Shown here piece after piece: positions 1 to 64,000 of a stretch of DNA of 64,000 nucleotides. The DNA is from Flavobacterium psychraerolatum (GTDB lineage Bacteria; Bacteroidota; Bacteroidia; Flavobacteriales; Flavobacteriaceae), in NCBI RefSeq assembly GCF_025960985.1, contig NZ_JAOQMX010000023.1, forward strand, positions 1-64,000, given 5' to 3'. The notes under the pieces are model-generated. The model searched no databases, was not told where the DNA came from, and worked only from the letters and a program-made list of their open reading frames with translations. Numbering within the stretch: the stretch's first letter is position 1; each line of letters begins with the position of its first letter. The position numbers and the translations under genes are program-made.

Positions 1-88
1 AGAGAACTCTATGAGATTTTGACCTTTAAAAATTTCCATTATTTCTATGTTTTTCAATACTTTAAAGATATGAATTTAACTGCTTACC

Positions 89-511
89 TCAATTATATTT
101 TTTTAAAATTCCTCTATATTCCTCTTTAAAATCTTTTTTACTATGGTGTTCGTGCTGATTTTTAATATAGTTTATCACCACATCTACCTGACTCGGATTA
201 ACTGAAAATGCTCCATAACCATCTTGCCAAAAGAAATTTGCCAAACTCTTATCTTTCGTTTTCATCCATTTTGATGAATTGGCTTTTACTTTTTGTACCA
301 AAGTCATTAAGGCCATTTTTTTAGACAACATGCACAAAATATGAATGTGATCGGTGTAGCCGCCAACAATGAGTACGGGGCATTCTAGCTCTTTACAAAC
401 TCCTCCCAAGTACGCATGAAGTTCTTCCTCATAAGGAGGTTTTATGAGTGCTTCACGGTACTTGGTACTGAACACGATATGCACATAATTTTGTACTAAT
501 GATTGCCCCAT
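89..511 (-). mobile_element. tnpA: IS200/IS605-type (or REP-associated) Y1 transposase
   Basis: A 140-residue single-domain protein with the HUH signature of Y1 transposases: the His-Ile-His pair is at residues 55-57 and the catalytic Tyr at 115, followed by Gln119 in a Y-x-x-x-Q helix. Such enzymes cut single-stranded DNA at a hairpin and form a 5'-phosphotyrosine link. The length is normal for IS200-like TnpA and no TnpB follows. A block of short palindromes lies directly upstream (540-1000), which suits a REP-associated transposase as well as a classical IS200. The frame is intact and no inactivating change is visible. Exact element ends cannot be set from this window. Confidence 0.88.
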
Positions 512-539
512 ATTTTTTTTATAGCGGGAAGGTTTACAT

Positions 540-1005
540 CCAACCCTAATTTATTTCATCCCTATGGGATTAGCTAATAATAATCCCAAAGGGATGTTAT
601 TCCATAAGGTAGGACGAAGTCCTGCCTAGTATATGAAATGTATCTTAAGCCCTGAAAGGGCGACATTTAAACACATAGGGCATTGCCCTATGCACCCAAA
701 ACTACTCCTCATCAAAGCCCTGAAAGGGCGACATTTAAACACATAAGGCATAGACCTATGCACCCAAAACTACTCCTCATACAAGCCCTGAAAGGGCGAC
801 ATTTACTAACATAGGGCACAGCCCTATGAACCCAAAACTATGGCATAGCCCTTACCACCCAAAACTACTCATCATCAAAGCCCTGAAAGGGCGGTATAAC
901 TAGTATGCGTTCTGGTTATCACACCCTTTCAGGGTTTTTATTCTTGTGACTTACTGAGGAAGGACTATGTTCCTTCTTACTATACGGAAGGACTACGTCC
1001 CTCCT
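540..1005. repeat. REP-like array of palindromic units
   Basis: A unit of about 68 bp begins at 647, 715 and 783, with a fourth start at 878 after a partial copy (about 841-877). Each unit carries a hairpin of the form AGCCCT-GAA-AGGGC, and most carry a second palindrome close to CATAGGGC..GCCCTATG. Related GGGAT/ATCCC palindromes sit at about 558-595, and GGAC-gaa-GTCC / ACTACGTCC-type motifs at about 612-625 and 960-1000. There is no open frame. The block lies between hsdS and the transposase gene, as expected of hairpins mobilised or recognised by that enzyme. Confidence 0.7.
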
Positions 1006-1009
1006 TAAC

Positions 1010-2245
1010 TTACTTCGTCCTTTCAGGACTAGTCAACTCTCCTGCAAACGCTTTTTGGAGTATCGATTTTTTTAGGTCTTCTAAATTGTTTAGTTTTTGT
1101 TTGTAATTTGATATTGTAGAATTTACAGAATCATTTAAAGATTCGACTATTGATTCTATTTTTTTTTGATTTTCAATGTGTGTGAATGGAATCGGAAAAG
1201 TTCTCAATTTTCCCAAGCTAACAAATCCTTGTGCGCTTCCGCTTGAATTTTCAGCTATAAATTTTTGAGCTATTGAACTTTTGAAAAAGTAAAGAAGAAA
1301 TTTTGGTCTGTAATTTTCGTTTGACTTAATTAAACCAACATTTTTGATGCTAAATACTCTTTTGTCATCTACAACACATGCCATTCCTCTATTTGCACCA
1401 ATCATAGAAAATAGAATGTCATTATAAGCAACATTGGATCTCTTGTAAAAATCATTATGGTTTTCTAAACTGATGAATTTCGTATTTTCGAATGATATTC
1501 CATCATCAAGAATATTTTTTTGTGTTACAAAAGGTATTCCAAGTTCTTTGTCAATGTACTTTGGTGAATCATGTGTGCCATCTTTAACTTCACAGATAGT
1601 ATTCAAACTCTTCTCCTCCCAACCATCACCTTTTTGACTAAAGATGTCATTCAATTTAGATTGAAACAATTCTTTAGCATTAATAATGTTTTTTTCAATA
1701 TTGGCTTTGGCTTGGTCTATGGCTTCGAAGGCTTGGTCTAGAATCGCTACAATTTGTTGTTGTTCTTGTAGTGGTGGGATTGGTAAAGGAAGATTCTTTA
1801 ATGATTTGTAATATATACCAACTACACTTGTAGTACCACTCTTCATTTTTTCTAACCTTTCTAAAATAGTAGAAGTAGAAAAAGCATATGCTACAAATTG
1901 AGGTATAAGATAGTTTTTGAATCTTACTCTTAAAATATTATTATTAAATAAGGTAACTTCTTTATCTTTAGATTTATATAGACAAGTTTTTCCAACTAAT
2001 TCAAAACTATTTCTTGTATTAAAAAGGAAATCATTTTGCTCTAAACTATACTTTTTAACTTCTTCATCTGTTGCATTAACAAAAGAAAATGAACCTTCAT
2101 TTATTCCATTATCATTTCTTATATTATTCATTTTAAAGTACCTGTATGCAAACTCTACAGATTGCTCTTTGTTATTCCTTACAATACCAATTAATGAAGA
2201 TGAAATTATTTCATCAAATGTTTTTATTCCCCAACCTTCTCTCAT
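1010..2245 (-). CDS. hsdS: Type I restriction-modification specificity subunit HsdS
   Basis: The 411-residue protein has the two-fold layout of HsdS. Target recognition domain 1 (about residues 5-155) is followed by a conserved helix with an IPPLQEQQQIV-like motif (about 156-167), then domain 2 (about 210-360) with a second helix near the C-terminus ending in an AFAGEL motif, the usual end of HsdS proteins. It would give the HsdM/HsdR complex its bipartite DNA target. Its start overlaps the stop of the preceding ORF6N gene by 4 nt (ATGA), so the two are translationally coupled and co-transcribed with hsdM. The target sequence cannot be predicted from the protein. Confidence 0.92.
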   Translation of the reverse strand: MREGWGIKTFDEIISSSLIGIVRNNKEQSVEFAYRYFKMNNIRNDNGINEGSFSFVNATDEEVKKYSLEQNDFLFNTRNSFELVGKTCLYKSKDKEVTLFNNNILRVRFKNYLIPQFVAYAFSTSTILERLEKMKSGTTSVVGIYYKSLKNLPLPIPPLQEQQQIVAILDQAFEAIDQAKANIEKNIINAKELFQSKLNDIFSQKGDGWEEKSLNTICEVKDGTHDSPKYIDKELGIPFVTQKNILDDGISFENTKFISLENHNDFYKRSNVAYNDILFSMIGANRGMACVVDDKRVFSIKNVGLIKSNENYRPKFLLYFFKSSIAQKFIAENSSGSAQGFVSLGKLRTFPIPFTHIENQKKIESIVESLNDSVNSTISNYKQKLNNLEDLKKSILQKAFAGELTSPERTK

Positions 2246-3150
2246 ATCAGCTCTTTAATTTCATTAATAATAGTAACTGAATCCACTTCCATTTTAGAAA
2301 AAGCAAACCATTTTTTACCCAAATCTTTTAGTGAAGCTCCTAGATGATATACTTCGTTGCTATCGATAATTAAAAAACGGTCATGTGCTTTGGCAAAAGT
2401 AACAGTTTTAAAAGTTGGGTATTGGCTGTTGGCTTTGTCAATATCGAGTTGCAGTGTTTTTGAGATGGTTTTGCTCAATAAAGTTACGGCTACGTTTTTG
2501 TTTTTTTTGGTTAATTGAGTAATCACGCTATCATCAATATAATTATCTATTAGCACGATACTGTTTTTAGCTTTTTTAATCAAGCGGTTGGCAAAATCGT
2601 AGGCATCGTAGGTTTGTCCGTCAAAAAAAATGCCTTGGTTGTCGTTTATACTTGGTGCTTCGAGTGCTTTAAAAACTTGTTCAAATTTATGGTCGGTTTC
2701 TAGTTTGTGTTGGGTAAAGTTATGAGAAAGTTGTAATAACGTTAAATTATTACCAATTGTTTTACGCATATCAACAAAAGCGTTCATAATTTGTATGCTT
2801 ACTTGTATAGCTATTTCGCTATTTAAAACTGCCGAAAGCATACTTACACCTTGTTCTGTAAATACATAAGGCAATGTTCTTCTTTTTGCGGTCGCATTTT
2901 GCGACTGCAAATTATTTTTATTTTCAGCGGTCGCAATTTGCGACTGCAAATCTTCCCATTCGCTTTCCGAAACTTGAAACATAAAAAAGCTTGGAAAACG
3001 TGCATTATTTCTTTTTACTTGCTCGTTTATCCTTTTTGTTTCTACCAGATATAATTCCGCTAAATGAAAATCTAACATTACTTGTTGCGCTCTACAAGTA
3101 AAAATTCTATTCTCGATTAAAATAGTAGTTATTTCTATTTTATCACTCAT
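2242..3150 (-). CDS. ORF6N-domain protein with C-terminal PLD-like domain
   Basis: The 302-residue protein has an N-terminal ORF6N-type DNA-binding domain (about residues 8-130, ending in the LPYVFTEQGVSMLSAVL motif). The C-terminal part resembles the phospholipase-D-like fold: an FFDGQTYDAYDF entry, IVLIDNY, and a single HDRFLIID-type motif. Such proteins are often found inside type I restriction loci of Bacteroidota; their role there is not established. The gene is coupled by 4-nt overlaps to hsdM upstream and hsdS downstream. Residues about 68-93 contain two copies of a 13-residue repeat (LQSQ.ATA), encoded by a near-perfect DNA duplication at 2888-2951. Only one HxxF-type PLD half is visible, so hydrolytic activity is uncertain. 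Confidence 0.8.
   Translation of the reverse strand: MSDKIEITTILIENRIFTCRAQQVMLDFHLAELYLVETKRINEQVKRNNARFPSFFMFQVSESEWEDLQSQIATAENKNNLQSQNATAKRRTLPYVFTEQGVSMLSAVLNSEIAIQVSIQIMNAFVDMRKTIGNNLTLLQLSHNFTQHKLETDHKFEQVFKALEAPSINDNQGIFFDGQTYDAYDFANRLIKKAKNSIVLIDNYIDDSVITQLTKKNKNVAVTLLSKTISKTLQLDIDKANSQYPTFKTVTFAKAHDRFLIIDSNEVYHLGASLKDLGKKWFAFSKMEVDSVTIINEIKELI
2888..2951. repeat. In-frame 39-bp-period duplication inside the ORF6N gene
   Basis: Two 25-nt copies (2888-2912 and 2927-2951) differ at one base and are 39 nt apart, exactly 13 codons. Each copy is itself a quasi-palindrome (GGTCGCA..TGCGACT). Gain or loss of a copy would leave the reading frame intact. Confidence 0.75.
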
Positions 3151-4610
3151 ATCAATTCTTTAATAGCATTCAAAATAGATTTGGTTTCTTTGTCAAGATA
3201 CACCATTTCGTCAAGTATTTCTTCTGGGCTTCTTAGAGCAGCTTCTTCGGGAGTGTTTGGGTTTTTTACGCTTAGGTCAAAGGTCGTTTCGTCAATATCG
3301 GCTACTTTTAAATTCCAAGATTGTTCGGTTTCTGGTTTTTGACCTTCGACTGCGCTCAGGGTGACAAAAGCTTCCATGTCCTTATCGTTCAAAGGATTGG
3401 TTTTCCCCATGTTGCGTCCTGGGTTCAATTGGTAGTACCAAATGTTTTTAGTTGGTTCTCCTTTTTGGAAAAATAAGACAACCGTTTTAACTCCTGCACC
3501 TGTAAACGTTCCTCCTGGCAAATCGAGAATAGTGTGCAAATTAGAACCTTCTAGCAATAACTTACGCAAAGCTACCGAGGCATTGTCGGTATTACTCAAT
3601 ACCGTATTTTTAATAACAATAGCGGCACGACCACCTGTTTTTAAACTCTTTATAAAATGTTGCATAAACAAGAAAGCGGTTTCTCCTGTTTTAATGTCAA
3701 AGTTTTGTTGTACTTCTGGTCGTTCTTTTCCTCCAAACGGTGGGTTAGCCAAAATAACATGATAACGGTTTTTTTCTTGTATGTCACGTATGTTTTCGCC
3801 TAGTGTATTGGTGTGTATAATGTTGGGTGCTTCAATACCATGCAAAATCATGTTCATAATCCCAATCACATAAGCCAAGTTCTTTTTCTCTTTTCCGTAC
3901 AGCGTTTCTTCTTGTAGTGTTTTGAGGTTGTCGGTGGTTTTTTCCATGCGTTGGTACAAATAATCGTATGCTTCCACCAAGAAACCACACGAACCTGCTG
4001 CACCATCATATATTTTTTCGCCAATTTGTGGGTTCACCACAGTAATCATCGCACGAATTAAAGGTCTTGGCGTGTAATATTGTCCACCATTACGACCTGC
4101 ATTACCCATGTTTTTAATCTTGGTTTCGTACAAGTGGCTCAGCTCATGCTTATCATTGGAGGCACGAAACGGAAGACTGTCTGCATATTCCAAAATTTCA
4201 CGCAAGTTGTAGCCCGATTGAATTTTGTTTTTTAATTCTGAGAAGATTTCCCCAATTTTATATTCAATCGTATTGGCGGACTCTGCTTCTTGCTTAAATT
4301 TGGCCAAATAAGGAAATAGTTTTCCATCAACAAACTGCACCAAATCGGGTCCAGTCATAGCGCTGTGATGGTCTAGTTTTCCTTCAGCATCTTTAGGCAT
4401 TGCCCAATTTGGCCAACGGTATTGTTCTTCTAGTATAAAGGTATATTCTTCGCCTTTTAATTCGGCTTGATCAGACTTATCTTGTTCTAGTTCATCTAAG
4501 TAACGCAAAAACATCACCCAAGAAGTTTGTCCTATATAATCTAATTCACTGTCTGCTCCTGAATCTTTGTAAAGCAGGTCGTCTATATTTTTGAATGTTT
4601 GTTCGAACAT
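3147..4610 (-). CDS. hsdM: Type I restriction-modification DNA methyltransferase HsdM
   Basis: The 487-residue N6-adenine methyltransferase has an N-terminal HsdM helical domain (about 5-130), the GQYYTPRPLI motif (176-185), SAM-binding motif I as YDGAAGSCGF (201-210) and catalytic motif IV NPPF (289-292). With HsdS it would methylate the host target and, if HsdR exists, license restriction. It is the first gene of a minus-strand operon hsdM / ORF6N / hsdS. Residues 416-423 read VTLSAVEG, encoded by a short dispersed repeat (3343-3365) that appears to have inserted in frame in a loop before the conserved FDLSVKNPN region. No hsdR gene is in the window; it may lie beyond the left edge. Confidence 0.93.
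   Translation of the reverse strand: MFEQTFKNIDDLLYKDSGADSELDYIGQTSWVMFLRYLDELEQDKSDQAELKGEEYTFILEEQYRWPNWAMPKDAEGKLDHHSAMTGPDLVQFVDGKLFPYLAKFKQEAESANTIEYKIGEIFSELKNKIQSGYNLREILEYADSLPFRASNDKHELSHLYETKIKNMGNAGRNGGQYYTPRPLIRAMITVVNPQIGEKIYDGAAGSCGFLVEAYDYLYQRMEKTTDNLKTLQEETLYGKEKKNLAYVIGIMNMILHGIEAPNIIHTNTLGENIRDIQEKNRYHVILANPPFGGKERPEVQQNFDIKTGETAFLFMQHFIKSLKTGGRAAIVIKNTVLSNTDNASVALRKLLLEGSNLHTILDLPGGTFTGAGVKTVVLFFQKGEPTKNIWYYQLNPGRNMGKTNPLNDKDMEAFVTLSAVEGQKPETEQSWNLKVADIDETTFDLSVKNPNTPEEAALRSPEEILDEMVYLDKETKSILNAIKELI
3343..3365 (-). repeat. Short dispersed repeat inserted in frame in hsdM
   Basis: On the minus strand this segment reads GTCACCCTGAGC followed by GCAGTCGAAGG and is translated VTLSAVEG. 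I recall this word as a short dispersed repeat of many bacterial genomes, often seen between genes and sometimes inside them. Only one copy is in this window, so its repeat status here rests on recall. Confidence 0.5.
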
Positions 4611-4771
4611 GTATTTTGTTTTTCTAATGCTTTTATAAGCGTGTGCTAAAATAGTGTTTTTTATTTTTTGTAGTCCTTTTGTATTGGATAAAAAATGTAG
4701 TAGTTCAATTGGGGCTATTAATTACGCTTTATTAGTTTTTTAATCGAAATTTGAAATACAAAACATTCTAG

Positions 4772-4873
4772 TTAGCCCCGATTGAAACGGCATCCTTTTT
4801 ATCTGGAACTAGTAACATGGTAATGATACTAGTTCCAGATAAAAAGATACAGTGGAAAGCGGGAGGGCAGTTC
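4772..4873 (+). repeat. Flavobacterial hairpin repeat, copy 1 (possible structured RNA)
   Basis: Conserved flanks (AGCCCCGATTG..ACGGCATCC on the left, GATACAGTGGAAAGCGGGA on the right) enclose a perfect 19-bp inverted repeat, TTTTTATCTGGAACTAGTA at 4796-4814 and its complement at 4827-4845, with a 12-nt loop. Three more copies share the flanks but have different stem sequences: 8540-8627 (-), 20554-20642 (-) and 48570-48663 (+). The CCCCG / CGGGA flanks can also pair outside the main stem. Conserved ends around a changing but always paired stem suggest a structured RNA or a palindromic mobile repeat. Confidence 0.75.
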
Positions 4874-4898
4874 TTATGAAAATCATTCGGTTTGCTCC

Positions 4899-4934
4899 AA
4901 AAAAAAAGACCCGCAAATTTTCATTTACGGGTCT
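4899..4934 (-). terminator. Rho-independent terminator of htpG
   Basis: Read on the minus strand, AGACCCGtAAAT pairs with ATTTgCGGGTCT around a short loop (4907-4934), followed by a run of T (4899-4906). It lies about 45 bp after the htpG stop codon. Confidence 0.85.
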
Positions 4935-4980
4935 CTATACAACATTCTTTCTCCGCTCCTTCACAGGGGAGGGAAAGGAA

Positions 4981-6867
4981 TTATTTAATCAATTCAAAAC
5001 TTCTTTTTACAAAAGCAGTCAAAGCTTCTCCTTTTAAAAGGTTTTGAGATAATTTGGCTAAGTCTAGTGCTTGTTTTACTAAGCTTTCTTGGGCCGTTTT
5101 GTCTGTATTGTTCAAAATGTTGGTAGCCAATTCAGAGTTTGTATTCACCACAAGGTTGTACATTTCTGGCATATTACCCATTCCGAACATTCCGCCACCA
5201 CCTGATTGACTCATTTCTTTCATTCTACGCATGAATTCTGGTTGCGTGATGATAAATGGCGCCGACTGACTGTCTAAGGCTTGTAGTTGAACGGTATAGT
5301 TTTGTTTAGGAACAATAGCTTCTAGAACTGTTTTTAAACTTGTTTGCTCTTCGTCAGATAATTTTGAAATAGCCGTTTCGTCTTTCTTGATTAAGTTATC
5401 AATATGGTCAGAATCGACACGAACAAAAGTTAGGTTTTGATTGTCACCTTCGATTTTTTGAATCAAATGCGAGATAATCGGAGAGTCTAATAACAATACT
5501 TCGTATCCTTTTGCTTTTGCAGTTTCGATATAAGAGTGTTGTTGCTCTTTGTTTCCAGCGTACAATACAACGGTTTTTCCGTCTTTGTCAGTTTGTTTCT
5601 CTTTGATCGCCTCTTTCAACTCTTCAAGCGTATAGTATTTGTCGTCTACTGTTGGGTATAAAACAAATGCACCTGCTTTTTCGTAGAATTTGTCTTCAGA
5701 AAGCATTCCGTACTCCAAAACGATTTTGATATCGTTCCATTTCTTTTCGAATTCCTCACGGTTTTCATTGAAAAGAGATTTTAGTTTATCAGCTACTTTA
5801 CGGGTGATGTAGTTCGAAATTTTCTTAACCGCACCATCTGCTTGTAGGCTTGAACGAGAAACGTTCAAAGGAATATCTGGTGAATCTACCACACCTTTTA
5901 ACATCATCAAAAATTCAGGTACAATTCCTTCTACGTTGTCTGTAACGTATACTTGGTTTTGGTACAATTGAATTTTGTCTTTCTGCATTTGCATATCTCC
6001 ACTTAATTTTGGGAAATACAAAATACCAGTAAGGTTAAATGGGTAATCAACATTTAAATGAATGTGGAACAATGGCTCCTCGAACTGCATTGGGTACAAT
6101 TCATGGTAGAATTTTTTGTAATCTTCATCTGTTAAATCCGCAGGCGCTTTGGTCCAAGCAGGATTTGTATTGTTGATGATATTGTCTACCTCTACAGTCT
6201 CAGCAACAAAATCTTCTGGAGCATCTTCTGGTTTTGGTAGTGTTTCTGTCGTTGTTCCAAATTTAATTGGAATTGGCATAAACTTGTTGTACTTGTTCAA
6301 TAGATCTCTGATTTTTCCTTCTTCCAAAAAGTCAAGGGAATCTTCAGCAATATGCAAAACGATTTCTGTACCACGTGTTGTTTTGTCAGCTGGCTCTAAT
6401 GAGAATTCAGGGCTTCCGTCACAAATCCAGTGTGCAGCTGGCTCGTCTTTGTATGATTTGGTAATGATCTCTACTTTTGAAGCGACCATAAAGGCAGAAT
6501 AAAATCCTAAACCAAAGTGTCCGATGATACCAGAATCTTTTGCAGAATCTTTGTATTTTTCCAAAAATTCTTCAGCACCAGAAAAGGCCAATTGGTTGAT
6601 GTATTTTTCTACTTCGCCAGCAGTCATACCCAAACCTTGATCAATAATGTGTAGTTTTTTGCCTTCTTTATCAATTTTTACTTCAATAATTGGGTTACCA
6701 TAATCAACATTGGTTTCGCCAATACTAATAAGGTGTTTTAATTTTGAAGTTGCATCTGTACCATTTGAAATTAATTCACGTAAGAAAATCTCGTGATCAC
6801 TGTAAAGAAACTTCTTGATTAATGGGAAGATGTTTTCTACTGAAACATTAATTTTTCCTGTTGTCAT
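4981..6867 (-). CDS. htpG: Molecular chaperone HtpG (Hsp90)
   Basis: The 628-residue cytoplasmic ATP-dependent chaperone has a complete family layout. An N-terminal GHKL ATPase starts with VENIFPLIKKFLYSDHEIFLRELISN and contains the DQGLGM and GHFGLGFYSAFMV lid motifs; a middle domain with SDIPLNVSRS-like (PDIPLNVSRSSLQ) sequence follows, then a C-terminal dimerisation domain. Length is usual for bacterial HtpG. A clear terminator follows the stop, and the gene is divergent from the lipoprotein gene at 7048. It appears to be a single-gene unit. Nothing odd is seen. Confidence 0.97.
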   Translation of the reverse strand: MTTGKINVSVENIFPLIKKFLYSDHEIFLRELISNGTDATSKLKHLISIGETNVDYGNPIIEVKIDKEGKKLHIIDQGLGMTAGEVEKYINQLAFSGAEEFLEKYKDSAKDSGIIGHFGLGFYSAFMVASKVEIITKSYKDEPAAHWICDGSPEFSLEPADKTTRGTEIVLHIAEDSLDFLEEGKIRDLLNKYNKFMPIPIKFGTTTETLPKPEDAPEDFVAETVEVDNIINNTNPAWTKAPADLTDEDYKKFYHELYPMQFEEPLFHIHLNVDYPFNLTGILYFPKLSGDMQMQKDKIQLYQNQVYVTDNVEGIVPEFLMMLKGVVDSPDIPLNVSRSSLQADGAVKKISNYITRKVADKLKSLFNENREEFEKKWNDIKIVLEYGMLSEDKFYEKAGAFVLYPTVDDKYYTLEELKEAIKEKQTDKDGKTVVLYAGNKEQQHSYIETAKAKGYEVLLLDSPIISHLIQKIEGDNQNLTFVRVDSDHIDNLIKKDETAISKLSDEEQTSLKTVLEAIVPKQNYTVQLQALDSQSAPFIITQPEFMRRMKEMSQSGGGGMFGMGNMPEMYNLVVNTNSELATNILNNTDKTAQESLVKQALDLAKLSQNLLKGEALTAFVKRSFELIK

Positions 6868-7010
6868 ATTTTATAATTTTAGGTGTGTTTGTATTGTTAC
6901 TCAATTTCTCTCAAATAAAATACCAATTGTAATGTGGGTGACAAAATGGCGTAATTGAATTTTGGAAGAAAATAATTAAATTTTGAAACTATATTTTATT
7001 GCTATGATTG

Positions 7011-7018
7011 TATATTTG
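7011..7018 (+). promoter_or_regulatory. Candidate Bacteroidota promoter -7 element (TATATTTG)
   Basis: TATATTTG matches TAnnTTTG exactly and lies 29 nt before the lipoprotein start at 7048. A TTTG that could serve as the -33 element is at 6982-6985, with a slightly long 25-nt gap. Confidence 0.45.
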
Positions 7019-7047
7019 TACCAGTTTAACAATAAAGTGTAAATTAA

Positions 7048-7524
7048 ATGAAAAAAATTATTTTATTATGTGCAATGTCATTAGTGATGTTTGCCTGTAA
7101 AACGAGTTCAGTAACCAATACTAAGTTGGATAAGAAATCAGAAGTTGCTATGAAAGGAAACTGGGTAATAAGCTCTGTAAGCTATCCAGGATCAGAATAT
7201 ATCAAAGTAAATTCTTTTCAATTGGCAGACTCAAAATGTTTTGAAGGGAGTGCATGGAAATTTATTTCGAACAATAATAAAGGTACAATGGATTTAACGA
7301 GTGCCAATTGTGCAGCGTTTAGCTCTCCTATTACTTGGTTTGTAAATCAAGATGGACAATTTGTCTTGAAAGTTTTGAACGCAGGTGAAAAAGCAAAAAA
7401 AGTAAGAGATGGTTATGTATTGGCTGTTGCCAATCAAACGGAGTCTTCTTTTCAATTGATTGATAAAATCAATGTAGGTGGGAAAATGACAGATGTTGTT
7501 TATCAATTTCAAAAAACTAACTAA
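7048..7524 (+). CDS. Small lipoprotein, lipocalin-like
   Basis: A 158-residue lipoprotein with a short hydrophobic signal and lipobox VMFAC (Cys17). The mature part includes KGNWVISSV near residue 37 and alternating short beta segments ending in MTDVVYQFQK, which resembles lipocalin-like proteins common in Bacteroidota. It lies 18 bp upstream of the OmpA-like lipoprotein gene on the same strand, so the pair is probably one envelope operon. The function is not known. The family call is based on the GNWxxxSV start and general pattern only. Confidence 0.75.
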   Translation: MKKIILLCAMSLVMFACKTSSVTNTKLDKKSEVAMKGNWVISSVSYPGSEYIKVNSFQLADSKCFEGSAWKFISNNNKGTMDLTSANCAAFSSPITWFVNQDGQFVLKVLNAGEKAKKVRDGYVLAVANQTESSFQLIDKINVGGKMTDVVYQFQKTN

Positions 7525-7542
7525 TTTTTAAGAAAAAATAAT

Positions 7543-8238
7543 ATGAAGAATATTTCTGTAATTACATTGGCATTATTAATGTCAGTAAGTTCAATTTTTA
7601 CAAGTTGTGAATCCGTAAAAAACACTAACAAAACACAAAGAGGTGCTGGAATAGGAGCTGTCGCTGGAGCGATCTTAGGTGGAGTTCTTGGAAACAATCT
7701 TGGTAAGGGAGGAAATAGTGCTATGGGTGCTGTACTTGGTGGTGTTGTTGGTGGTGTTGCTGGTGGAGTTATCGGTAACAAAATGGACAAACAAGCACGT
7801 CAAATTGATCAAGCTCTTCCAGGTGCTGAAGTTGAAAGAGTAGGTGAGGGTATTAAATTAGTATTGAATGAAAATGCTGTACGTTTTGATACAAATAAGT
7901 CTACTTTGACTGCTGCTGCAAAAGCAAACTTGGATAAGTTAATCCCAGTTTTTCAAGAGTATGCAGATACAAATATTACTATTTTTGGTTACACTGATAA
8001 CACTGGTGCAGCTGAATACAACCTGAAACTTTCAGGAGAGAGAGCAGCAGCTGTAAAAGACTATTTGGCTTCAAAAGGAATGAAAGCGGCTAGATTTACA
8101 GTTACTGGACTAGGGATTGTTGATCCAATCGCAGACAATGCAACGCCAGAAGGAAGAAGTAAAAATCGTCGTGTAGAATTTGCTATTACTGCAAATGAAA
8201 AAATGTTGCAAGACGCACAAAAAGAAACAGGAAACTAA
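7543..8238 (+). CDS. OmpA-family lipoprotein with glycine-zipper segment
   Basis: The 231-residue protein has a signal ending in a lipobox FTSC (Cys22). A glycine-rich zipper follows (about 35-75: GAGIGAVAGAILGG repeats), then a C-terminal OmpA-like peptidoglycan-binding domain (about 100-220). That domain shows FDTNKSTLTAAAKANLDKL, FGYTDNTG and NRRVEFAI. The layout matches YiaD-type outer-membrane lipoproteins that tether the membrane to peptidoglycan. It is the second gene of the pair starting at 7048 and is followed by a strong terminator. The start is supported by the compact signal peptide. Confidence 0.93.
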   Translation: MKNISVITLALLMSVSSIFTSCESVKNTNKTQRGAGIGAVAGAILGGVLGNNLGKGGNSAMGAVLGGVVGGVAGGVIGNKMDKQARQIDQALPGAEVERVGEGIKLVLNENAVRFDTNKSTLTAAAKANLDKLIPVFQEYADTNITIFGYTDNTGAAEYNLKLSGERAAAVKDYLASKGMKAARFTVTGLGIVDPIADNATPEGRSKNRRVEFAITANEKMLQDAQKETGN

Positions 8239-8303
8239 TTAATTTTAGTTTTTTTTACTAGTGCTATTTTTCGGCACAGATTATAATTTTATAAAAGTTG
8301 ACT

Positions 8304-8340
8304 AAAACACTTGCAGTTGTATTTCTGTAAGTGTTTTTTT
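8304..8340 (+). terminator. Rho-independent terminator after the OmpA-like gene
   Basis: AACACTTGCAG pairs with CTGTAAGTGTT across an 8-nt loop and runs into a T tract, about 65 bp after the stop codon at 8238. Confidence 0.8.
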
Positions 8341-8907
8341 TTGTTTTATACCCACTCCTTTTAATTTCTTACCCTTGTGATTTTGGATACACCTTCAGGT
8401 AAAAAAAACTATAATAGTCTATAGATAATTAATTATTAAATTGCGTTAAAATTTTTGGCTCTACGTCGGTATTTTATATAAGCACTATCACCCACAATCA
8501 TTTTATCTTTTTCAGTCATCCTTCTTTACTTTTATATTTGGGCATGCCCTACGGTCGGGTTATCCGCTATATCTTTTTTGGGGCAAAAAAAGCCCCAAAA
8601 AAGGATGCCGCTACTACCCCTCATGCAAAATGCCTTGGGAGATTATTGTATTTAGTTGTAAATATAAATCAAAATTATAGTTGTTACAATTCATCATGAA
8701 ATTTCAACAGTTCAGTAGTATTAAATTTATTTGAGACAACAATAATAGTACTTTTGAAATAGAAATGTTTTAGGATTAGCTTCTTGTAGCATAGCAGCAT
8801 CCAAAAAAACAGCAACACTTAACACATGTATTTACATTCGTTGTATGTACTGCTGTTTTAAGCACTCAAAATCTGGAACAAATATAACAGCACTAATAAA
8901 ATAAAAA
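8341..8907. other. Gene-free stretch between OmpA-like gene and kinase operon
   Basis: Besides hairpin repeat copy 2 (8540-8627), nothing recognisable is present. The sequence is A+T-rich with frequent stops in all frames; the promoter of the kinase operon must lie in its right part, but no clear TAnnTTTG element was found near 8908. Confidence 0.6.
8540..8627 (-). repeat. Flavobacterial hairpin repeat, copy 2
   Basis: On the minus strand it reads AGCGGCATCC, then a perfect 12-bp stem CTTTTTTGGGGC / GCCCCAAAAAAG (8573-8584 and 8592-8603), then GATATAGCGGA. The stem sequence is unrelated to copy 1, while the flanks match it. Confidence 0.75.
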
Positions 8908-10251
8908 ATGAATCCAAGTAGACTATTTAAAGAACTCCCAAGAGCACTTCTTATTTCGTTTTTAATATTTATTGTCTTGGTAACTATTCCGGTTTTGAAT
9001 GGCGGAACGATAACATTCGATAATAATTTGAAGGTGAATTTTTTGTACACCATGTTGTATGGGATGGTTTTATATTATAGTAATGCTATTCTTTTTATGA
9101 AACTACAATCATCTTTTAAAGATAAAAGTTATACGCTCAAAAGATTGGTTATAAGTTTGGGTAGTTCTTTGCTTTTATCTTTGTTCGTGATTTTTTTACT
9201 TCGAATTTTTGAAGATGTAATTATAGAAAACAGGAGTTTTTTAACATTTTTCGAATCAGAAACGATTTCAAATTACATTGTTGCTGCAGTAACTTCCTTT
9301 ATTGTTTTCCTCGGGATTTACTCGCTATATTTCTACAAAGCATACAATGAAGATAAGGTAAAAGAACAGAAGATTATTGCAGGAACAGCTTCGGCTAAAT
9401 TCGAAAGTTTAAAAAATCAAATCGATCCTCATTTCCTTTTTAATAGTCTGAATGTATTGAGTTCATTGATTGAAGAAAATCCTGAAAATGCACAGCGTTT
9501 TACAACTTCATTGTCTAAGATTTACCGTTATGTTTTAGAGCAAAAAGACAAGGAATTGGTGTCTATTGAAGAGGAGCTTGCCTTTGCCAAAACCTATATG
9601 AGTTTGCTCAAAATGCGTTTTGAGGACAGTTTGGAATACGAGATGACAATTGAAAATCCAGATCCAGAAGCAAAAGTGGTACCGCTTGCTTTGCAGCTTT
9701 TGTTAGAAAATGCAGTCAAGCACAATGTGGTGAGCACCCAAAAACCATTGAAAATTCGAATTTTTATCGAAAACGGATTTTTAGTAGTTCAAAATGATCT
9801 TCAAAAGAAAGAGGTTTTGCAAAATAGGGAAGGGGTAGGATTACAAAATATCATCAACCGCTACGCAATTATCACTGATCGAAAAGTTTTGATCGAAAAA
9901 ACAGAACACCATTTCAAAGTCCGTTTACCAATTTTGACCAAACAAATTTCGATAATTCAAACAACAGTTTTGCAAAATGAAAATAACGCTTATTATCGTG
10001 CCAAAAAACGAGTGGAAGAATTAAAGGGATTTTACGGGAATTTGATTTCATATTGCATCGTCATTCCGTTTTTGGTTTTTATTAATTTGACATTTTCGCC
10101 GCAATTCCAATGGTTTTGGTTTTCTGCCGGTGGTTGGGGATTTGGACTTCTCATGCACGGAATCAAAGTCTTTGGTTACCGAAGCGATTGGGAAGAACGT
10201 AAAATACAAGAGATTTTGAGAAAAGAAGCGACTAAAAAACATAAGATATAA
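8908..10251 (+). CDS. LytS-type sensor histidine kinase with C-terminal 2TM domain
   Basis: The 447-residue membrane kinase has four N-terminal membrane segments (about 13-30, 45-65, 80-100, 122-143) followed by a His_kinase-family domain. That domain has phospho-acceptor His175 in QIDPHFLFNSLN, N-box Asn268 in LLLENAVKH and G-box GVGLQNIINR (309-318). Residues 360-437 form an extra 2TM domain (YYRAKKRVEELKGFYGN, two membrane helices, then SDWEERKIQEIL). It should phosphorylate the LytTR regulator at 10987. The next two genes encode free-standing copies of the same 2TM domain, 2 and 19 bp apart. The stimulus is unknown. Confidence 0.93.
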   Translation: MNPSRLFKELPRALLISFLIFIVLVTIPVLNGGTITFDNNLKVNFLYTMLYGMVLYYSNAILFMKLQSSFKDKSYTLKRLVISLGSSLLLSLFVIFLLRIFEDVIIENRSFLTFFESETISNYIVAAVTSFIVFLGIYSLYFYKAYNEDKVKEQKIIAGTASAKFESLKNQIDPHFLFNSLNVLSSLIEENPENAQRFTTSLSKIYRYVLEQKDKELVSIEEELAFAKTYMSLLKMRFEDSLEYEMTIENPDPEAKVVPLALQLLLENAVKHNVVSTQKPLKIRIFIENGFLVVQNDLQKKEVLQNREGVGLQNIINRYAIITDRKVLIEKTEHHFKVRLPILTKQISIIQTTVLQNENNAYYRAKKRVEELKGFYGNLISYCIVIPFLVFINLTFSPQFQWFWFSAGGWGFGLLMHGIKVFGYRSDWEERKIQEILRKEATKKHKI

Positions 10252-10253
10252 TC

Positions 10254-10565
10254 ATGGAATACAGTAATCAAGAAGAAGAGCGCTATTACAGAGCGAGAAA
10301 AAAAGTTGAGGACATCAAAGGCTTTTACGGTAATTTAACCTCATACGTAGTGGTAAATAGCGGGTTGTTTATTCTCAACGTTATAACTTCACCAGGCCAT
10401 TACTGGTTTTATTGGCCTTTGTTGGGGTGGGGAATTGGCGTTCTATTTCATGCCTGCAAAGTTTTTGATCTCATTTCGGTTTTTGGATATGATTGGGAAG
10501 AACGAAAAATCAAAGAATTCATGGAGAAGGAAAATCAGAATCAGAAAAGAGATCAATGGCAATAA
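10254..10565 (+). CDS. 2TM domain protein (first free-standing copy)
   Basis: The 103-residue protein is a lone 2TM domain. It has an amphipathic start RYYRARKKVEDIKGFYGN, two hydrophobic helices (about 28-46 and 52-72), and a cytoplasmic end YDWEERKIKEFME. It closely resembles the C-terminus of the preceding kinase and starts 2 bp after that gene stops, so it is translated from the same message. A scaffold or modulator of the kinase is plausible but inferred. Confidence 0.9.
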   Translation: MEYSNQEEERYYRARKKVEDIKGFYGNLTSYVVVNSGLFILNVITSPGHYWFYWPLLGWGIGVLFHACKVFDLISVFGYDWEERKIKEFMEKENQNQKRDQWQ

Positions 10566-10584
10566 TTTTTAAAAGCAAGAAATC

Positions 10585-10935
10585 ATGAGCAGAGATAAAA
10601 GAATAGTTGATAATTACGATTTGGATCCTAACAGTGATCAAGCACGATATAACGCTGCATACAAGCGCGTAAAAAGAATAAAAGGGTTCTATATTCATTT
10701 GTTGGTTTATGCGCTGGTAAATGCCTTTATTTTGATCTCAATTGTAAAAAGTAGCGGTTTTGAATTTGAAATGTTATGGAAATGGGAAACTTGGAGTACG
10801 GCGCTATTTTGGGGTATCGGAATCCTTGTACATGGCTGGTCTGTCTTTGGGAAGAACTATTTTTTTGGTTCGGATTGGGAAGAGAAAAAAATGAACGAAT
10901 TCATGAGCGAAGAAAAAAGCAATAAGTGGGAATAG
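10585..10935 (+). CDS. 2TM domain protein (second free-standing copy)
   Basis: A 116-residue 2TM domain protein with a polar N-terminal extension of about 25 residues, then YNAAYKRVKRIKGFYIH, two membrane helices, and SDWEEKKMNEFM. It is paralogous to the upstream 2TM gene and the kinase tail, and lies 19 bp after its neighbour. It belongs to the kinase / response regulator operon, and its precise role is unknown. Confidence 0.88.
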   Translation: MSRDKRIVDNYDLDPNSDQARYNAAYKRVKRIKGFYIHLLVYALVNAFILISIVKSSGFEFEMLWKWETWSTALFWGIGILVHGWSVFGKNYFFGSDWEEKKMNEFMSEEKSNKWE

Positions 10936-10986
10936 CTTTTTCGAAAGAGACTAAAGCGCAAGTAGTAAACCATTAAAAATTTTATC

Positions 10987-11742
10987 TTGAAAACAATAAT
11001 TATTGAAGACGAAAAACCGGCAGCTAGATTGTTGCAACGAAAATTAGAAAAATTAAATATCGAAGTAGGGGTGATGCTTCATTCGGTCGAAGAGGCTGTC
11101 AATTGGTTTTCTCAAAATGAACATCCAGATCTGATTTTTTTAGACATTCAATTGTCGGATGGTTTGTCATTCGAAATTTTTGAAAAGGTCGAAATTAAAA
11201 GTGCTATCATTTTTACAACTGCTTATGATGAATTTGCTTTGCGCGCTTTCAAATTGAACAGCATCGATTATCTTTTGAAACCTATCGACGAAGAGGATTT
11301 GGAAATGGCAGTTTTAAAATTCAGGGAACGTCATCCTAAAAATGAAAAAGTGGAATTGGATTTTGAGACGATAAAAAAAATGTTGAGTGGCTCGGTGGAA
11401 AAAGAATATCAAAAAAGATTCACCATCAAAATTGGCCAACATCTAAAAGTGATCGCTATTGACGAAATTGAATGTTTTTACAGCGAGAACAAAGCGACCT
11501 ATTTGCACACTTTTGAAAATCGAGATTATTTGATCGATGGCACCTTGGATCAACTCGAACAGAAATTGGATCCCACCACTTTTTATCGCATCAGTCGTAA
11601 ATTTATAATTCCGATTTCGGCCATAAAAGAGATTGTGGTCTACTCCAATTCGAGACTCAAAATTGTCCTTCCAAGTTACAAAGAAGATGAGGTGATTGTC
11701 TCCAGAGAAAAGGTCTCAGATTTCAAAAATTGGATTCAATAA
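10987..11742 (+). CDS. LytTR-family response regulator
   Basis: The 251-residue regulator has a receiver domain (residues 1-115) with acidic Asp8, phospho-acceptor Asp53 in LIFLDIQL and Lys98 in YLLKPI. A LytTR DNA-binding domain follows (about 145-250) with FYSENKATYLHT and FYRISRKFIIPISAI. The start codon is TTG at 10987, chosen because the protein then begins MKTIIIEDE, the standard receiver start, and no ATG fits. It is the partner of the kinase at 8908 and closes that operon; a bidirectional terminator follows. Target genes cannot be read from this window. Confidence 0.94.
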   Translation: MKTIIIEDEKPAARLLQRKLEKLNIEVGVMLHSVEEAVNWFSQNEHPDLIFLDIQLSDGLSFEIFEKVEIKSAIIFTTAYDEFALRAFKLNSIDYLLKPIDEEDLEMAVLKFRERHPKNEKVELDFETIKKMLSGSVEKEYQKRFTIKIGQHLKVIAIDEIECFYSENKATYLHTFENRDYLIDGTLDQLEQKLDPTTFYRISRKFIIPISAIKEIVVYSNSRLKIVLPSYKEDEVIVSREKVSDFKNWIQ

Positions 11743-11796
11743 TGTAAACTAAAATTTGATCTAAAACCAACTTCTTTTTTATCGAAAATAATGCAG

Positions 11797-11838
11797 AAAA
11801 AAAAGCCTGAAATCAATTTGATTTCAGGCTTTTTTTTT
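11797..11838. terminator. Strong bidirectional terminator after the response regulator
   Basis: AAAAGCCTGAAATCA and TGATTTCAGGCTTTT form a near-perfect stem with a short loop, with an A tract before and a T tract after. Confidence 0.9.
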
Positions 11839-12936
11839 GGTTCAAACTGTTCGGGTTTTTGACTGTTTTATTCTCGAAATAATTGCTTCGTTTTTGTCTG
11901 TTTGCTATGAATAAATTTAGGCTTGCTTTGGTCTGTTTTTGATCTGTGATTTGTATGCGTATTAGGTATGAGTAGGAGGTGGATTTGTGACTCGTAGGAG
12001 TAAGTGTTTGTAGCGAGTTAATAATGGTTTTATGCGCATAATTAAGGCGGGTCATTCCTTCATTCTATAATTATGCTTTATTCGAAAAAGAAGCCTTTAG
12101 AAGTGATTAAAACGGATATTTATGCGGGATTTGCTTTCAAGATAAACTAGTGTTCGGTCTTTATTTTTTATAGAAAATTGGTGAGCTCAGGCTTGTATTT
12201 GAGCTAAAAAAACGATGACAAAAGCCTTTGAAATATCGCTCGATTAGCATTTTTTATAAGGTAAAAAATGAAGAGACTTCTCTAGGTTACTAGGGTAGTA
12301 TATAAGTTATTTTTTAATATCTAACTTTGATTTTGGTTCTTATTGTTAATTTGAGATATTCTAATTTTGTTTTTGAAAACAAACACAATTTATGACTAAT
12401 ACATAGCTTAAATAGCTTAATTTTGTCAAAGATTGCAAGAGTAAACGCATCTTACTTCCTTGTGTTTTTAATTAAATTTATGGTTTATTTAATAGTTTAT
12501 AATTAGTTGGTAAATAACTATTTAATATTATTGTATAGTTTTTGTCTATATTGCTTAATTGTAAGTTTTTTATTTTAAATTTGATAATTTATTTTTAGTA
12601 ACTAAATCTCCTTTTTTGGAAGTGCAATTTTTTTAACTCGCAAAATTTCAGATTTTAAATTGTACTAAAATTTAATTTCAGTATGCTGTAATTTGCATTT
12701 TATATAAAGTAATACTTTAATTAAAATATGAAGTCCCTGTCATGCTGAAATCCACCTTTTTTTTAAGTTTGTCATCAGTTTTAAAGCGGTAATTTTGAAG
12801 GTAAAAATGATCTATTTATTACCTACTGCTACTCAATTGTAATTTGCTTTTTCATGATAATGTTTTGTTAACTGAAATGATAAAATGAGATATAGATTGT
12901 AAATTGTTATCTCAAATTAATTAATCGTTGGTCGTT
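11839..12936. other. Gene-free A+T-rich stretch
   Basis: About 1.1 kb without a credible gene. A short minus-strand frame at 11813-12055 has no recognisable product and overlaps the terminator. A small palindrome, TTTGTTTT-TG-AAAACAAA, lies near 12367-12384. No repeats, tRNA or mobile element ends were recognised. Confidence 0.6.
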
Positions 12937-13413
12937 ATGAAATACTCATTATTCTTGTTTGTATGTATGCTTTTTTCTTTCCAAATTAAGGCACAAAATC
13001 CAGTCGTTTTTGATAATTATCAAGCTTTGGAAAACGAAATATTGAGTAATAAAAACACCACTTATGTAGTCAATTTTTGGGCGACCTGGTGTGCTCCATG
13101 CGTTAAAGAATTGCCCTATTTTGAGCAACTGAATACAGAGGATAAAGCGGTGAAAGTAGTCCTTGTAAGTTTGGATTTTAAGGACCAGATTCAGTCCCGA
13201 TTAATTCCGTTTTTGAAGCGTAAAAAGGTGCAATCTGAAGTCGTGGTTTTGACTGATAAAAACTATAATAATTGGCTCGAAAAAGTAGACCGAAACTGGT
13301 CTGGATCTATCCCCGCTACACTGATTATACAAGGTGAAAAAAGGGTGTTTGTTGAGCGTGATTTCGCTACTTTTAAGGAACTAAATCAATACATAAATTC
13401 GAATATAAATTAA
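12937..13413 (+). CDS. TlpA-like thioredoxin-fold protein, exported
   Basis: A 158-residue protein with a signal peptide (residues 1-19, ending QIKAQ) and a TlpA/ResA-type thioredoxin fold with active site WCAPC (Cys52 and Cys55) in the context VVNFWATWCAPC. It probably acts as a periplasmic thiol-disulfide reductant. A TTG nine bases upstream is in frame, but the ATG at 12937 gives a proper signal peptide start and is preferred. It is followed after 11 bp by a second thioredoxin-fold gene, so the two probably form an operon. Confidence 0.92.
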   Translation: MKYSLFLFVCMLFSFQIKAQNPVVFDNYQALENEILSNKNTTYVVNFWATWCAPCVKELPYFEQLNTEDKAVKVVLVSLDFKDQIQSRLIPFLKRKKVQSEVVVLTDKNYNNWLEKVDRNWSGSIPATLIIQGEKRVFVERDFATFKELNQYINSNIN

Positions 13414-13424
13414 ACTACTACACT

Positions 13425-14027
13425 ATGAAAATCATCTCTTCCTTCTTGTTTGTTTTTACTTTTTTTATTGGCTTGGCCAATCCATTTCCTCCAACGGGTT
13501 ATAAAATTGGGGATACCGCAACCGACTTTAATCTCAAATCTGTTGATGGTAAAATGTATAGTATGGCCGACTATAAAAGCGCAAAAGGCTTTATTGTTGT
13601 GTTCACTTGTAACCATTGTCCGTTTGCTAAAAAGTATGAAGATCGTATCAATTCTTTGGCTAAAAAATACAAATCCAAAGGCTATATTGTGTTAGCGATT
13701 AACCCAAATAATCCTGAAGCGCAGCCCGAAGATAGCTACGAATTAATGAAAGTTAGAGCCAAAGAGAAAGGATTTGCTTTCCCATATATGCTAGATGAGG
13801 GACAAAAAATCTATCCTCAATACGGAGCGACTAAGACACCGCACGTCTTTTTATTGGACAAAAACAGAGTCGTAAAATACATTGGAGCCATCGATGATAA
13901 CGTAGATAGCGCCAAAGAAGTGAAAGAAAAATACTTGGAAAATGCCATCGCAGCTTTAGAAAAAGGACAAAGTCCTTCACCAGAAACTACTAAAGCAATA
14001 GGCTGTTCAATCAAAGTGATGAGGTAA
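13425..14027 (+). CDS. Exported redoxin / thioredoxin family protein
   Basis: The 200-residue protein has a signal peptide (about 1-18) and an AhpC/TSA-like redoxin domain: GDTATDFNLKSVDGK, then VVFTCNHCPFAKKYEDR with the C-x-x-C pair at Cys62 and Cys65, and the cis-Pro strand TKTPHVFLLD. The CNHCPF type of active site is known from a family of thioredoxin-fold proteins of uncertain electron donor. It pairs with the TlpA-like gene just upstream and is followed by a terminator. Confidence 0.9.
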   Translation: MKIISSFLFVFTFFIGLANPFPPTGYKIGDTATDFNLKSVDGKMYSMADYKSAKGFIVVFTCNHCPFAKKYEDRINSLAKKYKSKGYIVLAINPNNPEAQPEDSYELMKVRAKEKGFAFPYMLDEGQKIYPQYGATKTPHVFLLDKNRVVKYIGAIDDNVDSAKEVKEKYLENAIAALEKGQSPSPETTKAIGCSIKVMR

Positions 14028-14078
14028 TAGTAAATTGAAAGGCATTCATTTTATCTTATTTTTACAATCAGTAAACAA

Positions 14079-14117
14079 CAAAAAAGAGCAAAAAGTTGTA
14101 GATTTTTTGCTCTTTTC
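14079..14117 (+). terminator. Terminator after the redoxin gene
   Basis: AAAAAGAGCAAAAA pairs with TTTTTTGCTCTTTT around an 8-nt loop, about 50 bp after the stop codon. Confidence 0.8.
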
Positions 14118-14149
14118 TATGCCTCAAAGTGCCGTTTTTTATGCGTGAA

Positions 14150-14827
14150 AATAGTAAGTAATCATCAAAATAATTCAAAAATAATTAGTTTTTATCTTAG
14201 GTTTTGAGACTGTATTTTTACATTATGGCTGGCAATAAGTTGATTAAATCAGTCCGCTGTTTTCTTATATTTCGAAAAGAAATCAAGCTTATCCGAGTCC
14301 GAAATTTGTCGAAAAGGCATACTATATTCGTTCGAATTATAGATAAATTAGGCTTTAAGAACGGTTTTTTGAAGTAGTTTATACGCTAGATTTACTTTAT
14401 TTCGGACGATTAGACAAGCTAAATATGGAAGATTTATTAGATAATTGGTGCTTTATACTGCTTTATAAGAGTTAATTTAAGGGGTTTTCAATACAGTTTT
14501 GTTAATAGGTTTGCAACAAAAGCGTTGAATTAGGCCCTTTTAATCGGTCTTCTCAAGTTAGCGATTCTATGATTTTAGTGTTCTTTTAATACGTCATAGA
14601 TATAAAATCATTGCTCATATAAACTTATTAGAACTAAAAAATCCATATTTAACCGTGCTTTCAATGCAGTGAATTCGTTAAATTCATGTCCTAATTGGAA
14701 GTCTTAGATACAAGATATTCGCTTACTTTATAAGAAATAGGTAATGAGAAATCTGTTTTCAAACCTGTAGCAGTAGCATGTCACATACATGAACTGTACG
14801 CATTATTTGTTAGATAGTCAAGAGAGT
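14150..14827. other. Degenerate outer part of the tandem repeat tract
   Basis: There is no credible gene. Several stretches look like decayed copies of the array to the right. At about 14638 a segment beginning AAATCCATATTTAACCGTGC is followed by TTTCAATGCAGTGAATTCGTT, matching the unit start and hairpin with several changes. AATTAGTTTTTATCTTAGG at about 14185 and AAATCAGTCCGCTG at about 14246 are similar fragments. This suggests the array once reached further left. Confidence 0.45.
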
Positions 14828-16229
14828 AAATCAGTTTTTATCCGAGGTTTCGCGATAGCGTAACCCTTACATCTGTATCCCAATAGTGTATTATACACAT
14901 AAACTGTTCTCTGTATTTACAAGATAGTCAAAAGGAAAAATCAGTTTTTATCTGTGCTTTCACGATAGCAAATCCTATATATCCGCGTTCCAGCAATACG
15001 TCATATACAAAGGCACAGCAGCAAAGGATTAAATCAGTTTTTGTCCTAGGCTTCGCGATAGCGTATCCGTTACGTCCGTTTCCTAATAGCTTGTTACACA
15101 TAAAAACTGTTCTCTCTATTTACAAGATAAGCAAAAGGAAAAATCAGTTTTCATCCATGGTTTCGCGATAGCGAAACCGTAACATCCGTATCCTAACAGC
15201 ATAATATACACACAAACTGTTCACTCTATTTACAAGATAGTCAAAAGGAAACATTAGTTTAAATCTGTGCTTTCGCGATAGTGAATCCGTTATATCCGCG
15301 TACCAATACCACGCCATTTATATAAAACATTTACACCGCTATAGAGATCGGAAAATCAGTTTTTATCCGAGGTTTAGCGATAGCGAAACCGTTACATCTT
15401 TAACCTAATAGCGTATTATACACACAAGCTGTTCACTCTATTTACAAGATAGTCAAAAGGAAACATTAGTTTAAATCCGTGCTTTCGTGATAGCGAATCC
15501 GTTATATCCGCGTACCAATACCACGTCATGTACATAAAGCATATGTACCATTAAAGAGATATAAAAATCAGTTTTTATCTGTGCTTTCGCGATAGCGAAT
15601 CGTTCACATCCGCGTACCAATAGCACGTCATATACAAAGGCTTAGCAGCAAAGGATTAAATCAGTTTTTATCCGAGGTTTAGCGATAGCTTAACCGTTAC
15701 ATCCGTATCCTAATATTGTATTATACACACAAACTGTTCTCTCTATTTACAAAATAATCAAAAGAAGAAATCAGTTTTTATCTGTGTTTTCGCAATAGCG
15801 AATCCGTTATATCAGCGTACCAATGCCACGCCATGTACATAAAGCACATGAACAGTTAAAGAGGTAAGAAAATTACTTTTTATCCATGCTTTCGCGATAG
15901 CGAAACCGTTACATCTTTAACCTAATAACGTATTATACACACAAGCTGTTCACTCTATTTACAAGATAGTCAAAAGGAAACATTAGTTTAAATCTGTGCT
16001 TTCGTGATAGCGAATCCGTTATATCCGCGTACCAATACCACGCCATGTACATAAAGTACATGAACCGTTAAAGAGATAAGAAAATCAGTTTTCATCCGTG
16101 CTTTCGCGATAGCGAATCCGTTATATCCGCGTACCAGTATCACGTCACATACACAAGGCATACCAGCAAAAGGAGAAATTCAGTTTTAATCCGTCTCATC
16201 CGCGTACCATCGATACATTGCTAATAAAA
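14828..16229. repeat. Tandem array of about 14 units, 93-110 bp each, with internal hairpins
   Basis: Units begin AAATCAGTTTTTATCCG (or ACATTAGTTTAAATC) at 14828, 14938, 15031, 15141, 15251, 15353, 15463, 15565, 15658, 15768, 15870, 15980, 16082 and a partial one at 16176. All share the unit start and a hairpin TTTCGC-GATA-GCGAAA; the clearest is GGTTTCGCGATAGCGAAACC at 15159-15178. Two unit types alternate irregularly. Type A (110 bp) continues GTTACATCCGTATCC and ends with CTATTTACAAGATAGTC; type B (102 or 93 bp) continues GTTATATCCGCGTACC. Some B units have a second hairpin, perfect in CATGTAC / GTACATG at 16044-16062. The array is gene-free and lies between convergent genes. Confidence 0.9.
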
Positions 16230-16232
16230 TAC

Positions 16233-17003
16233 CTACTCAATATACATACGGCGAATCGGAATTAAAACAGCCAATAATAAAGAATAACCAATAAAAAAGG
16301 GAAGGATCCATTCAACATATCCCAGCGGAAGCATAACAGCAATCAATAGCAGTTGAAAGCCCAAACCGTACAAAGATAGTACAGTCATAAACCAATTCGG
16401 AAAAGTTGAAACAAGATACGCTTTCGGGTCTAAGGCATAGATCACAGCATCAAAGGCGCCATATACATAGGTATATATTCGGAACATCAAGTTAACATTT
16501 CGTTGCTTTTCACCTGGTAAAGCGGTTGGTGTATGTCGTTCGAATATCATACTTGTGGCGTCGGCTCCAGCAGACTTATGACGCAAAATAACATAATAGT
16601 AATTGTATAGAGTTCCTTGTAATTGCAGCGCGGCAAATGCGATAATCGTAACCCAAAATGGGGTATTCGAAACATAGCAAATAGCAGAAAAAAACATAAA
16701 ATTCAGTAGGATATCAAAGACACTATCGAGGTATCTACCCGTGTAGGAAGGAGTTTTCTTGAGGCGGGCCAGCTCTCCATCTGCGGCATCAATCATTGAT
16801 TTTAGTACAATAAAAAAAGCAGCCCAATACAAATGGCCTTCAACAATGCAGTAAATAGCCGTTAGTCCTGACAGACCAAATAATAAGGTAACATCAATTG
16901 GGGTAAAGCGAGTGTTTTTTAAGGAATTAGCCAATAATCGACCAAAAGGACGTCCGTAATCAGACAAATCGATAAATTGGTCTTTAGCAGAAAGTTTTGA
17001 CAT
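16233..17003 (-). CDS. CDP-alcohol phosphatidyltransferase family membrane enzyme
   Basis: The 256-residue membrane protein contains the complete family signature D-x2-DG-x2-AR-x8-G-x3-D-x3-D at Asp72, Asp75-Gly76, Ala79-Arg80, Gly89, Asp93 and Asp97. These residues bind Mg2+ and CDP. It has about six hydrophobic segments. The enzyme transfers a phosphatidyl group from a CDP-lipid to an alcohol; which alcohol cannot be told from the sequence. The stop codon lies a few bases from the tandem repeat array, so its message would run into the array unless it ends within it. Confidence 0.9.
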   Translation of the reverse strand: MSKLSAKDQFIDLSDYGRPFGRLLANSLKNTRFTPIDVTLLFGLSGLTAIYCIVEGHLYWAAFFIVLKSMIDAADGELARLKKTPSYTGRYLDSVFDILLNFMFFSAICYVSNTPFWVTIIAFAALQLQGTLYNYYYVILRHKSAGADATSMIFERHTPTALPGEKQRNVNLMFRIYTYVYGAFDAVIYALDPKAYLVSTFPNWFMTVLSLYGLGFQLLLIAVMLPLGYVEWILPFFIGYSLLLAVLIPIRRMYIE

Positions 17004-17190
17004 TAATGTTTAGAAACAAAAATAAATGCGACAATATAGTCTGGTGTAAATTTATACAATTAGTTATAAATATAAGTAAAATTAGGTGTTTTAGTGCTAG
17101 GGTGTAACGTAAAAGTAGATGCAAACTGCTAAACCACAATTCTATCCGTTTATCCCTAAACTTTTAATCTTTAACTCATAACCCCTAATA

Positions 17191-18213
17191 TTATTTAGAA
17201 AGTCTATGCAAAGTAAACGTCATCGTTGCTAACAAAAAGAAAGCATTGATTTGATGTGCTAATCCCAACCAAAGCGGAACAGCTAATAATAAGGTAAATA
17301 CGCCCAATGCAAATTGCACCAAAACCAAGAAAATCAAAGCATTAATTCCTCTTTTTTGATCTTGTAGCAACATGCTCCTCTTACTTTTAACAAACAAGAA
17401 ACCAATCATAAAGACAACTAGATAGGCAAGTGTACGGTGTACAAATTGAACACCACTTTTTCCTTCAGTTAGGTTTAATAATAAGTTAGGTTGCTCAATA
17501 AAAACACTATCGTGGATAAATTGTCCATCACTCATTAATGGCCAGTGGTTATGAATCAAACCGGCATTTAATCCCGCTACAAAACCACCATAGATGATTT
17601 GTATAAGTAAAATAACCAAAGCATAACGCGCTATTTTTTGCAATCCTACTTGGGGAGGATTGCGATGTGGATAAATTAAATCTAGCGCTACCCACAACGT
17701 ATAGGCAAAAGTAATAAAAGCAAAGGTAAGGTGTAGTGAAAGTCTAAAATGGCTTACATCAGGATTATCAATCAGTCCACTTCGAACCATGAACCAGCCT
17801 AAAAAACCTTGAAAAGCACCCATGAAGAGTAATACAAAACACTTTTTGACAGTCGCACGGTCTAATTTCTTTTTGATTAAAAAGTAAACAAAAGGTGCTA
17901 AAAATACCAATCCAATAATACGACCAATAAAGCGGTGAAACCATTCCCAAAAATAAATAAATTTATAATCAGACAATTGGAAATCATTATGAATATTAAT
18001 TTTTTGGTATTCTGGGAACTTTTTATATTCCTCAAAAGCAACATTCCATTTTGCCTCCGTCATGGGAGGGAAGGTATCGGTGACCAAATGCCAGTCTGTC
18101 ATTGATAAACCGGAGTTGGTCAAACGAGTGATGCCGCCCACGGTAACCATCAAAAATAAAAGAAAACATCCTGTTAGTAACCAGTAAATAACTGATTTAT
18201 CTGCCTTGTTCAT
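17191..18213 (-). CDS. ctaA: Heme A synthase (COX15/CtaA family)
   Basis: The 340-residue integral membrane protein has eight predicted segments. The conserved heme-ligand histidines lie in EWFHRFIGR, HLTFAFITFAY, FVHRTLAYL and LAHQINAF, and the N-terminal GGITRLTNSGLSM motif is typical of COX15-type proteins. It oxidises the C8 methyl of heme O to give heme A for cytochrome aa3 oxidase. It stands alone here: no cyoE/ctaB or cox genes are adjacent, and about 100 bp of untranslated DNA separates it from each neighbour. Length is normal. Confidence 0.95.
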   Translation of the reverse strand: MNKADKSVIYWLLTGCFLLFLMVTVGGITRLTNSGLSMTDWHLVTDTFPPMTEAKWNVAFEEYKKFPEYQKINIHNDFQLSDYKFIYFWEWFHRFIGRIIGLVFLAPFVYFLIKKKLDRATVKKCFVLLFMGAFQGFLGWFMVRSGLIDNPDVSHFRLSLHLTFAFITFAYTLWVALDLIYPHRNPPQVGLQKIARYALVILLIQIIYGGFVAGLNAGLIHNHWPLMSDGQFIHDSVFIEQPNLLLNLTEGKSGVQFVHRTLAYLVVFMIGFLFVKSKRSMLLQDQKRGINALIFLVLVQFALGVFTLLLAVPLWLGLAHQINAFFLLATMTFTLHRLSK

Positions 18214-18329
18214 TTAATTATATATTTATACCAATAAAAAATTAAGGTTATATAGTGAAATGAATCTTAATTTAGTCCTAGTAAGTTTTATGTAAACATT
18301 TATTAGTCTAATGTAAATAGCGTAAAAAA

Positions 18330-19751
18330 CTATTGTTTTATTGCCTTTAAGCCCATTTTTTGTGCCCTTATTAACACAAAATCATAAGCAGCTTGGTATT
18401 CATTCGGAATCTCACCTTCCAAAATGGCTTCTTTAACCGCTTCTTTCAGCGTTCCAATTTCTCTCGATGGCTTCAAATCAAAAATTTCCATAATTTGTTC
18501 TCCTGTAATTGGCGGTTGAAAATTTCGAACAGAATCTTTTTCCTCTACTTCCACAATTTTCTGACGTACAATCACAAAATTATTGTGGTATTTCTTGAAT
18601 TTCCCAGGGTTTTTGGTCGTGATATCTGCTTCGCAAAGCGTCATCAAATCTTCCACTTCATCACCAGCATCAAACACCAAACGGCGTACTGCCGAATCGG
18701 TAACCAAATCTTGCGAGAGCACGATAGGGCGTGAGCTCATCACTACCATTTTCTGTACAAATTTCATTTTTTGGTTTAGTGGCATGTGCAAACGCTCAAA
18801 GATTCGCTTAACCATTTTTCCACCCAAAAATTCATGACCATGAAAAGTCCAACCTTGTTTTTTGTTGAATTTCTTCGTTGGTGCTTTACCAATATCGTGT
18901 AGCAAAGCCGACCATCGCAACCACACATCATTTGTGTTTGGGCAAATATTATCTACTACTTCAAGCGAATGGTAAAAGTTGTTTTTATGCGTCTGACCTT
19001 CAATTTCTTCCACATTATTCAAAGCCGTCAATTCGGGCAAAATAATGTCTAGTAAACCTGTTTTGTATAGCAGCAAAAAGCCAATAGAAGGCTTGGGAGT
19101 CGAAAGGATTTTATTCAACTCATCCACAATACGCTCACCAGAGATAATATTGATGCGGTCTTTATTTCTCGAAATCGCTTCCAAGGACTCAGCTTCAATT
19201 TCAAACCCCAATTGGGTTGCAAATCTGATGGCACGCATCATGCGCAAAGGATCGTCAGAGTAGGTGATATCAGGGTTCAAAGGTGTTTTGATGGACTTAG
19301 CCTCCAAAGCTGCCACGCCGCCAAAAGGGTCAATTAAATCCCCATAATTGCTTTCGTTCAACGAAAAAGCCAACGCATTAATCGTAAAATCCCTGCGGTC
19401 TTGGTCGTCTTGCAACGTCCCAATTTCTACTTTAGGGTTACGGCTTTCCGTTTGGTAGCTCTCTTTGCGAGCGCCCACAAACTCAATATCGGTATCCTTA
19501 TAACGCAACATCGCTGTTCCGTAATTTTTAAAAACCTGCACTTTGGGCTTGTTTGGCAGTAGTTGCGACACCTTCAATGCCAGTTCAATACCGCTACCTA
19601 CGGCAACAATATCAATATCTTTCTTCAACGGTCTCGCCAGTAAGTAGTCACGCACAAACCCGCCAATCACATAGCTGTCAATTTGCAGTTCGGCACTTGC
19701 TTGCGCCACAATTTTAAATATAGGATTCTCTAATGCTTTGGTATAATTCAT
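18330..19751 (-). CDS. cca: CCA tRNA nucleotidyltransferase with HD domain
   Basis: The 473-residue enzyme has a nucleotidyltransferase head (GGFVRDYLL at about 30-38, catalytic DIDIV at about 45-49), then the RRDFTINALAF and DPLRMMRAIRFA motifs and the head/neck domains. An HD phosphohydrolase domain follows with LLHDIGKAPTKKF at about 285-297. It adds or repairs the 3'-CCA of tRNAs, and the HD domain can give phosphatase or phosphodiesterase activity. It is followed on the same strand by no close gene; the upstream Sua5 gene is about 115 bp away. Confidence 0.96.
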   Translation of the reverse strand: MNYTKALENPIFKIVAQASAELQIDSYVIGGFVRDYLLARPLKKDIDIVAVGSGIELALKVSQLLPNKPKVQVFKNYGTAMLRYKDTDIEFVGARKESYQTESRNPKVEIGTLQDDQDRRDFTINALAFSLNESNYGDLIDPFGGVAALEAKSIKTPLNPDITYSDDPLRMMRAIRFATQLGFEIEAESLEAISRNKDRINIISGERIVDELNKILSTPKPSIGFLLLYKTGLLDIILPELTALNNVEEIEGQTHKNNFYHSLEVVDNICPNTNDVWLRWSALLHDIGKAPTKKFNKKQGWTFHGHEFLGGKMVKRIFERLHMPLNQKMKFVQKMVVMSSRPIVLSQDLVTDSAVRRLVFDAGDEVEDLMTLCEADITTKNPGKFKKYHNNFVIVRQKIVEVEEKDSVRNFQPPITGEQIMEIFDLKPSREIGTLKEAVKEAILEGEIPNEYQAAYDFVLIRAQKMGLKAIKQ

Positions 19752-19866
19752 ATTGTTATTTCAGATTTAAAATTCCAAGTCGCCTTAAACCACTTTAAAA
19801 CCTTAAACTTTTAAACATTTTGTGTTTAGGATTAAACGCTTTAACAATCAAGCGCTTAAACTTTTT

Positions 19867-20433
19867 TTACTTTCTAATAATCTTCACTTGGTGGTCATTT
19901 CCCAACTTAATGATCGTAGAGGGTTTACCACATACAAGCTCCCTGTTCCAGTTCACCACATAGTCCACACCACTAACAATCGCAGGACTAATTTCCTTGA
20001 AACTTTTAGGAGTAGGTTGGCCCGATATATTGGCCGAAGTCGAAACCAAAGGCTTCTTCATGCGCTCCATTAACTTAAAACAAAACGGTTCCTTAACCAG
20101 TCTAATTCCGAGTGTTTTATCAGTCGCAATAATGTTTGCAGCCACATTTCTCGGATTATCCAAAATCAAAGTCGTTGGGTTCTCAGACAAATCCATAATC
20201 TGCCAAGCCACTTCCGGAATCTCCTTAAAGACATTGTACAACATCTTGTCGCCATTCATCAAGCAAATCATCGACTGCGTTTCGGCCCTTTGTTTCAGTT
20301 TGTAAATCTTCGCCACTGCCTCAGGATTCGAAGCATCACAGCCAATTCCCCAAACCGTATCGGTAGGGTATAGAATAATTCCGCCCTCCTTAATCACCTC
20401 GTAAGCATTCAGTATTTCCTGATTGATATCCAT
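19867..20433 (-). CDS. tsaC: L-threonylcarbamoyladenylate synthase (Sua5/YrdC/TsaC)
   Basis: The 188-residue single-domain YrdC-type protein shows GGIILYPTDTVWGIGCDA (17-34), the IYKLKQR substrate-binding region, TTLIL and the TSANISGQPTPKSF motif near residue 133. It makes threonylcarbamoyl-AMP from threonine, bicarbonate and ATP, the first step of the t6A modification of ANN-decoding tRNAs. It is the short TsaC form, without the C-terminal Sua5 domain. Its neighbour cca also acts on tRNA, which suits the context. It marks the left edge of the accessory region. Confidence 0.93.
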   Translation of the reverse strand: MDINQEILNAYEVIKEGGIILYPTDTVWGIGCDASNPEAVAKIYKLKQRAETQSMICLMNGDKMLYNVFKEIPEVAWQIMDLSENPTTLILDNPRNVAANIIATDKTLGIRLVKEPFCFKLMERMKKPLVSTSANISGQPTPKSFKEISPAIVSGVDYVVNWNRELVCGKPSTIIKLGNDHQVKIIRK

Positions 20434-20553
20434 CTTTACATTTTAAGTGGTGCAAAGATATTTATTTGTTATCATTTAGCGGGCATCCAAGCAGGTTTAA
20501 AAATGGTTTTTAACGACATTTTATAGAATGTTCGACTAGTCAGAATAATTATT

Positions 20554-20642
20554 TGGGCATTCCCTTCGGTCGGGCTCTTCGCTATATCTTTTTTGGGGCA
20601 GAAAAAGCCCCAAAAAAGGATGCCGCTGCGATCCCTAATGCG
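20554..20642 (-). repeat. Flavobacterial hairpin repeat, copy 3
   Basis: On the minus strand, CGGCATCC precedes the stem CTTTTTTGGGGC / GCCCCAAAAAAG (20588-20599 and 20607-20618), then GATATAGCGAA. It is nearly identical to copy 2 at 8540-8627. It fills much of the gap between tsaC and the STAND gene. Confidence 0.75.
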
Positions 20643-20666
20643 GGGAGTTGGGGGAGGTTGGGGGAT
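20642..20666. other. G-rich tract, possible G-quadruplex
   Basis: Three runs of four or five G (GGGG, GGGGG, GGGGG) plus GG within 25 nt, striking in this A+T-rich sequence. It lies just beyond hairpin repeat copy 3 and about 185 bp before the STAND gene. Nothing else was recognised between 20434 and 20846. Confidence 0.4.
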
Positions 20667-20846
20667 AATTGAAGTATATAAGTGTAAGATATTATTGATA
20701 ACATCTATGTGTTTTGTCTTTCGTATGGGGTATTTTTTGGCTAAATTTGGGATTCTAAATTTATTCAAGATAATAATTAATGAGGTTTTCGATGTTTTAT
20801 AAGTCAAAATAATTAATAATAAGTTTAGTTAAAAATTAATGATAAA

Positions 20847-23800
20847 ATGATGGATCTAATCAATTGGAGTAATTTAAAACCATACAAATCAACTCAAAAT
20901 AAATGTTTTGAAGAGTTATGTTTTCAAATTTGTATGGAGGAGTTTAATTCAAAAGGTGATTTTGTTCGTATTGATGACAGTGGAGGTGGTGATGGTGTTG
21001 AATTTTATTTGCTTCTTCCAAATGGAGATATTTGGGGTTGGCAATGCAAGTTTTTTGGAAGGTTTAGTGAAGGAGGAAGGCAAGAACAAATAAAAAAATC
21101 TATAGCTACTGCTTACAGAAAACATGGAAATAAATTAAAAAAGTGGATTTTATGTTCTCAAAACTCATTGACCAATCAAGAAAAAAAATGGTTTGATTCT
21201 ATTCCTAGCCTTCAATATAAAGGAAGTGAGATTGTACCTCAAAGTGATTCTGTTTTTTTGGAGCACTGGGGAGATAGTACAATTTTGAATTACTTAAGAA
21301 AACATCCTAGTATCTATAAATTTTTCTTTACTGAGAAAATTTTAGATGATGAATGGTTCAAAGGCAAATTTGATTTGGTTTATAGTTCAAATGTTATTCG
21401 AACAAAGTATTTGGATAATTTACATACCAAAGGTGAAGTAGATGATTTTGTTTCACGACATCTAGGCGGTGTAGAGTTAGTAGATTTAATTAAAAAGGCT
21501 GAAATTAAGATTGATTTATTGCAATTTCAAAAAGAATTTAATATTGGTGTAAAGAAAATTACTGAGCGGAAAAATGAATATGAGTTTAAGGAAATTTATG
21601 ATGAAATAAACCTTTTTTTAGGCTTAAATAGTTATCATTCTATTATTAATGATGGTGTTGAGCTACTTAAAGAAATTAAATTGTTTTTATTAGAAAATAA
21701 TTATAGATTATCAGAAGTACTTCAGATCAAGATTCAAGTCTATAAAATTCATTTTAGAGAGTTTTTTGATTTATATACCAATTATAAAGATATTAAAAAA
21801 TTAAAATCCGTCCACTGGGACAATGAAGAGAATGAAGAAGATAAAGGACAAAAATATAAAATTAAAGAATGCAGAAATACTTTATTAGGACCATATTTTA
21901 CAATACGGAATTATGATTATTTTTTAAATGTTTTTGATGAATGTAGTTTGCTTAAAAGTAACGAAATGCATATAGGTGGGAATGCCTCTAAGGGTAAGAC
22001 TCATATATCAGTAAACATAATAAAAAAACAAATAGAAAAAGGAAAACCTGGAATTTTTGTCTTTGGTAAAAATTTTACAACTAATTTACATTTAAAAGAG
22101 CAGTTAAGAAGTATTTTAGATTTACCTGCATCATGGAGTATTACTGATTTTTTAGGTGCGTTAAATATATGCGGAAGAGTTCACAATACTAAAGCTATAT
22201 TGTTAATTGATGGACTTAATGAAGCTATTAATTGGAAAACCATCTGGGGAGATAGTTTAGAAGAATTAATAAATGAAATTAATACTTCATTCCCAAATGT
22301 TTTATTAATTACAACTTTTAGAACTTCGTATAAGGAGCAATTGTTTCCTACTGATTATTTCAATTATATAAATGAAAATAATCATAGGTTAGTTGAAATA
22401 TATGGTTTTTCTAATGAAAATATTAATGAAGCAATTAATAAGTATTTTAATCATTATAAAATAACATTGGAGAACTCCTCAACTGCGATAAAAGCTTTTG
22501 AAGAACCTTTGTTTTTAAAGTTATTCTGCCAAACAAAACAAGGAAGAACTGTTTCATTTCAAAATGAAGATCTATTTGATGTTTTTGAGGAATATTTAAA
22601 AAAATGTAGTGGTAGTATTCTTGAGAAGTTAAGGTTGGACAGTAGGCTTTATAAAACTTATGTAAAAAATATTCTAGGTAAACTTTCTAAAAGTTTATGG
22701 GACAACAATTCAAGAGAAATTTGCTTGGATTATGCTATTGCATATGTACTCACCCAAGAGGAGCTATTAATTTTCGAAAAAGAAGATCTTTTAATTTTCA
22801 GAGATTGGCATAATGTAGAGGTAATTACTTTTACCTATGATTTGCTAAGTGGGTATTTAATTGCAAAAAAATTATTGGAATCTATTGAAAGTACGGAAGA
22901 GTTGATTAAGAAAGTCAAAAGTGACGAATTTAAAAATAAACTTCTAATTAGAGAAACTTATCATCCATTATTTAATGATATTCTAAGATGTTTTTGCGTT
23001 TTGGCTATTAAAAAATTTGGCTTCAAATTTTATACTTACGGTGCAAATGAGATAATGGATGAATATATGTTAAAATCTATTTTTGAAATTAATAGGGAGA
23101 CAATTATTGAAAATAAAGATATTGTTATTCAAATTGTTAAAGAAAATTTCACAAATAATAATAAACACAAGTTAATTTATAATCTTTTTAAAACCTCTGA
23201 ATTAGACTTTCAAAGTCCGTTAAATTTAATTTTGCTCTCCGATTTATTGTTCGAAATGAAAGTATCGGATAGAGATTTAAGTTGGACAGAATATATAAGA
23301 ATTAATTATGGTAACTATGACAAAGAGTATCGTAATTTTTTAAACAGATTTACAAAGGCATGTAATTCTAAAATGGATTATCAAACAGATAAAATTCATT
23401 TAGTAGCAAAAAAAACTATGTGGTTTTTATCGACAACGAATAGAGAATTTAGAGATTTGTCGACTAGAGCTTTGTATTATTATGGTAGAAAGTATTTAGA
23501 TCAATTCTTAGAGTTAGTAAAGTATTCTTTATCAGTTAACGATCCTTACATTTGGGAAAGAACTTTAGCAGCTTTATATGGAATTGTACTAGCAAAACAT
23601 AACATAGACATAAATTTTAGAGAAAAGACTCTTCCCGCTATAGGCATTAGTTTATTTGAATTAATTTTTAAAAAAGGTGCCCCGTATTCAAGTACGCACA
23701 TTATTGCAAGAGATTATGCCTCAAAAATTGTAGAAATTGTGTTATTACATCATTCTAATTTATTTTCCACCAAAGATATAAATCTTACCGTTGCGCCTTT

Positions 23801-25127
23801 TAAGTTTGGTGGTAATCGAAAGCCAGGTGAATTTGATTATACTATAGGTGGAGGGATTTATTCAGAGCCAATTAGTATGGATTTTAGTAACTATACTATT
23901 GGTAGCATTGTAAAAGATGGACATTCGTATTCTAATCCTCCTGAGAAGATTAAAGTTAGAAAGCAAATTTATTGGAGGATATATGATTTAGGTTGGAATG
24001 AAGAACAGTTTAACAAAATTGATGGTGACATTAGGTCAGAAAGTTATAGGTCAAGATCTGATCAAGTTGATGTTGAAAGATATGGGAAAAAGTATTCCTG
24101 GATTGCATATTTCGAAATGGCTGGTTTAAGAAGTGATGATGGTCTACTTAAAAATGATTGGAATAAATTTAGATTTCCGAACGCTGACATTGATCCGACT
24201 TTTCCACTTAATTCAAAAAGCCAGAAATATGTATTTAACGATTATTTAGGAGACAGAAATTTATCATTAGTTGAATGGTGTTTAAATGGGGGTAAACCAT
24301 TAATTAAGGAATACCTTGAAGTTTCATGTTTAAATAAGAAAAAAGGAAATTGGGTTTGTTTGGATGGGGTAATCAGTCAAAAAGATAAAAAGGCAAATAG
24401 AGAAATTTTTGCATTTATAAGAGGTGTTTTAGTTAAAGAAGATGATTATGATAAATTTAAAGTACATCTAAAAAATAAAGATTTAGGAGGGCGGTTTTTG
24501 CCGGATTCTGGATCAAATGATTATGCTTTTGCAGGAGAATTATATAGTATTAAAAATTCAACTGATGAAAATGTCTTTTCAATAAGTTTTGAAACAAGTA
24601 GAAAAAAAGTTACAGTGCAGAAAGGAGAGGAAGGATATTATCCTACTCCAATAGTAATTGAAGGAGTGATAGAGTTATCATACCCTAAATTTATTGAAAT
24701 TGACGAACTAACTTCTGATGACTATGATGTATTACTGCCTGTTATGGATTATAGCTGGATATATAGTCAAAGCGTACTAAATCAAGCTAGTCACGAGACT
24801 ATAGTATCAAAAGAATTAGCATTTTTTTTAAAGCTTACTGATAGACCACAAACATTTAATCTTTATGATGATGATGGTAATTTAGCTTCTCAAAACCTAC
24901 AGTACACTAAAAGCATCGACAATAATCATAAGTTTACATATTTAAGAAAAGACCTACTAGATAGGTTTTTGGCTGAAAATAACTATAAATTATTGTGGAG
25001 TGTTTGGGGGGAGAGGAATGTGAGATTTAAAAATTTTGATGATAGTCGCAAATTCTATGAGGATCATAAAATTTCAGATAGGCAAGTGTTTAATGATGTT
25101 ATTGAATATACAGAAAGCAAGAAATGA
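20847..25127 (+). CDS. Nuclease-STAND NTPase protein, Avs-like candidate defence gene
   Basis: A 1426-residue protein. The N-terminus (about 1-130) looks like a PD-(D/E)XK restriction-type domain: FEELC (21-25), Asp49 and Glu52 in GGGDGVEF, and Gln66-Cys-Lys68 in WGWQCKFF. A P-loop NTPase follows, with Walker A GNASKGKT (378-385), Walker B ILLIDGLNEA (Asp455) and LLITTFRTS, typical of STAND/NACHT ATPases. Residues about 560-950 are mostly helical; the rest has mixed segments, including VERYGKKYSWIAYFEMAG. Nuclease, NTPase and long sensor-like C-terminus is the layout of antiviral STAND (Avs) proteins, which cut DNA after sensing a phage protein. Start may be either of two adjacent ATGs. It is a single gene with no obvious partner. 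Sequence-level membership of a known Avs type was not tested. Confidence 0.78.
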   Translation: MMDLINWSNLKPYKSTQNKCFEELCFQICMEEFNSKGDFVRIDDSGGGDGVEFYLLLPNGDIWGWQCKFFGRFSEGGRQEQIKKSIATAYRKHGNKLKKWILCSQNSLTNQEKKWFDSIPSLQYKGSEIVPQSDSVFLEHWGDSTILNYLRKHPSIYKFFFTEKILDDEWFKGKFDLVYSSNVIRTKYLDNLHTKGEVDDFVSRHLGGVELVDLIKKAEIKIDLLQFQKEFNIGVKKITERKNEYEFKEIYDEINLFLGLNSYHSIINDGVELLKEIKLFLLENNYRLSEVLQIKIQVYKIHFREFFDLYTNYKDIKKLKSVHWDNEENEEDKGQKYKIKECRNTLLGPYFTIRNYDYFLNVFDECSLLKSNEMHIGGNASKGKTHISVNIIKKQIEKGKPGIFVFGKNFTTNLHLKEQLRSILDLPASWSITDFLGALNICGRVHNTKAILLIDGLNEAINWKTIWGDSLEELINEINTSFPNVLLITTFRTSYKEQLFPTDYFNYINENNHRLVEIYGFSNENINEAINKYFNHYKITLENSSTAIKAFEEPLFLKLFCQTKQGRTVSFQNEDLFDVFEEYLKKCSGSILEKLRLDSRLYKTYVKNILGKLSKSLWDNNSREICLDYAIAYVLTQEELLIFEKEDLLIFRDWHNVEVITFTYDLLSGYLIAKKLLESIESTEELIKKVKSDEFKNKLLIRETYHPLFNDILRCFCVLAIKKFGFKFYTYGANEIMDEYMLKSIFEINRETIIENKDIVIQIVKENFTNNNKHKLIYNLFKTSELDFQSPLNLILLSDLLFEMKVSDRDLSWTEYIRINYGNYDKEYRNFLNRFTKACNSKMDYQTDKIHLVAKKTMWFLSTTNREFRDLSTRALYYYGRKYLDQFLELVKYSLSVNDPYIWERTLAALYGIVLAKHNIDINFREKTLPAIGISLFELIFKKGAPYSSTHIIARDYASKIVEIVLLHHSNLFSTKDINLTVAPFKFGGNRKPGEFDYTIGGGIYSEPISMDFSNYTIGSIVKDGHSYSNPPEKIKVRKQIYWRIYDLGWNEEQFNKIDGDIRSESYRSRSDQVDVERYGKKYSWIAYFEMAGLRSDDGLLKNDWNKFRFPNADIDPTFPLNSKSQKYVFNDYLGDRNLSLVEWCLNGGKPLIKEYLEVSCLNKKKGNWVCLDGVISQKDKKANREIFAFIRGVLVKEDDYDKFKVHLKNKDLGGRFLPDSGSNDYAFAGELYSIKNSTDENVFSISFETSRKKVTVQKGEEGYYPTPIVIEGVIELSYPKFIEIDELTSDDYDVLLPVMDYSWIYSQSVLNQASHETIVSKELAFFLKLTDRPQTFNLYDDDGNLASQNLQYTKSIDNNHKFTYLRKDLLDRFLAENNYKLLWSVWGERNVRFKNFDDSRKFYEDHKISDRQVFNDVIEYTESKK

Positions 25128-25192
25128 GGTGAAATAATTAGGATGTACATGATAAAAATACTGAGGCTGCTAACTAATCAAGTTTTTAAAAT

Positions 25193-25230
25193 CTTTTCGT
25201 GATTGCTTCCTTCGTCGCAATGACGAAAAG
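25193..25230. repeat. Stem-loop of the GATTGC..GCAATGACG type after the STAND gene
   Basis: CTTTTCGTGATTGC pairs with GCAATGACGAAAAG (13 of 14) around a 10-nt loop. I recall similar words as short dispersed repeats in other bacterial genomes. It may also act as a terminator for the STAND gene, although no T run follows. Confidence 0.45.
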
Positions 25231-25300
25231 TACCAAAACATAAGCTAATTCTAAGTATAACCTAATCAATCCTGCGGTGAATAACTCAATATTCTCTGCA

Positions 25301-25338
25301 AATTATGCGGTAAATAATTGTATATTTACCGCATAATT
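25301..25338. promoter_or_regulatory. Perfect 16-bp inverted repeat upstream of fic, probable operator
   Basis: AATTATGCGGTAAATA at 25301-25316 and its exact complement at 25323-25338 flank a 6-nt loop, ending 8 bp before the fic start codon. A related half-site, TGCGGTGAATAA, is at about 25273. A symmetric site at the start codon suggests autorepression, possibly by the DNA-binding-like C-terminus of the Fic protein itself. Confidence 0.6.
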
Positions 25339-25346
25339 TAAGGACA

Positions 25347-26453
25347 ATGACAAAATACATCCACCAACGACCAGATTTCCCTCAGTTTTATTGGGATAAT
25401 GAGCAATTATTGACTCCTTTAAGCGAAGTACGTTTTTTGCAAGGACGCATTTTGGGCAAAATGGAGTCATTGGGTTTTAGTACGCAATATGAGTCCAATC
25501 TATTACTATTGGAAACAGAAGTACTTTCTTCGGGAGAAATAGAGGGAGAAATTTATAAACCAGCAGCGGTACGTTCCTCCATCGCAAAACAGATCGGTGA
25601 TCCATTTTATGACAACCAACCTACAAATCAAAATATTGACGGCTTTGTGGCGTTATTGTTGGATGCTTTCCAAAATTACAAGGACGAACTAACTACAGAA
25701 CGAATTTTGAATTGGCACGCTGCTTTGTTCCCAACGGGCAATAGTGGTTTGTATCCCATAACAGTAGGGGGTTGGCGGCAAGATAAACGAGGACCAATGC
25801 AAGTAGTTTCAGGTGGAATTGGGAACGAAAATATACATTTTGAAGCTCCAGCTGCTGCTTTAGTTCCTACCTTAATGGAGGACTTTATGAAATGGCTTGC
25901 TGAAGATACGGGTCAAGATTTAGTGATAAAAGCTGCAGTTGCACATTTATGGTTTTTGACAATTCATCCCTTTGATGATGGAAATGGTCGAATAGCGCGT
26001 TCAATTTCAGAAAGTCTTTTGGCAAAGTCAGAAAATAATACGATGCGCTGTTATAGCTTATCGTCTCAGGTTTTAAGTAATAGAAAAAGCTATTTTGATC
26101 TATTAGAGGCAACTCAAAAAGGGAATTTAGATTGCACTAATTGGTTACTATGGTTTATTAAAATTTTGAAAAAAGCAATAATTCACTCAGAAACAGTGAT
26201 TAGCCGAAGTTTACAAAAGGCTGAATTTTGGAAGACACATCAAAAGACGATTTTGAATGACCGTCAACTAAAAATGATTCAGCTACTTTGGAATGATTTT
26301 GAAGGTAATTTGACCACAAAAAAGTGGGCTAAAATCACCAAATGTTCCGATGATACCGCTTTAAGAGACATCAATGATTTAATCTTTAAAGACATTTTAT
26401 ACAAGGAAGATAAAGGAAGTAGGAGTACAAGCTATAAAATGCGAGGGTTTTAA
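25347..26453 (+). CDS. Fic family protein with N-terminal inhibitory motif
   Basis: The 368-residue protein carries the complete Fic catalytic motif HPFDDGNGR at residues 207-215, with His207 as general base. It also carries an N-terminal inhibitory motif of the [S/T]-x3-E-[G/N] type at Ser62-Glu66-Gly67. The N-terminal domain (about 1-100) has the DUF4172-like YIHQRPDFPQFYWD start. The C-terminal part (about 300-368) looks like a winged-helix segment (TKKWAKITKCSDDTALRDINDL). Such enzymes usually AMPylate a protein target and are held inactive by the inhibitory helix. A perfect inverted repeat precedes the start. A decayed second copy lies at 27551-29881. Confidence 0.93.
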   Translation: MTKYIHQRPDFPQFYWDNEQLLTPLSEVRFLQGRILGKMESLGFSTQYESNLLLLETEVLSSGEIEGEIYKPAAVRSSIAKQIGDPFYDNQPTNQNIDGFVALLLDAFQNYKDELTTERILNWHAALFPTGNSGLYPITVGGWRQDKRGPMQVVSGGIGNENIHFEAPAAALVPTLMEDFMKWLAEDTGQDLVIKAAVAHLWFLTIHPFDDGNGRIARSISESLLAKSENNTMRCYSLSSQVLSNRKSYFDLLEATQKGNLDCTNWLLWFIKILKKAIIHSETVISRSLQKAEFWKTHQKTILNDRQLKMIQLLWNDFEGNLTTKKWAKITKCSDDTALRDINDLIFKDILYKEDKGSRSTSYKMRGF

Positions 26454-26507
26454 TTGAAAATATTTAAATGTGTGGTTTGGATAATGGAATTACCATTTAA
26501 ATTGTCC

Positions 26508-27416
26508 CTACCAATTGGCAAACGAAACTCCAATACCAATAGTTGTTTGCTGAATATTATAGTCAATTAAGGTTTCGCCATAACCTTGAAAAACTTGTGC
26601 ATGTCCACGTAGGTGTCCATGTATAGGAAAGACATAATTAAGTTGGATATTTCCCTTTTCCAGCGTGCTAAAAGAGTGATTGATAATGGTATAAAATTCA
26701 TGTTTACCAAAATGAGTTGCAACTTCTAATTCTGCATCACCCACAGACCTCGTGATGCCTGGGTTTTCGTCTTCGTCATCAGGCATGCGGTACCATGGTC
26801 TGAAGTTGATGTTCCAATTTTTATATTCGTACCCAATATTCAGGATGATTCTGTTCCAACTTCTAGAGGTCGGAACGTCTTTTCCGTTGGATTGATGATT
26901 TAAAGTCAAACCAACCGTTCGAATCTGCCCCTTAAATAACGGAATTCTAGTCGGGAAATTTAACATCACTTCTGGCTCGTAATTGACTTCACGAAAAGCT
27001 CTACTCAAGGTCTTGTTGTACACCTGCCAGTGTGCTTTCTGGGTGTAGCCAACCCAAAGATCTCCGGTTCCAAAAAGTAATCCTTGTATAAGTTTGGTTT
27101 TAAAACTAATTTGGAATTTAGTTTCAATATTATTAAAAATGTTTTTATCCTTGGATTGAAATTCACCACTTTCGTTAAAGGGTTTTGTATTTCGCCTACT
27201 TGACCATCGCGCAGCAGTAAAATAAATTGGGCGATAAGACATTAATCTAAAAGTTCCCTGCTTGTCAATGCTATCCAATTCCCAAGCTTCAGATAGGGTT
27301 TTACGAATAATAACCTTATTCGGATCAATTTGTGCATTAGAAATAGAGGTAATCAATAATAAAAATAGAATCGCTTGGTATATTTGCGGCATGCTTGGGG
27401 ATTTAGAATGATGCAA
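26508..27416 (-). CDS. pldA: Outer-membrane phospholipase A (OMPLA/PldA)
   Basis: The 302-residue protein has an N-terminal signal ending ITSISNAQ; a second Met at residue 9 (start 27392) is an equally good start. A beta-barrel pattern follows, with the OMPLA catalytic residues in LNHQSNGK (His174 and Ser176) and Asn188 in SWNRI. YRPIYFTAARW and GYTQKAHWQVY are also typical. It hydrolyses phospholipids that reach the outer leaflet of the outer membrane. It lies between the intact and the broken fic genes, on the opposite strand. Confidence 0.92.
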   Translation of the reverse strand: MHHSKSPSMPQIYQAILFLLLITSISNAQIDPNKVIIRKTLSEAWELDSIDKQGTFRLMSYRPIYFTAARWSSRRNTKPFNESGEFQSKDKNIFNNIETKFQISFKTKLIQGLLFGTGDLWVGYTQKAHWQVYNKTLSRAFREVNYEPEVMLNFPTRIPLFKGQIRTVGLTLNHQSNGKDVPTSRSWNRIILNIGYEYKNWNINFRPWYRMPDDEDENPGITRSVGDAELEVATHFGKHEFYTIINHSFSTLEKGNIQLNYVFPIHGHLRGHAQVFQGYGETLIDYNIQQTTIGIGVSFANW

Positions 27417-27550
27417 AAATAGGCTACAGTATAGGCTTTTATGTGTTACAAATTTTGGTATTGGTTACATAATTAACATGTTTTACCAAATGAATTATGT
27501 CTAATACTACAATATAGCGCAGGAGATAATGCTAAGAGTTAAGAAGTGTG

Positions 27551-27844
27551 ATCTCAATCGTTCAATTTAAGGAGGTCTTATGGCGTATTAAGAAAAAATG
27601 CAATACTTAGCCGTAGTTTAGGGGTGCAAATTTTGAGCTATCAATAGGCTATTATGATTTTTTGAAACAATCATAAAAAAGGAAATTTAGACTACTGCAA
27701 TTGGTAAATATGATTTTTTGAAATTTTTAAGAAAGCTATAAACCAATAAGAAGCAATAAGTAAGCATTGCTTATAAGGATTTAATTTTTCGAAAAAAAAA
27801 TAATGATTTTGAATCTACTTAATCAAAATGCAGGATCGCTCGGA
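27551..27844 (+). pseudogene. Decayed fic gene, 5' fragment before the intron
   Basis: This stretch has no open frame but aligns collinearly by eye with fic 25990-26292. Positions 27551-27740 (190 nt) match 25990-26180 (191 nt), for example GGAAATTTAGA next to GGGAATTTAGA, and ATTTTTAAGAAAGC next to ATTTTGAAAAAAGC. The remainder matches 26181-26292 with small deletions. The fragment begins about where the catalytic-motif region of fic would end; sequence further left is not recognisable. The fragment stops exactly at the group II intron start. Confidence 0.72.
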
Positions 27845-29729
27845 GTGTGCTGTGAATGAATAACGACTACGAGTGTTATTCAATGTTGTATAAGAGATGG
27901 AAGTAGGTCTTCCGCAATCGCTGTGCAAGCGGAGGTTGCAAACCGCCCCTCGGTGCTTTGAAAGTAAAGGATAGGTATTGAACGGAAAGGGGAAAAGGCT
28001 GTTTAAAACAGTCAGGTGCGAATAAGAGAGATGAACGTGAGTGAACCTTAGATGAAGTTGTGAGATATCGGAACCTTTTGTCAAAAGCCTGTTTTTCTGA
28101 GCATAGGTTATAATTATAGCGGTTACTTGCTTACTGGCTATAAGGCAAACGCAATAAAGAAGGCATGACTCTTATTTAGGCTCTTATACGAAACTCAGGA
28201 AGTCCTTATCAAATGACAAGAGAACGGCACAAGTGGGCAGTACCCACAAGGCTTACAGTATCAAGGTTGGTAAGGATGGCGGATGTTGTTGTAGTAGTGA
28301 TGAAGCCACTGTAATGGAGGTGGAGCGAAGAACAGCAGTCATACAGTTGTTGGTATTTTGACAACTTAAACACAAAATTTAAGGATGACTAATTTATTTA
28401 CGACAGAATCAAAAACAATTCCAATAACCAAAAAGATGGTCAAGGAAGCCTACCGCAAAGTCAATTCTAACAAAGGCAGCGCAGGAGTTGATGCAGAAAG
28501 CTTGAAAAAATTTCAAGAAAACTTATTAAACAATCTGTATAAAATTTGGAACAGAATGAGTTCGGGCAGTTACTATCCGCAGGCAGTCAAGGAGGTTATT
28601 ATCCCAAAATCAGACGGAGGTCAGCGCAAGTTGGGTATTCCAACAATTAGCGACCGCATTGCTCAAGAAGTAGTAAAAACCTATCTCGAACCTAGAATGG
28701 AAGCTATATTTAGCAAAAATTCGTACGGTTACAGACCCAATAAAAGCGCACACAATGCACTAGAAAAGGTCAGAGAAAACGTAAGACATTATTCTTGGGT
28801 TGTTGATATGGACATCAAAGCATTTTTTGACGAAGTAAATCATGAACTTTTGCTCAAAGCAATAGACAAACACGTTAGTGAGAAATGGGTTAAGATGTAC
28901 ATTGTGCGATGGTTGGAAAGCCCAGTGCAAACACAAGACGGCACATTGGTTTACAAAAACGAACAAGGCACACCCCAAGGAGGCGTAATAAGTCCGCTAT
29001 TGGCAAACCTGTTTTTACATTATGTTTTAGATAGATGGCTGGAGCAAACCTACCCAAACTTAACATTTGTGAGATACGCTGACGATGTGATAGTACATTG
29101 TTACAGCGAATCTCAAAGTTTAGAAGTTCTAAATGCTATAAAAACCAGACTAGAACAATGTAAATTGCGATTGAGTGAGCAAAAGACCAAAATAGTCCAC
29201 TGCCAAGCCTATAATAGAGTTAGGCAAAAGAAGTATCCGAAGAAATTTGATTTTCTAGGTTTCACATTCAAGCCACGAACAAAAGCCACAAAAGAGGGTA
29301 GGTTGTTTTTGGGATTTGATTGTGAAATAAGTCAGAAATCAAAAACAAGGATAATCCAAAAGTGGATAGACCTAAAATTTCATAAGCAAAGTAATATAGT
29401 TATACAGGATATAGCCAATAAGCTACACTTACAGACAATAGGAATAGCACGTTACTATGGCTATTTTAAAGTTTGGACGCTACAGAAACTGTTTAGAAAT
29501 CTAGAAAATCGTTTGGCGAAATGGGTACGGAATAAGTTTAAATCGATGAAAAGGAGCTATACTAAAGCATACCGATGGTTGAGGGAAATAAGAACCAATT
29601 ACCCATCAATGTTTTACCATTGGCAACTTTTTAAAACGATATGATTTGTATGACAAGAGCCGTATGAAGCGAGAGTTTCACGTACGGTTCTGTGAGAGGC
29701 TTGGGTTGAAATATCTTTGCCTACTTGAC
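27845..29729 (+). mobile_element. Group II intron, complete
   Basis: The intron begins GTGTG (5' consensus GUGYG) and ends ..CTACTTGAC (3' AY). It encodes a maturase at 28385-29644. A domain V hairpin lies at about 29659-29694 (AGAGCCGTATGA..TACGGTTCT with a GAGA-type loop), and domain VI follows (AGGC..GCCT, about 29697-29722). Both ends are confirmed independently: the flanks resume the fic alignment without gap, the left exon ending at fic 26292 and the right exon starting at fic 26293. Length is 1885 bp. A candidate EBS1, TCTGAGC at 28096-28102, pairs with the last seven exon bases GCTCGGA (one G-U pair). Confidence 0.88.
28385..29644 (+). CDS. ltrA: Group II intron reverse transcriptase/maturase
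   Basis: The 419-residue protein has reverse transcriptase blocks in order: GSAGVDAESL, IPKSDGGQRKLGIPTISDR, YGYRPNKSAHNAL, DMDIKAFFDEVNH, GTPQGGVISPLLANLFL and the catalytic YADD at 231-234. FDFLGFTFKPR and a C-terminal maturase (domain X) region follow, with IARYYGYFK. No HNH endonuclease domain follows, so it is the shorter, endonuclease-free form. It acts with the intron RNA in splicing and in retrohoming. The frame is intact, so the element may be active, but its host gene is dead. Confidence 0.94.
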   Translation: MTNLFTTESKTIPITKKMVKEAYRKVNSNKGSAGVDAESLKKFQENLLNNLYKIWNRMSSGSYYPQAVKEVIIPKSDGGQRKLGIPTISDRIAQEVVKTYLEPRMEAIFSKNSYGYRPNKSAHNALEKVRENVRHYSWVVDMDIKAFFDEVNHELLLKAIDKHVSEKWVKMYIVRWLESPVQTQDGTLVYKNEQGTPQGGVISPLLANLFLHYVLDRWLEQTYPNLTFVRYADDVIVHCYSESQSLEVLNAIKTRLEQCKLRLSEQKTKIVHCQAYNRVRQKKYPKKFDFLGFTFKPRTKATKEGRLFLGFDCEISQKSKTRIIQKWIDLKFHKQSNIVIQDIANKLHLQTIGIARYYGYFKVWTLQKLFRNLENRLAKWVRNKFKSMKRSYTKAYRWLREIRTNYPSMFYHWQLFKTI

Positions 29730-29881
29730 ATCATTTTTAAGAAAAACCTGTACACTAAATAATTGGGTTCAACTAAATAATATATTCTAATGATATTGCA
29801 TTGAAGACTGATAATGATCTTAATCAGAAATGCATTCTAAAAAAACACTACAAAAGCAGTAGGAATACGAATTATAAAATG
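29730..29881 (+). pseudogene. Decayed fic gene, 3' fragment after the intron
   Basis: 152 nt here align with fic 26293-26441 (149 nt): TGATATTGCATTGAAGAC against TGATACCGCTTTAAGAGAC, and AGTAGGAATACGAATTATAAAATG against the last codons of fic. Frames are broken by stops. Together with 27551-27844 it is the other half of one broken gene. Confidence 0.72.
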
Positions 29882-29987
29882 TAAATGTTATAAATGAAAA
29901 TCTTTTCCTTGAAATAAATACATTCTTTGTGATATTGCCATATTTTGCTGTTGAGGCTAAATTCTATTGAAATTAGTTGTCAAAAAA

Positions 29988-30584
29988 TTACCTCGATTTT
30001 TTGTTTAATTCACATGATTCAATAATTGCTAAAATTCGAGTGGTTCTCGTTGATTCCCGTTTGGCTTGGTTTAACCAGTAGAGATACCCTTTTCGATAGG
30101 ATGGACTAAAAGCTTGGTAATTAGAGTAAGCAACAATGTTATCTGTAAATGCCTTTTCCAAATCGGGTGGAATAATAAAAGCCTCTACTGTATCTAATGA
30201 TTCCCAAGATCCATTTTCTTTGGCTCTTTGTATGGTTTCGTAGCCACTTTCATGAATAAGATTGTCTTTTTCGAGTTGAATCAGGTGAGTCTTGTTGACT
30301 TTACTCCAAACGCTTTTGGGTTTTCGAGGCGTGAATTTTTGACGGCGCTTGATATCGTCAATTCTTTTAGCTGTGGAGTCAATCCAACCGTAGCAAAGTG
30401 CTACTTTAACTGCTTCCTCCCAGCGCATACTTTCCTGCGGACTACTTACTTTATACAAAATGATATTTACACCAGTCGAAATGGCATGATGGGTATGCAA
30501 CCACTCACGCCATTCGATAGTATTTTTAAAATAGAAGTCTAAGGGTTCTTTCAAAATGTTTAAAATATTGAATTGGATTATCAA
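29988..30584 (-). CDS. YdeI/OmpD-associated family protein
   Basis: The 198-residue cytoplasmic protein has the YdeI-like pattern: WREWLHTHH near the start, MRWEEAVKVALCYGWIDS (about 53-70), the basic RRQKFTPRKPKSVWSKVNK stretch, IPPDLEKAF, and the YLYWLNQAKRESTR TRRI-type end. Members have been linked to resistance against small peptides or bacteriocins; the mechanism is not established. It lies at the right side of the accessory region, next to the fic pseudogene. The start at 30584 gives a slightly longer N-terminus than usual; a downstream start is possible. Confidence 0.85.
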   Translation of the reverse strand: MIIQFNILNILKEPLDFYFKNTIEWREWLHTHHAISTGVNIILYKVSSPQESMRWEEAVKVALCYGWIDSTAKRIDDIKRRQKFTPRKPKSVWSKVNKTHLIQLEKDNLIHESGYETIQRAKENGSWESLDTVEAFIIPPDLEKAFTDNIVAYSNYQAFSPSYRKGYLYWLNQAKRESTRTTRILAIIESCELNKKSR

Positions 30585-30604
30585 ATATAATCAATTAAAG
30601 ATAT

Positions 30605-30685
30605 CAGTCTGAATTAGTCGAAGAACTAATGACAGTTAAATTTAGTCAAGCTCAAATTGAAAAATTAGAAAAACTAACTATTTAA
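30605..30685 (+). pseudogene. Possible 3' remnant of an unidentified gene
   Basis: A 26-codon open stretch without a start reads QSELVEELMTVKFSQAQIEKLEKLTI and ends in TAA at 30683. The helical, charged composition looks protein-like. It lies between two minus-strand genes and overlaps the end of the superoxide dismutase gene. It could be the tail of a gene removed by rearrangement, or chance. Confidence 0.25.
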
Positions 30686-31205
30686 TAATTCCTGTACATG
30701 CTACGCGACCACCTGCATTTCCTGTTGGTTGGGTAGTGAAATCATCTGCTCCTTGATGTACAATAATACCGTGGTTCAAAATATCTTTGGTTGGATCACC
30801 AGAACCTATATTCCACTCATCGGTAGTGAATTTAATAGAACCATTTCCGTTTTTATCAGCAATGAAATTACCGATATCGCCTTTGTGATATTGCCCAACA
30901 CCCCATTTTCCATGATTTTTGAAAGTCGGGTTCCAGTGTCCTCCGGTAGATGTTCCATCCGCAGCAGAACAATCCGATTTTTCATGAATATGAATCGCAT
31001 GTATTCCAGGCGTTAGTCCCGTGAAATGTGCTTCTAAGGTAACTTCCCCATCCTTTTCTACAAATGTGGCTGTTCCTGCAACATTACTACCACTTTTGGC
31101 TTCAAACTTTAACGTTAGTTTTTTAGTATTGTTCGAATTAGTATTGGTTTTGCAGCCTATCACAATAGCTAAAATAAATAGAGAGGTGATAATTAATTTT
31201 TTCAT
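30678..31205 (-). CDS. sodC: Cu-Zn superoxide dismutase, lipoprotein
   Basis: The 175-residue protein has a signal and lipobox AIVIGC (Cys18), so it is a membrane-anchored periplasmic enzyme. The metal site is complete: the HAIHIHE copper ligands, the GGHWNP / NHG bridging and zinc region, HKGDIGNF, and HQGADDF near the C-terminus. Two cysteines (in KSDCS and VACTG) can form the usual disulfide. It converts superoxide outside the cytoplasm. It stands alone on the minus strand. Confidence 0.95.
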   Translation of the reverse strand: MKKLIITSLFILAIVIGCKTNTNSNNTKKLTLKFEAKSGSNVAGTATFVEKDGEVTLEAHFTGLTPGIHAIHIHEKSDCSAADGTSTGGHWNPTFKNHGKWGVGQYHKGDIGNFIADKNGNGSIKFTTDEWNIGSGDPTKDILNHGIIVHQGADDFTTQPTGNAGGRVACTGIIK

Positions 31206-31855
31206 AATTGTAAGTTTTGATTGTTTAGGGATAAAATTACAAATAAAAGGAGTACTCCCAGATTGATAATTACTTTATAATTTTACATAATTTGCAGGTC
31301 ATCTCGCATTTGTTTCTATTGGTATTTGTAATAAAAGTTGAAAAGGGGGATTATCTAATTTTGTTCTCAAAAAGTGAATTATAACTAATTTTTAGGTGTA
31401 AATTATCAATAATGGAAAAATTATATGGTCGATTTTGGACTAATTAAGATGTTTTTAGTAATTCTAAATCTTTTATCTTTTTGTCATTTAATAAAATAAG
31501 TGCGAATAAAATAATAGAAGGTTTTTATCATTGTGATATTCTAAGAAATAGCTCGTAAAATCACGTTTTGGACAATAAAACCCTCTTTTTTGTCTAAATT
31601 TGCAATCCATTATTTTGCTTCTTTAAGACTGTTTTTTTTCAAACAGGTTGACATTGATTATAAATCATTTACTCATTTAAGTTTTTTGAATGCCTTTCTC
31701 TAGCTTTTTGCTATAGGATGAACATTGCTATTTTACAGTATTTAGTTATAAAAAAAAGGCAGGACAATAAGATAATCAAACCTATTGCTGGATCACCTGA
31801 ATAACTTTTTTTTAGGTATCCTTTATTTATTAAAAGTTTAATTTAAAAAAGATTG
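31206..31855. other. Gene-free stretch upstream of the porin-BCCT operon
   Basis: 650 bp of A+T-rich DNA with no gene or repeat recognised. A perfect TAnnTTTG (TAAATTTG at 31595-31602) has a TTTG 24 nt upstream (31567-31570), which could be a promoter with a leader of about 250 nt before the porin gene. Confidence 0.45.
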
Positions 31856-33007
31856 ATGTTAGAAAAAATTACTCGATTACAATGCACAAAAAAGAAGTGC
31901 TTAATGCTCCTAGTTTTACTTATGGTACTTCCATTAGCCGCTCAGGATAAGCCAGAACTAAGTATTGGAGGTGCTTTGCGTTTCAACTATAATTTATCTT
32001 CATGGAAGGATGGTCAGAAAAAGCGAGGGGGAGATTTTGGATATGATGTGTTTAGAATAAATGCCAAAGGGGCATACAAAGGAATACTGATGAATGCCGA
32101 GTACAGACTGTATTCTGAAGGTTTTGGTGGTGGAATGCTAAAGCAGGGTTGGCTAGGATACAATTTAAACGAACAAGATCAAATTCAGGTTGGTTTAACC
32201 CAGGTTCCTTTTGGTATTCAGCAATACAACTCTCACAATTGGTTTTTTAACTTAACGTATTATGTAGGTCTGGAAGACGATCATGATATGGGAATAAAGT
32301 ACATGCACAATAGTGAGAAATTTGAATATCAATTGGCTTTTTTCAAAAATGCAGAGGAATTAAGATTTGGAAACAATTCAGAAAATTCGACAAGTCGCTA
32401 TTCTTACGATGTCACGGGGAGAAATAAAGAAGTGAATCAATTTAACGGAAAAGTCATCTACAAATTTGGCGAAAAGTCAGCAAGTAGATTGGGTGTTTCA
32501 GTAGAATATGGTGGGCTTTACAATCTAGACACAGAAGAAGTTGGAAATCATGCTGCTTTTGCTGCTCACTATGAACTAACCAAAGGAAAATGGAATGTAA
32601 AAGCACAATTTATCGCTGCAACAAATAATCCTGAAAATGCTATTGGAGAATCCGACGATGTTGTAACCATGTCTGCATATGGAGCACCTTATGAAGTTGC
32701 TGCCGATTTTAATATGTACACCTTGGGGATTTCTAGGAATGTTCCCGTAGAATATGGACCTATAACCAACTTGCAATTTTATAATGATTTTGGTTTTATG
32801 CAGAAAAAAACAGCTGGATTTACCGATTCGTATATGAATGTTACTGGAGTTTTAATCTCAGCAGGAAATGTGTATACCTATGTTGATTATGCCGCGGGGT
32901 ACAATCATTCCTGGCTTGGTGGGAATTTTGTAGATGATTTTGCAAAAGGGAATCCTGATGCCAAATGGGAAGCTAGGTTTAACATTAATATTGGTTACTA
33001 TTTTTAG
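31856..33007 (+). CDS. Outer-membrane porin
   Basis: A 383-residue protein, starting at the ATG at 31856 rather than the in-frame TTG just before it, with a signal peptide ending VLPLAAQ. The rest is a run of short amphipathic strands with many aromatic girdle residues (for example LYSEGFGGGMLKQGWLGY and GGLYNLDTEE), ending in Phe, as beta-barrel proteins do. It resembles phosphate-selective OprO/OprP-like porins in general form. It is followed by a BCCT transporter gene 70 bp downstream, which suggests a role in outer-membrane passage of that transporter's substrate. Confidence 0.8.
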   Translation: MLEKITRLQCTKKKCLMLLVLLMVLPLAAQDKPELSIGGALRFNYNLSSWKDGQKKRGGDFGYDVFRINAKGAYKGILMNAEYRLYSEGFGGGMLKQGWLGYNLNEQDQIQVGLTQVPFGIQQYNSHNWFFNLTYYVGLEDDHDMGIKYMHNSEKFEYQLAFFKNAEELRFGNNSENSTSRYSYDVTGRNKEVNQFNGKVIYKFGEKSASRLGVSVEYGGLYNLDTEEVGNHAAFAAHYELTKGKWNVKAQFIAATNNPENAIGESDDVVTMSAYGAPYEVAADFNMYTLGISRNVPVEYGPITNLQFYNDFGFMQKKTAGFTDSYMNVTGVLISAGNVYTYVDYAAGYNHSWLGGNFVDDFAKGNPDAKWEARFNINIGYYF

Positions 33008-33077
33008 ACTTTGAACACAAAGTAGAAGGATTTAGAAGAATAAGAAATTTAAATTATAATAATAAATAAAAGGATCT

Positions 33078-34709
33078 ATGGCTAAGAAAATTATAAGAAG
33101 TGATGAGAGGAAATCCATTTTTGGGTTGGAGGTTAATGGCCCGGTGTTTTTTACATCAGCGATTACTATCATTCTAATCATTACACTAACGTTGATGTTT
33201 AAAGATGGGGCAGAAAAATTTTTCACAGCAACCCAAGAATTAGTAGCCAATAAGGCGGGTTGGTTCTTTATATTAAGTGTGAATATTTTTCTAATATTCA
33301 TGATTTATTTAGCGTTCAGTAAATTTGGACACTTACGAATCGGAGGTCAAAATGCAAAACCTGAATTCAAGACTCTATCTTGGTTTGCTATGCTTTTTAG
33401 TGCGGGAATGGGAATCGGATTGTTATTTTGGAGTATATCAGAACCTATTTTTCATTTTCTTAGTCCACCAATGGCAGAAGGCGGAACCGCCGAAGCAGCC
33501 AAGGAAGCTATGAAATTCACCTTCTTGCATTGGGGTTTTCACGCTTGGGCTGTTTATGCTTTGGTAGGTTTGTCTTTGGCCTATTTTACGTATTCTAGAG
33601 GCTTACCGTTAACCATTAGATCCATTTTTTATCCTTATTTAGGAGATAGGATTTATGGGAGGATCGGTGATGCAATTGATATTTTTGCAGTGTTGGCTAC
33701 ATTATTTGGTCTTGCAACCTCATTAGGTATGGGCGTACAACAAATTGCAGCAGGTTTACACCATCTTTTTGGAATCGATAGCGGTGTGCAAACTCAAATT
33801 GTCTTAATTATTGGTGTTACATTAATTGCTACCGTTTCGGTTGTTTTGGGAGTAGACAAAGGGGTACGAGTATTAAGTGAATGGAACATGATAATAGCCG
33901 TTTTGTTTCTATTGATTGTTTTGATTCTAGGACCAACCATTTTTATTTTTAAATCTTTTGTGCAAAATACTGGGAATTATTTATCTGGTTTTCTTGAAAT
34001 AGCAACTTGGACAGAAAGTTATACGGGTTCAAATTGGCAAAATGCTTGGACCATTTTTTACTGGGGATGGTGGATTGCATGGTCTCCTTTTGTAGGGATG
34101 TTTATTGCTCGTATTTCCAAAGGTCGTACCGTACGTGAGTTTATTTTAGGTGTTTTATTAGTACCTTCTCTTGTTACTTTTTTCTGGATAACAGCTTTTG
34201 GAAGTACCGCATTACATCAAGCACTACTTGGAGATGAGACTATCGTAAAAGCAGTAAATGATAATGTAGCTACTGCTTTGTTTGTGTTTTTAGAAGATTA
34301 TCCTTTCTCTTTTTATCTGAATATTATTGCTATAATATTAATTGCAGGTTTCTTTATTACCTCCTCAGATTCTGGGTCATTGGTAGTTGATAATTTAACT
34401 TCTGGAGGTAAAATAGATGCTCCTGTGGGCCAAAGAATTTTTTGGGCCCTTTCTGAAGGTGGTGTTGCTGCCGTACTATTATTAGGAGGAGGGTTGCAGG
34501 CACTTCAAACGGCCACGATAGTCACGGGCCTGCCTTTTGCTATTATTTTAATCGTGATGTGCTTTTCACTTTATAAAGGTTTAAGCGAAGACCTTAGAAA
34601 ATTAGAAAAACGACATTCTCAAAAAGAGCTTGAAAATTACGAAGAAATAGTTTCAGAGATCGTTAAAAAACAACATACAAGTCAATTAAATAAAAATAAA
34701 CAATCATAA
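33078..34709 (+). CDS. BCCT-family betaine/choline/carnitine-type transporter
   Basis: The 543-residue protein with 12 membrane helices has the BCCT signatures. These are GMGIGLLFWSISEPIFHF, the FHWGxHxWA-type segment (LHWGFHAWAVYA), and FYWGWWIAWSPFVGMFIARISKGRTVREF, with the tryptophan-rich aromatic box for quaternary ammonium substrates. It would import betaine, choline or a similar compound with Na+ or H+. It lies between a porin and a universal stress protein in one cluster, with only 1 bp before the next gene. The substrate cannot be fixed from sequence. Confidence 0.95.
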   Translation: MAKKIIRSDERKSIFGLEVNGPVFFTSAITIILIITLTLMFKDGAEKFFTATQELVANKAGWFFILSVNIFLIFMIYLAFSKFGHLRIGGQNAKPEFKTLSWFAMLFSAGMGIGLLFWSISEPIFHFLSPPMAEGGTAEAAKEAMKFTFLHWGFHAWAVYALVGLSLAYFTYSRGLPLTIRSIFYPYLGDRIYGRIGDAIDIFAVLATLFGLATSLGMGVQQIAAGLHHLFGIDSGVQTQIVLIIGVTLIATVSVVLGVDKGVRVLSEWNMIIAVLFLLIVLILGPTIFIFKSFVQNTGNYLSGFLEIATWTESYTGSNWQNAWTIFYWGWWIAWSPFVGMFIARISKGRTVREFILGVLLVPSLVTFFWITAFGSTALHQALLGDETIVKAVNDNVATALFVFLEDYPFSFYLNIIAIILIAGFFITSSDSGSLVVDNLTSGGKIDAPVGQRIFWALSEGGVAAVLLLGGGLQALQTATIVTGLPFAIILIVMCFSLYKGLSEDLRKLEKRHSQKELENYEEIVSEIVKKQHTSQLNKNKQS

Positions 34710-34710
34710 A

Positions 34711-35568
34711 ATGGCTGAAATAAAAAACATATTGGTCGCCTTAGACCTTTCAAATATTGACACTACTTTAATTGAGTATGCATCCTTTATAGCAGAAACT
34801 TTAAAGGTGAATAAAGTTTACTTTGTACATAATATCAAGAAATATGAAATATCAGAATTGTTTGAAGAGCAATTAAAAGGTATCAATCTAGATGAAATAA
34901 TTGGAGATGAATTAAATGAAAAAGTAGAAGAGAGATTTACCTCTTCAACAGACTGGGAGGTACTTATTTCAGAAGATCCCTATTCGGAATCACTTATAGA
35001 TTATATTGTTAATAAGTATGAAATTCAACTTGCTATAGTAGGTAATAAAAATAAAATTAAAGGAACTGGGGTTGTTAGCGGAAAGCTACTTCATATGCTT
35101 AAGTGTAATATTCTATCCATTCCTATGAATTCAAAACCTGTTATTAGTGCTATTTGGGCGGGTACAGATTTTTCAAGCGCTTCTAATAAAGTATTTGAAG
35201 TAGCCGAAAATTTACAGAAAACTACAAAAGCTACCGTAAAGTCGGTTCACGTTTACAATGTTCCATTACAATTTTCAATTTATATTCCAAAGGAACATCT
35301 TGATTCAAAAATTGAGAATCATTTAAAGGGAAAACATGAGAAATTTATTAAAAAGATAGGATACAAAGGAGAATTGACTACAGAGATAATTCCAGGTAGA
35401 GATACTGGGATTGCTGAAAAATTACGTACCAAAGCGGAATCTGCAAAGGTTGATCTTATTATTGTTGGTGACAAGGGGAGGAATACTTTCTCATCATTAT
35501 TGGTTGGTAGCGTCACAGATGAACTCTTTAATCAAGATTTGAACATCCCTTTGTGGATTGTAAAATAA
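34711..35568 (+). CDS. Tandem universal stress protein
   Basis: The 285-residue cytoplasmic protein has two UspA-like domains (about 1-145 and 146-285). The second ends with the ATP-binding type signature VGDKGRNTFSSLLVGSVTDEL; the first is more divergent. It begins one base after the BCCT transporter stop, so it is certainly co-transcribed and probably translationally coupled. A Usp attached to a transporter may sense ATP/AMP or regulate the carrier; this is inference. Confidence 0.92.
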   Translation: MAEIKNILVALDLSNIDTTLIEYASFIAETLKVNKVYFVHNIKKYEISELFEEQLKGINLDEIIGDELNEKVEERFTSSTDWEVLISEDPYSESLIDYIVNKYEIQLAIVGNKNKIKGTGVVSGKLLHMLKCNILSIPMNSKPVISAIWAGTDFSSASNKVFEVAENLQKTTKATVKSVHVYNVPLQFSIYIPKEHLDSKIENHLKGKHEKFIKKIGYKGELTTEIIPGRDTGIAEKLRTKAESAKVDLIIVGDKGRNTFSSLLVGSVTDELFNQDLNIPLWIVK

Positions 35569-35661
35569 AATTGGTTTAGAGACGAAATGTTTTTTAAGTT
35601 CTCTTGATAGATGAACTTTAGAGTTTACAATTTTACTTTAATTTGGTAAGTATAAAAAACA

Positions 35662-35697
35662 AAAAAACCGCAATCAACTTAATGATTGCGGTTTTTT
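35662..35697. terminator. Bidirectional terminator between usp and fadE
   Basis: AAAAAACCGCAATCA and TGATTGCGGTTTTTT form a perfect 15-bp stem with a 6-nt loop between two convergent genes. Confidence 0.92.
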
Positions 35698-35716
35698 GAT
35701 TCAGAACCTTTCTTGT

Positions 35717-37507
35717 TTAGAAACAATATTGATTTTCGTCAATAAGTTTACTAGCAATTGTATTTCTCAATGCCACAATATTTGGCATGTTTGTATATTT
35801 TGTAAAACGTTTCAATCCCATTAACATCATACGTTGTTCGTCTCCTTCTGCAAAAGAAATAATACTTTCTTTTCCTTTTTGAGTAATGATGTCTACTGCT
35901 TTGTACAAGTACAATTGCGCCATAGCGATTTGTTGTTCAACTTTATCTGCACCTTCTTTTTTAGCCAATTTCTCAGTTCTCAAAATAGTACTTTCAGCCA
36001 TGTATACTTCGATCAAAATATCTGAAGCAGCCATTAATAATTGTTGATGAGAATCTAAATCTGGTCCGTATTTTTGAACAGCGCTACCAGCAACCATTAA
36101 GAATACTTTTTTCAATTTGGCAACCATTTCTTTTTCTTCTGCAAACAATTCAGAATAGTCAGGTGTGTCGAAAGATGGAATCCCCATTAATTCTTCACCA
36201 ACTTTTGAAGCAGGTCCTAAAAGATCAACATGACCTTTCATCGCTTTTTTGATTAACATCCCTACAGATAGCATACGGTTGATCTCGTTTGTACCCTCAT
36301 AGATACGAGCAATACGAGCATCACGCCAAGCAGATTCCATTGGAGTATCCTCAGAGAATCCCATTCCACCAAAAATTTGAATTCCTTCATCAGCACAATT
36401 CTGAACATCTTCAGAAACAGCTACTTTCAAAATAGAACATTCGATAGCATACTCTTCAACACCTTTTAACTCAGCATCTTGATGAGATGCACCTTCAGCT
36501 TCACGAGCTGCGATACGGTCTTCAATGTCTTTTGACGCTCTATAAGTAGCACTCTCTCCTGCGTAGCAAGAAGTTGCCATTTCGGCTAATTTGTAACGAA
36601 TAGCACCAAACTTAGCAATTGGAGTGTTAAATTGTACTCTTTCATTAGCATATTCTACTGAACTAGTAATTACTCTACGTTGTGCATCCAAACAAGCGGC
36701 AGCCAATTTGATACGTCCTACGTTCAAGGCATTCATTGCGATTTTGAAACCGTTTCCTCTTTCAGACAACATATTTTCTACCGGTACAACAGTATCAGTA
36801 AAGAAAACTTGACGAGTAGATGAAGAACGGATTCCTAATTTGTGCTCTTCCTCGTTCATTGTGATTCCGTTTGCAGGATCATTTTCTACAATAAAACCAG
36901 TAATATTTTTGTCATCTCCAATACGAGCAAAAACGATGAACACACTACAGAAACCTGCATTTGAGATCCACATTTTTTGTCCAGTAATCTTGTATGTTTT
37001 TCCGTCCTCAGACAAAACTGCTTTAGTTTTTCCAGAATTCGCATCCGATCCAGCTCCAGGCTCCGTCAAACAATACGCGCCAAACCATTCTCCAGAAGCC
37101 AATTTGGGTACGTATTTTTGTTTTTGTTCTTCGGTTCCGTAGAGGGTGATTGGCATTGTACCTATTCCAGTATGGGCTCCAAAAGCAGTAGAAAAAGATC
37201 CAGTTGCTCCGGAGATATGGTCACAAACTAATACTGTATTTACAAATCCCATTCCCATTCCACCATAGGCTTCTGGTACAGCGATACTCAAGAAACCTAA
37301 GTCTCCAGCTTTTTTCATACACGCTTCTGTATATGCATAATCTTTTTGCTCAAAACGGGCTTTGTGTGCCCATAATTCTTTATCAACAAATTCTTTGACA
37401 CTATCGCGCATCATGATTTGTTCTTCATTAAAATCTTCTGGTGTGAATATTGATTCGCACTTGGTCTCTTTTACAAGGAATTGTCCTCCTCTAGTTACGT
37501 CGCTCAT
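35717..37507 (-). CDS. fadE: Acyl-CoA dehydrogenase (FadE, FadNAE type)
   Basis: The 596-residue flavoenzyme has the acyl-CoA dehydrogenase fold (about 25-400): YGGMGMGFVNTVL, CLTEPGAGSDANSGKTKA, MWISNAGF, and the AWRDARIARIYEGTNEINR motif typical of the long-chain type. A C-terminal extension of about 170 residues matches the longer FadE of the Bacillus subtilis fadNAE operon. It catalyses the first step of beta-oxidation. It follows fadN and fadA on the same strand in the same order as that operon. About 118 bp separates it from fadA, with several palindromes in the gap. Confidence 0.95.
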   Translation of the reverse strand: MSDVTRGGQFLVKETKCESIFTPEDFNEEQIMMRDSVKEFVDKELWAHKARFEQKDYAYTEACMKKAGDLGFLSIAVPEAYGGMGMGFVNTVLVCDHISGATGSFSTAFGAHTGIGTMPITLYGTEEQKQKYVPKLASGEWFGAYCLTEPGAGSDANSGKTKAVLSEDGKTYKITGQKMWISNAGFCSVFIVFARIGDDKNITGFIVENDPANGITMNEEEHKLGIRSSSTRQVFFTDTVVPVENMLSERGNGFKIAMNALNVGRIKLAAACLDAQRRVITSSVEYANERVQFNTPIAKFGAIRYKLAEMATSCYAGESATYRASKDIEDRIAAREAEGASHQDAELKGVEEYAIECSILKVAVSEDVQNCADEGIQIFGGMGFSEDTPMESAWRDARIARIYEGTNEINRMLSVGMLIKKAMKGHVDLLGPASKVGEELMGIPSFDTPDYSELFAEEKEMVAKLKKVFLMVAGSAVQKYGPDLDSHQQLLMAASDILIEVYMAESTILRTEKLAKKEGADKVEQQIAMAQLYLYKAVDIITQKGKESIISFAEGDEQRMMLMGLKRFTKYTNMPNIVALRNTIASKLIDENQYCF

Positions 37508-37625
37508 GGTTAATCCCCCTAACCCCGCCGCGGTGGGGAAACTCCTACTAGGGGTCAGTAGGGTGTAAAATTATTTTTTCGCTAAACTATTTTCATATGG
37601 TTATTCCCCAATTGGGGTGAAGGAA
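37508..37625. other. Palindrome-rich fadA-fadE intergenic segment
   Basis: Contains CCCCgCCGCGGtGGGG (about 37526-37541), CCTACT..AGTAGG (about 37544-37562) and a perfect CCCCAATTGGGG (37606-37617). G+C is well above the surroundings. It could tune the relative amounts of the two enzymes, or be a decayed repeat. Confidence 0.5.
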
Positions 37626-38807
37626 TTATAACAACTCATAAATCCCTGCAGATCCTTGTCCAGTACCGACACACATGGTTACAATACCGTATTTACTTCC
37701 ACGTCGTTTCATTTCGTCAAATAATTGCACTGAAAGTTTGGCTCCTGTGCATCCTAATGGGTGACCCAATGCGATGGCACCACCGTTGACATTAACAATA
37801 TCAGGGTTCAATTCTAATTCGCGTATAACTGCCAAAGATTGTGAAGCAAAAGCCTCATTTAATTCAATTAAATCAATATCTTTTTGTTGTAAACCTGCTT
37901 GTTTCAAGGCTTTTGGAATTGCTTTTACGGGTGCAATCCCCATGATTCTTGGTTCAACACCGGCAGAAGCATAACTCACCATTCTAGCGATCGGTTCTAG
38001 ATTTAACTCTTTTACCATTTCTTCACTCATAATTAAAACAAAGGCTGCACCATCACTCATTTGTGAAGAGGTTCCCGCAGTAACGGTACCATCTGTAGCA
38101 AAAACGGGTCTTAAACGTGATAAAGCTTCAACAGAAGTATTCTCCCTAGGACCTTCATCCTTGGTTACCGTATAAGACTTTGTTTCTTTTTTACCATTGG
38201 TATTAATGAATGTTTGTTCCACAGTTATTGGAACAATTTGCTTGTCAAATTTCCCTTCGGCTTGTGCTTTTAAAGCTTTCTGATGTGAATGAAAAGCAAA
38301 TAGATCTTGATCTTCTCGAGACACATTAAATTGTTTGGCAACCGCTTCGGCTGTTAACCCCATTCCCCAATAGTAATCTTCGTTCCCTGCTTTGGCAACG
38401 GCATAATCTGGAGTTGGTTTGTAACCTCCCATTGGAATAAAACTCATACTTTCTGCTCCACCAGCAATGATACAGTCGGCCATTCCAGATTGTATTTTGG
38501 CTGTTGCCATTCCGATAGTTTCAATTCCAGAAGCACAATATCTGTTGACGGTTACTCCAGGAACATCTTCAATTTTTAACCCCATTAATGAGATCAAACG
38601 AGCAATATTTAATCCTTGCTCTGCCTCAGGCATAGCATTTCCAACCATGACATCATCGATACGAGTTTTATCGAAATCGGGTAACTCATTCATCATGTAT
38701 TGAATGGTTTCTGCAGCCAACTCATCTGGTCTTTTGAATCGAAATACACCTTTTGGAGCTTTCCCAACTGCAGTTCGATATGCTTTTACTATATATGCTG
38801 TTTTCAT
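37626..38807 (-). CDS. fadA: Acetyl-CoA C-acyltransferase (3-ketoacyl-CoA thiolase)
   Basis: The 393-residue thiolase has the nucleophilic cysteine in VNRYCASGIET (about residue 92), the GGAESMS motif, NEAFASQ, GGAIALGHPLGCTGA with the catalytic His, and the second cysteine in MCVGTGQGSAGIY. It cleaves 3-ketoacyl-CoA to acetyl-CoA and a shortened acyl-CoA, the last step of beta-oxidation. It is the middle gene of MarR-fadN-fadA-fadE. Confidence 0.97.
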   Translation of the reverse strand: MKTAYIVKAYRTAVGKAPKGVFRFKRPDELAAETIQYMMNELPDFDKTRIDDVMVGNAMPEAEQGLNIARLISLMGLKIEDVPGVTVNRYCASGIETIGMATAKIQSGMADCIIAGGAESMSFIPMGGYKPTPDYAVAKAGNEDYYWGMGLTAEAVAKQFNVSREDQDLFAFHSHQKALKAQAEGKFDKQIVPITVEQTFINTNGKKETKSYTVTKDEGPRENTSVEALSRLRPVFATDGTVTAGTSSQMSDGAAFVLIMSEEMVKELNLEPIARMVSYASAGVEPRIMGIAPVKAIPKALKQAGLQQKDIDLIELNEAFASQSLAVIRELELNPDIVNVNGGAIALGHPLGCTGAKLSVQLFDEMKRRGSKYGIVTMCVGTGQGSAGIYELL

Positions 38808-38911
38808 TTTTTTTATTTTTTGATGAAAGAATAAAAAATAAAGAAAAGTGACTGTTGTATTTAAGAATGCACTCTAATATCTATTTTCTCTTCTCTATTT
38901 TGTTATTTATT

Positions 38912-41302
38912 CTAATTACGCAATGGTTTACCTGTTTTCAACATATGTTGAATGCGCTCTAGTGTTTTTCTTTCGGTACATAAGGAAAGAAATGCTTCTC
39001 TTTCTAAATCCAAAAGATATTGTTCGCTTACCATCGTAGCTTCGGATAAGTCACCACCCGCCATAACATAGGCAAGCTTATTAGCAATTTTTTTATCGTG
39101 TTCTGAGATGTAACTTCCAGCTGCCATTTGATCTGTTCCTACTAAGAACATTCCTAAGGCTTGTTTTCCTAGAACTTTAACATCTGTTCTGCGAATAGGT
39201 TGTGTGTATCCAGCTTCGGCCATTATTAATGCGTGTTTTTTAGCTTCCGCAATTTGACGGTCTTTGTTTACTACAATGATATCTTTTCCTTTTTGTAATA
39301 GGCCAGTGTCAAAGGCTTCGTAACCTGAAGTAGATACTTTTGCCATTGCAATAGTCAAGAAATATTCTTGTAATACATTCAACTCAACATCATTTTTGTG
39401 GAATAAGTCCGAAGCACGTAGCGCCATTTCTTTCGATCCACCTCCACCAGGAAGTACACCTACACCAAATTCAACCAATCCCATATAGGTTTCGGCTGCG
39501 GCAACTACTTTATCAGCATGTAAACTCATCTCGCAACCACCACCAAATGTCATTCCGTGAGGTGCTGTGATAACAGGAATACCTGAGTAACGTACACGCA
39601 TCATCGTATCTTGGAACATTTTGATCGCCATATTAAGCTCGTCATATTCTTGCTCAACGGCCATCATAAATATCATTCCGATATTTGCTCCAACAGAGAA
39701 ATTAGCTGCTTGGTTACCGATTACTAATCCTTGGTATTCTTTTTCGGCAAGATCAATTCCTTTATTGATAGCTTGTAAAACATCGCCACCAATAGTATTC
39801 ATCTTTGATTGGAATTCAATATTTAAGATACCGTCACCCAAATCTTGAATGATTGCACCACTATTGCTCCAAACTTTTTTACTTTCACGAATGTTGTTCA
39901 GGATAATAAACGAATCTTGTCCCGGTACTTTTTCTTGTGATTTTCTTGGAAGATCGTAGAAATAAGTTGCTCCTTCTTTTACAGAATAAAAACTAGTATG
40001 CCCTGAAGCAATCATATCTGTTACCCAATGAGCAGGTTCAATGCCTTCAGCTTTCATCATTTCAATACCTTTGGTGATACCAATAGCATCCCAAATCTCA
40101 AATGGACCATTTTCCCAACCGAAACCTGCCTTCATAGCATCATCGATTTTGAAAAGTTCGTTTGAAATTTCAGGGACACGATTAGAAACATAGGCAAAAA
40201 GGGCTGAAAAACTCTTGCGGTAAAATTCTCCCGCTTTGTCTTTCCCTTTTACAAGAACTTTAAAACGGTTGATAGGTTTGTCAATAGTTTTTGTTAATTC
40301 AAGCGTTGCAAAAGAAGCTTTTTTTGCTGCTCTATATTCTAAGGTGTTGAGGTCTAAAGTTAGAATCTCTCTTCCTTCTTTTTTATAAAATCCTTGTCCA
40401 GTTTTACTACCCAACCATTTGTTTTCCATCATAGTATTGATGAAATCTGGCAGTTGGAATAAGGCGTGTTGCTCATCTTCTGGGCAATTCCCGTAAATTC
40501 CGTTGGCAACATGCACCAAAGTGTCTAATCCTACAACATCAACTGTTCTAAAAGTAGCCGATTTTGGACGACCAATTACAGGACCAGTAAGTTTGTCAAT
40601 TTCTTCCACAGTAAGATCCATTTCTTTTACCAAATGAAACAAACTTTGAATTCCGAAGATTCCAATTCTGTTTCCAATAAAAGCTGGAGTATCTTTGGCT
40701 ACCACAGAAGTTTTTCCTAGAAATTTTTCACCATATACAGTCAAGAAGTCTAAAACTTCAGGAGATGTAAGTGGTCCAGGAATAATTTCGAATAACTTTA
40801 AATAACGGGCAGGATTAAAAAAATGTGTTCCACAGAAATGCTTTTGAAAATCATCAGACCTTCCTTCACTCATAAAGTGAATCGGAATTCCAGATGTATT
40901 GGAAGTTATCAAAGTTCCTGGTTTTCTGAATTTTTCAATTTGTTCGAAAACCAATTTCTTAATGTCTAATCGTTCTACAACCACTTCAATAATCCAGTCA
41001 ACATTGGCAATTTTGGCCATGTCATCGGTAGTATTTCCAGTAGTAATTCGATTTGCAAATTTTTGACTGTAAATAGGAGACGGTTTTGATTTCAATGCGT
41101 TAGCCAGATGTTCATTGACTACACGATTGCGTACTATTGGTGACTCTATTGTAAGTCCATTTTTTGTTTCACTTTCAGTAAGTTCTCTAGGCAGGATGTC
41201 AAGAAGCAATACTTCAACACCAATGTTGGCAAAATGACAAGCAATGCCAGACCCCATTATTCCTGATCCTATTACTGCAACTTTTTTAATTGTGCGTTTC
41301 AT
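38912..41302 (-). CDS. fadN: 3-hydroxyacyl-CoA dehydrogenase / enoyl-CoA hydratase (FadN)
   Basis: The 796-residue fusion has an N-terminal NAD-binding 3-hydroxyacyl-CoA dehydrogenase (VIGSGIMGSGIACHFAN at 10-26; FCGTHFFNPARYLKLFEIIPG; the second HAD domain about 370-440). An enoyl-CoA hydratase-like C-terminal half follows (about 485-690, with HGMTFGGGCEMSLHAD). The dehydrogenase-first order is that of FadN, opposite to E. coli FadB. It performs the two middle steps of beta-oxidation. Its start overlaps the end of the MarR gene by 17 nt. Confidence 0.95.
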   Translation of the reverse strand: MKRTIKKVAVIGSGIMGSGIACHFANIGVEVLLLDILPRELTESETKNGLTIESPIVRNRVVNEHLANALKSKPSPIYSQKFANRITTGNTTDDMAKIANVDWIIEVVVERLDIKKLVFEQIEKFRKPGTLITSNTSGIPIHFMSEGRSDDFQKHFCGTHFFNPARYLKLFEIIPGPLTSPEVLDFLTVYGEKFLGKTSVVAKDTPAFIGNRIGIFGIQSLFHLVKEMDLTVEEIDKLTGPVIGRPKSATFRTVDVVGLDTLVHVANGIYGNCPEDEQHALFQLPDFINTMMENKWLGSKTGQGFYKKEGREILTLDLNTLEYRAAKKASFATLELTKTIDKPINRFKVLVKGKDKAGEFYRKSFSALFAYVSNRVPEISNELFKIDDAMKAGFGWENGPFEIWDAIGITKGIEMMKAEGIEPAHWVTDMIASGHTSFYSVKEGATYFYDLPRKSQEKVPGQDSFIILNNIRESKKVWSNSGAIIQDLGDGILNIEFQSKMNTIGGDVLQAINKGIDLAEKEYQGLVIGNQAANFSVGANIGMIFMMAVEQEYDELNMAIKMFQDTMMRVRYSGIPVITAPHGMTFGGGCEMSLHADKVVAAAETYMGLVEFGVGVLPGGGGSKEMALRASDLFHKNDVELNVLQEYFLTIAMAKVSTSGYEAFDTGLLQKGKDIIVVNKDRQIAEAKKHALIMAEAGYTQPIRRTDVKVLGKQALGMFLVGTDQMAAGSYISEHDKKIANKLAYVMAGGDLSEATMVSEQYLLDLEREAFLSLCTERKTLERIQHMLKTGKPLRN

Positions 41303-41753
41303 TTTCAGTTTTTTCGGTTTGATTAAAAATAGATTTATTTTGAATTAATTCATTTATGATTTCTGCGACTTCCATAAAATTTTGGAGTTTTTCTTCGGGT
41401 ATATGTTTCTTTATTGCATCATTAAATTGCATCACATTTTCTCTAGAAACAGCTCTTTTATCTTTCCCTTCCGGAGTCAGAAAAATAAGTACACCTCGGC
41501 CATCATTGGGGTTTTTTTTCCGTTCGATGAGCCCTTTTTTTTCCATTGATTTTAACGTACGAGTTAAACTTGTAGCTTCCATTCCCATTTTTGGTCCTAG
41601 TGCAGTGGAGGGTGTGCCTTTTTCTTTATCCATACTCAATAGAGCAAAACCAGTAGCCATCGTACCTCCGTATTTCAAAGCTTCCTCATTGTACATTCTT
41701 GATACAGCTTGCCAAGTGGCTCTAAGTATATAATCTATAGTTTTGTCTTTCAT
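41286..41753 (-). CDS. MarR-family transcriptional regulator
   Basis: About 155 residues from the preferred start MKDKTIDYILRATWQ; the open frame extends 15 residues further upstream to 41798 with a hydrophobic, atypical beginning. It has the winged-helix pattern of MarR: LGPKMGMEATSLTRTLKSMEKKGLIERKKNPNDGRGVLIFLTPEGKDK. It overlaps the start of fadN and is therefore the first gene of the fad operon. It may repress the operon and respond to an acyl-CoA or fatty acid, as regulators in this position often do; the ligand is an inference. Confidence 0.92.
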   Translation of the reverse strand: MKDKTIDYILRATWQAVSRMYNEEALKYGGTMATGFALLSMDKEKGTPSTALGPKMGMEATSLTRTLKSMEKKGLIERKKNPNDGRGVLIFLTPEGKDKRAVSRENVMQFNDAIKKHIPEEKLQNFMEVAEIINELIQNKSIFNQTEKTENETHN

Positions 41754-41880
41754 AAGCAGTAGTAACTCTTTCAAATATAAGAAAAAAATACTATGCACGC
41801 ATAATAAAATAAGATTATTTTTTTGTTAAAAATGATAAAGGTTTGAAATAAAGCTGCTTCCTGTACAGGTAGCATAGAAA

Positions 41881-41901
41881 TTGGTTTTATGAGAAAACCA
41901 A
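41881..41901. promoter_or_regulatory. Inverted repeat upstream of the MarR-fad operon
   Basis: TTGGTTTT and AAAACCAA flank 5 nt, about 130 bp before the MarR start. The shape TTGnnn..nnnCAA suits a MarR operator, but A/T-rich palindromes also arise by chance. Confidence 0.3.
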
Positions 41902-42211
41902 AATAGAATAGTAAGTAGTACTAAGTTAAAGAATTTTTATCAAAAACAGTCAGTTTTGCGATTGTTTTTTTAAACAAGTGTGATGTGTATTTCTATTCCT
42001 GAAAAAGGATATAGTAGAGAGTTGAAAAACAAATATTTTCTTCTCTATAAAATAGGTAGTATGCAAGCAAAAAGGTAAAATAACTAAGGAAAGTCTGAAG
42101 TAAAAAAAAGTAGTTATAAAATAAAAATTTAGAGGTTACTTGATTTAAAGAATTCCACATCATATCGAGAGGTAAGAGATTATACTTTTGTATTATCCTC
42201 AACTTTTAAAT
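41902..42211. other. Gene-free stretch between marR and acyl-CoA synthetase genes
   Basis: A+T-rich, with stops in all frames; no gene or repeat recognised. The operon promoter for marR-fadNAE should lie in this stretch or just to its left. Confidence 0.5.
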
Positions 42212-42244
42212 AAAAAAAAATGGACTAATAGTTAAATTAGTCCA
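42212..42244 (-). terminator. Terminator after the acyl-CoA synthetase gene
   Basis: On the minus strand TGGACTAAT pairs with ATTAGTCCA (42221-42229 and 42236-42244) around 6 nt and is followed by a run of nine T. It lies 14 bp after the stop codon at 42258. Confidence 0.82.
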
Positions 42245-42257
42245 AGATTAAAACTGC

Positions 42258-44033
42258 CTAGCTGTATATTTTGTTATAGAGTACTTTGTATTTTTCCAAA
42301 ATTATTTTACGTCTTAATTTCATAGTGGGAGTAAGGTGTCCGCTGTCTGCAGACCAAACATCAGGTGTGAGCTCAAAGCGTTTGATTTGTTCCCAATTTC
42401 CAAATTTACTGTTGATTTGGTCTATTTCTTCTTTAATACGGCCAATTATTTTTGGGTTGCTTACCAAGGTTTCATTTGTAGGTCCAAGATCTATAGAATG
42501 AATTACTGCCCATTCTTTTACGAATTCAAAGTTGGGTTGAATAAAAGCGGCTGGCATTTTTTGACCATCTCCAATTACCATTATCTGATCAATGAAACGA
42601 GATTGTTTCATTGCATTTTCAAGGATTTGAGGAGCAATGTATTTTCCCCCAGATGTTTTGAACATTTCTTTCTTACGATCGGTTATTTTCAAGAATCCTT
42701 CTGAGTCAATTTCGCCAATATCTCCTGTATGGAAATAACCGTCTAGAATGACTTCGGCAGTTTTAGTATCGTCTTTATAATATCCCAACATTATGTTTGG
42801 ACCTTTACAAATAATTTCACCATCGGCAGCAATTTTCACCTCTACATTGCGAATTGGTTTTCCTACGGTTCCTATTTTAAATCCTTTGTTTCTCAAGTCG
42901 TTTACCGAAATAACTGGAGACGTCTCAGATAGACCATAACCCTCCATCACGGGTATTTGAGCAGCGGCAAAAACACGGGATAACCTTGGTTGTAAAGCGG
43001 CACTTCCAGATACCATCAATTCTATTTTCCCACCCAAGCCTTCTTTCCATTTGCTGAAGATGAGTTTTTGAGCAATTTTGAGTTGAAATTCATACCACCA
43101 TCCGTTTACTCCATAAGGTTCATAACGCAATCCTAGATCATTTGCCCAGAAAAATAATTTTCGTTTAATACCTGTAAGATCATTTCCTTTAGCATATATT
43201 TTGTCATAGACCTTTTCTACAAGCCTTGGAACTACTGTAATTACTGTAGGTTGAACTTCTTTAATATTATCGCTAATTTTTTCAATTGATTCACCAAAGT
43301 AGATTGATACTCCATAGTATTGGTATAAGTACAATATCATTCGTTCAAAAATATGGCAAATAGGTAAGAAACTTAATCCGCGACTTTTACCCGCTTCAAA
43401 AGGTATTCTAAGAGCACTGTCAAGTACATTTGATACTATGTTTTTATGTGATAACATGACTCCTTTTGGGCGTCCTGTTGTTCCAGAGGTATAAATTATT
43501 GTTGCTAAATCATCTGTCTTAACTGCATTTTTTCGAGCTTCGACTTCTTTTTGGTTGCTTTTGTCTGCTCCCAAATCTAATATTTCTTGCCAGTTTTTAC
43601 AATTTAAAAATATATCAAAAGAGTACACTTCTTTTAATAAAGGAACGTTCTTTCTGATTTTGCTAATTTTATCAAATATACCAGCATCTGAAATAAAGCA
43701 ATATGTCGCACCACAATGATTAAGAATATATTCATAATCTTCTTCCGAAATAGTTGGATATATAGGTACGTTTTGTGCACCAGTTTGTAGTATCCCAATA
43801 TCCATAATATTCCACTCTGTTCTATTGCTAGAAGAAATTAATGCAATTTTATCGTCTTTTTGAATTCCCATACGCAATAGCGCCCGAGATACTGTATTGG
43901 CTTGTGCTATGTACTCTTGAGTTGATGTTTTGATCCAGCTACCATCTTTTTTGCTTGTTAAAGCATCTGGAATAGTTTTGAATTGATCTTGTTGATAGTA
44001 TGGAAAATCGAATAATCTGGTTATGGTCATCAT
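42258..44033 (-). CDS. Long-chain acyl-CoA synthetase (AMP-forming)
   Basis: About 591 residues. The frame is open to 44141, but the extra residues are atypical, and the double Met at 44033/44030 followed by TITRLFDFPYYQ is the likely start. It shows the AMP-binding motifs IIYTSGTTGRPKGVMLSHK, GYGLSETSPVIS, GYFHTGDIG and the GGKYIAPQ segment typical of long-chain fatty acid CoA ligases (FadD15/FAA type). It activates fatty acids for beta-oxidation or lipid synthesis. It lies upstream of the marR-fadNAE unit on the same strand, with its own terminator, so it is probably a separate transcript. Confidence 0.93.
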   Translation of the reverse strand: MMTITRLFDFPYYQQDQFKTIPDALTSKKDGSWIKTSTQEYIAQANTVSRALLRMGIQKDDKIALISSSNRTEWNIMDIGILQTGAQNVPIYPTISEEDYEYILNHCGATYCFISDAGIFDKISKIRKNVPLLKEVYSFDIFLNCKNWQEILDLGADKSNQKEVEARKNAVKTDDLATIIYTSGTTGRPKGVMLSHKNIVSNVLDSALRIPFEAGKSRGLSFLPICHIFERMILYLYQYYGVSIYFGESIEKISDNIKEVQPTVITVVPRLVEKVYDKIYAKGNDLTGIKRKLFFWANDLGLRYEPYGVNGWWYEFQLKIAQKLIFSKWKEGLGGKIELMVSGSAALQPRLSRVFAAAQIPVMEGYGLSETSPVISVNDLRNKGFKIGTVGKPIRNVEVKIAADGEIICKGPNIMLGYYKDDTKTAEVILDGYFHTGDIGEIDSEGFLKITDRKKEMFKTSGGKYIAPQILENAMKQSRFIDQIMVIGDGQKMPAAFIQPNFEFVKEWAVIHSIDLGPTNETLVSNPKIIGRIKEEIDQINSKFGNWEQIKRFELTPDVWSADSGHLTPTMKLRRKIILEKYKVLYNKIYS

Positions 44034-44737
44034 AGTAAGTATATTGTACTGCAAATTATAAAAAAAAAGTGATTTTTCGGATATTATGTTATAGTATTTT
44101 GTAAATTTCATTGGTATGATTTTTACTTCTTTCAACTGCAATAAAAACTTGTTTTTATTTTAAAGAATAGAAAACTGTACGGATGTTCAATTGTTATCGA
44201 CATCTTTATTTTTTTTATATCACTCCTTATATCTGGCAATCTCAAACTGTTTTTCGAATATAGGATATTCTTCTTTATTCGATTCAATTCCTCAATTAAC
44301 AATATTTTTTAAAATATGAAATTTGAAAATCTTTGTGCTACTTGCATTTAACTATAAAATTTTTTTGATGTATCGTCGTTAAGATATGATAGGTTTTCAA
44401 ATCAATGTAACAGTGGTAGTTGAAAAGTATATTTCTTGATAGTTCAGTATTGTTGAAGTTATATTATTCTTTGAAATATAATTGAGTAGTAGGTTGATCA
44501 TGGCAATATAATAATGTAGTGTTTTTTTAGGACTTAAATAATAGACCTTAAAAAAATATAAGTAAAAATAATAGTTTTATAAATTTCTAATTCATTCTTT
44601 TTTTTGAAAATTATAGTATTTAAAGTTGAAACTAAACAAAGTAATTTTGTAGAAATTTTTATAACAAGAAGGAATGTAGTTCAATTAAAATTATTGTAAT
44701 TTTAGATTTATAAACAGATTAAAAGAGAAATTAGGTT
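44034..44737. other. Gene-free A+T-rich stretch
   Basis: About 700 bp between divergent genes. No gene, repeat or RNA was recognised apart from the candidate promoter at 44642. Confidence 0.5.
44642..44649 (+). promoter_or_regulatory. Candidate promoter -7 element (TAATTTTG)
   Basis: An exact TAnnTTTG match 89 nt before the hydrolase start at 44738. No convincing -33 TTTG at the normal distance was found. Confidence 0.35.
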
Positions 44738-45583
44738 ATGATATTAAATAAAAAATTCACATTACAGGGTGCTTTAAATCAGGATTTTGCCTTAGATATT
44801 AGCTATTCTGATACGGGTAATTCTAATGGGACTATTATATTTTGCCATGGATTTAAAGGGTTTAAGGACTGGGGATGTTGGCAAATTATTGCTGATTATT
44901 TTGTTGAAAATGGATTTTCATTTGTGAAGTTTAATTTTTCACATAACGGAATGGGGTTAGAATCATCTCTTGATTTTGATGCTTTGGAGAAATTTGCCGC
45001 CAATACGTTGCAAAAAGAAAAGGAAGATATCGCTAGTGTAGAACGGTTTTTAATCGATGATGTACCGATCGTTTTACCAATAGTAAATACCGAAAAAATA
45101 TTCATTATCGGTCATAGTAAAGGAGGAGTTTCTGCTTTATTATATTTAACAAGTCATAAAACGACAATAAAGAAAGTTTGTACTTGGGCAAGTCCATTTG
45201 ATTTTTATCGCAGTTGGAATTCAAAATTTATAGACAAATGGAAATTGGAGGGTGTACAATATATTAAAAATGCAAGAACAAACCAAATGATGCCATTAAA
45301 TTTAGAAGTCTTGGAGGATATGGAAACAAATAAAGATAGTTATAGTTTGGTTAATGCTGCTGCAAAATTAGAGCTACCGTATTTAATTATTCAAGGTACA
45401 AATGATCCTGCTGTGAAAATGGAAGAATTTAATGCGTTGAAAAAACATTTTACAAAAGCAGAAAACCATATTATCAACGATGCAAATCATGTTTTTGGTG
45501 GTTCTCATCCCTTTTTGGGATTGACATTGCCCATACATACCAAAGAGTTGGTTGAGATAACTAAAGATTTTTTTTATAATTGA
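44738..45583 (+). CDS. Alpha/beta hydrolase family protein
   Basis: The 281-residue enzyme has an alpha/beta hydrolase fold. The nucleophile elbow is GHSKGG (Ser127), preceded by TIIFCHGFKGFKDWG as oxyanion-loop region (about 32-46). Probable acid and histidine residues lie in GTNDPAVKMEEF and DANHVFGGSHP near the C-terminus. It lacks a signal peptide, so it is cytoplasmic. The substrate is unknown; an esterase, thioesterase or dienelactone-hydrolase-like role is possible. Confidence 0.88.
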   Translation: MILNKKFTLQGALNQDFALDISYSDTGNSNGTIIFCHGFKGFKDWGCWQIIADYFVENGFSFVKFNFSHNGMGLESSLDFDALEKFAANTLQKEKEDIASVERFLIDDVPIVLPIVNTEKIFIIGHSKGGVSALLYLTSHKTTIKKVCTWASPFDFYRSWNSKFIDKWKLEGVQYIKNARTNQMMPLNLEVLEDMETNKDSYSLVNAAAKLELPYLIIQGTNDPAVKMEEFNALKKHFTKAENHIINDANHVFGGSHPFLGLTLPIHTKELVEITKDFFYN

Positions 45584-45600
45584 TTGGTAATTTTACTTAT

Positions 45601-46341
45601 TTATAAAGTAGCCTTTATTTTATTGTTGGAGACGTAAATAAGAACTGCTATTATAGCTAAAGATACCAATGATGCAGGCAATGTACCTAAGTCTAATCCT
45701 CCTTTTGAAAGTGGTTTGGTAAGGAAATCACCGAATGTAGCTCCAAAGGGTCTTGTGAATACAAATGCTATCCAAAATAATAAAACGTGGTTTATTTTTG
45801 TATAATAATGAAAAGCAATAACGATCAAGATAATTGTACCGGTTATCATTGCTCCAACCAAGTAACTTAGGCCCATATTGTCACTCAAGTAGTCACCAAA
45901 GGCAGTTCCTAGGCTATTTGAGAATAAAATAGCCATCCAATAATAGGTTTCTTTTGTTCGCTCTGTTATGGGAAATACTTCGAGAGTAGAATATTTTTTA
46001 TACCAGAGAAACAGTGTACTGATTAAGCAAGTTACTAGTAATAGACTTCCCCAAGCATAACCCAGATGTAAACTGCGGTCAATGAAATCCGAAATTTCTG
46101 TTCCTAGTGTTGTTGTTCCAATAATTACGAACCAATAGATAATAGGAGTGTATTTTTTGGATACTAATTGAATAGTAAGTAGGATAAGAAAAAAGAATAA
46201 TGTAATTGCAATTCCTACTGCGTAACCCAAATTTAATGTCATCGAAATAAAGTCACCTAATGTTTCGCCTAGGGTAGTGGAAACAATTTTCATAACCCAA
46301 AATAGGAGTGTTACTTGAGCTACTTTATTAAGTTTTTCCAT
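45601..46341 (-). CDS. COG4705-like membrane protein with four internal repeats
   Basis: 246 residues from the start MEKLNKV (the frame is open to 46371). About eight membrane helices form four copies of a two-helix unit, each with a short motif. The motifs are TTLGETLGDFIS..LNLGY, TTLGTEISDFID..LHLGY, NSLGTAFGDYLS..MGLSY and RPFGATFGDFLT..LDLG. It resembles a family of uncharacterised membrane-anchored proteins (COG4705). The motif's conserved Gly and Asp, repeated four times, suggest a substrate path or metal site. The function is unknown. Confidence 0.8.
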   Translation of the reverse strand: MEKLNKVAQVTLLFWVMKIVSTTLGETLGDFISMTLNLGYAVGIAITLFFFLILLTIQLVSKKYTPIIYWFVIIGTTTLGTEISDFIDRSLHLGYAWGSLLLVTCLISTLFLWYKKYSTLEVFPITERTKETYYWMAILFSNSLGTAFGDYLSDNMGLSYLVGAMITGTIILIVIAFHYYTKINHVLLFWIAFVFTRPFGATFGDFLTKPLSKGGLDLGTLPASLVSLAIIAVLIYVSNNKIKATL

Positions 46342-46585
46342 TGTATGTTTTGGTTGCTGTTTAATAATCAATAAGTAGTTTTGATCAACTTTTAGGACTG
46401 TAAAGAGTTGATCTTAATTGGTTATCAAATCTAATGAAAATCAAATTTCATAATTTAAAATTCTAGCTACTTTATTTTTTATTTAACATTTAAAGATTTT
46501 AGGAACATTAGAATAATAGCTATATTTATTTAGGTAATGTATTATGGAAATCCTAGTTTTCCTTGTTTTTTGTACTTAATAATTT

Positions 46586-47680
46586 TTAATTGGATCGAAA
46601 CCGCTCAAAGGATTGCCAATATTTATCTTTATATAAATCATAACTAATTGCTAATTTTGTGTCATATTTTTTAATGATTTCGTCCAGTACTTTAGATGGT
46701 TTTCTAAAGTCTTGACAAGCAAAATAGATTTCACGGTTGTTGTCGGCTGTTTGTCGGCCTATGTTGAGGTAGCCTTCAAAATCTTTTAACTCTTCCATTA
46801 TTTCGTCTTCCATGATGTTAAGTAATTCGTAAGTTGGTGTATCTGGCATACCATTATTACTGTTGCCATCATAATTGATTCTCACATTTAAAATCCATGG
46901 ATGTGATGCTTTACTATCCCATTCCAATAGGGTAGCATTGATAGTAGCGATTAAATAATTACCATTTGATAATTCAGCTTCCAAGCTAGAATAGCTATCG
47001 TTTTCTGTATTGTAACGCAGACCATTGTATTTCTCTATAAATTCTTTTTCTCTCCAAACTAGGTAGCTCTTTAATTTTTCAATAGGAATTAATTCTTTTT
47101 CGGCTTGCGCTTTTCCAACTACTGCAGCATTATCAATGGTGGTTACAGAATTTAATTCGCCTAGATAATTGTCAAGAAAGACAAAAGATCCATTAACAAT
47201 AATAGATTGCTCTTCTTCATTGTAGTCATCATAAACGATAACTATATCAACTTCATCGGGTTGGTTTTGGTGCTCAATAGGGTAGAAAGATAGATTTTTG
47301 CTGCTAAAAGTGAAATCTGCCATACGAATGCTTAAATTCTCAATCGCAATTTCAGATTTTAAAGCTGTAAACTTCCAGTTCTTTAATTTTGGAGCCACTT
47401 TGATAAGTTCTTCGATGAATAGAATGTTTTTAATCACGCCGTCTGGTGTAAATACTAGTTCAACAATATTTTCTTTAGAAATACCTGCTACATAATATAT
47501 ACCTGCTTTTAATTGCTCTAATTTGGGTGAAAGTTTATCAAAAAAATCGGTTTCGGTATGTTGTCCGTTTTTTACAATGGCATAAAAAGTTTTTTCATTT
47601 GCAGTAAACCAATTCCAGAAATCATTGACAGTTATGATCGAAATTTCTTTTTTGTTGAATATATTTTTAAAAAAACTCAT
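46586..47680 (-). CDS. DUF695-type protein
   Basis: About 364 residues from the start MSFFKNIFNKKEI (the frame is open to 47734 with a less likely beginning). It appears to have an N-terminal half with the pattern FWNWFTANEKTFYAIVKNG and, in the C-terminal half (about 230-364), the DUF695-type sequence YLVWREKEFIEKY..GNYLIATINATL..REIYFACQDFRKPSKVLDEI. No signal peptide or membrane segment is seen, so it is probably cytoplasmic. The function is unknown; I did not recognise any catalytic motif. Confidence 0.72.
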   Translation of the reverse strand: MSFFKNIFNKKEISIITVNDFWNWFTANEKTFYAIVKNGQHTETDFFDKLSPKLEQLKAGIYYVAGISKENIVELVFTPDGVIKNILFIEELIKVAPKLKNWKFTALKSEIAIENLSIRMADFTFSSKNLSFYPIEHQNQPDEVDIVIVYDDYNEEEQSIIVNGSFVFLDNYLGELNSVTTIDNAAVVGKAQAEKELIPIEKLKSYLVWREKEFIEKYNGLRYNTENDSYSSLEAELSNGNYLIATINATLLEWDSKASHPWILNVRINYDGNSNNGMPDTPTYELLNIMEDEIMEELKDFEGYLNIGRQTADNNREIYFACQDFRKPSKVLDEIIKKYDTKLAISYDLYKDKYWQSFERFRSN

Positions 47681-47785
47681 ATGGTGTTTTTGTTTTTTAA
47701 GCAGTACTAAAATTAACTTTTTTAAAGTATTCACAAGTTTACAGTACTTTTTTGTTCTTACAAAATCTAGCTGAAGTTTTTTTGT

Positions 47786-48145
47786 TTAAACTTCAAATTG
47801 TCTTAGGTGATGATCAAAATGCTTCCATTGTGCTATAGACCATTCAGCCAGTGTTAAGTAACCCAAAAAGGAGTGAGCTAGGGAAGTATATTTTGCTGAG
47901 TCTCCCTCGAAAAAAAGAGTGATTAACGAAATTGCTTTGGCTTTTTCTTGCTCAAAATCAAATAAATTGGTCGATATATAATATTTATGCGTTGGAGTAT
48001 TTATAGAAAAAGACTTGTCAGCAAGATATTTCGTTTTGAAGAATTTACTAATGAGCAGTCCAATAAAAAGTCTTTTTGGAGAATTACTACCCAATGCTAT
48101 TTCGAGAAAAGTATTTAAATGCAATAGCATTTGAGCTAACTTCAT
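47786..48145 (-). CDS. DUF1569-family protein, small DinB-like
   Basis: The 119-residue protein ends with the DUF1569-type signature HSFLGYLTLAEWSIAQWKHFDHHLRQFEV, whose spaced histidines resemble the metal ligands of the DinB/YfiT helical fold. It is shorter than many family members, and the N-terminal histidine helix is only weakly visible, so it may be a minimal or partly eroded form. Substrate and function are unknown. It stands 100 bp from the DUF695 gene on the same strand. Confidence 0.75.
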   Translation of the reverse strand: MKLAQMLLHLNTFLEIALGSNSPKRLFIGLLISKFFKTKYLADKSFSINTPTHKYYISTNLFDFEQEKAKAISLITLFFEGDSAKYTSLAHSFLGYLTLAEWSIAQWKHFDHHLRQFEV

Positions 48146-48750
48146 TTTTTTTTCAATAAGTTTCAGAACTATGAGTTAACTCTTTTATTCTAGATGGGAT
48201 GTTTAAAACAGCAGATTCATTGTGTAGATTTTTTCAATGTGTATTTTATTACTTGTTGTGTTGTAGAATAGAACATTATATCTTACTTATTATTCTATTC
48301 CATTTGGATAGGGTACAGTATTAGAGTGCTGTTTTGTAAAATTCTCTAAAATTAATTGTTTTGAAGGGTAAAATAGGAGTTGAAGCTATCATTGTTGTTG
48401 TTTAATTCCAATGTTTTTTTATTTCCTAGGTTCATTTTGTAGTTTTTGTAAATTATTTTGGTTGCAAATTGGTGCTATTGTTCAAATGTAACAAGTTTTT
48501 GCTTTGCTAAGGTTTGTAATTCTTACTCTTGATTTTTTTACAGCCACTCATTATAGACCTCCTTAATCCCTAGCCCAGATAGTAGCGGCATCCTTTTATT
48601 GTGGAATGGAGCGGTAGCGGAATGCCATAATAAAAGATAGAGCGGAGAGCTGGAAATAGCTCCTGAAAAATAATTGACGTTATAAGGTGCTAATAAAATA
48701 TAAATAATTATTTTTGCAAACGCTTAAAATTAAAATTATTACTAGATATT
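48146..48750. other. Gene-free stretch containing hairpin repeat copy 4
   Basis: No gene. Besides the repeat at 48570-48663 it has a candidate promoter -7 element TATTTTTG at 48709-48716, 35 nt before the oxoamine synthase start. Confidence 0.55.
48570..48663 (+). repeat. Flavobacterial hairpin repeat, copy 4
   Basis: The flanks TAGCCCAGATAGTAGCGGCATCC and GATAGAGCGGAGAGC match the other copies. The stem here is CTTTTATTGTGG (48593-48604) with CCATAATAAAAG (48625-48636), one G-U type mismatch, enclosing a 20-nt loop. Confidence 0.75.
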
Positions 48751-50016
48751 ATGGTAAAAGATTTATTCGAAAGAATTCAAAACAATAAAGGTCCCTTAGG
48801 AAAATGGGCTTCACAAGCAGAGGGTTACTTTGTATTTCCAAAGTTAGAAGGTGATTTGGGACCGAGAATGAAGTTTCAAGGAAAAGAGGTTTTGAATTGG
48901 AGTTTGAATGACTATTTAGGGCTAGCGAATCATCCAGAAGTGCGTAAGGCAGATGCAGATGCAGCTATGGAATATGGTGCAGCTGCTCCTATGGGTGCTC
49001 GTATGATGAGCGGTCACACAAAATACCATGAACAATTGGAGAATGAATTAGCTGCTTTTGTAATGAAAGAATCAGCTTATTTATTGAATTTTGGTTATCA
49101 AGGTATGGTATCTATAATTGATGCTTTGGTGACAAGAAATGATGTTATTGTATATGATGTTGATGGTCATGCTTGTATTATCGATGGAGTTCGTTTGCAT
49201 GCTGGTAAACGTTTTACATACAAACACAATGACATTGAAAGTATGGAGAAAAACCTGCAACGTGCTACCAAAATAGCTGCTGAAACAGGTGGAGGTATCC
49301 TTTTTATTACTGAAGGTGTTTTTGGAATGCGTGGTCAACAAGGAAAGTTGAAAGAAATTGTAGAAATGAAAAAGAAATACAATTTCCGTTTACTAGTTGA
49401 TGATGCACATGGTTTTGGTACTCTTGGTAAGACAGGTGCTGGAGCAGGTGAAGAGCAAGGAGTTCAAGATGAAATCGATGTGTATTTCTCTACTTTTGCA
49501 AAATCAATGGCAAATATTGGAGCTTTTGTTGCTGCTGATAAAGAGATTATAGATTATTTGAAATACAATTTACGTTCGCAAATGTTTGCAAAAGCATTGC
49601 CAATGATTCAAACAATCGGTTCTTTGAAGCGTTTGGAATTGTTGCGTAATCACCCAGAATTGAAAGATAAACTTTGGGAGAACGTAAACGCTTTGCAAAA
49701 TGGATTAAAGTCTAAAGGATTTAATATCGGAGACACAAACACTTGTGTTACACCAGTTTATCTAGAAGGTAGTGTTCCTGAAGCAATGGTGATGGTGAAT
49801 GATTTGAGAGAGAACTACGGTATCTTTCTTTCGATTGTGATTTATCCTGTAATTCCAAAAGGAATTATTTTGTTGCGTGTTATTCCTACTGCTTCTCACT
49901 CTTTGGCTGATATTGATCTTACATTAACTTCTTTTGAAGCGATTCGCGAGAAATTGGTAAACGGTACTTACAAAGAAATTGCAAGTAAAACTAAAGTTGA
50001 TTTGGACGCTGAATAA
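48751..50016 (+). CDS. Alpha-oxoamine synthase (serine palmitoyltransferase or capnine synthase type)
   Basis: The 421-residue PLP enzyme has the fold-type I aminotransferase / oxoamine synthase pattern: NWSLNDYLGLANHPEV, PMGARMMSGHTKYHEQLE, DDAHGFGTLGKTGAG and the Schiff-base lysine Lys251 in STFAKSMANIGAF. In Bacteroidota this family condenses an acyl-CoA with serine (sphinganine route) or with cysteate (capnine route, giving sulfonolipids needed for gliding in Flavobacterium). Which amino acid is used cannot be told from the motifs. Strong terminator follows; a GNAT-type gene lies close by on the other strand. Confidence 0.9.
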   Translation: MVKDLFERIQNNKGPLGKWASQAEGYFVFPKLEGDLGPRMKFQGKEVLNWSLNDYLGLANHPEVRKADADAAMEYGAAAPMGARMMSGHTKYHEQLENELAAFVMKESAYLLNFGYQGMVSIIDALVTRNDVIVYDVDGHACIIDGVRLHAGKRFTYKHNDIESMEKNLQRATKIAAETGGGILFITEGVFGMRGQQGKLKEIVEMKKKYNFRLLVDDAHGFGTLGKTGAGAGEEQGVQDEIDVYFSTFAKSMANIGAFVAADKEIIDYLKYNLRSQMFAKALPMIQTIGSLKRLELLRNHPELKDKLWENVNALQNGLKSKGFNIGDTNTCVTPVYLEGSVPEAMVMVNDLRENYGIFLSIVIYPVIPKGIILLRVIPTASHSLADIDLTLTSFEAIREKLVNGTYKEIASKTKVDLDAE

Positions 50017-50052
50017 TATAAGATTTACTTTCTCATTATGGGAATTATATAA

Positions 50053-50083
50053 CAAAAGCCACTCATTGTATGAGTGGCTTTTG
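50053..50083 (+). terminator. Terminator after the oxoamine synthase gene
   Basis: CAAAAGCCACTCA and TGAGTGGCTTTTG form a perfect 13-bp stem with a 5-nt loop, 37 bp after the stop codon. Confidence 0.88.
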
Positions 50084-50131
50084 TGGTTTCTAGATAACTT
50101 TGTATTGATAGTAACCATAAAAAAAATAACC

Positions 50132-50602
50132 ATGAAAACTGTAATCTTATTTTGTAACGTTATAATTATAGCTGCTTTGTCCTCTTGTATGAAAAATAAA
50201 AAAGAGGATGTTGTGATTGCTCCATTACCAGCTCCAATGGAAACTACTAGTAAAGAATGTTACCAAGCGATAATTGAAAAAGATACTATAAATCTGACTG
50301 TAGATATCAATAGTATTAACGAATTCACGGGGGAGTTGGATTATTCCTACGCTCAAAAAGATAAAAACTTTGGAACAATTTTGGGGAATGTAAAAGGGGA
50401 TACTATTTTTGCTGATTATACTTTTCAGTCCGAAGGTAAAACGAGTATAAGGGAGGTTGCCTTTCTTAAAAAAGATTCTAATACGCTAGTAGAAGGATTT
50501 GGGAATACTGTAGAGATGAACGGTAAGGTAGCGTTTAAAGATAAAAATAAAATAAAATTTGATGGAAATGTAGTGTACAATAAAATTGATTGTATGGAAT
50601 AA
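50132..50602 (+). CDS. Small hypothetical lipoprotein
   Basis: 156 residues from the ATG at 50132. The frame is open further upstream to 49979, but that part overlaps the oxoamine synthase gene and its terminator. The signal ends in the lipobox AALSSC (Cys19). The mature part is a series of short beta segments (LTVDINSINEFTGELDYSY, GTILGNVKGDTIFADYTF) without catalytic motifs. It is probably a periplasmic lipoprotein of unknown function and is followed by a terminator. Confidence 0.8.
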   Translation: MKTVILFCNVIIIAALSSCMKNKKEDVVIAPLPAPMETTSKECYQAIIEKDTINLTVDINSINEFTGELDYSYAQKDKNFGTILGNVKGDTIFADYTFQSEGKTSIREVAFLKKDSNTLVEGFGNTVEMNGKVAFKDKNKIKFDGNVVYNKIDCME

Positions 50603-50626
50603 CTTTTTGAAGTAAATTATAAATCG

Positions 50627-50655
50627 AAAATCCATTAGCTAAGCTAATGGATTTT
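50627..50655. terminator. Bidirectional terminator between lipoprotein and GNAT genes
   Basis: AAAATCCATTAGC pairs with GCTAATGGATTTT around a 3-nt loop and runs into T on the plus strand, with A before it for the other direction. Confidence 0.82.
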
Positions 50656-50685
50656 TTATGTTTGTTCTAAAATGGATTCATTTTT

Positions 50686-51804
50686 TTAAAGATCTTTTTT
50701 AAATGTTTTTCTTCGGCAAGTGATTTTTGGATCGAAGTTTTTCCATATGGCGTGTATCGCATGATTATCTGCCAATTCGGGCGTACGGATACAGTTTTTA
50801 ATGCCTTTTTTTGTAAAAGTAGTGTGGTATTCTTTGAATATAATGGCATGTGCCCCTTTACTTTGGTAATCTGGATGTACCCCGATCAGGTAAAAAGTAA
50901 CGTCTTTACTGTTGTTTCTTGCATTCATTAAGTGCAGAAATCCAAAGGGGAACAGTTTGCCATCTGCTTTTTGCAGTGCCTTAGAAAAGCTTGGCATTAC
51001 AATAGCAAAAGCTACGAGATTGTGGTCTTTGTCTTCTACAAACTTGATGTATTCTGGATTAATAAAACTAATGTATTTTTTCTTAAAATATTCTTTTTGG
51101 ATATCTGTAATAGCAACAAAAGACGATAAACTAGCATAGGATGTATTGAATAAATCAAACATTTTATCAACGTAGGGTAAAACATCTTTGGTTTTTGTAA
51201 AGTTTAGCTCCTTCAATTGATATCTTCTTTTGACTAATTCTTGTGCTTTGTCAAAATATTCGAGTTTTACGTTTTCAAAAGGGAATTTACTTTCGATATA
51301 TTCCTTTTCCATTACGTAGCCCAATTTTTCAAAATGAGTCGCATAATACGGGTGATTGTACCAAGTAATCATAGTCCCTAGTTGATCAAAACCTTCAGTT
51401 TGGACACCAACTTTATCTAAGTTCGAGAATCCCATTGGCCCTTCTACATACTCTAAATTGTTTTTTCGTCCTAGTTCATATACTTTTTCGAGCAGTACTT
51501 TGGTTACTTCTATATCGTTGATGACGTCAAACCACCCAAAACGGACTTTCTTTTTTTGTTGATTGTTGACTTCCTCCCAGTTAATAATAGCTGCAATACG
51601 ACCTACTATTTTGTTGTCTCGGAGGGCTACATAAAAGTATGCTTCGGCATTATTGAAAGCGGGGTTTTGAGTTTTGTCAAAGGTATCTAGTTCGTCTACG
51701 ATGATAGGAGGTACCCAAAATTCATTGTCTTTGTATAACTCAAATGGAAATTTAATATAGGCAGTTAGTTCTTTCTTCGTTTTTGCTTCTTGTATGGTAA
51801 TCAT
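50686..51804 (-). CDS. GNAT-like N-acyltransferase family protein
   Basis: The 372-residue protein has two GNAT-like halves. The N-terminal region includes YKDNEFWVPPIIVDE and VGRIAAIINWEE, and the C-terminal region includes FYLIGVHPDYQSKGAHAIIFKEYH, the acetyl-CoA-binding loop pattern (Q/R-x-x-G-x-A). It ends with HAIWKNFDPKITCRRKTF. The family is widespread in Bacteroidota and often lies near oxoamine synthase genes, so a role in N-acylation of a long-chain base is conceivable but unproven. Length is typical of this two-domain subgroup. Confidence 0.8.
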   Translation of the reverse strand: MITIQEAKTKKELTAYIKFPFELYKDNEFWVPPIIVDELDTFDKTQNPAFNNAEAYFYVALRDNKIVGRIAAIINWEEVNNQQKKKVRFGWFDVINDIEVTKVLLEKVYELGRKNNLEYVEGPMGFSNLDKVGVQTEGFDQLGTMITWYNHPYYATHFEKLGYVMEKEYIESKFPFENVKLEYFDKAQELVKRRYQLKELNFTKTKDVLPYVDKMFDLFNTSYASLSSFVAITDIQKEYFKKKYISFINPEYIKFVEDKDHNLVAFAIVMPSFSKALQKADGKLFPFGFLHLMNARNNSKDVTFYLIGVHPDYQSKGAHAIIFKEYHTTFTKKGIKNCIRTPELADNHAIHAIWKNFDPKITCRRKTFKKDL

Positions 51805-51830
51805 GTAGTATATGTGTAGATTATTTTGAA

Positions 51831-52790
51831 TTATCTTTTTTTAGCTTGTTTTGCAGCTTTCCTAGTTGCTTTCTTATCTGACTTGTAGTTTGATTTTTTT
51901 GTGCTTTTGCGATCTACTTTAATAACGACATCCTCATAGTTGGCATCATATCTCCAGGAAAAACCAATGCCTCCGTAAAGGATGGAAGGAGTAGTTTTTA
52001 AACTAGTGCTTATCGACGCATCAACTTGCATGTTCCTATTAATCAAATAGGCTGCACCACCACGTACAATAGCATCACTATAAAAATTGCTTTTGTATCC
52101 TTGGTTTTCAACAAATCCAGACCATTGTTTATTGAAGCCTCGAGTCAAGGTAAGTACATAGCCGTAACTAGGATATGCTGTTGTCAAATAGTCTGCAATG
52201 GTATTGGTTACAAAAACCCATCTTCCGTCTCCAAATTGATTTTGGGTGATCAACATGATTTTAGGAGATACACTACCATCAGGTGAAAAAGAATAGGGAT
52301 TGTTAGAAAAAATAACATTCGCTCCTGCATAGATTGAAACAGCAGGGACTAGTTGATGCCAATTAAAGGAATGGTTCGCTTTCCAGCTGTGAATATTTAT
52401 TTTTTTCTTGTACTCCTTGTAGGGGTCATAAATCAAATATTTAGCTCCAAAAATGGTTTGTTTAAGAGCTGATTTATTTGTAGTAATGGTTTCCTGTAAA
52501 AATGATTCATTTTGATATTGCAATTCGGCAATAAACTCTAATTGTTCCAATAGTGTACCATAACGTATGGCTAAGTCAACTCCAAAGCCTTTTGCTTCAT
52601 AATTAAGTAAACTATGATTTTCCTTAATACCGTAGATTCCAGATTCTACCTGAAATATAGTCTTGCCCACAGCATAAGCCGACATGGATTTCCCCGGTCT
52701 GTTGGAGTTTATTTCGTCTGTATATTGTCCATAATGTGTTAAAGGAGCCATTATAAAAGCCAATAAAAGAGCTATTTTCAACTGGTTCAT
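51831..52790 (-). CDS. Outer-membrane beta-barrel protein, MetA-like transporter family
   Basis: The 319-residue protein has a signal peptide ending THYGQ, then QYTDEINSNRPGKSMSAYAVGKTIFQVESG, the pattern of the phenol-degradation MetA-like transporter family (PF13557). A run of barrel strands follows. The last 30 residues are strongly basic (KSTKKSNYKSDKKATRKAAKQAKKR region), unusual for a barrel end and likely periplasmic or DNA/polyanion-binding in character. It lies 27 bp from the GNAT gene on the same strand. The transported substance is unknown. Confidence 0.78.
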   Translation of the reverse strand: MNQLKIALLLAFIMAPLTHYGQYTDEINSNRPGKSMSAYAVGKTIFQVESGIYGIKENHSLLNYEAKGFGVDLAIRYGTLLEQLEFIAELQYQNESFLQETITTNKSALKQTIFGAKYLIYDPYKEYKKKINIHSWKANHSFNWHQLVPAVSIYAGANVIFSNNPYSFSPDGSVSPKIMLITQNQFGDGRWVFVTNTIADYLTTAYPSYGYVLTLTRGFNKQWSGFVENQGYKSNFYSDAIVRGGAAYLINRNMQVDASISTSLKTTPSILYGGIGFSWRYDANYEDVVIKVDRKSTKKSNYKSDKKATRKAAKQAKKR

Positions 52791-52890
52791 AGGGTTGTTT
52801 TTAAGTATTTACAAGTGTTGCGCTGTTCAAATGTACTATATTTTATCATTAATTTAAGGCTGATAGTTTAATTTTGAGCGTAGGATTTGC

Positions 52891-52898
52891 TAATTTTG
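52891..52898 (+). promoter_or_regulatory. Candidate promoter -7 element (TAATTTTG)
   Basis: An exact TAnnTTTG match 18 nt before the start at 52916. A second identical word is at 52869-52876; which is used is unclear. Confidence 0.35.
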
Positions 52899-52915
52899 TA
52901 TAAAATTAATCAATT

Positions 52916-53197
52916 ATGGAAACAGCTTCTTTTATGGGTTTTATTAGAACCTTATTTTATATACTAGCTTTTTACTATGTTTTTAAATTTTTGGTAAAAT
53001 TATTTTTGCCTCTAGTGTTAAAAAAAGTAGTAGAGAAAGCAGGTGCAAACTTTGATCAACAGCAACAAAGAACACAAGATACATCTTGGAATAAAACGCA
53101 GTCTAGTAATGATATATACTACCAACCTACTAACTCCAAAAATCCAAAAGAAACTAAAAAAGTAGGTGATTATGTTGATTATGAAGAAATAGATTAA
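52916..53197 (+). CDS. DUF4834-type small membrane protein
   Basis: The 93-residue protein has one N-terminal hydrophobic segment (about 6-35: GFIRTLFYILAFYYVFKFLVKLFLP). A polar tail follows, with QQQQ and the ending KKVGDYVDYEEID, the pattern of DUF4834 proteins of Bacteroidota. Function is unknown. It precedes the surface-glycan cluster by 48 bp on the same strand, so it may share its transcript. Confidence 0.85.
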   Translation: METASFMGFIRTLFYILAFYYVFKFLVKLFLPLVLKKVVEKAGANFDQQQQRTQDTSWNKTQSSNDIYYQPTNSKNPKETKKVGDYVDYEEID

Positions 53198-53245
53198 ATT
53201 TGCCTAAAATATTTCGAATTAACCACTTATAAATACGCTCAACAA

Positions 53246-55687
53246 TTGAAAATTTTACATAAGTTTTATCCGCACGCTCTTGCCATTTTTGGTTTTATAC
53301 TTATTTCTTTAGTGTACTTCTACCCGGTACTACAAGGAAAACAGATTTTTCAATCGGATATTGCCCAATATACTGGTATGGCCAAAGAGCAAAATGACTT
53401 TAGAGCTTCAGATCATACCGAACCCTATTGGACAGACTCTGCTTTTGGAGGAATGCCTACGTACCAATTAGGAGCAAAATATCCACATGATTATATAGGA
53501 GCGTTGGATGATGCGATTCGGTTTTTACCTCGTCCAGCCGATTATTTGTTTTTATACTTTCTTGGTTTCTACGGTTTACTTTTGGTCTTAAAAATTGATC
53601 CTCTCAAAGCTTTCTTCGGATCAATTGCTTTTGGTTTTTCGACTTATCTTATTATTATTTTGGGAGTTGGACACAATGCCAAAGCGCATGCAATTGGCTA
53701 TATGCCACTTGTAGTAGCAGGATTAATCATGGTGTATCAACGACGATTTATTGTTGGTGGATTGATTACTTTGTTTGCTGCAGCGTTGGAAATCAATGCC
53801 AATCACTTTCAGATGACGTATTATTTACTGATTTTTGCTTTAGTTATTTCAGCGTATTATACGTATTTGGCTGTAAAAAATAAAGAAACTAAAACATTGT
53901 TTCAATCTTTTGGTATCTTGTTAATTGCTGGGATATTAGCCATTGGGGCCAATGCAACCAATTTAATGGCTACGGCAGAATATGCGGATTTTAGTACGAG
54001 AGGCAAGAGCGAATTAACATACAATCCTGATGGAACGACCAATACCAGTTCGAGTGCACTTTCTAGAGAATACATCACAGAATATAGTTACGGAATTGCA
54101 GAAAGTTTTAATCTTATTGCTCCTAGACTTTTTGGTGGTTCCAATAATGAAAACGTGGGAACGGACAGTAATATGTATCAGTTCATGATTTCCAAAGGAG
54201 TACCAGAGAATCAAGCAGCTGATTTCGTTTCAGGAATGCCAACATATTGGGGAGATCAGCCTATCGTTGCTGCGCCTGCATATATAGGAGTAGTGGTTTT
54301 CTTTCTAGCTGCTTTAGCTTTGTTTATTGATGAAAGAAAGATTAAATATGCTTTTTTTTCTGGAGCTTTAGTAGCCCTATTTCTTTCGTGGGGGAAAAAT
54401 TTCCCATTGTTGACAGATTTCTGTATTGACTATGTACCTTTATACAATAAGTTTAGAGCCGTTTCTTCGATACAAGTTGTATTAGAATTGTGTTTCCCAG
54501 TTTTAGCAATTATGGGATTACAATCCTTTTTTACATTAGATAAAAAACAACAACAAAAAGGTTTGGTTAAAGCAACAGCTGTAGGACTAGGCGTTGTTAT
54601 ACTACTATTTTTATGTAAGGGGTTTTTCCAGTTTTCTGGAAGTAGCGATGCCTATTTTATGGAATCGTATGGGCCTGATTTTGTAGACGCCTTAAAAATT
54701 GATCGTAGAAGTTTATATAGTGCAGATTTATTACGTTCTACATTTTTTATAATAGTAGTAGCTAGCGTATTTTGGTTGGTGATCAAAAATAAATTGGCTC
54801 AAAATACAGCAATTATTCTAGTAGGATTGTTCATGGTGTTTGACTTATTTTTTGTTGACAAAAGATATGTAGCTGCTAAAGATTTTGTAAGTGGGAGAGA
54901 AGTTGCCGTTCCTTTTCATGAAACACCTTCGGATATCGAAATTTTGAAAGATACAACACATTACCGCGTATTTGAGGTGAGCGGTAATTTTTCGAGTGCA
55001 AGAACTTCTTATTTTCACAATTCAATTGGAGGGTATCATGCTGCTAAGCCAAGAAGAATGCAACAGTTATTTGATTATCAAATTTCAAAAAACAACATGC
55101 AAGTCTTGAATATGTTGAACGTAAAATACGTGATTCAAACGGATAAAGAAGGAAAAGAATTTCCAACAAGTAATCCTAATGCATATGGAAATGCTTGGTT
55201 TGTTCATGACTTGAAATTGGTGAATAAAGCCAATGATGAAATGAAAACGTTAGAAGGATTTAACACCAAAACTGCTGCTGTTTTCAATATGCAGAAGTAT
55301 GGTTCAAAATTTAAAAATGCCCGTTTAAAACGTAATTTAGATACTACAGGAACAATTCAGTTAAATGTTTATAAACCTAATTATTTAAAATATACCGCTG
55401 AAACGCCAAAAGAAGGACTTGCTGTTTTTTCTGAGATTTATTATGAAAAAGGTTGGAATGCCTATGTCGATGGTGTATTAACAGATCATTTTCCTGTGGA
55501 CTATGTGCTAAGAGCGATGATGATTCCATCGGGTAAGCATACTATTGAATTCAAATTTGAGCCTCAAGTAATCAAAACCGGAAGTACTATTACTTTAATC
55601 AGTTATGCTTTGATTTTCTTATTGTTGGTGGGTGGCGTTTATTTTGAAAGAAAGCGTTCTATCATTGCGAACAAAGAGGATAATTAA
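53246..55687 (+). CDS. YfhO-like multi-pass membrane protein, putative glycosyltransferase
   Basis: The 813-residue protein has about 12-14 membrane helices in its first 560 residues and a large soluble C-terminal region, as in the YfhO family (GT-C-like glycosyltransferases). The start is a TTG at 53246, giving MKILHKFYPHALAIFGF; no ATG fits better. An early DIAQYTGMAKEQNDF loop and GGMPTYQLGAKYP follow the first helix, where GT-C enzymes carry their catalytic acidic residues. It probably transfers sugars from lipid carriers to a surface glycan or protein. It leads the glycosyltransferase and flippase genes. Confidence 0.88.
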   Translation: MKILHKFYPHALAIFGFILISLVYFYPVLQGKQIFQSDIAQYTGMAKEQNDFRASDHTEPYWTDSAFGGMPTYQLGAKYPHDYIGALDDAIRFLPRPADYLFLYFLGFYGLLLVLKIDPLKAFFGSIAFGFSTYLIIILGVGHNAKAHAIGYMPLVVAGLIMVYQRRFIVGGLITLFAAALEINANHFQMTYYLLIFALVISAYYTYLAVKNKETKTLFQSFGILLIAGILAIGANATNLMATAEYADFSTRGKSELTYNPDGTTNTSSSALSREYITEYSYGIAESFNLIAPRLFGGSNNENVGTDSNMYQFMISKGVPENQAADFVSGMPTYWGDQPIVAAPAYIGVVVFFLAALALFIDERKIKYAFFSGALVALFLSWGKNFPLLTDFCIDYVPLYNKFRAVSSIQVVLELCFPVLAIMGLQSFFTLDKKQQQKGLVKATAVGLGVVILLFLCKGFFQFSGSSDAYFMESYGPDFVDALKIDRRSLYSADLLRSTFFIIVVASVFWLVIKNKLAQNTAIILVGLFMVFDLFFVDKRYVAAKDFVSGREVAVPFHETPSDIEILKDTTHYRVFEVSGNFSSARTSYFHNSIGGYHAAKPRRMQQLFDYQISKNNMQVLNMLNVKYVIQTDKEGKEFPTSNPNAYGNAWFVHDLKLVNKANDEMKTLEGFNTKTAAVFNMQKYGSKFKNARLKRNLDTTGTIQLNVYKPNYLKYTAETPKEGLAVFSEIYYEKGWNAYVDGVLTDHFPVDYVLRAMMIPSGKHTIEFKFEPQVIKTGSTITLISYALIFLLLVGGVYFERKRSIIANKEDN

Positions 55688-55688
55688 A

Positions 55689-57014
55689 ATGAAAAACACT
55701 GTTTGTGAAAAAGGAATTTCTGAAAATAAGGATTTCAAAAAAGTACTCATTATTACCTACTACTGGCCGCCAGCAGGAGGTCCTGGTGTGCAACGTTGGT
55801 TAAAATTTGTTAAATATTTACCGGATTTTGGGATACAACCAATTGTCTATATTCCAGAAAATCCAACATATCCAATTGTGGATCAAAAGTTAGTTAATGA
55901 AGTATCAGAAAAGGTAACCATCTTAAAGCAACCCATTTTTGAGCCCTACCAATTGGCTGCTTTTTTTTCTACAACAAAAACAAAGAAAATTAGTTCGGGT
56001 ATTATTCCCAATAAGAAGAAACAAGGGATATTGGATAAAGTTTTTCTATGGATACGTGGCAATCTGTTTATACCAGATGCGCGTAAATATTGGGTGAAGC
56101 CTTCTATTTCTTATTTAGAAAAATACATTCAGGATAATAATATTGATATCATAATTACTTCTGGACCACCCCACAGTTTGCACTTGATTGGTATGGCACT
56201 GAAGCAAAAATTAAAAGTGAAATGGTTTGCAGATTTCCGTGATCCTTGGACTACTATTGGCTATCATAAATCTTTACGTTTGTCTACATTTGCGGCAAAT
56301 AAGCACAAGAAATTAGAATCACAGGTATTGAATTCTGCTGATCGAATTATTGTTACAAGTAAGACAACCAAAACCGAATTTCAAGCTATAACGACTCGTC
56401 CTATTGATGTCATTACCAATGGTTATGATACAGAACCAGTTGGGAATCAAGATTTGGATACAAAATTTAGTTTAGCCCATATTGGTTCTTTCTTATCGGA
56501 AAGAAATCCAGCTATTCTTTGGGAAGCCTTAGTAGAGTTGGTTGCTGAAATTACTGATTTCCAGAAAAACCTTGAAATTAAATTAATTGGAGCTGTAAGC
56601 CAAGAAGTATTAGAGACAATTTCGAACTATAAATTGAATGACTATTTGAATAATTTGGGGTATGTATCGCATGAACAAGCGATCATCCACCAAAAAAAGT
56701 CGCAGGTTTTGTTACTTATCGAAATTGATTCTGAAGATACTAAAAGTATCATTCCAGGAAAATTGTTTGAATATATGGTGTCAAATCGCCCAATTATTGC
56801 AATAGGTCCTCGTGATTCTGATTTTGCTGAAATCATAACAGGAACCAATACGGGAGTATTTTTGAGATATACTGAAAAAGAGAAATTAAAAACACTAATT
56901 TTGAACTTTTATAATCAGTTTTTGGAAGGCAAACTGCAATCACAAGGGATTGGTTTGCAAAAATATTCAAGAAAAAACTTAACGAAAGAATTGGTCGCAA
57001 TTCTGAATCAATAA
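55689..57014 (+). CDS. Glycosyltransferase, GT-B fold (family 4 type)
   Basis: 441 residues from the ATG at 55689; the open frame starts upstream but overlaps the preceding gene. The N-terminus is KVLIITYYWPPAGGPGVQRW, the usual beginning of GT4-like enzymes, and FADFRDPWT follows at about 180. The C-terminal Rossmann half includes HIGSFLSERNPAILWEAL, the E-x7-E-type EIDSEDTKSIIPGKLFEYM and RPIIAIGPRDSD. It transfers a sugar from a nucleotide donor onto a lipid or glycan in the cytoplasm. It follows the YfhO-like gene with a 1-bp gap and precedes a flippase. Confidence 0.93.
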   Translation: MKNTVCEKGISENKDFKKVLIITYYWPPAGGPGVQRWLKFVKYLPDFGIQPIVYIPENPTYPIVDQKLVNEVSEKVTILKQPIFEPYQLAAFFSTTKTKKISSGIIPNKKKQGILDKVFLWIRGNLFIPDARKYWVKPSISYLEKYIQDNNIDIIITSGPPHSLHLIGMALKQKLKVKWFADFRDPWTTIGYHKSLRLSTFAANKHKKLESQVLNSADRIIVTSKTTKTEFQAITTRPIDVITNGYDTEPVGNQDLDTKFSLAHIGSFLSERNPAILWEALVELVAEITDFQKNLEIKLIGAVSQEVLETISNYKLNDYLNNLGYVSHEQAIIHQKKSQVLLLIEIDSEDTKSIIPGKLFEYMVSNRPIIAIGPRDSDFAEIITGTNTGVFLRYTEKEKLKTLILNFYNQFLEGKLQSQGIGLQKYSRKNLTKELVAILNQ

Positions 57015-57051
57015 TAGCACGTAATTGCCACTTGGCAAGCATATATAAAGC

Positions 57052-58515
57052 ATGGGAGTAGTATTAAATCAGTCATTAAAGAATACCATAATAACGTATT
57101 TGGGTTTTGGGATAGGAGCTATCAATACGTTGTATTTATATCCGATTTTTTTAGGTGCCACCTACTATGCCGTAACCAATTATGTATTATCAGCTGCCAA
57201 TGTCATCATGCCGTTGTTTGCCATCGGGATGCAAAATACGTTGGTCAAATATTATTCTCAGTATAAAACGGAAGAAGAACGAGAACGTTTCTTGTCTTTT
57301 ACCGTAATATTCCCTATACTTCTCTGTATTCCAATAGGTTTAATAGGTTTATTCTATTTTGATACAATTGTCTATTTTGTAACCAAGAAAAATACAGTGG
57401 TCAAAGAGTTTATATGGTTGATTCCGTTTGTAGCTATATGTATGGCTTATTTTGAGATTTTCTATGCATGGGCAAGAGTACATATGCACTCTGTTTTTGG
57501 GAATTTTATTAAAGAAGTAGGACTTCGTGTATTTTCTTTGTTTGCCACAATAGCCGTTTATTATGAATATATTACGGCAATTGAATTTGTATATGTGACT
57601 GCAGGGATTTATTTCATTGCCTTGGTCATAACTATGTGGTATGCATTCCGAATCAAACATCCTAATTTTCAATTTGTAATTCCAGCTAATGTCAAAGAGA
57701 TATTAGAATATACTTTTTACATCATTTTATCGGGTAGCGTTGCCAATCTATTGTTGGATGGTGATAAGTTAATGCTCAATCAATATATGAAAATTGATAA
57801 TATTGCTTACTATTCTGTGGCAACTTATATTGCTTTGGTAATCTCTGTACCTAGTCGAGCAATGCACCAAATTGTGTACCCGATTACAGCCAAATTAATG
57901 CACGAAGACAAACACGACGAGCTGAATAGCTTGTACAAAAAAACGTCAATCAACTTACAAGTTGTTGGTGGTTTTGTCATGCTGTGTATTTTTGTCAATA
58001 TCAATCAATTGTATCAAATTGTTCCAAAAGAATATAGCGGTGGAATTGGAGTTGTCTTTATGATTGGACTTTCTAAATATTTTGATTTGATTCTAGGAAA
58101 TAATAATGCTATTATTTTCAACTCAAAGTATTATCGAATGGTCTTGTTTCTTGGACTATTATTGGTGTTTTTGACCGTAGTCCTTAATATGTACTTTATA
58201 CCGAGATACGGAATAATAGGATCTGCATTTGCAACCTTATTATCTATTACGCTGTATAGTTTGGCCAAATTACTTTTTGTAGTCAAACGCATGGATTTGT
58301 ATCCTTTTTCAAAGCAAACAGTGTCTTCCATAGGATTAACAACCTTAGTTTTTTTCCTATTTTATTTCTGGGAATTTCCTTTATATCCTTTAATAGGGAT
58401 TGCTTTAAAGTCAGCGCTTGTGACGGTTGTATACTTATATTTAAATTATAAGTTTATTATTTCAGCCGAAATCAACGGACTGATTGATGGATTGTTAAAA
58501 AAGATTAGAAAGTAA
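57052..58515 (+). CDS. Polysaccharide flippase (Wzx/MOP type)
   Basis: The 487-residue protein has 12-14 membrane helices, starting with SLKNTIITYLGFGIGAINTLYLYP. It shows the typical MOP patterns LDGDKLMLNQYM (about 240), SVPSRAMHQIVYPI and FIPRYGIIGSAFATLLS. It would move lipid-linked oligosaccharides across the inner membrane. It lies 37 bp after the glycosyltransferase gene in the same unit, which suggests one surface-polysaccharide pathway. Confidence 0.93.
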   Translation: MGVVLNQSLKNTIITYLGFGIGAINTLYLYPIFLGATYYAVTNYVLSAANVIMPLFAIGMQNTLVKYYSQYKTEEERERFLSFTVIFPILLCIPIGLIGLFYFDTIVYFVTKKNTVVKEFIWLIPFVAICMAYFEIFYAWARVHMHSVFGNFIKEVGLRVFSLFATIAVYYEYITAIEFVYVTAGIYFIALVITMWYAFRIKHPNFQFVIPANVKEILEYTFYIILSGSVANLLLDGDKLMLNQYMKIDNIAYYSVATYIALVISVPSRAMHQIVYPITAKLMHEDKHDELNSLYKKTSINLQVVGGFVMLCIFVNINQLYQIVPKEYSGGIGVVFMIGLSKYFDLILGNNNAIIFNSKYYRMVLFLGLLLVFLTVVLNMYFIPRYGIIGSAFATLLSITLYSLAKLLFVVKRMDLYPFSKQTVSSIGLTTLVFFLFYFWEFPLYPLIGIALKSALVTVVYLYLNYKFIISAEINGLIDGLLKKIRK

Positions 58516-58554
58516 CAACAGTAAGAACTGCATGAAAGACTAACAAGGAATTCA

Positions 58555-59976
58555 TTAGTTTTCTTTGGTAAGTGCGTCTAACATTCCTTTAAATATGAAA
58601 CCGTGAAAAGGTAAAACAGCATACCAATATAGTCTTCCCGCTAGGCCTAATGGTCTAAAGGTGGCTGTTTGAGTTAGTTTATTATCTTTAATTTTAAATT
58701 CAAGCCAGGCTTCACCTGGTAATTTCATTTCGGCATAGAGTAAAAGTCTACCTTCCTCTTTGTCCGCATACAAAATACGCCAAAAGTCGAGAGCATCACC
58801 GACATTGAGTGCGTTTATGTTTGTGCGTCCGCGTCGCAAACCCACGCCACCAACAATTTTATCCATAAAGCCTCTAGATTTCCAGAGCCAATTTCCATAA
58901 TACCAACCATTTGTTCCACCAATGCTCCAGATTTTATTGATTGTTACTAGTTTGTTTTTAATCACTTTTTCTCTATGATCAATAAAACATCCATGAGAGG
59001 GGACATTGATAAAGTCGGAAATCAACATGTTGTTACCACTACTCGCATAGGCATCTTTCCAGCTGGATACGATAGAATTACTGTCAATCTTCAAAAAGGC
59101 CTTTTTTAAGGCTTGTCGATAGGTTAAAGCCTTAATTTCTAAAATAGTATTTAGATCGTGATTCCTGCAAACAACTTCCACCTTCATGCTGTCAACCAAT
59201 GCAGTTGCTAACTTGTAAGTCGTTGAGGTTACAAAATACAACCAATACGACGAAAGCTTGGGGGTCATGACGGGGACAATAATGATAGTTCGCTTTAAAT
59301 TCCGAACATTTGCAAATTCCAGTAGCATCTCTTTGTAGGTAAGAATATCAGGACCACCAATGTCAAAATTTTGATCAAATGTTTTGGGATTAAAAATCGT
59401 TTTGGTCAAGAAGGTAATTACATCTGTGACACCAATGGGTTGGCATTTGGTCAATAGCCATTTGGGTGTAATCATATATGGAAGTTTTTCGACCAAATCT
59501 CGAATGATCTCAAATGATGCACTGCCCGAACCAATTATTATTCCTGCTCGTAATGCGGTAAAATGGTATTTTCCTTTGGCAAGGATTTCCTCCACATTTT
59601 TGCGTGATGAGAGGTGTGCAGATAAGTCAGATTCGTTTACAATTCCGCTTAAATATACGACATGTTGTATATTGGTTTTTTCTAAAGCCGCACAAAAGTT
59701 AGTAGCAGATTGCTGTTCTAGCGTTTCATAATCTGAAGATGCAGACATAGAATGAACCAAATAGTAAGCGCCGTCAATATCTTTTGGGATTTTTTCTAAT
59801 GATTTTGGGTCTAGAAGATCCATTTCAATTATACTAATCTTGTCTTGGATTGATGCTGGTGGATGAAATCTTTTTGCATCACGTACACAGCAAATCACAT
59901 CATGTCCGGCCTCAATTAAGGCGGGTAAAATTCTTTTTCCGATATATCCTGTAGCGCCAGTTAGTACTATTTTCAT
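58555..59976 (-). CDS. SDR oxidoreductase with C-terminal DUF2867
   Basis: 473 residues, starting at the ATG at 59976; a TTG six bases upstream is also in frame. The N-terminal Rossmann domain has GATGYIGKRILPALIEAGHDV and a DLLDPKSL-type segment, resembling NmrA-like and atypical SDRs (about 1-290). A DUF2867-like C-terminal domain follows (about 295-470) with WSIGGTNGWYYGNWLWKSRG and VGLRRGRTN. This combination is common in bacteria, but its substrate is unknown. It converges on the flippase gene. Confidence 0.9.
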   Translation of the reverse strand: MKIVLTGATGYIGKRILPALIEAGHDVICCVRDAKRFHPPASIQDKISIIEMDLLDPKSLEKIPKDIDGAYYLVHSMSASSDYETLEQQSATNFCAALEKTNIQHVVYLSGIVNESDLSAHLSSRKNVEEILAKGKYHFTALRAGIIIGSGSASFEIIRDLVEKLPYMITPKWLLTKCQPIGVTDVITFLTKTIFNPKTFDQNFDIGGPDILTYKEMLLEFANVRNLKRTIIIVPVMTPKLSSYWLYFVTSTTYKLATALVDSMKVEVVCRNHDLNTILEIKALTYRQALKKAFLKIDSNSIVSSWKDAYASSGNNMLISDFINVPSHGCFIDHREKVIKNKLVTINKIWSIGGTNGWYYGNWLWKSRGFMDKIVGGVGLRRGRTNINALNVGDALDFWRILYADKEEGRLLLYAEMKLPGEAWLEFKIKDNKLTQTATFRPLGLAGRLYWYAVLPFHGFIFKGMLDALTKEN

Positions 59977-60090
59977 GGTCAACTCATTTTAAGGGTGAGA
60001 CTTATAAAATTAAGCAATACTTTTTGAAAAAGATTTATTTCGGAAGAAAAGAAAAAAAAATGAGCTACCATTAAGTGTACTAAAATACTT

Positions 60091-60738
60091 TTATAGCAAT
60101 GCTAATATTTCAGAAGGATGACTGATCAAGCTTTGGGCACCAGTGACTTCTAATTCTTCTTTTGGTCGAAAGCCCCATAGAACACCAACAGCACAAAATT
60201 CTGCGTTGACGGCTGTTTCCATATCAACACCGCTATCACCAACATACAAAATTTCATTTGGTTGTATACCTAACTGTTGTGCCATTTGTAGCGCGACGGT
60301 TGGGTTAGGCTTCTTTAAATTTTCTACACTTAATCCTTGTATAATTTCGAAATAATTAGGAAAGATTTCCGAGGCTATTTTTTTTGTTAACACATCCGAT
60401 TTGTTGGAGAGCACTGCTAATTTTAACCCTTTAGCTTTTAAATTATCAAGTAACTCAACTATTCCGTTGTATGGAATTGTTGACTGTGTACAATCTTTAC
60501 TGTATATAGCCATCATTTCCTGGTAGCAACGGTCAATTTCGACTTCGGTAATGGCTTTTTCGGGTAATGCTCTAGCAACAGTTGTTCTGAGTCCGCTACC
60601 TACAAAAAAATTATAGGCTTCGTAACTATGAGTGGGGTACTTATTATTTGTCAAAACGGTATTGGTTGCTTGTCCAATATCTTGTAATGAATTGACTAAT
60701 GTACCATCTAGGTCAAAAAATACCGCTTTGTACTTCAT
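60091..60738 (-). CDS. gph: HAD hydrolase, phosphoglycolate phosphatase-like
   Basis: The 215-residue HAD phosphatase has motif I DLDGTLVNS (nucleophile Asp9 and Asp11), a helical cap domain, motif II LAVLSNKS, motif III lysine in LKKPNPT and motif IV YVGDSGVDMETA. This matches the phosphoglycolate phosphatase (Gph) subgroup, but substrate choice in this family is not fixed by motifs. Its start codon directly follows the uvrA stop without a gap, so the two are co-transcribed. Confidence 0.9.
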   Translation of the reverse strand: MKYKAVFFDLDGTLVNSLQDIGQATNTVLTNNKYPTHSYEAYNFFVGSGLRTTVARALPEKAITEVEIDRCYQEMMAIYSKDCTQSTIPYNGIVELLDNLKAKGLKLAVLSNKSDVLTKKIASEIFPNYFEIIQGLSVENLKKPNPTVALQMAQQLGIQPNEILYVGDSGVDMETAVNAEFCAVGVLWGFRPKEELEVTGAQSLISHPSEILALL

Positions 60739-63531
60739 TTATTTTAATTTTAATTTTTCTTTTAAATATTTCGCAGTAATCGATTTTTTATTTTTTACAA
60801 TTTCTTCAGGAGTTCCTTCGGCCAATAATTGCCCACCATTTTCTCCACCTTCTGGACCTAAATCTATGATATAATCGGCACATTTTATCAAATCGAGATT
60901 GTGTTCAATTACCAAGATAGAATGTCCTTTTTCGATTAAAGCATCAAAAGAAGCCATTAGTTTCTTGATGTCATGAAAGTGTAAACCTGTTGTAGGTTCA
61001 TCAAATACAAATAAAGCTTTGTCTTTGGTTGCTCCTTTGACCAAGAAAGATGCTAGTTTGATACGTTGTGCTTCCCCACCAGAAAGTGTGGAAGAAGATT
61101 GGCCTAGTTGTACATATCCCAAACCTACATCTTGCAGAGGTTTTAGTTTTTGAGTGATTTTGGTTTGTTTGTTTTTTTCAAAAAAAGCAACTGCATCGTC
61201 AATGGTTAAAGTCAAAATATCATGGATATTTTTCCCCTCAAATTGTACTTCGAGAATTTCTTTTTTAAAACGTTTTCCACCACAGGTTTCACATGGTAAC
61301 TGTACATCGGCCATAAAAACCATTTCGACATTGATAGTTCCTTCACCGCTGCAAGTTTCGCATCGACCAGCATCCACGTTAAAGGAGAAATGTTTGGGAA
61401 GGTATCCTCGTAATTTGGATAAATTTTGTTTGGAATATAAATCTCTAATATCGTCATACGCTTTAATGTACGTAACCGGATTGGAACGCGAACTACGTCC
61501 AATAGGATTTTGATCTACGTATTCAATGTGCTTGATATGTGAAAAAGAACCTGTGATTTCTGTAAATTGTCCTGCTTTTTCTCCAGCGTTGTCCAGTTTC
61601 TTTTGCATTGCCGGAAAAAGAATTTTCTTTACCAACGTACTTTTTCCACTACCAGAAACGCCAGTAATAACAGTCAAGACATCCAGTGGGAATTTTACAT
61701 TGATATTTTGTAAATTATTTTCACGAGCACCTATAATTTCGATAAAATTCTTGAAAGGACGACGTTTTTTCGGAATTTCAATCGCTAGATCGCCATTAAG
61801 ATATTGAGCCGTCAACGAGGTTGATTTTAAAATTTCTTCGTAAGTTCCTTGAGCGACCAAATGTCCACCAAATGTTCCCGCTTCGGGGCCAATATCAATG
61901 ATCATATCGGCAGCTTTCATGATGTCTTCATCGTGTTCTACGACAATAACAGTGTTTCCTAAATCTCGTAGTGACAATAAAACTTTTATCAGGCGTTCGG
62001 AATCTTTTGGGTGTAAACCGATACTTGGTTCATCTAAGATATACATCGAACCCACTAAGCTACTACCCAAAGAGGTCGCCAAATTAATACGTTGTGATTC
62101 TCCACCAGAAAGAGTGGCTGAATTTCGATTTAACGTTAAATAACTCAATCCTACTTCGGTTAAGAAAGAGAGTCGGTTATTTATTTCGATCAATAATCGT
62201 TTAGCAATTTGTTTTTCGTACTTGTCGAGGTCAATATTTTCGAAAAAAGCAACCAAATGCTTAATCGGTAAATCCACCAATTCAGATACAGTTTTGCCGT
62301 TAATTTTGACATAATTGGCTTCTACTCTCAAACGTTTTCCTTTACAGGCGGTACATTTTGTTTTACCACGGTAACGAGAAAGCATCACACGATTCTGAAT
62401 TTTGTAATTCTTAGCTTCCAATTCTTTAAAAAAATCATTTAGTCCTTGAAAAAAGCTGTTTCCGGTCCAGATTAATTCTTTTTGTTCACTAGTAAGTTCA
62501 AAAAAGGGCTTGTGAATAGGGAAGTCAAATTTGTAAGCATGTTTGATTAATTCATCTTTGTACCAACTCATACTATCTCCACGCCATGGAAATATAGCAC
62601 TTTCATACACAGATAATGAGGTATTTGGAATAACCAATTCAGCATCCACCCCGATGATGTTTCCATATCCTTCACATACAGGACAAGCACCATATGGATT
62701 ATTAAAGCTAAATAAATGTACATTTGGTTCTAGAAAAGTGATTCCATCCAATTCAAAATTGTTTGAATACGTAAAACGTTGTTTTGTTTTAACTTCTTGC
62801 AAATGGCAAATACCTTTTCCTTCAAAAAAGGCGGTTTGAACAGCGTCTGAAAGGCGATTATAGAACTCTTCCTCGTCTTTAACCACAATTCTATCTATGA
62901 TTAAAAGGATTTCTTTTTTAGCTAATTTAGCTGGCAGTTCGTCCAAACGTACCATTTCGTTATCAATCAAAACACGGGCAAAACCTTGTTGTAAGAGGGC
63001 ATTAAGTTTGTCTTCGAGTTTTCGACCTTTTTCAAGAAAAATGGGGGCAACAAGCAACCATTTGCTATCAGAATCAAACGTTTTTACTGCGTTTACAACA
63101 TCAGTCACGGTGTTTTTCTTCACTTCTTGTCCAGAAATAGGCGAGTACGTGCGCCCAATACGAGCGTATAGTAGTTTTATATAGTCATAAATTTCCGTAG
63201 AAGTACCTACAGTAGAACGAGCATTAGTTGTATTTACCTTTTGTTCAATGGCAATGGCTGGGGCAATTCCTTTGATGTATTCTACTTTTGGTTTGTTCAA
63301 TCTTCCCAAAAATTGTCGTGCGTAGGAGGATAAACTCTCTACATAACGGCGTTGCCCTTCGGCATACAAGGTATCAAAGGCTAAACTAGATTTTCCGGAG
63401 CCCGAGAGTCCAGTAATCACTACCAACTTGTTTCGTGGTATGGCCACATCAACATTTTTTAGGTTGTGTACTTGAGCACCTTTAATAATAATATTTTTTT
63501 TTGGGTCTAATGTAGAAAGGTCAACTTGCAT
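60739..63531 (-). CDS. uvrA: Excinuclease ABC subunit UvrA
   Basis: 930 residues, starting [14 protein letters not shown] at 63531; the frame is open 7 residues further. It has two ABC-type ATPase modules: Walker [10 protein letters not shown] near residue 40 with signature LSGGESQRI, and GVSGSGKST near 620 with LSGGEAQRI. Zinc modules are [15 protein letters not shown] and [15 protein letters not shown]. It recognises DNA damage with UvrB in nucleotide excision repair. It is followed immediately by the HAD gene. The protein looks intact and of normal length. Confidence 0.97.
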
Positions 63532-63552
63532 AAAAAATTCGAATTTATACAA

Positions 63553-64000
63553 AAGTAAGCATTTTTAAACAGAGAAATAGGGGTGAACAATTCATAAAAT
63601 TGGTTAAAATAAGAGGGTTTACTGTATAGGATGAGGTATTCTGGATTTGTATAAGTCATCTCTAATGACAATTTACAGTATTTGTCATTACTTTTTTAAT
63701 AAATAAAAAACATGAAATCACTTTTACCATGCATGAATGTTATGCGACTTTTTTTTGATTTCATTTTTAATATAATAATGACCTTCATAATTCAAATGTC
63801 TGCACGTTTACATTAATTGATTTCGATACCCGTAATAATTAATATATTCTTCAGTTCATATTAGGTTAAAATGCTATTTAATTTTTTTCTATTGATAAAT
63901 ATCACATTTCCGAATTTTAATGAAGAGTTTTTAGATAGTTGAATAGCTATTCAGATGCCGTAAACAGTACGATTGGTACCAATAAGAGAATCAATACTAT
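63553..64000. other. Gene-free right edge of the window
   Basis: About 450 bp upstream of uvrA, A+T-rich, with no recognisable gene, repeat or RNA. It should contain the uvrA promoter on the minus strand. Confidence 0.5.

Follow-up and report, generated by a model that had tools for sequence, protein, structure and literature searches.

We found that the 1426-residue protein encoded at positions 20847 to 25127 of the window, by which we mean the whole 64,000-nucleotide stretch of Flavobacterium psychraerolatum DNA analyzed here, is, as judged from its sequence, a member of the known Avs2 (AVAST type 2) family encoded by a stand-alone gene, and that it falls into a divergent, mostly Bacteroidota branch within that family. 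The gene is probably functional and a true defense gene. Its reading frame opens with an ATG at 20847, closes with a stop codon ending at 25127 and carries no internal stop, exactly as the initial annotation had placed it. It is the only gene of its kind in the host genome; no conserved operon partner was found, since orthologue neighborhoods vary by genome, and promoter and terminator scans gave results no better than chance. The features discussed below are as follows.

20847 to 25127, plus strand: avs2-like gene, 1426 aa, PD-(D/E)XK nuclease, STAND NTPase and sensor
20895 to 21155, plus strand: predicted PD-(D/E)XK nuclease core, residues 17 to 103 (E22 helix; G50-V51-E52; Q66-C67-K68)
21435 to 21878, plus strand: variable all-helical linker, residues 197 to 344, the nuclease-NTPase spacer, helical in the model
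21978 to 22001, plus strand: P-loop GNASKGKT, residues 378 to 385 (G383 and K384 invariant)
22200 to 22223, plus strand: Walker B/STAND motif LLIDGLNE, residues 452 to 459 (I454, D455, L457, N458 and E459 invariant)
23214 to 25124, plus strand: C-terminal sensor, residues ~790 to 1426, homologous to the Avs2 sensor
24084 to 24116, plus strand: sensor motif GKKYSWIAYFE, residues 1080 to 1090 (G1080-K1081-K1082-Y1083 invariant)
20571 to 29981, no strand: ~9.4-kb segment that the nearest relative (G025) lacks at the corresponding site, holding Avs2, Fic, phospholipase A1 and a group II intron

Assignment to Avs2 and the divergent branch

Six Avs2 models of PADLOC matched the window protein with 177 to 476 bits, the best being PDLC02164 (476 bits, E 7.7e-143), and the sole non-Avs2 match at E ≤ 1 was LmuA, which hit the nuclease domain. 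The only NCBIfam match was Avs2 (NF041813), an equivalog model with a cut-off of 1000 bits; at 338 bits the protein missed that threshold and belongs to the wider Avs2 family only. Among solved structures, a single-sequence search matched the Avs2 structure 9o4e (E 1.3e-38), which was also the sole PDB match of the clade profile (E 2.3e-89, with a second 9o4e domain at 1.2e-14), and the same profile recovered canonical Avs2 proteins with E values between 1e-82 and 3e-133. No Avs1, Avs3, Avs4 or Avs5 family was listed for the protein by PADLOC at E ≤ 1 or by NCBIfam at E ≤ 0.1, and the Sir2 domain, an Avs5 trait, is absent from it. In Tenacibaculum larymnensis LAR25, DefenseFinder is reported to call avs2A/AVAST type II (PMC10013915); because that genome has one Avs2 locus only, the one encoding the orthologue L014, we infer with good confidence that the avs2A call and L014 are the same gene.

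The description of an Avs-like nuclease-STAND defense protein in the initial annotation is supported. Its view that the protein falls outside the named Avs types proved wrong, because PADLOC, NCBIfam and 9o4e all point to Avs2 and the sensor is collinear with that of canonical Avs2; nor is the label "undescribed" supported, given the avs2A call in the genome of L014. It looked unnamed because the branch is divergent and lies below the NCBI Avs2 cut-off; the branch is already called Avs2 by existing defense-finding tools and is missed by the strictest annotation model.

A scan of bacterial genomes revealed 21 loci with relatives spanning most or all of the protein at 36 to 64% identity, together with one fragment, in Flavobacterium, Tenacibaculum, Christiangramia, Algoriphagus, Arundinibacter, Prevotella and others (L002 to L023). 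The fragment, L022, is 45% identical over the first 118 residues with no intact ORF there and was rejected as an intact relative. A Bacteroidales orthologue (L018:5992-10323) is split into three ORFs, by decay or by assembly error. A cyanobacterial plasmid protein, L024, is a distant sister with 29% identity. On the NCBI Avs2 model the branch scored 292 to 356 bits (window protein, 338; L014, 356; L024, 292) and canonical Avs2 proteins scored 1025 to 1487 bits, the latter (from plasmids and from the same genus and order) reaching 1271 to 2119 bits with their best PADLOC model. In a maximum-likelihood tree of the STAND and sensor region, a long internal branch with 99% support separated this group, together with the cyanobacterial pair, from canonical Avs2; L112 entered this tree as a truncated sequence and its placement is to be ignored. 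We considered whether L112 and L120 carry the same nuclease on a different STAND protein and rejected this reading, as they represent another remote Avs2-like protein. Occurrence is patchy within the genus: a close orthologue was present in 4 of 199 genomes of relatives, the window's own genome not counted.

Domain architecture

Residues 17 to 103 were modeled as alpha-beta-beta-beta-alpha-beta, the core of the PD-(D/E)XK fold. In a PDB fold search with the N terminus, the first eight matches were all PD-(D/E)XK-type nucleases, at E values of only 0.006 to 0.1; the top matches included EcoO109I, a Pyrococcus repair nuclease, Cdn1, LmuA and EndoMS, and Cap4 was also among the weak matches. Seven residues (E22, G50, V51, E52, Q66, C67 and K68) are invariant in all 20 clade members. 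The model, the nuclease fold matches (best E 0.006) and this invariance agree with the PD-(D/E)XK-like N terminus noticed at the outset, and we regard the domain as a predicted nuclease and the putative effector of the protein. The active site first proposed needs amending in one position: Glu52, Gln66 and Lys68 stand, but Asp49 does not, since residue 49 is D in 11, G in 7, S in 1 and P in 1 of the 20 members. Two canonical Avs2 proteins of the same genus (L033:325-4890 and L032) have a different N-terminal domain; that of L033 matches another LmuA model than the one hit by the window protein and gave no alignment to the window nuclease, which fits effector exchange within the Avs2 family.

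The linker that follows (residues 197 to 344) showed the lowest conservation in the clade, 0.25 to 0.30, with the helical stretch 201 to 350 being least conserved. The STAND NTPase extends over about residues 365 to 715, and the P-loop ATPase recognized earlier was confirmed by intact GNASKGKT and LLIDGLNE motifs, in which G383, K384, D455, N458 and E459 are invariant across the 20 clade members.

Conservation is higher in the sensor than in the linker, and sensor homology to canonical Avs2 reaches the C-terminal end: segments within residues 1022 to 1257 matched canonical proteins at E 7e-9 to 1e-19, and segment 1296 to 1400 matched at E 7e-13 in L034 and more weakly in others. The G1080-K1081-K1082-Y1083 core is invariant in all 26 aligned proteins, clade and canonical Avs2 together. 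The order nuclease, STAND ATPase and sensor holds as originally drawn. Comparison with Avs structures, a check that the initial annotation had suggested, gave matches of the model of residues 338 to 1426 to terminase-bound Avs3 (8dgc), portal-bound Avs4 (8dgf) and NLR proteins including NLRC4; E values ran from 3e-9 to 1e-6, and TM-scores over the whole chain were low.

Genomic setting

To the left of the avs2-like gene lie the core genes for Sua5, the CCA-adding enzyme and CtaA. In the nearest relative, G025, YdeI-like and SodC genes directly follow Sua5, and the counterparts of window positions 20570 and 29982 lie only 67 bp apart there (locus L070), so that about 9.4 kb is either extra here or was lost there. 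The earlier description of an accessory island with mobile elements is thus roughly right, in that the ~9.4-kb segment holds a group II intron and is absent from G025, but the arrival of the segment could not be attributed to any one mobile element.

Several further elements were observed in the window. The group II intron (27899 to 29729) looks complete and has a reverse transcriptase/maturase, with RF01999 and RF00029 flanking its ORF (28385 to 29644). Flavo-1 RNA (RF01705) occurs at 20564-20649, 4770-4870, 8549-8631 and 48568-48660; with 112 matches in the genome it resembles a dispersed repeat, and Rfam lists it as an sRNA gene. One copy lies at the left boundary of the ~9.4-kb segment, where homology to G025 stops at 20570. 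A second block absent from G025 (31853 to 35568), encoding an uncharacterized 384-aa ORF product, a BCCT transporter and a universal stress protein, sits between SodC and acyl-CoA dehydrogenase. A match to Acido-Lenti-1 RNA (RF01687) at 784 to 828 scored 39.9 bits (gathering score, 37), outside the namesake phyla.

Neither neighboring gene was retained as a partner. The adjacent Fic gene (25347 to 26453) encodes a Fic-domain protein with DUF4172 and an intact core, HPFDDGNGRIAR, and is preceded by a 26-nucleotide imperfect inverted repeat (25291 to 25348). Its N-terminal SGEIEG fits the Fic inhibitory motif, so that the protein bears an inhibitory motif of its own, and a distant Fic-like gene lies upstream at one orthologue locus only (L013, 29% over 149 aa). 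Phospholipase A1 was rejected likewise: a distant match (30%) occurs at one orthologue locus, L002, and the gene is present in 27 of 121 genomes of the genus; at none of the other loci examined is it flanked by Sua5, Avs2 or Fic. Around the orthologues we found Gabija GajAB (L007), a type I restriction enzyme (L010), Orf5/HEC-06-like genes (L010 and L015), E1-E2/JAB (L002), a DruE-like gene (L020) and PDC-M62A (L003).

Proposed mechanism and known systems

The protein very probably works as a stand-alone anti-phage sensor of the Avs2 kind, on a divergent and mostly Bacteroidota branch, acting by phage-protein sensing, oligomerization and DNA cleavage. Avs1 to Avs3 sense the large terminase, and Avs2 trimerizes with ATP and switches on its N-terminal effector (PMC12724215, PMC12931631). 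By analogy with these relatives, the sensor (~790 to 1426) would bind a conserved phage protein made in infection, for which the large terminase subunit is the likeliest candidate. Oligomerization of the STAND NTPase with ATP would follow, and the oligomer would bring the PD-(D/E)XK domains (E22, E52, Q66 and K68) together to cut DNA. Such cleavage would stop infection, probably via cell death, an abortive outcome.

The ligand is the weakest step of this scheme, because an Avs2 relative responds to a second ligand, Ksap1, as well (PMC12724215), and the literature yielded no reports on the activity or ligand of this branch. The long branch and an NCBI score (338 bits) below the 1000-bit cut-off indicate that ligand choice may differ. 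A tentative alternative is that the same nuclease-STAND defense protein senses, in place of terminase, another conserved phage protein, such as a portal, a Ksap1-like protein or one specific to Bacteroidota phages. The distance from canonical Avs2, with sensor identity of about a quarter, would be in keeping with this, as would the Ksap1 response and the sensing of portal by Avs4 and of JADA by Avs5 (PMC12931631, PMC12724215); however, the sensor is collinear with canonical Avs2 towards the C terminus and retains the invariant GKKY core, and NCBIfam gave no Avs4 resemblance at E ≤ 0.1. It is rather unlikely that the branch forms a functionally distinct Avs2 subtype, its sensor reading a different phage protein and adapted to phages of Bacteroidota; if so, the label "Avs2" of annotation tools would lump sensors of differing ligands.

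STAND proteins have many roles, and this functional diversity, with no phage assay of the branch reported in the literature, would allow the protein to target plasmids or other mobile elements, or to function in regulated cell death unrelated to phages. We consider such a role improbable, since the closest characterized relatives are anti-phage and the orthologues cluster with anti-phage systems in a patchy distribution. That the gene represents a genuinely new Avs type with a sensor unrelated to Avs1 to Avs5, as first suggested, is highly improbable: the score under the equivalog cut-off and the long internal branch would fit it, but STAND and sensor are homologous throughout to canonical Avs2, and PADLOC and the DefenseFinder avs2A call agree on Avs2.

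With the family already known, only the divergence and the ligand of the gene product make it interesting. The anti-phage Avs2 reading adds a candidate branch to a characterized family of bacterial innate-immune sensors. Should the branch work like Avs2, the reach of terminase sensing would include Bacteroidota phages; should it work otherwise, it would be a naturally occurring contrast for studying what determines ligand choice. A whole clade of full-length Avs2 relatives also goes unnamed under the NCBI cut-off for Avs2.

Among known systems, LmuA of Lamassu and Cap4 have the nuclease module alone in common with the window protein (LmuA matched residues 59 to 118, 28.7 bits, E 2.9e-7); no SMC-like LmuB gene is adjacent, the neighbors being Sua5 and Fic. 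Avs3 (8dgc) and Avs4 (8dgf) resemble it at the fold level in the STAND and sensor part, but gave no sequence match in PADLOC at E ≤ 1 or NCBIfam at 0.1. With Avs2 (PDLC02161-02166, NF041813 and 9o4e) it shares a STAND NTPase and sensor that are homologous along their length and encoded in a single stand-alone gene, and the canonical members L025 and L031 likewise bear a related PD-(D/E)XK N terminus; it differs from them in being only 22 to 31% identical in aligned pieces and in its separate branch, and its nuclease domain could not be aligned to that of 9o4e by the sequence searches used. The orthologues L002 to L023 and cyanobacterial L024 differ from the window locus in their neighbor genes, with identity falling from 64% to 29%, but are full-length and keep the domain order and invariant residues of the window protein.
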